The position numbers and the translations under genes are program-made. DNA of 43,041 bases from an uncultured Methylococcaceae bacterium. Lineage in GTDB: Bacteria; Pseudomonadota; Gammaproteobacteria; Methylococcales; Methylococcaceae. Below are positions 1 to 43,041 of this stretch, piece by piece. The notes below the pieces were generated by a model. The model worked only from the letters and a program-made list of their open reading frames with translations, had not been told where the DNA came from and ran no database searches. Position 1 is the first letter of the stretch, and each line of letters begins with the position of its first letter. The stretch spans positions 1-43,041 of the forward strand of contig CAIODU010000339.1 of NCBI GenBank assembly GCA_903857165.1, in the 5' to 3' direction.

Positions 1-176
1 AGAACCCGACCTGTGTGCGTCCCGAGCGGGAAACACCCCGCCTCGGCAAATCCCTTTCGCACCGCCTCAACTATCAGCAACGGCGCAAAAAAGCGTGCTT
101 TTAGGCTTAAGTTAATGGCTTTGACGCTCCAGCGTGGGAACGAGAGGAAATAGTCCGCCCCGCAAGTTCCCCTCGC

Positions 177-425
177 CTAATTGTTCTTCGTACCCTTTAA
201 TTTCATCAACGCCTGGGCGCAGCCGACTGACATTTGTTCTTTATTTGCCATGAGGCATGCCTTGATCCGGCCGCCGCCCGGCTCCACGCCAGCGCAGAGC
301 CGTTCCACGTCAGCCTTGCAATAAGTGCGCAGCGCCTGAAAATCCGCATCTAGCTGGCTTCCCCCGGCAAATGCCGGTATGGATGCCGCTATTAAGATGA
401 AAGCAAGTGTTGTACGAATGATCAT
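177..425 (-). CDS. Small secreted cysteine-rich repeat protein (PF00839-like)
   Basis: 82-aa ORF with signal peptide and a CKADVERLCAGVEPGGGRIKACLMANKEQMSVGCAQAL motif typical of cysteine-rich repeat proteins. Confidence 0.75.
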   Translation of the reverse strand: MIIRTTLAFILIAASIPAFAGGSQLDADFQALRTYCKADVERLCAGVEPGGGRIKACLMANKEQMSVGCAQALMKLKGTKNN

Positions 426-572
426 GTGTGTGTCTCCTCAAAGTGAGTGTGAAGGGAAATTCATCAATATCCCGGCAATAAGGATACCTGTTATTTTTCA
501 ATTTTCAATCATCCCGCACCCCCCGTGGCGAACAAAATCGGGCTACCCACTTGTGGGCGGGGACACGATCAA

Positions 573-655
573 GGCCTACCCGTTCGCCCTGAGCTTGCCG
601 AAGGGGGTGAGCGGGTAAGCCGTTCATGGTTCGACAGGCTCACCACGAACGGCTT
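573..655. repeat. REP-like inverted repeat (GTTCGCCCTGAGCTTGCCGAAGG...GGTTCGACAGGCTCACCACGAACGG)
   Basis: Imperfect palindrome of a type widely scattered in proteobacterial genomes; no coding signal. Confidence 0.7.
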
Positions 656-829
656 AAGTTAATGGCTTTGAGGCCGGCACTGGGCATGCCCAAATGGCAG
701 GGGTGGGAAGCGAAACCAATCTTTACATTTGCCAAGCCTAAAAGTCTGTACAGAACGCCCGTCATGGGGTTAAATAAAGCATTGATATCTCCAATCCACT
801 TTCCAAATTATATAAGAGGTTAAGCCGGC

Positions 830-1114
830 ATGGCGAGAGTTACCGTAGAAGATTGCCTGGACAAGGTAGACAACCGTTTCCAACTGGTTTTGTTGAGTTC
901 CAAACGTGCCCGCCAATTGGCCCGACACGCCGACGATGCCAAGCTGCCTTGGGGCAATGACAAACCAACCGTGTTGGCCCTGCGTGAAATCGCTGCCGGG
1001 CTGATCACCCGGGCTTATCTAAAGGAAGGCCCCAAGCATGACCGCTATCAAGTCGAGCGTCCCACCTTCAAGATACGGCATGACGACATTGACATGGACG
1101 ACGACGATCTTTGA
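830..1114 (+). CDS. rpoZ: DNA-directed RNA polymerase omega subunit
   Basis: [30 protein letters not shown]... is a characteristic omega N-terminus; located directly upstream of spoT. Confidence 0.97.
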
Positions 1115-3411
1115 ACCAAACGGACACTGCGAACGGCATGACCAAGGACACTTGCGAAGCCGACCTTGCGGAAAGCCTGGATGAAACGCCAGGCATCAGC
1201 GTGGGGGGTTTGGTGGGTCATGAGCCATTGCCAAAAGATCCGGCTGAGACGCCGCAGGAAAAACTGATCCGGCGGTTGGCCACCATGTTGGAGGCATACC
1301 TGGAACCGGCTCAGGTGGAAGATGTGTATCGCGCCTATTTTGTGGCCGAACGCGCCCACGAAGGGCAATACCGGGTCAGCGGGGAACCTTACATTTGCCA
1401 TCCGATATCGGTTTCCATCATCCTCGCCGGCATGAGGATGGACGTGAAGGGTGTCATGGCCGGTTTGCTGCATGATGTAATCGAAGACACCGATATCACC
1501 AAAGAGCAGCTATTAAGGGAATTTGGCGAGGAAGTTGCCCAACTGGTGGATGGCGTCAGCAAACTGACCCAACTCGACGGCAAATCCCGCGCCGAGGCCC
1601 AAGCGCATAATGTGCGTAAGATGGTCATGGCGATGGTGAAAGATTTGCGGGTGATTATGGTCAAGCTCGCCGACCGTCTACACAATATGCGGACGCTTGG
1701 GGTCATGGCATCCCAACGTCGCCGGCGCATCGCCCGGGAAACCTTGGATATTTACGCGCCCATCGCCAATCGTCTCGGCATGAACGAGTTGCGCATGGAA
1801 TTGGAGGATTTGGGTTTCGCCGCCTACCATCCAATGCGTTATCGCGTGCTCAAACGCGAAGTGAAGAAAGCCTCCGGCAACCGCAAGGAACTGGTGACCA
1901 ACGTCGAAAACGCGATTAGCACCCGCTTGGCAGATTGCGGACTCACCAATTTCCAGGTGGTAGGCAGGGAAAAGCATCTATTCAGCCTTTACGGGAAGAT
2001 GCGCAACAAGCGCCTGTCCTTCGCGGAGGTGCTTGATGTTTACGCCTTCCGCATCATCACTCGCACCGTGGACGAGTGCTACCGTGCCCTGGGCATGGCT
2101 CACAATCTATTTAAACCCGTGCCGAACCGCTTCAAAGACTACATCGCAGTCCCTAGGGCAAACGGCTACCAATCCCTGCATACCGTGCTCGTCGGACCTT
2201 ATGGCCAGCCATTGGAAATCCAGATTCGCACAAGTGCCATGCATCATATGGCCGAATGCGGCATCGCCGCGCACTGGCTTTACAAGTCCGAAAGCGATCA
2301 GGTCTCCCTGTCGCAATCCCGCGCCCATGAATGGCTGCGCGACCTGCTGGAAATCCAAAAACACGCGGGCGACTCTTTGGAATTCCTCGATAACCTTAAG
2401 ATTGATTTGTTCCAGCACGAAGTCTATATCCTTACACCGAAAGGCAAAATCATCAAATTGCCGCAAAGCGCGACCATCGTCGATTTCGCTTACGCGGTTC
2501 ATACCGATGTCGGCAATGCCTGCGTTTCCGCCCGCATCGACCGGGCTTTGTCCCCCTTGCATACGCAATTGGTGAACGGTCAAACCGTGGAGGTCATCAC
2601 CGCGCCATGGGCCAGGCCAAATCCACTGTGGCTCAATTTTGTCGTCACCGCCAAAGCCCGATCTGCCATTCGCGGCTATCTGCGCAATTTCAAGAAACAG
2701 GAAGCCATCAACCTGGGTCGCAAGTTGCTGGAAAAGGAGCTTGGTGCCCGTGGCATGAGGTTGGAAGACATTAGCGATGCCCGTTTCAACGAATTGTTAA
2801 AAACTCTGGATTTGACTTCACGCGAAGCATTGCAGGAGGATATTGGCCTAGGCAACCGTTTGCCATTCCTAGTCGTCCGCCTGCTGATGCAAGAGGAAAT
2901 AAACCCGCTAAATCCGCGGCCGGAGGGAGCCGGGAAAGCCGTCCGCACACCGCTTATCATCAAGGGTGCGGAAGGCACGGTGGTGAGCCTGGCCAAATGC
3001 TGCCGCCCCATCCCGGGTGATGAGATTGTCGGTTTCTTCAATCCTGGCAAGGGCATCGTCGTGCATTCGAGCGAATGCAAAAACACCATTGATTTGCGCA
3101 AGAAGCAATTCACCGGGCTGGATGTGGAGTGGGACAAGCAGGTCGTCGGTGATTTTTCTGTGGAAATCAGGCTGGAATTGCTCAACAAGCTAGGTACCCT
3201 GGCCAAGGTCGCCTCGGCCATTTCCAAAATGAATGCCAATATCGAAAACGTTCAAATTACCGACCAAGATAGCGAGCTTTCCACCGATGTAATCACTTTG
3301 GCCGTCAAGAATCGCGCCCATTTGGCCAATGTCATGCGCGAACTGCGCAAATTATCCGTGGTTTTAAAAATTTCCCGCATCAAATCCGAAACAAAACCAA
3401 AAAGAACATGA
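1111..3411 (+). CDS. spoT: Bifunctional (p)ppGpp synthetase/hydrolase SpoT/RelA
   Basis: HD domain ([10 protein letters not shown]-type), synthetase motifs, TGS ([31 protein letters not shown]) and C-terminal ACT. Start is either TTG 1111, overlapping the rpoZ stop, or ATG 1138. Confidence 0.97.
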
Positions 3412-3794
3412 ATAAACAAGTCATCCACACTCATGATGCCCCCGTTGCGATTGGCACCTACTCACAAGCAGTGAAAGTTGGCAACACCGTTTACCTGGCC
3501 GGACAAATTCCCCTCGATCCTGCAACCATGGCTTTGGTGGAATCCAGCATGGATGCGCAAATCCGGCGGGTGCTCGACAACCTACGCGCCGTCGCCGAAG
3601 CCGCCGGGGGCACTCTGAATGACATTGTCAAGTTGAATGTCTTTCTGACCGACCTTGCCCATTTCGCTTTGGTCAACGAAATCATGGCCGGTTATTTTGC
3701 CGAACCCTACCCCGCTCGCGCAGCCATCGGCGTGGCATCCCTGCCGCGTGGTGCTGGCATTGAAATGGATGCGGTGATGGTGCTGGCTGAATAG
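3408..3794 (+). CDS. ridA: RidA family reactive intermediate/imine deaminase
   Basis: 128 aa with [28 protein letters not shown] and [23 protein letters not shown]; overlaps the spoT end. Confidence 0.96.
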
Positions 3795-3817
3795 TTTGCC
3801 GACAGAAAAATCTTAAC

Positions 3818-5899
3818 ATGTCACTTTCCGAGGCAACAGACAGCCTGAAGGTTGCGTCCCTCAAAGGTGTGGGGGCGAAGACACTGGAGCGTCTTGGCAA
3901 ACTGAACTTGCACAAGGTCCACGACCTGCTATTCCATCTTCCCTCCCGTTATGAAAACCGGACTGCCTTGATGCCTTTGGGCAGTGTCAGGCCCGGCGAC
4001 CAAGCCTTGGTGGAGGGCCAGGTGGAACTCACGGAGGTCATTGCCCGTGCCCGCCGTTCCTTGGTTTGTCGGATCAGCGATGGGACGGGATTTTTGTACC
4101 TGCGGTTTTTCCATTTTTCCGGCGACCAGCTTTCACGCCTGAAGCCGGGTGCAAGGCTGCGCTGTTTCGGAGAGGCAAGGGAAGGCTATTACGGCACGGA
4201 GATGGTTCATCCCGACTATCAACACATCGCCGATGAAGATGCCGGCAATGTTGATCAAAGCCTGACCCCGGTTTATCCTTCAACCGAAGGCTTGCACCAG
4301 AAAACCCTGCGTAGCCTAGTGGAGCGGGCCTTGGATTTGTGCCTTGAAAACAGTGGCATTTTGCATGAATGGATTCCAGAGGAACAGTTGTCTGCCTTGG
4401 GCTTTCCAACTTTGTTCGATTCCGTGCGCTTGCTGCACCAGCCTCCCGCCGGGGCGGCAGCGGAGCTTCTGGGGCAAGCCCAACAGCGACTGGCTTTCGA
4501 GGAGCTATTGGCCCATCACCTCAGCGTCAGCCGTTTTCGCAACCACATGAGACAGCAGGCCGCGCCGGTGTTGCGCTTGCCCGACCCGGTCTCCAAGCAA
4601 TTCCTGGATTCCCTGCCGTTCGCCCTGACGGGTGCGCAAAACCGGGTGATCCAAGAAATCGCGACCGACCTAGCCGCGGCGAAGCCGATGATGCGCCTGG
4701 TGCAGGGCGATGTAGGTTCCGGTAAAACCGTTGTTGCGGCATGGGCGGCGCTTGCCGCTTTGTCTTCGGATTCTCAAGTCGCCTTCATGGCCCCGACCGA
4801 ATTGCTGGCGGAGCAGCATTACCGCAGCTTCAGCCATTGGCTGGAACCGCTCGGTGTGCAGGTCGCCTATCTGGCCGGCAAGCATAAGGGGCAGATACGC
4901 CGGGAAACGTTGGAAGCCATTGCCGATGGCAGGGCCGGAGCGGTGTTGGGCACCCATGCCTTATTTCAGGAAGAAGTGAAATTCCATCGCCTAGGCTTGG
5001 TCATCATTGACGAGCAGCACCGCTTTGGCGTCCACCAGCGTCTGGCATTGCGCGAGAAAGGGGTGCGTGACGGGCAATACCCGCACCAACTGATCATGAC
5101 CGCCACGCCGATCCCCCGCACCTTGGCCATGCTCGGTTACGCCGATTTGGACGTGTCGGTCATCGACGAATTGCCGCCGGGGCGCAACCCGGTCAAAACC
5201 TCGGTGATTCCTTCGACACGCAGATCCGAGGTCATCGGCCGCATTGATGACTGGGTGAAAGGCAGGCGGCAAGTGTATTGGGTCTGCACCCTCATTGAAG
5301 AGTCCGAAGTGTTGGAACGCGAAGCGGCGGAAAACACCGCAATCGCCTTGGCCGGGGCATTGCCAAAGGTGCGCATAGGGCTGGTCCATGGGCGGATGAA
5401 GCCCGTTGAGAAGGAAGAAGTCATGGACTCGTTCAAATCTGGCTCCGTCGATTTGTTGGTGGCAACCACTGTCATCGAGGTCGGCATGGACGTACCCAAT
5501 GCCGGCCTGATGGTCATTGAGAACCCGGAGCGCTTAGGCTTGGCCCAATTGCATCAGTTGCGCGGCAGGGTCGGGCGCGGACCCGGCGACAGCTTTTGCG
5601 TGTTGATGTACCAGCCGCCATTGACACCGGGCGCCAAAGAGCGCTTGGGGATTTTGCGCGAAACCAGCGACGGTTTCGTGATCGCCGAGAAGGATTTGGA
5701 GCTACGCGGTCCGGGCGAGTTATTGGGCATCCGCCAGACTGGCCAGGTCCAATTCCGCGTTGCCGACCTGGCCCGCGACGGCGAACTATTGGATCAAGTC
5801 AAAGCAACCGCCGAGATTTTGCTGGATAGCCACCCGGATGCAGTGGAGCCATTATTAAAGCGCTGGCTGGCCGACGGGGTGAGATATGCCGAGGTGTAA
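3818..5899 (+). CDS. recG: ATP-dependent DNA helicase RecG
   Basis: Wedge domain, RLVQGDVGSGKT Walker A, DEQHRFGV, and TTVIEVGMDVPNA...QLHQLRGRVGRG motifs. Confidence 0.97.
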   Translation: MSLSEATDSLKVASLKGVGAKTLERLGKLNLHKVHDLLFHLPSRYENRTALMPLGSVRPGDQALVEGQVELTEVIARARRSLVCRISDGTGFLYLRFFHFSGDQLSRLKPGARLRCFGEAREGYYGTEMVHPDYQHIADEDAGNVDQSLTPVYPSTEGLHQKTLRSLVERALDLCLENSGILHEWIPEEQLSALGFPTLFDSVRLLHQPPAGAAAELLGQAQQRLAFEELLAHHLSVSRFRNHMRQQAAPVLRLPDPVSKQFLDSLPFALTGAQNRVIQEIATDLAAAKPMMRLVQGDVGSGKTVVAAWAALAALSSDSQVAFMAPTELLAEQHYRSFSHWLEPLGVQVAYLAGKHKGQIRRETLEAIADGRAGAVLGTHALFQEEVKFHRLGLVIIDEQHRFGVHQRLALREKGVRDGQYPHQLIMTATPIPRTLAMLGYADLDVSVIDELPPGRNPVKTSVIPSTRRSEVIGRIDDWVKGRRQVYWVCTLIEESEVLEREAAENTAIALAGALPKVRIGLVHGRMKPVEKEEVMDSFKSGSVDLLVATTVIEVGMDVPNAGLMVIENPERLGLAQLHQLRGRVGRGPGDSFCVLMYQPPLTPGAKERLGILRETSDGFVIAEKDLELRGPGELLGIRQTGQVQFRVADLARDGELLDQVKATAEILLDSHPDAVEPLLKRWLADGVRYAEV

Positions 5900-5948
5900 G
5901 GGGCGGGTTATGACGAAGCGACCACATTAAATCCAAAAATTGTAAACC

Positions 5949-6326
5949 ATGCACAAACGCTTTCTGTTGTCCTCCGCACTGGCCGCATTGCTGGCCGTGG
6001 CCCTCGGTGCCTTCGCCGCGCATGGTTTGCGGGGACGGCTTGACGAACATATGATGGATGTCTTCCAGACCGGTGTCCGCTACCATTTCTTCCACGCCCT
6101 TGGCTTGGGGTTGATTGCCTTGTTAGCCAAACACTACCCCGATTCCAAAAAATTGTGCTGGGCGGGTTGGCTGATGCTGGCGGGGATGGTGGTTTTCTCC
6201 GGCAGCCTCTACCTGTTGAGCTTAAGCGGCTTGACTTGGCTGGGCATGATCACCCCGTTGGGCGGCTTGGCTTTCATGGCCGCATGGTTGCTGTTGGCAG
6301 TGTTCGCCTATCGTGATGCGGCGTAG
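5949..6326 (+). CDS. DUF423 family membrane protein
   Basis: LAVALGAFAAHGLRGRL...FQTGVRYHFFHALGLG is the DUF423/YgdD signature. Confidence 0.9.
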   Translation: MHKRFLLSSALAALLAVALGAFAAHGLRGRLDEHMMDVFQTGVRYHFFHALGLGLIALLAKHYPDSKKLCWAGWLMLAGMVVFSGSLYLLSLSGLTWLGMITPLGGLAFMAAWLLLAVFAYRDAA

Positions 6327-6431
6327 AAGGCCGGAATAAGCCGGTTCCAGCGAATCGAAGAAACGGCGTTTCCGGCAACAACCCGGTCAACTTGCCGGAA
6401 ACACCCGCCGGGCGGGTTTATTCCGGCCTAC
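6323..6431. repeat. Palindromic repeat (GTAGaaGGCCGGAATAAG...TTTATTCCGGCCTACG) with an inner hairpin
   Basis: Outer inverted repeat plus internal GTTTCCGGCAA...TTGCCGGAAAC stem; begins at the DUF423 stop codon. Confidence 0.75.
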
Positions 6432-6553
6432 GATGCCAGACCGCGCCGGTCGGCTTGTCCTCCGGCTGTCACATATCCATCATCTTGCCGTCATTGAACT
6501 GTCATGCTGTATTCCTATGATTGCATCATAGTAACCTCCTAAGGAATCACACC

Positions 6554-7078
6554 ATGAAAATCATGCAAACCATACAAAGCTATGACATATCCATTTTCAT
6601 CTGGGTCATGCAACGCAGATCGCAGAAATTCCTCGTCCGTTGCGCTCGCGGCATTTCAGCCACCGGCAACGGGCCTTTGTATCTTTTGGTGGCCTCCATC
6701 CTGTATTGGATGGGCGGGCCGGACGGGATGCGCCTGTTGACGTGCATGGCGTTGGCTTTGCTGATCGAGCGACCGTTGTATTTCGTCATCAAGAATGCCT
6801 GCAAGCGTGACCGCCCCCCGGCTGCGTTGAACATCAAAAGCTTCATCATCCCTTCGGACCGCTTCAGCTTCCCCTCTGGCCACACCTCCGCTGCGTTTCT
6901 GATGGCGACCTTGTGGGGCTGGCACTATCCCCCGCTGCTGCCGGCGCTGTTCACCTGGGCGATGCTGGTAGGGGTGGCACGGGTGATCCTCGGCGTGCAT
7001 TTTCCCACCGATACGCTGATTGGCGCAGTGATGGGAACCAGCGCAGCGCTGCTGAGCATGGGGATGATTTTCGCGTGA
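6554..7078 (+). CDS. PAP2 superfamily phosphatase
   Basis: KRDRPP, FPSGHT and VARVILGVHFPTD motifs of PAP2 phosphatases; ATG 6554 follows a good Shine-Dalgarno (CCTCCTAAGGA). Confidence 0.9.
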   Translation: MKIMQTIQSYDISIFIWVMQRRSQKFLVRCARGISATGNGPLYLLVASILYWMGGPDGMRLLTCMALALLIERPLYFVIKNACKRDRPPAALNIKSFIIPSDRFSFPSGHTSAAFLMATLWGWHYPPLLPALFTWAMLVGVARVILGVHFPTDTLIGAVMGTSAALLSMGMIFA

Positions 7079-8115
7079 AGGTATTTTACGGCGTTCAGGC
7101 AACCGGCAATGGTCATATCACCCGCGCCAGGGCGATGGCACCGAAACTTAAACAGGCAGGCATTGATGTCACTTGGATGTTCACCGGCCGACCTTGGGAA
7201 CAATTGTTCGAGATGGAGGTTTTTGGTGACTATGCGTGGCGCACCGGGTTGACCTTTGCCACCAAGTCCGGGCATGTCCAATACTTGCAAACGGCTTGGG
7301 AAAATCCACTGGCCCGATTTGTCCGCGATGTGAAAAACTTGGATTTGAGCGGCTATGACTTGGTGATTTGCGATTTCGAGCCGGTCACCGCTTGGGCCGC
7401 CAAGCTGCAAGGCATCAAAACCGTTGGCATAGGCCACCAATACGCATTTTGCTATGACATCCCCAGGGCAGGCGCAGACTTCCTTGGCGAAAAAGTATTG
7501 CATTATTTCGCACCGGTCTCCGTGGGCTTGGGTGTGCATTGGCATCATTTCCACCACCCGATACTGCCTCCGGTCATTGAGCGGGAAATGGGAACCGCTC
7601 AGGCCAAGCCGGACAAGGTCATCGTCTATCTTCCGTTCGAGGATGTGAGCCATGTCATCCAATTACTGAAGCAGTTCCAAAGCCACCAGTTTTACGTCTA
7701 TAGCCCAACATCGCCTAAAACCACCGAACACCCCGCCAATGTCCATGTCAGGCAGCTTTCCCGCGCCGGTTTCCAGAAGGATTTTGCCGATGCCTCCGCC
7801 GTCATCTGTAATGCCGGCTTTGAACTGGCGAGCGAAGCGCTGCAAACCGGCAAGAAAATTCTGGTCAAGCCGCTACGCGGCCAAATGGAACAGGCTTCCA
7901 ATGCCTTGGCGCTGGAATTACTGCAACTGGGCCAAGTGATGCAGTCGCTTGATCCAGCATCGATAGCGACATGGTTGGAGCAAAGCCGTGCCATCCATGT
8001 GCAATACCCGGATTCGGCACAGGCCATTGTCGATTGGCTGTTGCAAGGGGATTTGCGGGTGGACCCGGCATGGGTGGACGGCATCTGGGCTCAAACCATC
8101 AAAACCACGCTTTAA
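7075..8115 (+). CDS. MJ1255/VC2487-family glycosyltransferase
   Basis: VKVFYGVQATGNGHITRARAMAPKL...; GTG start overlaps the PAP2 stop codon. Confidence 0.85.
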   Translation: MKVFYGVQATGNGHITRARAMAPKLKQAGIDVTWMFTGRPWEQLFEMEVFGDYAWRTGLTFATKSGHVQYLQTAWENPLARFVRDVKNLDLSGYDLVICDFEPVTAWAAKLQGIKTVGIGHQYAFCYDIPRAGADFLGEKVLHYFAPVSVGLGVHWHHFHHPILPPVIEREMGTAQAKPDKVIVYLPFEDVSHVIQLLKQFQSHQFYVYSPTSPKTTEHPANVHVRQLSRAGFQKDFADASAVICNAGFELASEALQTGKKILVKPLRGQMEQASNALALELLQLGQVMQSLDPASIATWLEQSRAIHVQYPDSAQAIVDWLLQGDLRVDPAWVDGIWAQTIKTTL

Positions 8116-8242
8116 TGGGGGTTCCGTGGGAGCGATTGTTAGCGGGGCCGAAAGTCCCGTTTGCAAAGTGTTCCCACAATGACACGCCTTAATCGGTTAG
8201 AATCCCCGGTCTTCCAATTCAACCTTATACTTTGCGAACGCT

Positions 8243-8614
8243 ATGGCAGGTCAAAATCTCAAGGGCGCGGCGCGCATCCATGCCGCATTCCTCAATTCGA
8301 TGAAAGGCTTCAAAGCCACTTGGGCGCATGAAGAGGCATTTCGCCAAGAAGCTTTGCTATGCATCGTCGCCACCCCGTTGGGGCTATGGCTGGGCCAGAC
8401 CGGCGTGGAAAAAGCGCTGCTGCTGGGTAGCCTGCTGTTGGTGCTGATTGTGGAATTGCTCAACACTGGCATTGAAATTGTGGTCGATCGCATCAGTTTC
8501 GAGCGGCACGAACTGTCCGGTCGCGCCAAGGATGTCGGTTCCGCGGCCGTGTTCACCTCGCTGCTGCTGGCTGGCGTGGTGTGGGCGCTGGTATTGTTGC
8601 CGCGTTATTTTTAA
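8243..8614 (+). CDS. dgkA: Diacylglycerol kinase
   Basis: Small three-TM protein with VELLNTGIEIVVDRIS and GRAKDVGSAAVF signatures. Confidence 0.95.
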   Translation: MAGQNLKGAARIHAAFLNSMKGFKATWAHEEAFRQEALLCIVATPLGLWLGQTGVEKALLLGSLLLVLIVELLNTGIEIVVDRISFERHELSGRAKDVGSAAVFTSLLLAGVVWALVLLPRYF

Positions 8615-8690
8615 ACTCCCCGCAGGTATTCAGGCCGACGCGGACTCGGCTCAGTCTTTCTCATATTGAGACAAATCGTTGAAATACTGC

Positions 8691-8831
8691 CCGTCATTGC
8701 GGCATGGATTCCGGAATCCAGTCACAAGGAGGTGAAACTAGGGTTCGCCACTAAGCCTTTTTCAAACGCTGACGCAACCGACAAGTTACCGTCCATGGCG
8801 CTGGATTCCGGCATCCATGCCGGAATGACGG
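8691..8831. repeat. ~141-bp terminal-inverted-repeat element (CCGTCATT...AATGACGG family)
   Basis: CCGTCATTGCGGCATGGATTCCGGAATCCAG at the left and CTGGATTCCGGCATCCATGCCGGAATGACGG at the right. Confidence 0.85.
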
Positions 8832-8957
8832 CAATGGATCCATAATGGGAATTGCTGATCCAAGTTAGATGTCAGTGAACCTTCCCCCAAAATTTGTTAA
8901 GATGCGCTCGCTGAGCCTTGTCCTGTTTACCCAATAAAACCGGAGCTTCCTTTTCGC

Positions 8958-9659
8958 GTGAAAACAACCAACGTAGTGCTGGCAAACCTGTGTGCATTTT
9001 TTCTGGCATCATCCCTCGCCTTCGCCGAACCCAGTGCCGAGGAATTGGCCAATAAACTCAATGACGAATGGGAGGTGATCTTCTACACGCTGCCCACTAA
9101 CCGCCAGGCCGGGCGCTTCAAGGAGCTGTTGCCTCGTGTCCGGGAGTTAGGGGCAAAATACCCCAACAGGGCCGAACCGCTGATCATAGAGGCCGTCACC
9201 CTCTGCACTTTGGTCGCCGCCGAGTGGAGCTTTAGCGCCTTGAGCGACATTGAAAAGGCCAGGGATTTGCTGGTGAAAGCCATTGAGATCGACCCCAAGG
9301 CCATGGAAGCAGCCGCCTATATCGCCTTGGGCAACCTTTATTACCGCCTACCCGGCTGGCCGATTTCGTTTGGCGACGACGACTTGGCGCGGGAAAATCT
9401 GGAAGCGGCGGTTAAGCTCTACCCTGATGAGGTGGACACCAATTATTTTTTAGGGGACTATTGGCTAGGCGAAGACGAGTATGATAAGGCGCTGCCTTAC
9501 CTGGAGAAGGCGGAAAAAGCCCAGATTCGCCAGTATCATTCACTGTCCGACAATCACACCAAGGCAGAAACACACAAAGCACTGGAAGCGGCAAGAAATC
9601 GGGAAGGCAGCAGAAGTAGTTTCTTTTCAGACATTGTGCCTTCATTTTTCAAGCAATAG
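8958..9659 (+). CDS. TatT-like (TRAP transporter T-component) / TPR-containing exported protein
   Basis: Signal peptide; GNLYYRLPGWPISFGDDDLARENLEAAVKLYPDEVDTNYFLGDYWLGEDEYDKAL resembles TatT/TPR proteins; GTG start. Confidence 0.65.
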   Translation: MKTTNVVLANLCAFFLASSLAFAEPSAEELANKLNDEWEVIFYTLPTNRQAGRFKELLPRVRELGAKYPNRAEPLIIEAVTLCTLVAAEWSFSALSDIEKARDLLVKAIEIDPKAMEAAAYIALGNLYYRLPGWPISFGDDDLARENLEAAVKLYPDEVDTNYFLGDYWLGEDEYDKALPYLEKAEKAQIRQYHSLSDNHTKAETHKALEAARNREGSRSSFFSDIVPSFFKQ

Positions 9660-9760
9660 AGGCAAAGGCATGGACGGATTGCTCTTGCGGAAAAGCCAAA
9701 ATCGAGTCATGCTTATCCAAACGCCGCCTGACACCACTCTCACAATAAGGTGCATAAACA

Positions 9761-10648
9761 ATGGAAACCATAGGCAAAAACGAACTCTGGTCTTTTTTTG
9801 ACAGCGACAGTCATGAAAACGGGAAAGCCAAAAGAGCAACGAACACCGAAGTGCGCGGAGAAAATGGCTGCCCCGTCGGTTCCTACTTGGAACTTGCCAC
9901 CAAAATTGCCGAACTTCAATTCAGGAACAAAAGCCATGTGCTGATGTTTCGTGGTCAATTTCGCGACTTCCGCAACCAACAGGACAACACCAGCATCAAA
10001 CCTGGCCTGTTTCGTCCCGATGCAAACGGCAAGAACCCCGATGCGGAGATACTGATTAATCGTTTTGCAACATTGAAATTAGCGGAAGAAAAGCTCATTG
10101 GTTTTTATGCCAAATGGAAATTTTTGGGTCAAGACCGCATCCAACGCAGCCGCGTCCTGCGCTGGTCGATATTGCAGCATTATGAGGTATGCCTGACGCC
10201 CCTATTGGATGTCACTCATTCAATCCGTATTGCCGCCTCGTTTGCCTCTTTGGACAACCATCAAGACAAGACATTCATCTATGTCCTGGGGATTCCCAAC
10301 TTGAGCGGGGGCATCACCGCCAGCTCCGAGGCGGGCATCCAAACCATCCGGCTTGCCAGCGTTTGCCCTCCACAGGCCATACGCCCGCACATCCAGGAAG
10401 GGTATCTGCTCGGCGAATACCCCGAGTTTGACACTTTTGAGCAGAATTCGCTCTATGAAGCCTACGAGATTGATTTCGGGCTCAGGTTGGTCGCAAAATT
10501 TTGCTTCCACCCCGTCGCTTTCTGGACCAACGATGCCTTTCCTAAAGTGCCCAAGGAGGCGCTCTACCCAAACCATGACGATCCATTGTTCGAAATGGCC
10601 GAAGAATTGAGGGACGATCTGAAGCTCGCCACGAACGTACCCTTATGA
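9761..10648 (+). CDS. FRG-domain-containing protein
   Basis: [10 protein letters not shown]...[32 protein letters not shown] matches the FRG domain pattern (RGQ; QHYG-like; LLDxT). Confidence 0.8.
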
Positions 10649-10672
10649 ACCGGTGTTACAGCATAGGGAATG

Positions 10673-10778
10673 TTTGTAGGGCGGCCTTCAAGCTGCTTCC
10701 GCGGTTGATGACCCTGCGGATTTGTTTGGCAGCCTGAAGGCAGCCTTGCAACCGTTCGAAACCGATGCCGTCCTACAA
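10673..10778. repeat. Imperfect inverted repeat (TTTGTAGGGCGGC...GCCGTCCTACAAA)
   Basis: Complementary ends in the intergenic gap upstream of uvrA. Confidence 0.55.
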
Positions 10779-10855
10779 ATCCATCATTCCACTTTGCCTT
10801 TCCCTCCCCTAAACGCTTATAGCCTAGCGTTTTTCCAGCATCCGCAAAAACACCC

Positions 10856-13690
10856 ATGGACACCATTTCAATCAGAGGGGCACGTACCCACAACCTAAAA
10901 AACATCGACTTGGATCTGCCAAGGGACAAGCTGATCGTCATCACGGGTTTGTCGGGTTCGGGCAAGTCTTCGTTGGCTTTCGATACCATTTACGCCGAGG
11001 GTCAACGGCGTTATGTGGAGTCGCTGTCCACCTATGCCCGTCAATTCTTGTCGGTTATGGAAAAGCCGGATGTGGATCACATAGAAGGCTTATCCCCTGC
11101 CATTTCCATAGAGCAGAAATCCACCTCCCATAATCCCCGTTCCACCGTCGGCACCATCACCGAGATTTACGATTACCTTCGCCTGCTGTTTGCCCGGGCC
11201 GGAACGCCGCGCTGCCCGGACCATGGGGTTTCCTTGGAGGCGCAGACCATCAGCCAGATGGTCGATGGCGTGATGGCCCTGCCGGAGGATTCCCGGTGGA
11301 TGCTGCTCGCACCGGTGGTCAACGAACGCAAAGGCGAACATGTGCAAGTGCTGGAAGAATTGCGCGGACAAGGCTTCATCCGCGCCCGCATCGACGGCGA
11401 GGTTTACGAGTTGGACGAGCCGCCAAAACTGGATTTGAAGAAGAAGCACACCATTGAGGTCATCGTTGACCGCTTCAAGATTCGTAGTGATTTGGGGCTT
11501 CGATTGGCGGAATCCTTCGAGACGACTTTGCGCCTGGCCGAGGGCTTGGCCTTGGTGGTTTCGATTGACGATGCAAAACAGAGTCTGGTGTTTTCGGACA
11601 AGTACGCCTGCCCCCATTGCGGCTATTCTTTGAGCGAACTGGAACCCCGCATCTTTTCTTTTAATAATCCCAAGGGCGCGTGCCAAAAATGCGATGGATT
11701 GGGCGTGAAACAATATTTCGATCCCCGCTTGATTGTCCACAGCCCGCAGCTTAGCCTGGCCGGTGGGGCGGTGCGCGGATGGGATCGGCGCAATGCCTAT
11801 TATTACCAGATTATCTCTTCGCTGGCGGACCATTACGGCTTTGACTTGGAGCAGCCGTTCGAGAAATTACCGCAAGCGGTGAAGGACGTGATTCTTTATG
11901 GCAGTGGCAAAGAAACTATTCCCTTCAAGCACCTGAACGCACGGGGCAGCTATGATATGCGCTTCCATGCGTTCGAGGGCGTCATCCATAATATGGAAAG
12001 GCGCTACCGGGAGACCGATTCCAGTCTGGTGCGGGAAGAATTGACCAAGTATATGGGTGGCAAGCCCTGCCCAGACTGCGAGGGTACCCGCTTGAACAAA
12101 GGCGCCCGCCATGTGTTTGTGGCTGAACGCAACTTGCCGGAGTTGACCCATTTGCCGGTCCGGCGCGGGCTGGATTTTTTTGATGAGCTGCAATTGCCGG
12201 GCCAGCGTGGCGAAGTGGCGGCGAAAATCGTCAAGGAAATTCGCGAACGGATGCGGTTCCTCGTCAACGTGGGTTTGGATTACCTGACGCTGGACCGAAG
12301 TGCCGACACGCTTTCCGGCGGCGAGGCTCAACGCATCCGTCTGGCCAGCCAAGTCGGGGCGGGGCTGGTGGGTGTCATGTATGTGCTGGACGAACCCTCC
12401 ATCGGCCTGCACCAACGCGACAATGAGCGCTTGCTGAAGACCTTGATACGACTGCGCGACATTGGTAATACAGTGATTGTGGTGGAACACGACGAAGAAG
12501 CCATCATGGCCGCCGACCATGTTGTGGACATAGGCCCCGGCGCGGGGGTTCACGGCGGACAAATCGTAGCACAAGGGACTCCACGGCAAATCTTGGAACA
12601 TGCCGATTCGCTGACCGGGCAATACCTTTCCGGTCGGCTGGAGATTGAGATTCCCGCCCGGCGCAACCATAGTGACGAGGGAAACGTGCTGCGACTGGTC
12701 AATGCCACCGGCAACAATCTGAAAGGGGTTGATGCAGCTTTCCCCGTCGGACTGTTCACCTGTGTCACCGGCGTTTCGGGTTCCGGCAAATCAACGCTGG
12801 TCAACGACACCTTGCACAAATTCGCCGCCCGCGAGTTGAACGGTGCGAGTGCGGCCCCCGCCCCTTGCGAAAAAATCGTAGGGCTGGAATTGTTCGACAA
12901 AGTGGTGGACATTGACCAAAGCCCCATCGGCCGGACGCCGCGTTCCAACCCGGCCACTTATACCGGGTTGTTCACCCCCATCCGCGAATTGTTCGCCGCG
13001 ACGCCGGAGGCGAGGTCACGCGGCTATACGCCGGGACGCTTTAGCTTCAACGTCAAGGGCGGGCGTTGCGAAGCCTGTGCGGGCGATGGCGTCATCAAGG
13101 TGGAGATGCACTTTCTGCCGGACATTTTTGTCCATTGTGATATTTGCAAAGGGAAACGCTACAACCGGGAAACCTTGGAAATCCGTTATCGCGGCAAGAA
13201 CATCGCTGAAATTCTGGGAATGACCGTGGAGGAGGCCTGCGCGTTTTTCTCGGCGATACCCAATGTCCACCGCAAGCTGCAAATGCTGATGGAAGTCGGC
13301 TTGAGCTATATCACCTTGGGTCAAAATGCCGTGACCCTATCCGGCGGCGAAGCCCAGCGCGTCAAACTCGCCAAGGAGCTGTCCAAGCGCGACACGGGCA
13401 ATACCTTATACATCCTTGACGAACCGACCACGGGGTTGCATTTCCACGACATCAAACAATTATTGAAAGTGCTGCACCAATTGCGCGACCACGGTAACAC
13501 GGTAGTGGTGATCGAGCATAATCTGGATGTCATCAAAACCGCCGATTGGATTATTGACCTAGGCCCGGAAGGCGGCGACGGCGGTGGACGGATCATTGCC
13601 GAAGGCACGCCGGAGCATGTGGCGGCGAACCCGGCCTCACATACGGGGAGGTTTTTGAAAAAGGCGTTGGGGAGGGGCAAAGAATGGTAA
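10856..13690 (+). CDS. uvrA: Excinuclease ABC subunit A
   Basis: [44 protein letters not shown] plus two ABC signatures and zinc-finger cysteines. Confidence 0.98.
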
Positions 13691-13774
13691 AGCTAAGTTT
13701 TTTGATAAGGGATAAAATGAGGTTGTTACTGTTCCCGTTTACAATATATCATTATATAATATTTGGATTTTGAT

Positions 13775-14572
13775 ATGACTGATTATAAATGGAATCCTAT
13801 TAGACCTTTGTCAGAGCAAGATGGTGTAATTGATCTTGCATTTATACGACCACTTTACGATTCATGGCGAATATCTGAAAAACGACTTAAAGAATCTAGC
13901 AGAGATAACTTACGCGAGTTTAACAATCGCCTTGTTCGTAGACTGAGCATCGAAACTGGTATCTTAGAAAGGCTATATGACCTAGATAGATGCACAACTG
14001 AAGCATTGATAGCAATGGGATTTGTCGAAGACATCGTGTCACGTTCCAGCACTGACATAGAACCATCGCGTTTGATCGATATTCTCCAAGACCAAGAGGC
14101 GGCGATTCAGCTTGTTTTGGATTGCATCGCCAATAAGCGTCCTCTAACTAAATCCGTACTCCATGAACTCCATATTCTTGAGGGTGGGCCAGATCATGAG
14201 AATTCACATTGGTACAAGTATGAGGTGGTAGCTTCTGCCAAGGATGCAGGTAAATTCGCCAATTTCTCAGAGCATCACTATTTTGTGAAGGCATCAATCC
14301 GTGCCGAACGTGAACAACTTGTGTTTGTCGTATCCTTTCACCATGTCGGACGTGAATTGTCAGGAATTATTGAGGTGACAGCCTTCGCAAAGTTGGTATC
14401 GTTTGAGGGTTCTGAGGATAGGCATTCGGTTTCAGATAGTTTCTTTGTGTGTTCACTGGAACCGTTCGTTTTTACTCATCAAACCGATGTGAAGTTTGTA
14501 GAGGCAGCATTTACACGTTGGATAGATGCTTCTCTCGCCATCGCAGTGAAAGAATATGGTGATCGGCTTTGA
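13775..14572 (+). CDS. Fic-like protein, apparently lacking the catalytic Fic core
   Basis: N-terminal RRLSIETGILERLYDLDRCTTEALIAMGFVEDIVSRSSTDIEPSRLIDILQDQEAAIQLVLDC resembles the N-terminus of large Fic-family proteins, but no HPFxxGNGR motif is present. TTG 13763 is an alternative start. Confidence 0.55.
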   Translation: MTDYKWNPIRPLSEQDGVIDLAFIRPLYDSWRISEKRLKESSRDNLREFNNRLVRRLSIETGILERLYDLDRCTTEALIAMGFVEDIVSRSSTDIEPSRLIDILQDQEAAIQLVLDCIANKRPLTKSVLHELHILEGGPDHENSHWYKYEVVASAKDAGKFANFSEHHYFVKASIRAEREQLVFVVSFHHVGRELSGIIEVTAFAKLVSFEGSEDRHSVSDSFFVCSLEPFVFTHQTDVKFVEAAFTRWIDASLAIAVKEYGDRL

Positions 14573-14892
14573 ATTGTATAGTACGAGTTCAAGCCTCACC
14601 GTTTGCGTCGAAAGCAAGAAATTACGCAAGTTGAGACTCAGATTTTTCACCTAGTTATCCACTGCTACGTTGACATTGGCGATTGACACTGGAAGATCGC
14701 CTGCAATTCAGCGGCTTACCTCTGAGTCAAATGCTATAATCTATAAATATCAACAGCTTATAAAATGTCGGTTGGTTTGCTTTGATTAGATACAGCCAAT
14801 GAAAAATCCAGAAAAACTTGAAAATAATCTTGGAAATCGGCGAAACTCACAAAGTTATCCACAGCTTTGTCCATGAATTATGGGGTATGTTT

Positions 14893-15849
14893 ATGCATAA
14901 AATGACCGGTATCGCTTCCGTAAACCGGGTGTTCATCGTTGGATGCGGCGATATAGGCATACGGGTCGCCTTGTTGGAGCAGGCAGCGGGACGACAGGTC
15001 ATCGCCTTGGCCCGTTCGGAAACTTCCACGCACAGGCTGGCGCAACATGGAATTGAACCTGTCGCAGGCGATCTGGATCATCCCGGCTCCTTGCTTGAAC
15101 TGCCAAGCACTGAGGTGGTGTATTACTTTGCGCCGCCTCCTTCAGAGAGTGATGGCGACCCAAGGTTGGCAAGTTTGCTTGCTGCTTTGGACAAAAACTC
15201 CCTGCCTCGCAAGTTGGTCTATATCAGCACCAGCGGTGTTTATGGTGATTGCGGGGGTGAGTGGGTGGATGAAGACTGGCCGATGAATCCCCGCTCTGAC
15301 CGTGCGCGACGGCGTGCGGCGGCGGAAAACCGGCTTTTGGAATGGTCCCGGCTTCGTGGGGCCGATGCGGTGATCCTTCGCGTCCCCGGCATCTATGGCC
15401 CCGGCAGGTTGCCCGTTGAACGCATCCGGCGCGGTGTTCCGGTGGTGCGGGAAGACGAGTCGCCATGGAGCAACCGCATCCATGCGGACGATCTGGCGCA
15501 AGCGTGTGTCCTGGCGGCACTCCGGGGAAGGGCGGGAGGGGTTTATAATGTCAGCGATGGCAATCCGACCACGATGACGGATTATTTTTTCCGTGTCGCT
15601 GATTTGCTTGGCCTTCCCCGCCCCCCGTCCATTTCAATGGAGGATGCCCGGCTTACCCTTGGGCCGGGCATTTTGTCGTTTCTGGAGGAATCCAAGCGCT
15701 TGGACAATCGGCGGATGCTGGAAGAATTGGGGGTGGAGTTGCGTTACCCTATGCTGGACTGCGGCCTGCCTGCCTGTCTTGTGCAACCTGCCGATTCCCC
15801 CCTGTCTGGCAGCGTTCGCCAATCCGCCGCCGGGCATCGGGGAGGGTGA
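14893..15849 (+). CDS. NAD-dependent epimerase/dehydratase (extended SDR, YeeZ-like)
   Basis: VFIVGCGDIGIRVA nucleotide-binding motif, YISTSGVYGDCGG, HADDLAQA, YNVSDG. Confidence 0.85.
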   Translation: MHKMTGIASVNRVFIVGCGDIGIRVALLEQAAGRQVIALARSETSTHRLAQHGIEPVAGDLDHPGSLLELPSTEVVYYFAPPPSESDGDPRLASLLAALDKNSLPRKLVYISTSGVYGDCGGEWVDEDWPMNPRSDRARRRAAAENRLLEWSRLRGADAVILRVPGIYGPGRLPVERIRRGVPVVREDESPWSNRIHADDLAQACVLAALRGRAGGVYNVSDGNPTTMTDYFFRVADLLGLPRPPSISMEDARLTLGPGILSFLEESKRLDNRRMLEELGVELRYPMLDCGLPACLVQPADSPLSGSVRQSAAGHRGG

Positions 15850-15888
15850 TGATAAGCTTTAGGCGATTTCCGAATAACAAATCAAACT

Positions 15889-15934
15889 GTAGGGTGTCCT
15901 TCAGGACGCCATGGTGGCCTGAAGGCCACCCTAC
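15889..15934. repeat. Palindromic repeat GTAGGGTGTCCTTCAGGACG...GGCCTGAAGGCCACCCTAC
   Basis: Near-perfect inverted repeat in an intergenic gap. Confidence 0.75.
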
Positions 15935-16028
15935 GGGTAAAGGCATTCTCGTAAATGTCCTTAGTTCGCCCCAGGCGACATGAAGATAATAAATCGTTTT
16001 GCGCTAGAGACCTTAAGGAGTCCGTGCA

Positions 16029-16289
16029 ATGGCAAAAGTGAAAAATGAACCGCAGTTGGTGAAAAAAGCCGTTGAAGTGACCGAAAAATACGCCAAGAAC
16101 AGAGGGTTTTCGGCATTTCCAGCCAATCTTTCAGCTAACGACAAGGTGGAATGCAGTTACCGGCTGCTGGTGGCAGACAAACTCGTCACCCCCTTGGCCT
16201 TGGATCAGGAAAGCATACCCAATATGCGGCATAAACTGGCATTATGGATTTCCCGGCAATTGCCCAAAGACCATCCGTTACTGCAATAG
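16029..16289 (+). CDS. Small conserved protein (possibly DUF5062-like)
   Basis: 86 aa, good Shine-Dalgarno (TTAAGGAG), MRHKLALWISRQLPKDHPLLQ tail. Confidence 0.6.
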   Translation: MAKVKNEPQLVKKAVEVTEKYAKNRGFSAFPANLSANDKVECSYRLLVADKLVTPLALDQESIPNMRHKLALWISRQLPKDHPLLQ

Positions 16290-16488
16290 CCCGTAAATAA
16301 TTGAAGGTTACAGCGTTTTCTATATCTATTAGTTACTTATTTACGCCCATGTCGGCAAAGGATTGCCGACCTACTGCGTAACAAGGACTGTAGGGCGGCA
16401 ACCCTTTGCCGCCAACGATTTCAAAACTTAAACAACGTAATCAATTGAAATTAAAAACACTGTAACCCGAAAGAGGCAGGTAGTCATC

Positions 16489-17634
16489 ATGAAAAAATAC
16501 ATCGGCCTGTGCATGATTGTCAAAAACGAGGCGCATGTCATCCGCCGTTGCTTGGAGAGCGCGTTGCCCCTCATTGATTTTGTTTGCATCGTGGATACTG
16601 GTTCCTCCGATGGCACGCAAGAGGCCGTTCGCTCGTTTCTGCGCGAAAAGAACCTGCCCGGCGTGGTTGTCGACGAGCCTTGGCAGGATTTTGCTTACAA
16701 TCGGTCTTTCGCATTGCGGCAATTGCGGGAAATGCAAACCATCGATTATGGTCTGATGATCGACGCGGATAATGTCCTTGTTTTTGAGACGGATTTCAAC
16801 GCCGCCCAGTTCAAAAAAAGTTTGGACGCCGATGTGTATGATGTCACCCTGAGGACAGGCGTTGTGTTTTACCGCTTGCCTCTATTGTTTAGCAATCGGT
16901 TGGAATTTGCTTATAAGGGCGTATTGCATGAATACCTTGATTGTTCCTTGGCAAAGACGCGCAGTATAGCCACCGGTTTCCTTAACAATCAAATCCAAGA
17001 CAGCGCAAGAAACCGCAATCCAAGAAAATATCAAGATGATGCCGCCGTTTTCGAAAAAGCACTGGCGGAAGAATCCGATCCTTCCTTGCTGTCCCGCTAT
17101 ACTTTTTATTTGGCCCAAAGCTATAGGGACTGCGGTGAAAAAATCAAATCAATGGAGGCTTATCAGCACCGCTCAACATTGGGTTATTGGGATCAAGAAG
17201 TATTTTACAGCCTATATCAAATAGCTAGGCTCAAGGAGGAGTTGGGCCATCAAGAAGAGGAAGTCATCCAGGCTTATCTTGCGGCGTATGAGGCTTGCCC
17301 GATCCGTGCGGAGTCTTTGTATGGGGCCATCCGATTTTGCCGTTTGCGACAGAAATATCAACAGGGCTATATCCTTGGCAAGCATGCGCTTGGCATAGCC
17401 TATCGGCAGGATGGATTATTTGTCGAGCAATGGATTTATGACTACGGCTTGCTGGATGAATTTTCCATTGTAGCCTATTGGGCTGGTCACTATCGCGAAT
17501 CCTTCGATGCCTGCCTGAAATTGCTAAGGGAGGCCAAAGCACCCCCTAGCCATCGGGAACGGATATTTCAGAACGCCGATTTCGCGATTCAAAAACTTAA
17601 CAATCCAGACTTGCGCAATCTATTGCCGGTGTGA
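16489..17634 (+). CDS. Family 2-like glycosyltransferase with TPR-like C-terminus
   Basis: IGLCMIVKNEAHVIRRCLES...DFVCIVDTGSSDGTQ and DYGLMIDADNVL (GT-A/GT2 motifs). Confidence 0.85.
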   Translation: MKKYIGLCMIVKNEAHVIRRCLESALPLIDFVCIVDTGSSDGTQEAVRSFLREKNLPGVVVDEPWQDFAYNRSFALRQLREMQTIDYGLMIDADNVLVFETDFNAAQFKKSLDADVYDVTLRTGVVFYRLPLLFSNRLEFAYKGVLHEYLDCSLAKTRSIATGFLNNQIQDSARNRNPRKYQDDAAVFEKALAEESDPSLLSRYTFYLAQSYRDCGEKIKSMEAYQHRSTLGYWDQEVFYSLYQIARLKEELGHQEEEVIQAYLAAYEACPIRAESLYGAIRFCRLRQKYQQGYILGKHALGIAYRQDGLFVEQWIYDYGLLDEFSIVAYWAGHYRESFDACLKLLREAKAPPSHRERIFQNADFAIQKLNNPDLRNLLPV

Positions 17635-17637
17635 ATC

Positions 17638-17671
17638 AAAAAAAAAGCCGGGGTTCTTGCGAAACCCGGCT
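17638..17671 (-). terminator. Rho-independent terminator of htpG
   Basis: Minus strand reads AGCCGGGTTTCGCAAGAACCCCGGCTTTTTTTTT downstream of the htpG stop. Confidence 0.85.
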
Positions 17672-17699
17672 AAAAATAGGTCGATTTACAGAAAGGGTA

Positions 17700-19595
17700 T
17701 TAAACTATCAGTTGCTGTAGCAGGCCATTCAGCTTGTGGACAAACGCAGCCGGATCGTCAATTTGTCCGCCTTCGCTCAGCACGGCCTGATCAAACAGTA
17801 TCAGGGTCAAGTCGGCAAAACGAGTTTCATCGGTCTCGTTTTTGAGCTTGGCGATCAAGGCGTGGCTGGGGTTGATCTCAAACACTGGCTTGCTGCCCTG
17901 GACGTTTTGCCCGACTTCTTTGAGTATCTTCTCCATCGTGCGACTCATGCCATAAGCCTCGCTAACCAGACAGGCCGGGGACTCGGTCAGACGATGGCTG
18001 ATGCGCACATCGGCAACCTTGCCGTCCAAGGCTTTCTTGATCTTTTCAATCAATGCCTCGAAGTCATGGCTGACGTTGTTGATGTCTTCTTTTTCCTTCT
18101 CGTCTTCCAGCTTGCCCAAGTCCAAATCGCCACGGGCGACGGATTGCAGATGCTTGCCTTCGTAGTCGCTGAGGTGGTCTGTCAGCCAAGAGTCGATGCG
18201 GTCCCCCAACAACAATACCTCCACGCCTTTCTTGCGGAATATTTCCAAGTGCGGGCTATTCTTGGCCGCTGACAAACTATCTCCGGTGATGAAGTAAATC
18301 TTGTCCTGGCCCTCCTGCATGCGGGATATGTAGTCGTCCAAGGAAACTTCCTGGGCATCGTTCCCGGTGGAAGAGAAGCGCAACAGTTTGGCGATGCGAT
18401 CCTTGTTCTTGTAGTCGTCAATGATCCCTTCCTTGAGCGCTTGGCCGAATTCTTTCCAAAAGACTTTGAATTTATCCGGTTCGTTTTTCGCCAAATCCTC
18501 AATCAACCCCAGCAATTTCTTCACCGCGCCGGAGCGGATTTTTTCCAGCAACTGGTTTTCCTGGAGCAATTCCCGGGAAATGTTCAGCGGCAGGGAGTCG
18601 GAGTCGATCACGCCACGGATGAAGCGCAGATAGCGCGGCATTAGCTTGTCGGCATCGTCGGTGATGAACACCTTGCGCACATACAGCTTCACCCCATGTT
18701 TGGGGTCGCGATCCCACAGGTCGAAGGGTGCGTGCGACGGGATGTAAAGCAGTAAGTTGTATTCATTGGTGCCCTCAACCCGGCTGTGGAGGCGGGCCAA
18801 GGGTTCCTTGAGGTCATGCGATACGTGCCTGTAAAACTCGGCATATTGTTCTTCGGTAATTTCGTCCTTGGACTTAGTCCACAATGCCGATGCACTGTTG
18901 ACGGTTTCATATTCCACCGGCTTCCCGTCCTCGTCATCGCCGTAGGTTTCCTTTTGCATCTCGATGGGGATGGAGATGTGGTCGGAGAACTTGCGGATGA
19001 TGGTGCGCAGCCTCCAGCCTTCCAGGAATTCGTCCTCGCCCTCACGCAGGTGCAGGGTGATTTTGGTGCCTCGGTCGGCCTTCTTGATGGTTTCCAGGGT
19101 AAATTCGCCTTCCCCATTCGATTCCCAGCGAACACCTTCCTCGGGGTCGCCGCCGGCATCGCGTGTTTCCAGCGTAACCTTGTCGGCAACGATGAAAGAA
19201 GAGTAAAACCCAACGCCAAATTGACCGATCAGTTGGCTATCCTTAGCCTCGTCGCCCGTCAGCGATGCAAAGAAATGGCGGGTGCCCGAACGGGCGATGG
19301 TGCCGATATTCTCGCGCACCTCGTCACGGTTCATGCCGATGCCGTTGTCCGCAATCGTGATGGTGCGCTGTTCCTTGTCGTAATCGACGATTATTTTCAA
19401 CTGGCTGTCGCCTTCGTAGAGGCTTTCGTTGCTCAACGCACTGAAGCGCAGCTTATCGGCGGCGTCAGAGGCATTGGAGATCAGTTCGCGAAGAAAAATA
19501 TCCTTGTTGCTATACAAGGAATGAATCATCAGGTTAAGAAGTTGTTTGACTTCCGCTTCGAAGCCAAGGGTGACTTTGTTTTCCGCAACAGACAT
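17700..19595 (-). CDS. htpG: Chaperone HtpG (Hsp90)
   Basis: [39 protein letters not shown] motifs. Confidence 0.98.
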
Positions 19596-19808
19596 GGCGA
19601 TTGCAAATCCTCATGAGTAAGATGGTTGGATGGAGCCCGTTCGGGCCATAGCTTGTTCCATTATTGGGATGTTTCAGTTTTTTTCAAGCATGTTGCTTGG
19701 AAAATCGGTTTTGGGCTTGCAGGACAGGAACTTCAGCTTTAAATATAAAAATGACCCAATTTGCGGTATCATCCACAATTCATTTAAATAGGTTGGAATC
19801 GAATCACA

Positions 19809-22535
<2,727 letters not shown>

Positions 22536-22553
22536 AGCGCGGTTGTTGGGAGC

Positions 22554-23765
22554 ATGGCGATGAAACAGGACAATCCTGCGTACATACCTAAAGTCCCCGG
22601 CTTGAAATTGGGTGCGGCCGGTGCCGGCATCAAGCGGACCGACCGGGACGACCTCGTGTTGATCGAATTGCCACCCGGTTCGAGTTGCGCCGCCGTGTTC
22701 ACCCGCAACGCCTTCTGCGCCGCCCCGGTGACTGTGGCTCGCCGGCATTTGGCCCATGCCCCGCGCTGGCTGTTGATCAACTCCGGCAATGCCAATGCGG
22801 GCACCGGCCAACGCGGCATGGACGACGCGCTGCAATCTTGCTGGAGTGTGGCCGGCCTGAGGGGCGGTACTGTGGAGCAAGTCCTGCCTTTCTCCACCGG
22901 CGTGATCGGCGAATACCTCCCCGTCGACAAGATCGCAGCCGCCCTGCCACTCGCCATCGAAGCACTGGCCGAAGAAGGCTGGGGACGGGCCTCGCGGGCC
23001 ATCATGACCACCGACACCGTACCCAAGCTCGCCCATCGTGAAATCAGCTTGGACGGGCGCACAGTGGTTCTGGTGGGCATGGCCAAAGGTGCCGGCATGA
23101 TCCAACCCAATATGGCGACTTTGCTGTCATTCATCGGGACCGATGCCCAAGTCGAACCCACGTTACTGCAAGAACTGCTGGCAAAGGCGGCGGATAGCTC
23201 CTTCAATTGCATCACCGTGGATGGCGACACCTCGACGAATGATTCCCTGGTGCTGATGGCGACTGGCGCTTCTGGCGCTGTGGTGGAAGGGGGCGGCGCA
23301 AACCTGCCAATTTTCGCGGTGGCCTTGCAAGCGGTCTGCGACGAGTTGGCCGAGGCCATTGTGCGTGACGGCGAGGGTGCCACCAAACTGATGCGCATCG
23401 TCGTCGAGCAGGCGCGTAGCGAGGCCGAGGCGCGTAATGTGGCGAAAACCATTGCCCATTCCCCTTTGGTAAAAACGGCGTTCTTCGCCAGCGACCCGAA
23501 CTGGGGCCGCATCCTTGCCGCCGTGGGCCGTTCCGATTGCCCGGACATGGACATAGACAAGGTGACGATTTTTCTGGGCGATGTCTGCATCGTAGCAAAC
23601 GGCGGGCGTGCCTTGACCTATACCGAAGAAGCCGGCCAGAAAGTCATGGCGGAAACTGACATTACCGTGCGCGTCGTCCTGGGGCGCGGCGATGCCAGGC
23701 AACGGGTGTTGACCTGCGATTTTTCCTACGATTATGTGAAGATCAATGCGGAGTACAGGACTTAG
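22554..23765 (+). CDS. argJ: Bifunctional ornithine acetyltransferase / N-acetylglutamate synthase
   Basis: Autocleavage region KGAGMIQPNMATLLSFI and C-terminal CDFSYDYVKINAEYRT. Confidence 0.97.
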   Translation: MAMKQDNPAYIPKVPGLKLGAAGAGIKRTDRDDLVLIELPPGSSCAAVFTRNAFCAAPVTVARRHLAHAPRWLLINSGNANAGTGQRGMDDALQSCWSVAGLRGGTVEQVLPFSTGVIGEYLPVDKIAAALPLAIEALAEEGWGRASRAIMTTDTVPKLAHREISLDGRTVVLVGMAKGAGMIQPNMATLLSFIGTDAQVEPTLLQELLAKAADSSFNCITVDGDTSTNDSLVLMATGASGAVVEGGGANLPIFAVALQAVCDELAEAIVRDGEGATKLMRIVVEQARSEAEARNVAKTIAHSPLVKTAFFASDPNWGRILAAVGRSDCPDMDIDKVTIFLGDVCIVANGGRALTYTEEAGQKVMAETDITVRVVLGRGDARQRVLTCDFSYDYVKINAEYRT

Positions 23766-23800
23766 GCGAAGAGACCCTCCGTCCAAGTCCGTCCAAGTCC

Positions 23801-23839
23801 AAAAAACCCGCCATAGTCAAAAGCTTAGGCGGGTTTTTT
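23801..23839 (+). terminator. Rho-independent terminator after argJ
   Basis: AAAAAACCCGCC...GGCGGGTTTTTTT. Confidence 0.9.
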
Positions 23840-24050
23840 TGTCCGTTGAATGGACGGTGATTTGATTGAAAGGTGTCTTGCGCACACAGAAGGAACTTGC
23901 CAGCTTTTCAACCAAGCCATGCCGTGAACCTTGGCAGAACGGCAATGTGAGCGAGGGGTGGGTAACTTACGGCATAATGGACGGATGAAGCGCATTGGCA
24001 AATTATTTTGCCATCACGAATAAGAAGCTAAACCAAGGAACAACGGATTC

Positions 24051-26714
24051 ATGTCGAACGCAAAACTGACTCTCGCACGGCTGGAAAGCCTATTGCTGAC
24101 CGCCTGTGACGATCTGCGCGGAAACATGGACGCGAGCGAATACAAGGAATACATCTTTGGCATGTTGTTCCTCAAACGCGCCAGCGACCTGTTCGACCAG
24201 CGCCGGGAGGAGATCAAACGGCAAGGTTTGGCCCAGGGTTTGAGCGAAGCGGACATTGCCCTCAACTTGGAAGACCCCGACCAATACTCCGGCAAATATT
24301 TTTTTGTGCCGCCCCGCGCCCGATGGAATGAGCCTTGGTCTGACATCACCATCGACAAGGAAGGAAAGCCTGTATTCACCCATTACCCGGCCCTCAAACA
24401 CGTCAAGGAAAATGTCGGCACGATGCTCAACAAGGCGCTTGAAGCCTTGGAAGAAGACAATGCCGATGCTTTGCAAGATGTACTCGGCAACATCAACTTC
24501 AACCGCAAAATCGGGCAGCAAACGCTGGATGACGATACGCTGACCAACTTCATCCAGAACTTCGAGAAGATTCCCCTCAAAGATGACGACTTTGAATTTC
24601 CCGACCTGCTCGGTGCGGCGTATGAATATTTGCTGAAAGAATTTGCCGACCAAGCGGGTAAAAAGGCCGGCGAGTTCTACACCCCTGCCGAGGTTGTACG
24701 CGTCTGCGTTGAAATCTGCGAACCCAAGGAAGGCATGAGCGTTTATGACCCCACCGTGGGTTCGGGCGGCATGTTAATCCAAGCGCGGGATTATGTGCGT
24801 GAATGTGGCGGCGATTCGCAAGAGTTGGCCTTGTATGGTCAGGAAAAGATGGGCACGACCTGGTCCATCTGCAAAATGAACATGCTGCTGCACGGCATTT
24901 CCCACGCCGTCATCCGCCAGCAAGACACCCTCCGCGAACCGCAACACCAAGACGACGACGGCCAGCTTAAGCGCTTCGACCGAGTACTTGCCAATCCCCC
25001 GTTCAGCCAGAATTACATCAAGAAGGAAATCAAGTTTCCCGGACGGTTCCCGGTATGGATGCCGGAAAAAGGCAAAAAGGCCGATTTGATGTTCGTCCAG
25101 CACATGCTGGCCGTGACCAAAGCCAATGGGCGATTGGCGACGGTGATGCCGCATGGAGTGCTGTTCCGGGGCGGCGAAGAACGCGAGGCAAGGCAATATT
25201 TCATCGACAAAGGCTATTTGGAGGCGGTGATTGGCCTGCCGAGCAATCTGTTTTATGGCACGGGCATTCCTGCTTGCATACTGGTATTGAACAAAGCAGG
25301 GAGCCAGCAGCGCAACTCGGTGCTGTTCATCAACGCCGACCGCGAATACCGTGAAGGCAAGGCACAAAACCATCTGCGGCCCGAAGACATCGACAAGATT
25401 GTCCACGCCTACCGTGCCGGGCATGACATCCCCGCCTATGCCCGCCGTGTGCCGGTGGATGAGATCAAGGCCGAAGACTACAACTGCAACATCCGCCGTT
25501 ATGTGGACAACGCCCCGCCGCCCGAACCGCATGATGTACGCGCCCATCTGCATGGCGGTGTGCCGGTCAGTGAAATCGACACTTTGGTGCATTTTTGGCA
25601 AAACTACGACGGGTTGAGGGAGAGTTGTTTTGTCGAGAGGCAACCACCAGAAGAGTGTTCGCGTAGCCCGGATGAAGCCCCGCAGGGGCGCAATCCGGGG
25701 AATCAATCCACGCAAGACCCCGGATTTCGCCGCAATGCGGCTACATCCGGGCTACAGGTCATCTACGCCGATTTCACCGAAGCATTGCAAGACAAACGCG
25801 CCATTGCCGCGCATGTCAACCAACACCCCGGCGTACAGCAACGGCAAACCGAGTTTATGGAGCAACTGCAAACCTGGTGGCAATTGCACTTGCCGCTGAT
25901 CGAAGGCTTGGCCCCGGATGCCGCCAACCAACAAGCCAAACCGAACAATGTCTACGCCATGCGGGCCACACTGCTGGACAGCATCGAGCGCACCTTTGCC
26001 GGTCAACACTTGCTCAACCGCTACCAGATACGCGGTGCTTTCGCCAATTATTACAATCTGCTGAAAGCCGATTTCAAATCCATCGCTGCCAGCGGGTGGG
26101 GACCGGAACTGATCCCGGACGAAGACATCCTGCAAAGCCAATTCCCTGCCGTGCTGGCCGAACTGGAAAGCCAGCACAGCCGCCTCGCCGAGTTGCAAGC
26201 CCTGTTCGCCGTTGCCAGCGAGGAAGATTTTGAAGACAGCGAAGACACCGGCGTGTTGCCCGCTGATGAAGTCAAAGCGCTGAAAGCCGTGATGAAGGAA
26301 GCCAAGGGCAACCAGAAACTCGCCAAGCGCGACAGCAGTTTTGGCGATGCCGACAGCCACCGCAAAGAGGCCGAACGCATCGAAACCCAATTGGCCCGCC
26401 ACAAAAAACTGGAAGACGAAGCCAAGACGCTGAAAACCCTAATCAAATCCACCGAAAAAAACCGCGACGAATTGGTGGAACAGGCACGGCTGAACATCAG
26501 CCGGGACGAAGCGCGGCAAGTCATCATCGAGCGGCTAGGCACTGTGTTGTTTGACAGTTACCGGCAATACCTCCGCGCCGACCAACGCGCTTGCATCGCC
26601 GCGATTGAAAACCTCTGGGGCAAATATGCTGTGACCGCCAAGCAGATTGAAGCCGAACGCGAGCTAGCGGCGGCGGAGTTGGAGGCGTTTTTGGTGGAGT
26701 TGGGGTATGAATAA
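24051..26714 (+). CDS. hsdM: Type I restriction-modification system methyltransferase subunit
   Basis: [36 protein letters not shown] and [11 protein letters not shown] (N6-adenine MTase NPPF motif). Confidence 0.96.
25663..25755. repeat. In-frame palindromic repeat inside hsdM (GTAGCCCGGATG...CATCCGGGCTAC)
   Basis: 93 bp with ~38-bp imperfect inverted arms; encodes roughly [31 protein letters not shown] without breaking the ORF. Confidence 0.85.
26676..26714 (+). repeat. 39-bp direct repeat, copy 1 (hsdM 3' end)
   Basis: gagttggaggcgtttttggtggagttggggtatgaataa; 37/39 identical to 27458-27496. Confidence 0.95.
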
Positions 26715-26717
26715 TAG

Positions 26718-26768
26718 CCGTCATTCCGCCATGGACGGTAACCAGTCGGCTGCAACAATACTTGATTG
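26718..26768. repeat. Truncated left part of the CCGTCATT element
   Basis: CCGTCATTCCGCCATGGACGGTAAC followed by sequence resembling the interior of 27127-27269; lacks the right end and one hairpin arm. Confidence 0.7.
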
Positions 26769-26792
26769 AGCCTATGTAGCCGAAGGCAATAT

Positions 26793-27083
26793 ATGAAACA
26801 ACCCGCCGTCTATATTCTGGCGAGCAAACGCAATGGTACGCTTTATACGGGTGTCACTGGCGATTTGGTTCGGCGTATATGGGAACACAAAAATGATTTT
26901 ATTGATGGGTTTACTCAAGACCACCAAACCCACAGCTTAGTGTATTATGAATTGCACGGCGATATGACAGCAGCCATTGCCCGAGAGAAACAGATTAAAA
27001 AATGGAATCGGCAGTGGAAGTTGAGGCTAATCGAAAAATCCAATCCCGAATGGCGAGATTTATGGCAAGAAATCATTGGTTAA
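26793..27083 (+). CDS. GIY-YIG nuclease family protein
   Basis: AVYILASKRNGTLYTGVTGDLVRRIWEHK...FTQDHQTHSLVYYELHGDMTAAIAREKQIKKWNRQWKLRLIEKSNPEWRDL is typical of the small GIY-YIG family. Confidence 0.92.
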   Translation: MKQPAVYILASKRNGTLYTGVTGDLVRRIWEHKNDFIDGFTQDHQTHSLVYYELHGDMTAAIAREKQIKKWNRQWKLRLIEKSNPEWRDLWQEIIG

Positions 27084-27126
27084 ACATAACCGTTATTCCG
27101 GCAGTCAGATCCAAAACAACAAATCT

Positions 27127-27269
27127 CCGTCATTCCGCCATGGACTGGCGGAATCTAGTGCCATGGACGGTAACGGGTCGATTACAACAGTGCTTGGTCG
27201 GGTTCTTTTGTAATGTTGCAGATTCACTTCCCTGTGACTGGGTTCCGGCAGTCCATGCCGGAACGACGG
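27127..27269. repeat. CCGTCATT element, copy A (143 bp)
   Basis: Terminal inverted repeats CCGTCATTCCGCCATGGACTGGCGGAATC / GGTTCCGGCAGTCCATGCCGGAACGACGG. Confidence 0.9.
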
Positions 27270-27307
27270 GGTTGAATAGGCGGCGTTCACCGGGTTGGCT
27301 AAACACT

Positions 27308-27449
27308 CCGTCATTCCCGCTGGGATGCGGGAATCCAGAGCCATGGACGGTAACGGGCCGAATACGACAGTGCTTGGTCGGGTTCTTTTGTAATGTTGCA
27401 GATTCACCTCCCTGTGACTGGGTTCCGGCAGTCCATGCCGGAACGACGG
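27308..27449. repeat. CCGTCATT element, copy B (142 bp)
   Basis: Near-identical to copy A except for a different left hairpin stem (ATTCCCGCTGGGATGCGGGAAT). Confidence 0.9.
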
Positions 27450-27457
27450 CGCTTGCT

Positions 27458-27496
27458 GAGTTGGAGGCGTTTTTGGAGGAGTTGGGGTATGAATGA
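27458..27496 (+). repeat. 39-bp direct repeat, copy 2 (duplicated hsdM tail over the hsdS start)
   Basis: gagttggaggcgtttttggaggagttggggtatgaatga; two mismatches to 26676-26714. Confidence 0.95.
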
Positions 27497-28829
27497 ATGG
27501 ATTGAAAATTCGCTAGGTTCGCTGGCATGTATTCGACGAGGTATTGGCTATTCCGAATCTACCTTGAAAAATAACCCGGAAGATGGTCGTCATTATATCA
27601 ATATGAAATCCTTTATAAAGGATGGTGGCTACAACAAAGAAGGTTTGAAGTTTTATTCAGGTTACTTTGCTAAGGCTGATGTCGTTTCATGTCGTGATTT
27701 GTTATTAGTCAATACTGATGTCACTCTTGATGGGGATATAATTGGAGTTCCAGCATATTTACCTAGCCATCTGCAAAATGAAGAGGTTTTATTTTCACAT
27801 CATGTGACGCGATTAAGTCTTAACGAAAAAATAGAGCCTAAATTTCTTTATTATCTACTTTGCATCAATACTTACCGGCGCTGGATGCTCAAATATGCCA
27901 GAGGCACGACTGTGCTTATGTTGGATATGGGGGCAATTAAAAGGATACCAATTCGATACCCTGTTACAAAAAGCAACCAGCGCAAAATAGCTGTTATCCT
28001 CACCAGCATCGACACGGCTATCGAAAAAACCGAAGCGCTGATTGAGAAATATCAGCAAATCAAAGCCGGGTTGATGCACGACCTATTCACCCGTGGTGTG
28101 CTACCCAACGGCCAGTTGCGCCCACCCCGTGAGCAAGCCCCGGAGTTGTATCAGCAAACCGCGATTGGGTGGATTCCGAAGGAGTGGGAGTGTAGTCGTC
28201 TGGGTAAAATTCTCTCTGAATCAGGCGGCTATTTGCAAACCGGTCCTTTTGGTAGCCAGTTACACGCAAATGAATATTCTTTTGAAGGAGTTCCTGTTGT
28301 GATGCCGCAGGATATAAATAATGGCTCTATTGAAGAAAACTCGATTGCACGCATTCCTGAAGAGAGGGCAATGAGCCTTTCTAGGCATCGTTTACAGCAT
28401 GGAGATGTAATTATCGCTAGGCGAGGGGAACTTTGTAGAGCAGCAGCAGTATCAAGAAGGGAGACAGATTGGATATGTGGAACTGGTTGCTTCTTGCTAC
28501 GGCTAGGAAAAACCAAAATGAACCATTGCTTCTTTTCATTGGCTTATCGGTATGATTTTATTCAAAGGCAAATAGAAGGTTTAGCTGTAGGAACTACAAT
28601 GCCAAGCCTAAATAACGCAGTAATGTCGAAGTTATATTTCCCAGTCCTTCAACCTTTAGAGCAAGATGTAATTATTTCAAAAATTGATACTCAATCAAGG
28701 ACTATGGATAAACTTGAAAAACAGGTTGAAAAGTTGCGAGAAATCAAACTCGGCCTCATGCAAGACCTCCTCACTGGCAAAGTCCCGGTGAAGGTCGATG
28801 ACCCGGTTGCGGATTTTGTGAATGCTTAA
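27489..28829 (+). CDS. hsdS: Type I restriction-modification specificity subunit
   Basis: Two TRD halves separated by KIAVILTSIDTAIEKTEALIEKYQQIKAGLMHDLFTRGV, with C-terminal LEKLREIKLGLMQDLLTGKVPV. Confidence 0.95.
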   Translation: MNEWIENSLGSLACIRRGIGYSESTLKNNPEDGRHYINMKSFIKDGGYNKEGLKFYSGYFAKADVVSCRDLLLVNTDVTLDGDIIGVPAYLPSHLQNEEVLFSHHVTRLSLNEKIEPKFLYYLLCINTYRRWMLKYARGTTVLMLDMGAIKRIPIRYPVTKSNQRKIAVILTSIDTAIEKTEALIEKYQQIKAGLMHDLFTRGVLPNGQLRPPREQAPELYQQTAIGWIPKEWECSRLGKILSESGGYLQTGPFGSQLHANEYSFEGVPVVMPQDINNGSIEENSIARIPEERAMSLSRHRLQHGDVIIARRGELCRAAAVSRRETDWICGTGCFLLRLGKTKMNHCFFSLAYRYDFIQRQIEGLAVGTTMPSLNNAVMSKLYFPVLQPLEQDVIISKIDTQSRTMDKLEKQVEKLREIKLGLMQDLLTGKVPVKVDDPVADFVNA

Positions 28830-28854
28830 TCATCCCAGCGTAATCGTTAAAAGC

Positions 28855-28996
28855 CCGTCATTCCGCCATGGACTGGCGGAATCCAGTGCCAAGGAGGGTA
28901 ATCTGCCAGTGTGCATGTGTTTTGTTTGGGCAAGGTGCCAACCCACATATTCACATCCCTGTGACTGGGTTCCGGCAGTCCATGCCGGAACGACGG
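28855..28996. repeat. CCGTCATT element, copy C (142 bp)
   Basis: Same terminal inverted repeats as A/B but a different interior. Confidence 0.9.
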
Positions 28997-29016
28997 GTTA
29001 TATTGAAACAAATCCG

Positions 29017-29158
29017 CCGTCATTCCGCCATGGACTGGCGGAATCCAGAGCCAAGGAGGGTAATCTGCCAGTGTGCATGTGTTTTGTTTGGGCAACGTGC
29101 CAACCCACAGATTCACATCCCTGTGACTGGGTTCCGGCAGTCCATGCCGGAACGACGG
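29017..29158. repeat. CCGTCATT element, copy D (142 bp)
   Basis: Near-identical to copy C, tandem with a 20-bp gap. Confidence 0.9.
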
Positions 29159-29181
29159 TATTTTTTTAAGGAGTCCGGACT

Positions 29182-29394
29182 ATGACACTCTCACTGGAAG
29201 ATTCAGCCAAAGGCCAAGCCGCACTAAACGCATTGCAACGGGCGGTGGCAAAGACTTTGGATAATAAACAACGGTTGGGACAGTATGCCGTGGTGTGGCA
29301 AGACGGCAAGCCGGTGATCATCGGGGGGGTGTTGGATGATTTAAGCCCTTCGTCATTGGTTGGTAAGGATTTGGCGAAGCCATTAGATGACTAA
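29182..29394 (+). CDS. Small protein encoded immediately upstream of and overlapping darT
   Basis: 70 aa (...LDNKQRLGQYAVVWQDGKPVIIGG...), good SD (TTAAGGAG), 8-bp overlap with the darT start. Confidence 0.75.
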   Translation: MTLSLEDSAKGQAALNALQRAVAKTLDNKQRLGQYAVVWQDGKPVIIGGVLDDLSPSSLVGKDLAKPLDD

Positions 29395-30034
29395 CCATTA
29401 TCCCAGCCTGAACCCTGACAAAGCGCTGATCTGGCGCATTGTCCATCGGGACAATCTCCCGTGGATTCTGGACAATGGCTTGCACTGTGCCAATTCCAGC
29501 GTGTTGTCCTCCAATTACATTAAAATCGGCAATGCCGAGTTGATCGACAAGCGCCACCATCGCCCTGTACCGATTTCACCGGGCGGCACATTGGCCGACT
29601 ATGTGCCGTTTTACTTCACCCCCTTCTCGGTGATGATGAAAAACATCCATTCCGGTTGGGGGGTGCAACAACGCCACAATGAAGAAATTGTCATCGTGGT
29701 GTCCAGCTTGCATCATGTCAAATCCATTGGCTTGCCTTTCGTTTTTACCAATGCACATGCTTACCCAAACTGGACTAATTTTTACAGCGATTTGGCACAA
29801 TTAAAGGAAATTGACTGGGAGATTTTACAACGCCGGGATTTCAGCCGTGACCCGGACGACCCGAGAAAGATGGAACGATACCAGGCAGAAGCCTTGATCT
29901 ATAAGCACTTGCCAATTCATGGCTTTCTCGGCATAGTGTGCTACACCGAAGCACTCAAACCTAACATTGAACTGGAGATTCAGCAGCGTGGGCTGCAACT
30001 GCCAGTATATGCCCGTCCGGGCTGGTATTTCTGA
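29387..30034 (+). CDS. darT: DarT-like ssDNA thymidine ADP-ribosyltransferase toxin (DUF4433)
   Basis: [20 protein letters not shown]...; [37 protein letters not shown]. Confidence 0.92.
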
Positions 30035-31107
30035 TGATTCAATTCACCCAAGGTAATTTATTAGAGGCGCGAACCGAGGCACTGGTCAATACAGTGAACA
30101 CGGTTGGCGTGATGGGCAAGGGCATCGCGTTAATGTTCAAGGATCGCTTTGCCGAAAATTTCCGTTTATATGCCGCCGCTTGTAAGGCTAAGCAGGTGCA
30201 AACCGGCAAGATGTTCGTGACCGAGGTGAATGAACTGGAAGGCCCGCGCTGGATTGTGAATTTTCCAACCAAGCAACATTGGCGAGCGCCTTCACGATTG
30301 GCGTGGGTGGTGGAAGGACTGCATGACTTGCGCCGATTTCTCGTTGACCATCAAGTCAAATCCATTGCCATTCCGCCCTTAGGCGCGGGCAATGGGGGCC
30401 TGGAATGGGCCGATGTGCGTCAACAGGTTGAGGCTATCTTAGGGGATTTGGATTTAGAAATCATCGTGTTCGAGCCTACCCGGCAATACCAAAATATAGC
30501 CAAGCGCACCGGAGTCGAAAAGCTAACGCCCGCCCGTGCATTGATAGCGGAAATGGTGCGGCGTTACTGGATACTGGGGATGGAGTGCAGTTTGTTGGAA
30601 ATACAAAAGCTCGCGTGGTTTATTGAGCGGGGAATTGAGCGCTTCAGACCGGGGGACAACCCGCTCAATTTGCAGTTTGTGGCGCATAAATATGGCCCTT
30701 ACGCCAACCGGCTAGACCACTTGTTGAACAACTTGGATGGTAGTTATCTGCATTGCAACAAGCGTATCAGCGATGCCGACCCGCTTGAAGTCATCTGGTT
30801 TGACAATGACAGGAAGACCTACATGGAAACCTATCTGAAGACTGAGGCTAAAGCCTATCTGCCTGCATTGGAATACACCACGGCCTTGATTGATGGGTTT
30901 GAGTCGCCGTTTGGCATGGAGCTTTTGGCAACGGTGGATTGGCTGTTGTGCAAGGAACAAATTGACCCAACCCTTGAGGCGGTGCGGGAGGGCATGAAAC
31001 ACTGGCCAGCGGGGGCGGCGGAGCGGAAATGCCGTTTGTTTGATGATCGTGCCATTAGTATTGCATTAGCGCGTTTGCAGAACCCGCCGACTATCCCGGC
31101 AAGGTGA
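30034..31107 (+). CDS. darG: DarG-like macrodomain antitoxin
   Basis: [35 protein letters not shown] and [18 protein letters not shown] overlap with darT. Confidence 0.93.
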
Positions 31108-31115
31108 AATGCGTC

Positions 31116-34100
31116 ATGTCTGAATACTCCGAAGTCGAAAAACCCTTCCTGCAGCAGCTTGAAAAATTAGGCTGGACAGTCATCGACCAAGGCATAGGGA
31201 TTCCGCAAGAGGCCGCGCCTAGCCTACGCAGTCACTTCCGCCAGTGGGTATTGCCGGAGGTGTTCAACGAAGCCGTGCGGGCCATCAATTTAACCGAAGA
31301 TGGCAAAGAATGGCTGACCGATCTGCAATTGGACGATTTACGCAGTCAGTTGTCACGCCAACCCAACCGCACTCTGCTGGAAGCCAATGAAGCCGTTCAA
31401 GCCTTGTTGCTTAAGGCCCAGGTGGATGTCAACGAACTGACTGGCGAGGTTGACCCGGTGGTGCGGTTAATTGATTTCCAAAACCCGGAAAACAACCGTT
31501 TCCACGCCATCAACCAGTTCCGCATCGACACGCCGGGTTGTGTGAAGGGCTTCATCATTGTGGACATCGTGTTGTTCGTCAATGGCATTCCCTTGTGCGT
31601 GGTGGAGTGTAAAAAAGGCTCGGAAGTCTGTGCCAACCCGATGCAGGAAGCCTTTGTACAGCTGCAGCGTTACTTGCGCCGTCGCAAAGAAACCGAACTG
31701 GCCGGACTGAAGGAAGGCGAGCCACGGCTGTTTTACACCAATCTATTGTTGATCCGCACCAGTGGGTTGGAAGCCGACTATGGCACGATCACGTCGGGCG
31801 AAGAGCATTTCTTCGCATGGAAAACGCTCTACCCGGAGAACGAGGCCGACCGCGAGGGCATGAACGCCCAACAGCAATTGATCGCGGGGATGCTGACCCG
31901 GCGCAACCTGTTACAGATTCTCCGTACTTGTTCGGTGTTCATGGACACCGATGGCGGCACACGCATCAAGGCGGTTTGTCGTTATCAGCAATTCCGCGCC
32001 GCCAATAAGATTGTGGATCGCTTGCGCACCGGCATGACCGCGATGGACCGCAGCGGCGTGGTCTGGCACACCCAAGGTTCGGGCAAATCCCTGACCATGG
32101 TGTTCTTGGCGCGGATGCTGAGGGCCAGCCGTGACTTGAATGATTATAAGATAGTGCTGGTGAATGACCGGCATGATTTGGAAGACCAATTGGGCGAGAC
32201 GGCCACGCTGATTGGCGGGCGGGTGAATGTCATCGAAAGCAGCCAAGACTTGCGCCTGTCCTTGGCAACCGACAGTTCCGACATCAACATGGTGATGGTG
32301 CATAAGTTCCAAGAGCGCAAGCAAGTGTTGGGCAATGCGGTGGTCGAGGCACTCGGCACTTATCTAGCGATGCCAGCCAGCAAGACGTTTGGCGTGGTCA
32401 ATGCCTCGGAGCGGATTATTCTGCTGATCGACGAGGCACACCGGACGCAAAGCTCGGACATGGGTGACAACCTGTTCGATGCCTTCCCAAATGCCACCCG
32501 CGTGGCCTTCACCGGCACACCGCTGATTACCGAACGCCACGGTGAAAAAAGAACGCACAAACGTTTTGGCGAGTACATCGACACTTACAAGGTGATGGAC
32601 TCCGTGAATGACGGTGCCACGTTGCAAATTCTGTACGAAGGCAAAACCGCCGACAGCGCACTCAATGAAAAACATGCCTTTGATGAGGCGTTTGAGGACT
32701 TGTTTAAGGATCGTAGCGAAGAGGAATTACTGGCGATCAAGCGGAAATACGGGGCCACGGGCGACATCTTGGAAGCCGAGAACCGCATCAATGCCATCAC
32801 CCGCGATTTGGTCAAGCATTATGTGGACAACATCTTGCCGAATGGCTTTAAGGCGCAAGTGGTGTGTCATTCCAAACTGGCGTGTGTGCGCTATCAAGTG
32901 GGGATTCAGGCAGCGTTGGCTGAACGAATCGAACTTGAAGAAAGCCTTATTGCATCCGTTCCTGTAAAATTAAAGAGTCATTCCACCATGGATTGGCGGA
33001 ATCCAGACGCAGGGATGCAGATTGTGGGGCGGGACGGATTGTCCTCCATGGCACTGGGTTCCGGCAGTCCTTGCCGGAACGACGATGAACACCTAAATTC
33101 AATTAGATTAGATGCATCACCTGATTACGAACTCATCAAAAAGTTGAAGTTTTTGAAAACCGCCGTGGTGATCTCGTCCGATGGCACGAATGAATTGGCC
33201 TATATCACTCATGCCCGCAAACAGGCGGCACGGATGAATGCGGTGGACAATTTCTGCAAAAGCTTCGACTACGACGATCCAGACAAGGAAAATACCGGCA
33301 TCGCCTTCCTGATTGTCTGCGATATGCTGTTGACCGGGTTTGATGCGCCCATTGAACAGGTCATGTACATTGACAAAAAACTGCGAGAACATGGCTTGTT
33401 ACAGGCCATCGCCCGGACCAATCGGGTAAGGAAGGGCAAGCAGCGCGGGTATATCGTGGACTATATTGGCTTGGCCAACCACCTGACCTCGGCGTTGTCT
33501 CTCTATGCCGCCAGTGATGAACTGCAAGAACTCCAAGACGGTTTGCAGAGCATCGCATCAGAATTGCCTATCTTGGAAGAACGCTATCAGCGCTTGTTGC
33601 AGCTTTTCACTGAATACGGGGTGAAGCAGATCAAAGCGTTCGTCACCGGTGCATTGCCGAATCTGGACGCGGATGCTGCCGTGGTCCATGCTGCCGTTAA
33701 AGCATTAAAGGATGAAAAACGACGGGCTGATTTTGAAGTGTATTTGAAAAAGTTCTTGATGAGCCTGGACATCATCCTGCCTCATGAGTCGGCTCAATCC
33801 TACCGTGTTCCCGCCAAGCGTTTCGGCTACATCTTGCAAGTCGCCAAGGAACGCTATAAAGATTCCAGCCTTGACTTAGGGAATGCGGGGGAAAAGGTCA
33901 AGGCGTTGATTAACGGGCATCTCATCAGCCTTGGCATCAATCCAAAGGTTCCACCCATCGAACTATTGGCCGAGGACTTTCTGGAAAAATTGGCATCCCA
34001 CACCGGCAATAATGCGGAAGCCAAGGCCAGCGAAATGGAACACGCCATTCGCAAGCATTGCACTGTCCATCATGACGAAGACCCGGCATTCTACAAAAGC

Positions 34101-34544
34101 CTGTCCGAAAAAGTGGATGCGCTGATCGAAAAGCATCATGATGAGTGGGAATTGCTGGCAGAGCAGTTGGCCGGGTTGCGCAACGAGGCGATTACCGGTC
34201 GCCAACAAGGCAAAGACGGCATGGGTAAAGAGGCAGCCACCTTCTTCGAGCATATCGTGCCAGTGGGTTTTGCCAGTGGCTCGGTCGATGACGAGGCAAG
34301 ACCCAGGTTCAAGGCATTGATGGAATCCGTTGTTGAAATACTTCAAGACACCATTGGTAGCATCGACTTTTGGCAAAACCCGGATAAGCAAAAGCGGGTT
34401 CGTGGTTTGATTAAGACCGAAATCGCCAAGACGGGAATCGAGGAGTTGAAGCAGAACCGGGAACGGGTTGCCGTCGAAATCATGAAGCTTGCCAAAAATC
34501 GCCACGACCAACTAACACGGCATTCCCAAGCAGTGGGGGCATGA
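31116..34544 (+). CDS. hsdR: Type I restriction endonuclease subunit R
   Basis: VNGIPLCVVECKKGSE (nuclease), HTQGSGKSLTMVFLARML (Walker A), LLIDEAHRTQ, GTPL...; GTG 31104 is an alternative start. Confidence 0.95.
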   Translation: MSEYSEVEKPFLQQLEKLGWTVIDQGIGIPQEAAPSLRSHFRQWVLPEVFNEAVRAINLTEDGKEWLTDLQLDDLRSQLSRQPNRTLLEANEAVQALLLKAQVDVNELTGEVDPVVRLIDFQNPENNRFHAINQFRIDTPGCVKGFIIVDIVLFVNGIPLCVVECKKGSEVCANPMQEAFVQLQRYLRRRKETELAGLKEGEPRLFYTNLLLIRTSGLEADYGTITSGEEHFFAWKTLYPENEADREGMNAQQQLIAGMLTRRNLLQILRTCSVFMDTDGGTRIKAVCRYQQFRAANKIVDRLRTGMTAMDRSGVVWHTQGSGKSLTMVFLARMLRASRDLNDYKIVLVNDRHDLEDQLGETATLIGGRVNVIESSQDLRLSLATDSSDINMVMVHKFQERKQVLGNAVVEALGTYLAMPASKTFGVVNASERIILLIDEAHRTQSSDMGDNLFDAFPNATRVAFTGTPLITERHGEKRTHKRFGEYIDTYKVMDSVNDGATLQILYEGKTADSALNEKHAFDEAFEDLFKDRSEEELLAIKRKYGATGDILEAENRINAITRDLVKHYVDNILPNGFKAQVVCHSKLACVRYQVGIQAALAERIELEESLIASVPVKLKSHSTMDWRNPDAGMQIVGRDGLSSMALGSGSPCRNDDEHLNSIRLDASPDYELIKKLKFLKTAVVISSDGTNELAYITHARKQAARMNAVDNFCKSFDYDDPDKENTGIAFLIVCDMLLTGFDAPIEQVMYIDKKLREHGLLQAIARTNRVRKGKQRGYIVDYIGLANHLTSALSLYAASDELQELQDGLQSIASELPILEERYQRLLQLFTEYGVKQIKAFVTGALPNLDADAAVVHAAVKALKDEKRRADFEVYLKKFLMSLDIILPHESAQSYRVPAKRFGYILQVAKERYKDSSLDLGNAGEKVKALINGHLISLGINPKVPPIELLAEDFLEKLASHTGNNAEAKASEMEHAIRKHCTVHHDEDPAFYKSLSEKVDALIEKHHDEWELLAEQLAGLRNEAITGRQQGKDGMGKEAATFFEHIVPVGFASGSVDDEARPRFKALMESVVEILQDTIGSIDFWQNPDKQKRVRGLIKTEIAKTGIEELKQNRERVAVEIMKLAKNRHDQLTRHSQAVGA
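32977..33084. repeat. In-frame CCGTCATT-family repeat inside hsdR
   Basis: 108 bp, gtcattccaccatggattggcggaatccag...ggttccggcagtccttgccggaacgacg; ORF stays open. Confidence 0.9.
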
Positions 34545-35252
34545 ATGCAACTTCGCCAAGTACGCGACATTGAATACCACTTGCTGCCGGGGGCTGACCG
34601 CCAAACCACGGACATCGTGATTGAGCGCAATGGCATCATCACCGTCCGCCCGCCGTTGAAAATGACACCCGGGCAAGTGGACGAAACCGTATTCAGCAAA
34701 CGGATGTGGATATACCGCAACTTGGCCGAGTGGCGCGAACTCAACTCGAAAAACGTTTCCCGTGAATGGGTAAACGGCGAGTCATTCCCCTACCTGGGCA
34801 GCCAATACCGTTTGTTATTGGTCAACGGGCAGGACGAGCCGCTGAAACTCAAGGATGGGCGATTCTGCTTGCTGCGATCCATCATCGAAACTGGTGACAA
34901 AGAAGCCCCTTATCAGGTCTTTGAAAACTTCTATAAGCAAAAGGGTTTGAACCGCTTGGTCAAGCGCGTGGTCTATTTTGCCAGCAAGGTGGGAGTGTCG
35001 CCGGGAAAAGTTCAAATCAAGGAGATTGGCTATCGCTGGGCCTCTTGCCTCAAGAATGGCGACCTGCACTTTCACTGGAAGTGCTTGATGGCCCCATTGA
35101 CGATCATCGACTATATCGTGGTCCACGAGCTTTGCCATTTACATCACCGTGACCACTCATTGGCATTCTGGAACGAGGTGGATAAGGTCTTGCCTGATTA
35201 TCGTGAACGCAAGGAATGGCTACGGCTGCGCGGGGCGGAATTGGAGCTTTGA
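34545..35252 (+). CDS. YgjP-like / SprT-type zinc metallopeptidase (DUF45)
   Basis: IDYIVVHELCHLHHRDHSLAFWNEVDKVLPDYRERKEWLR; starts next to the hsdR stop. Confidence 0.9.
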   Translation: MQLRQVRDIEYHLLPGADRQTTDIVIERNGIITVRPPLKMTPGQVDETVFSKRMWIYRNLAEWRELNSKNVSREWVNGESFPYLGSQYRLLLVNGQDEPLKLKDGRFCLLRSIIETGDKEAPYQVFENFYKQKGLNRLVKRVVYFASKVGVSPGKVQIKEIGYRWASCLKNGDLHFHWKCLMAPLTIIDYIVVHELCHLHHRDHSLAFWNEVDKVLPDYRERKEWLRLRGAELEL

Positions 35253-35505
35253 TTGGCTGTTGCCGTTCTGAAAAGCCTGACAATAATGGAGTCCACTGAT
35301 AAACCGGTTTAGGGGAAATAATTGCATGAGCCGGGACATTGAAAAAGCCCAAGCCATTTTGAACGCATTGGAGGGTTGAGCCATGCATATCCGGCGCGAA
35401 AGGCCGTGACCAAAGACCCGTCTTCGACTGGCTGTTAAAGGATGCCAGCCGATTTGGTGAAGGTTCACCAAAACGACCGGAAAACGTAAGGCACCGCCAA
35501 ATAGC

Positions 35506-35534
35506 GTAGGGGCGGGTTTGGAACCCGCCCCTAC
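35506..35534. repeat. Palindrome GTAGGGGCGGGTTTGGAACCCGCCCCTAC
   Basis: Near-perfect 29-bp inverted repeat between convergent genes. Confidence 0.85.
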
Positions 35535-35541
35535 AACGTAA

Positions 35542-36915
35542 TTACTCCGCCTTCGCCAACGCGTGGCCACCTTGGCCGGCCAGACCGGAATACAAGGAGT
35601 GCGCACCAAACCGCATCTGATGCGGGCGGCCCAGCTTTTCTGCGTGGAAGTCGATGGCGAACTGCTCCTTCAACTCCTTGCCGTCCCAGTGGTACAACTT
35701 CAGGAACTGCTCGTTGTCCTTGCCTTTCTTGTCCCAGTTAGCCAGCAATGAAGTTGTGTAGTACAGCCGTTTGCCGTCCCAACTCGAAGACACCATGTTG
35801 ACCTGGGAACCGATGTGCTTTTCATAAACCTGCACTGGCTTGTCGGGGTTGGAAATATCAAACAGACGGGTGTTGCCGTCCATGAAAGTGTTCACCCACA
35901 GATGCTGGTCGTCGTTGGAGATGGAAATATCCACCGGCAAGGTGATTTTGGACGGATCGCCGATGTCGGCGACTTCTTTGGCCTGCCATTCGCCCTTGGC
36001 GTCCTCATGAATCAACCAAATTTTTGAGGTCAACGCGGTGGTGGTGAAGCAATAATTATGCGTCTCGCCCCAAGCGCAACGGATTTCCAACGGCGCGCCC
36101 GGCACGTCAAAAACTTTCTTCGCTTGCTTGGTGTGCAAATCCCAAGTCACCACGGTGTTGCCGAAGTGCTTCATCGCTTCCGGGTCGGCCAGCATCTTGC
36201 CAAAATCCATCATGTAGTTGTTCCAACCGGTGAAGGATGAAGTCACCAATAGGTTCTTGCGCGGCAGGGCGCGGACATCATAATTGTAGCCGTCGGCATA
36301 CTTGCCGGTTTTGATGGCGCCTTGCAAATTGCTGTCGGTGGGCATCCAATGGGTCGCAATGTATTCCCCTTCATTGGTATATTCCACCAGCGCCGTGCGT
36401 CCGCCATGGTCTTTATTATTGGACAGGCCGGTGATGATCATCCTTCCCGGCAGCGCGTACATAGTATGCGGACCGACCACACCGCCCGATTTTTCGACGA
36501 AATTAGTGATGGTTTTGTGCAGTTTCGGTTTGGACGGGTCGGTTTTCACGTCGAAGACAAAAATTTTACTGGTGTCCAGTCCGCCCGCCCACAAGTATTG
36601 GCGGTCATCGGTGAAATCGGAATGATGCGCCTCGTTGCGGCCACCGACGGAAAACTGGTGGATCACCTTGCCGTATTTGTCCGACTTGGGATTGACATCG
36701 ACGGTGACCAGTTTGTCTTGTTCGTCGCCTATGCCTTCCTCTCCCAGTGTCCAGACATAGACATAGTCTTCCTGCCCGGTGATTTTCTTCATGTAGGGGG
36801 ACGCGCAGGTTTCGTCTGCAAATGACGTGGCGGGCAGGGCGGCAAGGCCCAGCAGACCTGCGACGGTGAAGCCTGTCAGTAGTCCACGGATTGTCCGAGT
36901 GATTGTTTTATTCAT
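35542..36915 (-). CDS. SBP56 / selenium-binding-protein-like, putative periplasmic methanethiol oxidase
   Basis: Signal peptide, then CASPYMKKITGQEDYVYVWTLG...RNEAHHSDFTDDRQYLWAGGLDTSKIFVFDV...GPHTMYALPGRMIITGLSN. Confidence 0.88.
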   Translation of the reverse strand: MNKTITRTIRGLLTGFTVAGLLGLAALPATSFADETCASPYMKKITGQEDYVYVWTLGEEGIGDEQDKLVTVDVNPKSDKYGKVIHQFSVGGRNEAHHSDFTDDRQYLWAGGLDTSKIFVFDVKTDPSKPKLHKTITNFVEKSGGVVGPHTMYALPGRMIITGLSNNKDHGGRTALVEYTNEGEYIATHWMPTDSNLQGAIKTGKYADGYNYDVRALPRKNLLVTSSFTGWNNYMMDFGKMLADPEAMKHFGNTVVTWDLHTKQAKKVFDVPGAPLEIRCAWGETHNYCFTTTALTSKIWLIHEDAKGEWQAKEVADIGDPSKITLPVDISISNDDQHLWVNTFMDGNTRLFDISNPDKPVQVYEKHIGSQVNMVSSSWDGKRLYYTTSLLANWDKKGKDNEQFLKLYHWDGKELKEQFAIDFHAEKLGRPHQMRFGAHSLYSGLAGQGGHALAKAE

Positions 36916-36960
36916 CTTGGCATGATCTCTCTTTAATATTTTTTTATTTCTGAACCCGGT

Positions 36961-37245
36961 TTATGCCGGGGATTGTTCCGCTGTACACGGGTATATCTTC
37001 GTCACGATTTGGCGGATGCTATTGGCTGGGAACCCGCCTTGTTCGGCATGTTCCCGTATCATCGCTTCGTTGGGGGCAATGTACACGCAGTAGACCTTGT
37101 CCTGCGTGACGAAGCTTTCCACCCACTGAATCTGTGGGCCGAGATTTTTCAATATTGAGCAGGACTTTTGCGAAATGCCCTGCAATTCGCCGGGCGACAA
37201 CTGGCCTGCGCCTGGAATATCGCGTTCGATGATGTACTTCGGCAT
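36961..37245 (-). CDS. DUF4242 family protein
   Basis: MPKYIIERDIPGAGQLSPGELQGISQKSCSILKNLGPQIQWVESFVTQDKVYCVYIAPNEAMIREHAEQGGFPANSI. Confidence 0.88.
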   Translation of the reverse strand: MPKYIIERDIPGAGQLSPGELQGISQKSCSILKNLGPQIQWVESFVTQDKVYCVYIAPNEAMIREHAEQGGFPANSIRQIVTKIYPCTAEQSPA

Positions 37246-37276
37246 GGCTGTTTCTCCTGTTGTGGGTTGAAGTTAT

Positions 37277-37420
37277 AACTAACAGATGTTGCGCATGAAC
37301 CTAGGGCTGGAGCGTCAAAGCTTGCTTTGACTGGCAAGGCTTGCCTTGCCCCTTCCTGCCTGTCTGCGACAGGCGGTCAAAGCAAGCTTTGACGCTCCAT
37401 GCGTAACATCAGTTAACTAA
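37277..37420. repeat. Long nested inverted repeat (core 37308-37399: TGGAGCGTCAAAGCTTGCTTTGAC...GTCAAAGCAAGCTTTGACGCTCCA)
   Basis: Perfect 24-nt core arms plus imperfect outer arms (GATGTTGCGCATG / CATGCGTAACATC). Confidence 0.85.
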
Positions 37421-37440
37421 TATGACCGGTCGTCTCGTTA
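37418..37440. promoter_or_regulatory. Candidate TetR operator upstream of the DUF4242-SBP56 genes
   Basis: TATGACCGGTCGTCT shares its core with 38061-38079 (TACGACCAGTCGTCT). Confidence 0.55.
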
Positions 37441-37453
37441 CGGCTGAAAAATT

Positions 37454-38059
37454 TTAGGCTTTAAAGTAGCCCGCCAACAAATTTTTGCAGCAAGCCGTCA
37501 GAGGGGCGGTGGATTGCTCTATCTTCATCCGCAATAACGCACCCTGCCAAGCGTCGGAAAGAAAGTCGGCCATTTCTTCCGCGTCTTTATCCTTGCGAAA
37601 CTGTCCTTCCTGTTGACCGCGCTCGATTCCTTCCCTTAGTTTGTCACGATAACGATGCAAGGCGCTGCTCAATGCCAAGCGGCAGCTTGCGCTGGTGTCG
37701 CCGATCTCGCCGATGAGATTGCCCAACAGGCAACCGCCAACAAATTGCCGGCGCTCCAACGCGGCGGTCAATTCCCCAAAATAGCCTTCAAGCGCGGCGG
37801 CGGCGCTCAATTCGGGTCGTTTCAGCCATTGATCCAGCAGGGTGATAAACGGCTCGATGTAATGTCCAATGGCAGCTGCGCCAAATTCTTCCTTGCTGGC
37901 AAAGTAATTGTAAAAAGACCCCTTCGGCACTCCGACACTTGCCAGTATGTCTTGCAGCCCCGTGCCATGGTAGCCATGCTCGGTGAACAGCGCGACACCT
38001 TGGTCTAGCAATTTTTCGCGAGTGATGTGTTTTGAAGCGGTTTTCATCATGAAAAACAT
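37454..38059 (-). CDS. TetR/AcrR family transcriptional regulator
   Basis: ITREKLLDQGVALFTEHGYHGTGLQDILASVGVPKGSFYNYFASKEEF HTH. Confidence 0.93.
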   Translation of the reverse strand: MFFMMKTASKHITREKLLDQGVALFTEHGYHGTGLQDILASVGVPKGSFYNYFASKEEFGAAAIGHYIEPFITLLDQWLKRPELSAAAALEGYFGELTAALERRQFVGGCLLGNLIGEIGDTSASCRLALSSALHRYRDKLREGIERGQQEGQFRKDKDAEEMADFLSDAWQGALLRMKIEQSTAPLTACCKNLLAGYFKA

Positions 38060-38060
38060 A

Positions 38061-38079
38061 ATACGACCAGTCGTCTTAT
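38061..38079. promoter_or_regulatory. Candidate TetR autoregulatory operator
   Basis: ATACGACCAGTCGTCTTAT with ACGAC/GTCGT arms immediately upstream of the tetR start. Confidence 0.6.
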
Positions 38080-38206
38080 AAATGCAAGCTTTTTGTTGAA
38101 AAAAAATTGGACTGGCGGCGGAAAGCCTAAGTGTGTAGGCTATATTCCAAGAATCATGGTGATTCCAACCCTATTGCAAAGGTCAGATGTGGGGGCGGGT
38201 TTGGAA

Positions 38207-38331
38207 CCAATACTGTTGAATTAAGGAGTAGGTCGGCATCCCCATGCCGACAATGAACTTGTTCTTCCCTCGGCGGCAAAGGGTTGCCGCCCTACGGATT
38301 CTGTTGCATAGGCTTAATTCAACAGTATTGG
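38207..38331. mobile_element. MITE-like element copy 1 (125 bp, 19-bp perfect TIRs CCAATACTGTTGAATTAAG)
   Basis: Perfect TIRs; flanked by GGTTTGGAA / GGTTTGGAC; inserted inside another palindrome (38189-38351). Confidence 0.85.
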
Positions 38332-38370
38332 GGTTTGGACCCCGCCCCTACTTAAAAATCGAACGGGAAA

Positions 38371-39747
38371 ATGGCAAAAATTTACAAGACACTGACGGGC
38401 GTCATGCTGATTTTCGGCATTGCGGCACAGGGGCTGGCGGAGGAAATTGATCCAAGAGTGGAGCGAATCCGTCGCGACTTGGGCTATTACCGTCAAAATG
38501 AAAATCAAAATGGTGGGTTGGCGGCGGAAATCCGTGCATTACGCGAAGAGTTCCGCCAGGCGACTGAGCGTCAAGACAATCGTATTCGACAGATTGAGGA
38601 GGAACTCAAGCAACTCAAGCCGATGGCAAAGCCATCCCCGCAGACTCCGCCCCAGACCATCTCTGCCGAACCCCCGCGTACCGAAGTGAAACCCCTTCTT
38701 CCGGCATTAAACAAGGGGGGCGGAATTTCGGTTTGCCATCAAGGCTGTGATTTCCAAGATTTGCAACAGGCGGTGGATGCCGCCCCGCCGGGCGGCCTTA
38801 TTTCGGTCGCAGCCGAAATCAATGGAACTTGCGCGGTCATCAACAAGCCGCTTCGACTGTCAGGTTTGCAGGGCAAGGATGGCTCGCGCGCGCACCTGGC
38901 AGGCGGGGTTTGCCTAGGCAAGGCGTCTTTGGTTACGGCAGCCCCCAACATCACCATCGAGGGGTTTGAGATTTCCGGCATCCAAGTAGGTGACGGAAAC
39001 GGTGCCTGTATCCGGCTGGACCCGGGCAGTCGTGATATTACGATTAAAAACCTCTACTGCCATGACAGCCAAGATGGAATCCTCGGGGGATTCAGTGGCA
39101 GACTCACCCTGGAGGATTCAACTTTCGAGAGCAATGGTTTCGGCAATGGGCAGGCCCATGGACTCTATCTGACTGATGGGAACGAAGCGGTGATACGCCG
39201 CAGTAAAATACTGTCAACGAAGGATGCCGGGCATTCGCTCAAATCGGGTGTGCAAAAACTGATCGTGGAAGATAGCGTCATCGCCGCGTTGAACGGCCAC
39301 AATTCGCGAGCCTTGGATGCTTTTGCCGGGGGCGACATTAGCTTGCGCCGAAATGTCATCCAGCAAGGGCCGCAGTCCGACAATAGCGACGTGATCGGCC
39401 TTGCACTGGAACCCAACCGATTGTTGCCTGGCGGACATTCCGTTTTGCTGGAAGACAATTGGGTGATTTTCGACGATGACACTCGGGGTCAGAAAGTGTT
39501 GTTCAGGGGGCAAAAACTGGGCTCCGTCGTCGTCCGCAATAACATGATGGTCGGGCTGAATCGAATCGGCATCGACGGGGTCAGGGAGGAAGGCAATCGC
39601 TGGGCTGAAAACCGCAGTCAGGCTGGCTTGCCAGCGTATGACGGAAGCTTGGCAACGCTCCCTGGCCCCGGCAAGAAACCCGCCAACCTCGACCATTCCA
39701 AAATTCCATCCCTGCCGGGATATTCTTGGAGGAGTATTTTCAAGTGA
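38371..39747 (+). CDS. Exported right-handed parallel beta-helix protein with N-terminal coiled coil
   Basis: Signal peptide, charged coiled coil, then VTAAPNITIEGFEISG...SRDITIKNLYCHDSQDGILGG repeats. Confidence 0.8.
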   Translation: MAKIYKTLTGVMLIFGIAAQGLAEEIDPRVERIRRDLGYYRQNENQNGGLAAEIRALREEFRQATERQDNRIRQIEEELKQLKPMAKPSPQTPPQTISAEPPRTEVKPLLPALNKGGGISVCHQGCDFQDLQQAVDAAPPGGLISVAAEINGTCAVINKPLRLSGLQGKDGSRAHLAGGVCLGKASLVTAAPNITIEGFEISGIQVGDGNGACIRLDPGSRDITIKNLYCHDSQDGILGGFSGRLTLEDSTFESNGFGNGQAHGLYLTDGNEAVIRRSKILSTKDAGHSLKSGVQKLIVEDSVIAALNGHNSRALDAFAGGDISLRRNVIQQGPQSDNSDVIGLALEPNRLLPGGHSVLLEDNWVIFDDDTRGQKVLFRGQKLGSVVVRNNMMVGLNRIGIDGVREEGNRWAENRSQAGLPAYDGSLATLPGPGKKPANLDHSKIPSLPGYSWRSIFK

Positions 39748-39845
39748 TTGTTTGGGCTTTACCTTAGGCTTTGGCTCTGTTAGCGTTAAGGTGATTCCTG
39801 AGAAAAAACATCCCATCAAGAATCCGTTCCGTGGGAAAAAATAGA

Positions 39846-39914
39846 GTCCACGAAAGACACGAAAGGCACGAACAAAAGCAAGATTCGTTCGTGCCTTTCG
39901 TGTTTTTCGTGGAC
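39846..39914. repeat. Inverted repeat GTCCACGAAAGACACGAAAGGCACGAAC...GTTCGTGCCTTTCGTGTTTTTCGTGGAC
   Basis: Near-perfect palindrome in an intergenic gap. Confidence 0.85.
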
Positions 39915-39990
39915 GATTCTTTTGGTGGATTCATTAGAATTGTGGTTTGTGTTAATCTTCCGTCATCCACAACCAATAGAGACCCGTGTC

Positions 39991-40491
39991 ATGAAGAAAT
40001 CCATTCTACTTTTAAGCGTTTTGCTGGTGTCCGCGTCTATGCTTCAGGCTGAAGAGGCCAAGGTCGCTGTCGGCAATAACGGCATCGGCATCCCCGAAGG
40101 CTATAAAAACTTCCGTCTGATCGGCGTTTCCCAGCGCTCCGACGACCAGACCCTGCGTGCCATCCTCGGCAACGATGTGGCGATTGAGGCGGCACGAGCG
40201 GGCAAAACCAATCCGTGGCCAAATGGAACCATCCTCGCCAAGTTGGGCTGGAAGCACACGCCTAGCGACAAATTCCCCGCCGCCACCATTCCCGGCGACT
40301 TCACCCGTGCCGATTTTATGATTAAGGACGATGTGAAATACGCCTCCACCGGCGGTTGGGGTTGGGGCCGCTGGATCGGCATGGAACAAAAGCCCTACGA
40401 CAAAGCCGATTTTGCCCAAGAATGCATGGCCTGTCATTCTGTGGTCAAGGATCAGGATTTGGTATTCACCAAGCCGGTGAAACTGCCTTAG
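39991..40491 (+). CDS. Cytochrome P460 family protein
   Basis: Signal peptide, GIPEGYKNFRLIGVSQRSDDQTLRAILGNDVAIEAARAGK and CMACH heme c motif. Confidence 0.92.
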   Translation: MKKSILLLSVLLVSASMLQAEEAKVAVGNNGIGIPEGYKNFRLIGVSQRSDDQTLRAILGNDVAIEAARAGKTNPWPNGTILAKLGWKHTPSDKFPAATIPGDFTRADFMIKDDVKYASTGGWGWGRWIGMEQKPYDKADFAQECMACHSVVKDQDLVFTKPVKLP

Positions 40492-40493
40492 GG

Positions 40494-40988
40494 GCCGCCT
40501 ATTCGCGTTCGCGCGAATACAGTTCTGACTTACACGGTTTGGCCTGTTGCCCCAATATGGACGACGCTTGCCGGGGTTTATCCGCATTGGCCGCTGGCGG
40601 CAAGCGATTCAAGACCCTTGACATCAACGAATATGTCGATCAAACCGCCGCGACAGGAGGGTTTTGGATGTCGCTTCATGAATTGATTGCCGATTATCCT
40701 TGGCTGATCAAACGCATGGAAAGGCTGAGGGCAACAGCGGAAGGCCGGGAGCCGAATTTCCCACGGCGGAGGCTGCGGGCTTGGCTACTGGCTCTATTCA
40801 TTCCCCGGATAGGCGTTGGATCCGGGGCGGGGGCATCGCCTCTAATCATGATCGCCGCCATCGGCATCTTGGCGGCCATCGCCGTTCCCGCTTACCAAGA
40901 CTTCCTAACGCGCGCCAAGGTGGCGGAGGGCTTCAAATCGCAGGGTGGGCCGTCCGCTGATTTGCCACCCGCTGGCCCACCAGAGTAG
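40494..40988 (+). pseudogene. C-terminal remnant of an M48-type peptidase with a pilin-like hydrophobic tail
   Basis: GAAYSRSREYSSDLHGLACCPN...LSALAAGGKRFKTLDINEYVDQTAATGGFWMSLHELIADYPWLIKRM resembles the C-terminal part of M48 peptidases; no HExxH upstream in this frame. Confidence 0.6.
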
Positions 40989-40989
40989 G

Positions 40990-41113
40990 CAATACTGTTG
41001 AATTAAGCAATAACGACAAAACCCGTAGGGCGGCAACCCTTTGCCGCCGAGGGATGAGACAAGTCCGTTGTCGGCATGGGGATGCCGCCCTACGCCTTAA
41101 TTCAACAGCATTG
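40990..41113. mobile_element. MITE-like element copy 2 (124 bp, CAATACTGTTGAATTAAG / CTTAATTCAACAGCATTG)
   Basis: Interior is the reverse complement of copy 1; flanked by AGTAGG on both sides. Confidence 0.85.
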
Positions 41114-41322
41114 AGTAGGGGTGTGGGGTTTGCGCTGGTTCCCAGGCTCCGTTTCCCGTTGCATATGCCCTAGGCCGGGATAAGCCTGTCTGAGCGTAGT
41201 CGAAAGCAAATCCCCCTTAGCCCCCCTTTGCAAAGGGGGTTTTCGGGCTTATCAAGGCGAACCTCCGCCCGGCCAACCGCAACCGGGACAGCAAACCAGG
41301 CTTCCTTACTTGCCCATTCCAC

Positions 41323-42687
41323 TCAAAACGTCGGTGCCCGCTTGCCCATCATGCCTTTTGCGCCGCGCATCATGGAAGCCATGCTGCCACCCTTCTTGAA
41401 CTTCTTCATCATCTTCTGCATCTGCTCGAATTGCTTGAGCATCTTGTTGATGTTCGGCACATCCGTGCCCGAACCCTTGGCAATGCGGTTCTTGCGCGAG
41501 CCATTGAGGATTTCAGGGCTGGAACGCTCTTTCTTGGTCATCGAGTCGATCATGGAGAGTTGTTGGAACAACTCCTTCTCGTTGATCTTGTCCTTGACGT
41601 GCTGCGGCATGGTGGCCGCGCCGGGCAGTTTGTCCAGCATGGCCATCACGCCGCCCATGCCCTTCAACTGGGTGAGTTGGTCGCGATAGTCCTCCAAGTT
41701 GAAGCTCTTGCCTTTGTGGATCTTTTCCGCCAGTTTCTCGGCCTTGTCCTTGTCCATTTTGCGCTCCACGTCCTCAATCAGGGAGAGCATGTCGCCCATG
41801 CCTAGGATTCTGGAGGCCAGGCGGTCAGGATGGAACAACTCCAAGGCGGCGGTCTTTTCGCCAACGCCTAAGAACTTGATGGGCTTGCCGGTGATGTGGC
41901 GGATCGACAGCGCCGCGCCGCCCCGCGCATCGCCGTCGGTCTTGGTCAGGATGATGCCGGTCAAGGGCAGTGCGTCATGGAAAGCTTTGGCAGTGTTGGC
42001 GGCATCTTGGCCGGTCATGCTATCGACCACGAACAAGGTTTCGATGGGCTTGATTGCGGCATGGATTTCCTTGATTTCCGCCATCATTTGCCCGTCTATG
42101 TGGAGACGGCCTGCGGTATCGACGAGGACCACGTCGAAATATTTCTTGCGGGCGTAGGTAATCGCGTTTTTGGCGATGTCCACGGGTTTTTGCGAAATGT
42201 CGCTGGGGAAAAACTCTGCTTTCACTTCAGCAGCCAAGGTTTTCAACTGCTCGATGGCGGCCGGGCGGTAAACGTCGGCGGACACCACCAACACGGATTT
42301 GCGCTCGGTCTCCTTCAACCAGCGCGCCAACTTGGCAACCGTTGTGGTCTTGCCCGCGCCTTGCAGGCCGGCCATGAGGATGACCGCCGGCGGCTGGCAG
42401 GCCAGGCTGAGCTTCACATGGGCGCTGCCCATGACGGCTTTCAACTCTTCATGGACGATCTTCACCATCGACTGCCCAGGGTTGAGGCTTTTCCCCACCT
42501 CATGGCCGAGCGCGCGTGCCTTCACCTGCTCGATGAAGTCCTTCACCACGGGCAATGCCACATCGGCCTCCAGCAGCGCCCCCCTCACCTCGCGCAGGGT
42601 GTCTTGAATGTTGCTTTCGGTCAGGCGGCCTTGGCCGCGAATTTTCTTGAGCGATGCGTCAAATCGTTGGGTTAGGTTGTCGAACAT
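41323..42687 (-). CDS. ffh: Signal recognition particle protein Ffh
   Basis: LQGAGKTTTVAKLARWL, DTAGRLHID, TKTDGDARGGAAL and a methionine-rich C-terminus. Confidence 0.98.
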   Translation of the reverse strand: MFDNLTQRFDASLKKIRGQGRLTESNIQDTLREVRGALLEADVALPVVKDFIEQVKARALGHEVGKSLNPGQSMVKIVHEELKAVMGSAHVKLSLACQPPAVILMAGLQGAGKTTTVAKLARWLKETERKSVLVVSADVYRPAAIEQLKTLAAEVKAEFFPSDISQKPVDIAKNAITYARKKYFDVVLVDTAGRLHIDGQMMAEIKEIHAAIKPIETLFVVDSMTGQDAANTAKAFHDALPLTGIILTKTDGDARGGAALSIRHITGKPIKFLGVGEKTAALELFHPDRLASRILGMGDMLSLIEDVERKMDKDKAEKLAEKIHKGKSFNLEDYRDQLTQLKGMGGVMAMLDKLPGAATMPQHVKDKINEKELFQQLSMIDSMTKKERSSPEILNGSRKNRIAKGSGTDVPNINKMLKQFEQMQKMMKKFKKGGSMASMMRGAKGMMGKRAPTF

Positions 42688-42981
42688 GTGAATACTACCT
42701 TATTTAAGCTGGGCAACGGGGGGTTGTCGGTTCCGGTGGGCGATGCTGCGGGTTTTGCGCTGGGCAGTCGGAATCCAAATGCCAATTTTACCGCGATGGG
42801 CAGCAGAAATACGTTTTTTTCTGAAAATTGATAGATGCCAAGCCCCCAAACAGGAAGAAGCGGTTTCACGCAACGACGCAACGGGGCAATGCCGGCCAAG
42901 TGTAAAATTTCCTGACACCCTCCGCCCGGCCGGTTCATTCGTGTTTTTTTTAACCACTGAGGTTACGCACCATTATGTGCA

Positions 42982-43041
42982 GGAGCGCCAAAGCTTGCTT
43001 TGGCACTTGGATTGGGGTTGGAGCGCCAAAGCTTGCTTTGG
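42982..43041. repeat. Two direct copies of GGAGCGCCAAAGCTTGCTTTGG at the window edge
   Basis: 42982-43003 and 43020-43041; related to the arms at 37308-37399. Confidence 0.85.

Follow-up and report, generated by a model that had tools for sequence, protein, structure and literature searches.

The restriction subunit gene hsdR of a type I system (31116-34544, 1142 aa) has an open frame that runs straight through a palindromic repeat, which raises the question of what this repeat is, how it came to lie in the gene, and how the gene accommodates it. The locus belongs to a window of 43,041 nucleotides from an uncultured Methylococcaceae bacterium, by which is meant the whole stretch of DNA that was analysed; the hsd genes, the cassette, the repeats and the MITEs placed in it below are on its plus strand unless stated otherwise.

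The segment inserted in hsdR

The first-pass annotation of this DNA had recognised a 108-bp repeat copy at 32977-33084, translated within HsdR. This is borne out by the analysis: the 108 bp form an inverted pair of CGTC-type palindromes, and their translation inside the 1142-aa reading frame is free of stops and gives the peptide quoted in that annotation. The left palindrome (GTCATTCC...GGAATC, 32977-33003) has AGTC in place of CGTC, and the right one (CGTCGTTCC...GGAACC, 33057-33084) is read on the minus strand. Searches of the 4.9-Mb genome gave more than 100 dispersed matches to one window copy of this palindrome family and more than 50 to the hsdR copy itself, indicating that the segment in hsdR is not a chance resemblance.

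The coordinates of the annotation stand for the core of the insert but not for its full extent. The true insert comprises approximately 162 nt, namely a 151-bp composite MITE, here called type A (32957-33107; 145 bp in intact copies), and an 11-bp target duplication, and the repeat is therefore part of a larger MITE and not a free-standing element. The left (32946-32956, CTTATTGCATC) and right (33108-33118, TTAGATGCATC) copies of the duplication have decayed to a match at 7 of 11 positions, while several other type-A copies have perfect duplications of 11-12 bp. Both copies in hsdR share TGCATC at a spacing of exactly 162 nt, or 54 codons, a repeat that is weak on its own, as a 6-mer match among some 900 flank pairs, and was relied on only in combination with that model of the element described next.

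This model, built from 13 copies, matched the hsdR insert in nhmmer over nodes 7-141 of 148 with 68.9 bits. The score was reached in none of 500 controls in which both flanks or the right flank were shuffled, and in 61 of 500 when the left flank was shuffled. The right terminal inverted repeat (33085-33107, ATGAACACCTAAATTCAATTAGA) is thus well supported, and the left one (32957-32976), placed by the model alignment, is not significant alone because it is too decayed. Three other descriptions of the segment were set aside. Type-B ends (CACTGCCATTAAGTTAAG) as the source of the hsdR copy scored 54.3 bits against 68.9 for type A, a target duplication of about 54 bp around the palindrome pair was by eye no better than background, and an RNA hairpin as the selected function of the insert had a fold z-score of only -1.9.

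A frame-neutral element and its other hosts

A genome search with a relative of the segment, and alignment of the copies it gave, placed many palindrome pairs at the centre of such MITEs. Intact type-A copies are 145 bp long, begin with CAATGCTGTTGAAWTAAGCCGTC, end with CCTTAATTCAACAGCATTG and are flanked by target duplications of 11-12 bp, which gives a total of 156 bp, or 3 x 52 (clean examples are L253, L260 and L296). Their terminal inverted repeats (CAATGCTGTTGAAWTAAG) had 127 hits in the genome with up to two mismatches, and the control had none. In 12 of 13 copies, one strand and phase has no stop over the whole length of the element. Copies of the CGTC palindrome family read CGTC ATTCCGGCA TGGAC TGCCGGAAT CCA, and type A has the look of a classical MITE that carries a CGTC core as a passenger. 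No autonomous transposon with type-A ends was found in the genome searches; locus L332, with 1.3 kb between such ends, was considered as one and rejected, as it encloses a 360-aa ORF that by eye is not transposase-like. All genome counts are minimum values, as they come from ranked searches of a draft assembly in which only the best candidates were scored.

The window also contains two MITEs with the same terminal repeats and a GTAG core, of 123 bp (38208-38330) and 124 bp (40990-41113), which amount to 134-135 bp with the duplication. The genome has about 60 ends of this kind per strand. The CGTC core was seen inside other ends as well, of type B (L153, L267, L272, L278) and of type C (L148, L169, L271), and no type-B or type-C copies were found in long ORFs.

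Of the 16 type-A copies found in this genome, 11 lie within ORFs in the open frame, with 80 codons or more to either side. Among the other CGTC pairs of the same loci this is the case for 2 of 57 (Fisher 8e-8 versus type A), and among the same-ended GTAG-cored copies for 0 of 9 (p 0.001 versus type A). According to Pfam, the hosts of type A are HsdR, an RT-Cas1, an N6/N4 DNA methylase, two nSTAND1 ATPases, an AAA_35-FGE protein, an FGE-domain protein, a kinase-WD40 protein and a CHAT/TPR protein, while two further hosts have no Pfam match. Alignment with solved structures placed the insert outside the homologous chains of RT-Cas1 (7kft) and of the FGE-domain protein (7spq), in which it is missing. 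Four relatives (G006, G002, G003 and G001) also yielded copies in long open frames when searched with the peptide. On one contig of genome G000 (C227), two peptide matches (16528-16668 and 18604-18732) have the same open-frame length of 1008 aa, and may represent a single ORF with two copies of the element.

These counts suggest how genes may be spared. An intact copy and its duplication would add a multiple of three nucleotides, and with one strand and phase free of stops each insertion would contribute about 52 residues; in about a sixth of the insertions that hit a gene, the product would then be lengthened and the gene left unharmed. Insertion was presumably close to random, with only the frame-neutral phase persisting in genes, and targeting of genes is probably not needed to account for the 11 in-frame copies among 16. 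This offers an arithmetic reason for the decoration of proteins, in that length plus target duplication is divisible by three and one frame is open, and the same-ended GTAG-cored MITEs serve as a natural control that lacks it.

The annotation had further claimed that a second subunit of the system carries an in-frame repeat of a different family, and that this is unusual. The first of these claims holds, given that HsdM (24051-26714, 887 aa) contains a GTAG-type palindrome pair in frame at 25663-25755, which makes it approximately 33-38 residues longer than most homologues. The second does not, given that at least 10 ORFs besides hsdR carry the type-A element in frame in this genome. With so many other proteins decorated, two decorated restriction-modification subunits are not exceptional here.

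The closest parallel among known systems is found in the palindromic elements of Rickettsia (Ogata et al. 2000, 2002, as summarised in PMC10969869), which measure up to about 150 bp and place a conserved peptide in frame in many unrelated genes. Judged by the features described, type A shares with them an in-frame palindromic element that encodes one conserved peptide in many unrelated ORFs (11 here, in the same frame) and is absent from homologues. It differs in that its host is a free-living methanotroph and not Rickettsia, that its terminal inverted repeats can be recognised and its target duplication measures 11-12 bp, for a total of 156 bp or 52 codons, and that it has a same-ended sister with another core, of which none was found in frame. 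In-frame insertion was singled out as a property of the Rickettsia elements in a 2024 review, with the remark that something similar may have happened elsewhere (PMC10969869). Type A resembles such an insertion, carried by a defined MITE of frame-neutral size. The case shows that palindromic DNA that decorates proteins, best known in Rickettsia, also spreads among defence and signalling proteins in a free-living methanotroph of the Gammaproteobacteria.

GTAG and CGTC palindromes were defined by Di Nocera, De Gregorio and Rocco (2013, PMC3733652), who described copies lying in frame within genes, often those for DNA repair, and classed RPE-4 and RPE-6 of R. conorii as CGTC repeats. The present copies fit the CGTC format, with a CGTC tag, a stem of 8-9 bp starting with AT, a loop of 4-5 bases and a short CCA-like tail. 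Type A agrees with the CGTC dimers of that survey in its tag, its 9-bp stem starting with AT, its 5-base loop, its CCA tail, the inverted pairing and the occasional in-frame copies, often in DNA-handling genes, and differs from them in that a larger MITE encloses the pair as its core. The GTAG family of the survey is represented by the in-frame pair in HsdM and by the pairs that fill the same-ended MITEs at 38208 and 40990, although the GTAG-cored MITEs, unlike type A, were not found in ORFs. ERIC and the Coxiella element QMITE1 (PMC10969869) are likewise short non-autonomous MITEs with inverted ends, a target duplication and some in-frame fusions; for type A, in contrast, in-frame fusions in a single phase make up most of the copies in the genome.

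Age and consequences of the insertion

The annotation had taken the segment as an in-frame addition to HsdR, and the comparison with homologues agrees with this. The segment is absent from 77 of 78 aligned HsdR homologues, which come from many phyla and are 61-94% identical in the best segment. Between the motifs NGFKAQVV and SSDGTNE, 76 of the 78 have 63 residues, one (L122) has 68, and one, G001, has 83. The window HsdR has 118 residues in this interval, which amounts to 55 extra residues, compared with the 36 that had been claimed, and to 20 in G001. That the segment is ancestral and was lost in the other lineages can practically be dismissed, given that it is missing from so many homologues and matches a dispersed repeat.

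Genome G001 is a sibling, the MAG of an uncultured Methylococcaceae bacterium of the same genus, with hsdR on contig CAIOOA010000047. It retains AACGACGGTGAACACCTAAATTCAA, which is identical to the right end of the type-A element at 21 of 25 positions and matches the right terminal repeat in the window, and the 8-nt element end AACGACGG lies exactly at its junction. The two hsdR genes show a net difference of 105 nt, centred on the palindrome pair. Since the right end of the element is retained in G001, the insertion in hsdR is older than the split between the two lineages, and the simplest history is a single insertion in their common ancestor, after which G001 lost 105 nt in frame. The GTAG pair in hsdM is also present in G001, where the gene aligns through it with 92% identity and a length change of at most 3 nt. 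With one insertion at full length in the sibling and a remnant of the other, both are old and inherited.

The position of the 105-nt gap, together with a left flank that has no significant match to the element end, also allows for a history in two steps, in which an unrelated in-frame linker of about 60 nt, as in G001, came first and only the 108-bp CGTC pair was added in the window lineage. This is improbable, given that the extra right-hand nucleotides of both genomes match the right terminal repeat of the MITE (21 of 25 positions in G001, and 0 of 500 shuffles in the window) and that AACGACGG falls exactly at the G001 junction.

With regard to the gene, no stops and no frameshifts are found in the translation of the 1142 codons of hsdR. 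The protein has the HSDR_N nuclease domain, the SF2 helicase motifs and the hsdMSR locus expected of such a subunit (Pfam HSDR_N, SWI2_SNF2, T1R_D3-like), and its helicase and nuclease motifs are invariant in a 40-row alignment. Chains of EcoR124I-type HsdR align on both sides of the insert. Compared with G001, the DNA is 93 and 90% identical on the two sides of the insert, and dN/dS is 0.045 before and 0.036 after it by NG86 and approximately 0.06 on either side by YN00. HsdR is thus under purifying selection with the insert in place. The locus is indeed crowded with repeats and a nuclease cassette, as might be the case for an hsdR that is decaying and has simply not yet acquired a stop; the intact frame, the invariant motifs and a dN/dS of 0.04-0.06 leave hardly any room for this, in agreement with the annotation, for which decay would have counted against the claim. 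A restriction gene was apparently hit by a mobile element without being broken, and HsdR, as judged from its sequence, is apparently functional and probably active as an enzyme. The element would be translated as an extra loop and leaves hsdR unbroken because its length and reading frame fit.

In the second (RecA-like) helicase domain, the insert follows the FKAQVV region and precedes motif V. In an AlphaFold2 model from 40 sequences, residues 614-667 form a coil with a pLDDT of about 25, bracketed by helices at 587-613 and 671-679 with a pLDDT of about 80. The model is poor globally (mean pLDDT 59, pTM 0.42), and for this reason the insert is placed in the fold by local confidence and by the order of the motifs; use of the model for structural placement was dropped, its global confidence being too low for a fold search.

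Same-site insertions are shared by species of the genus in RT-Cas1 (G000 and G006) and in the CHAT/TPR protein (G000 and G003), with the pairs L268 and L295, and L264 and L297. These inserts persist in frame across species with dN/dS below 1, at 0.41 in RT-Cas1 and 0.21 in CHAT-TPR, values that are weak over 47-49 codons and that homogenisation among copies may affect. They could speak for recruitment, in which the inserted peptide alters or regulates HsdR and is retained by selection. This is quite unlikely for HsdR, since the sibling shed most of the insert in frame while purifying selection on the gene continued, and the hosts of the element are unrelated proteins. In the CHAT pair, the insert is 91% alike in nucleotides compared with 74-79% for the flanks, hinting at conversion between copies of the element.

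It is very probable that the segment is one copy of a type-A MITE resident in the genome, which transposed into hsdR before the window and G001 lineages split, and that this frame-neutral insertion has been tolerated in a helicase loop, with a peptide that is most likely passive and can be shortened in frame. The mobile unit would consist of IS-like terminal inverted repeats (CAATGCTGTTGAAWTAAG...) around an inverted CGTC palindrome core, generating a target duplication of 11-12 bp, and would presumably be moved by a transposase acting in trans. The hsdR copy would have entered the second RecA-like helicase domain at a loop where the product presumably tolerates it, and the added peptide is most likely a disordered loop that has no function and was kept by chance, trimmable in frame as in G001. 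This near-loss in the sibling is a natural case that makes loop tolerance directly testable.

A GIY-YIG cassette at the hsdM/hsdS junction

The same type I locus contains a second kind of insertion. Between hsdM and hsdS lies a cassette of 742 bp (26713-27454), which carries a single-domain GIY-YIG nuclease gene of 96 aa (26793-27083; PF01541, E 3.2e-14) and CGTC palindromes, two further pairs of which are found at 27128-27448. It is flanked by a 40-bp direct repeat, the left copy of which (26673-26712) is the original 3' end of hsdM, while the right copy (27455-27494) is a duplicated hsdM 3' end that includes the start of hsdS. The latter gene (27489-28829) likely has its true start at 27489, the mechanical ORF start at 27393 being inside the palindrome element, and is followed by two tandem CGTC palindrome pairs (28855-29169). 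The hsdM/hsdS junction of G001 is empty, without the cassette.

Among relatives, CGTC palindromes were found within 350 bp of GIY-YIG genes of this subfamily at 39 of 41 loci (L171-L211), and beside distant GIY-YIG genes at 0 of 11. The 28.7 kb around these GIY-YIG genes contained 89 palindromes, compared with 4 in the 130 kb of HsdR loci from the same genomes, and 623 kb of shuffled sequence gave none. In a sample across the phylum, 21 of 29 GIY-YIG genes were flanked by CGTC palindromes (L223-L251). Upstream of the gene the palindrome tags mostly point outward (32 vs 9), and downstream there is little bias (26 vs 22).

The palindrome stems differ among genomes and are often alike on either side of one GIY-YIG gene. 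The stem ATCCCGGC was found in only 4 of 18 genomes, those whose GIY-YIG gene carries this stem or a close variant, with 68, 19, 5 and 2 copies, the last two counts being partly the GIY-YIG locus itself. The stem ATTTCGGC is mainly confined to the genus of the window and is also present in G001, in which no GIY-YIG gene was detected; for this reason the association of stem and gene is only partly supportive.

At four loci of relatives (L175, L177, L195 and L203), the GIY-YIG gene likewise lies between duplicated copies of what appears to be an hsdM 3' end, and approximately 10 of 70 GIY-YIG loci resemble hsdM/hsdS junctions as judged by eye. It is tentatively proposed, with somewhat less than even confidence, that this GIY-YIG family is the missing enzyme for the mobility of CGTC palindromes, comparable to RAYT for GTAG, and that the gene, together with palindromes whose tags point outward, makes up a mobile cassette, from which genome-specific CGTC families are seeded and which tends to settle at type I hsdM/hsdS junctions, duplicating the hsdM 3' end so that hsdS keeps its start. 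In the 2013 survey, CGTC repeats were apparently without a dedicated transposase (PMC3733652), in contrast to the tight association with GIY-YIG genes found here (39/41), a difference that concerns a reported absence and not a structural definition. No link of GIY-YIG with REP or RAYT terms was found in the literature searched. The family offers a concrete candidate enzyme for a mobility that the survey (PMC3733652) left open.

Cassettes of this kind were also seen at apparent hsdM/hsdS junctions of various type I systems (L174, L175, L176, L177, L189, L195, L196, L203 and L232), and at several junction loci the duplicated hsdM 3' ends terminate in GGGGTATG. In the window, a DarTG-like pair, which consists of a DarT-like toxin and a macro-domain protein, is found between hsdS and hsdR (29387-31107); the corresponding sequence ahead of hsdR in G001 (L032, 601-790) does not have room for it.
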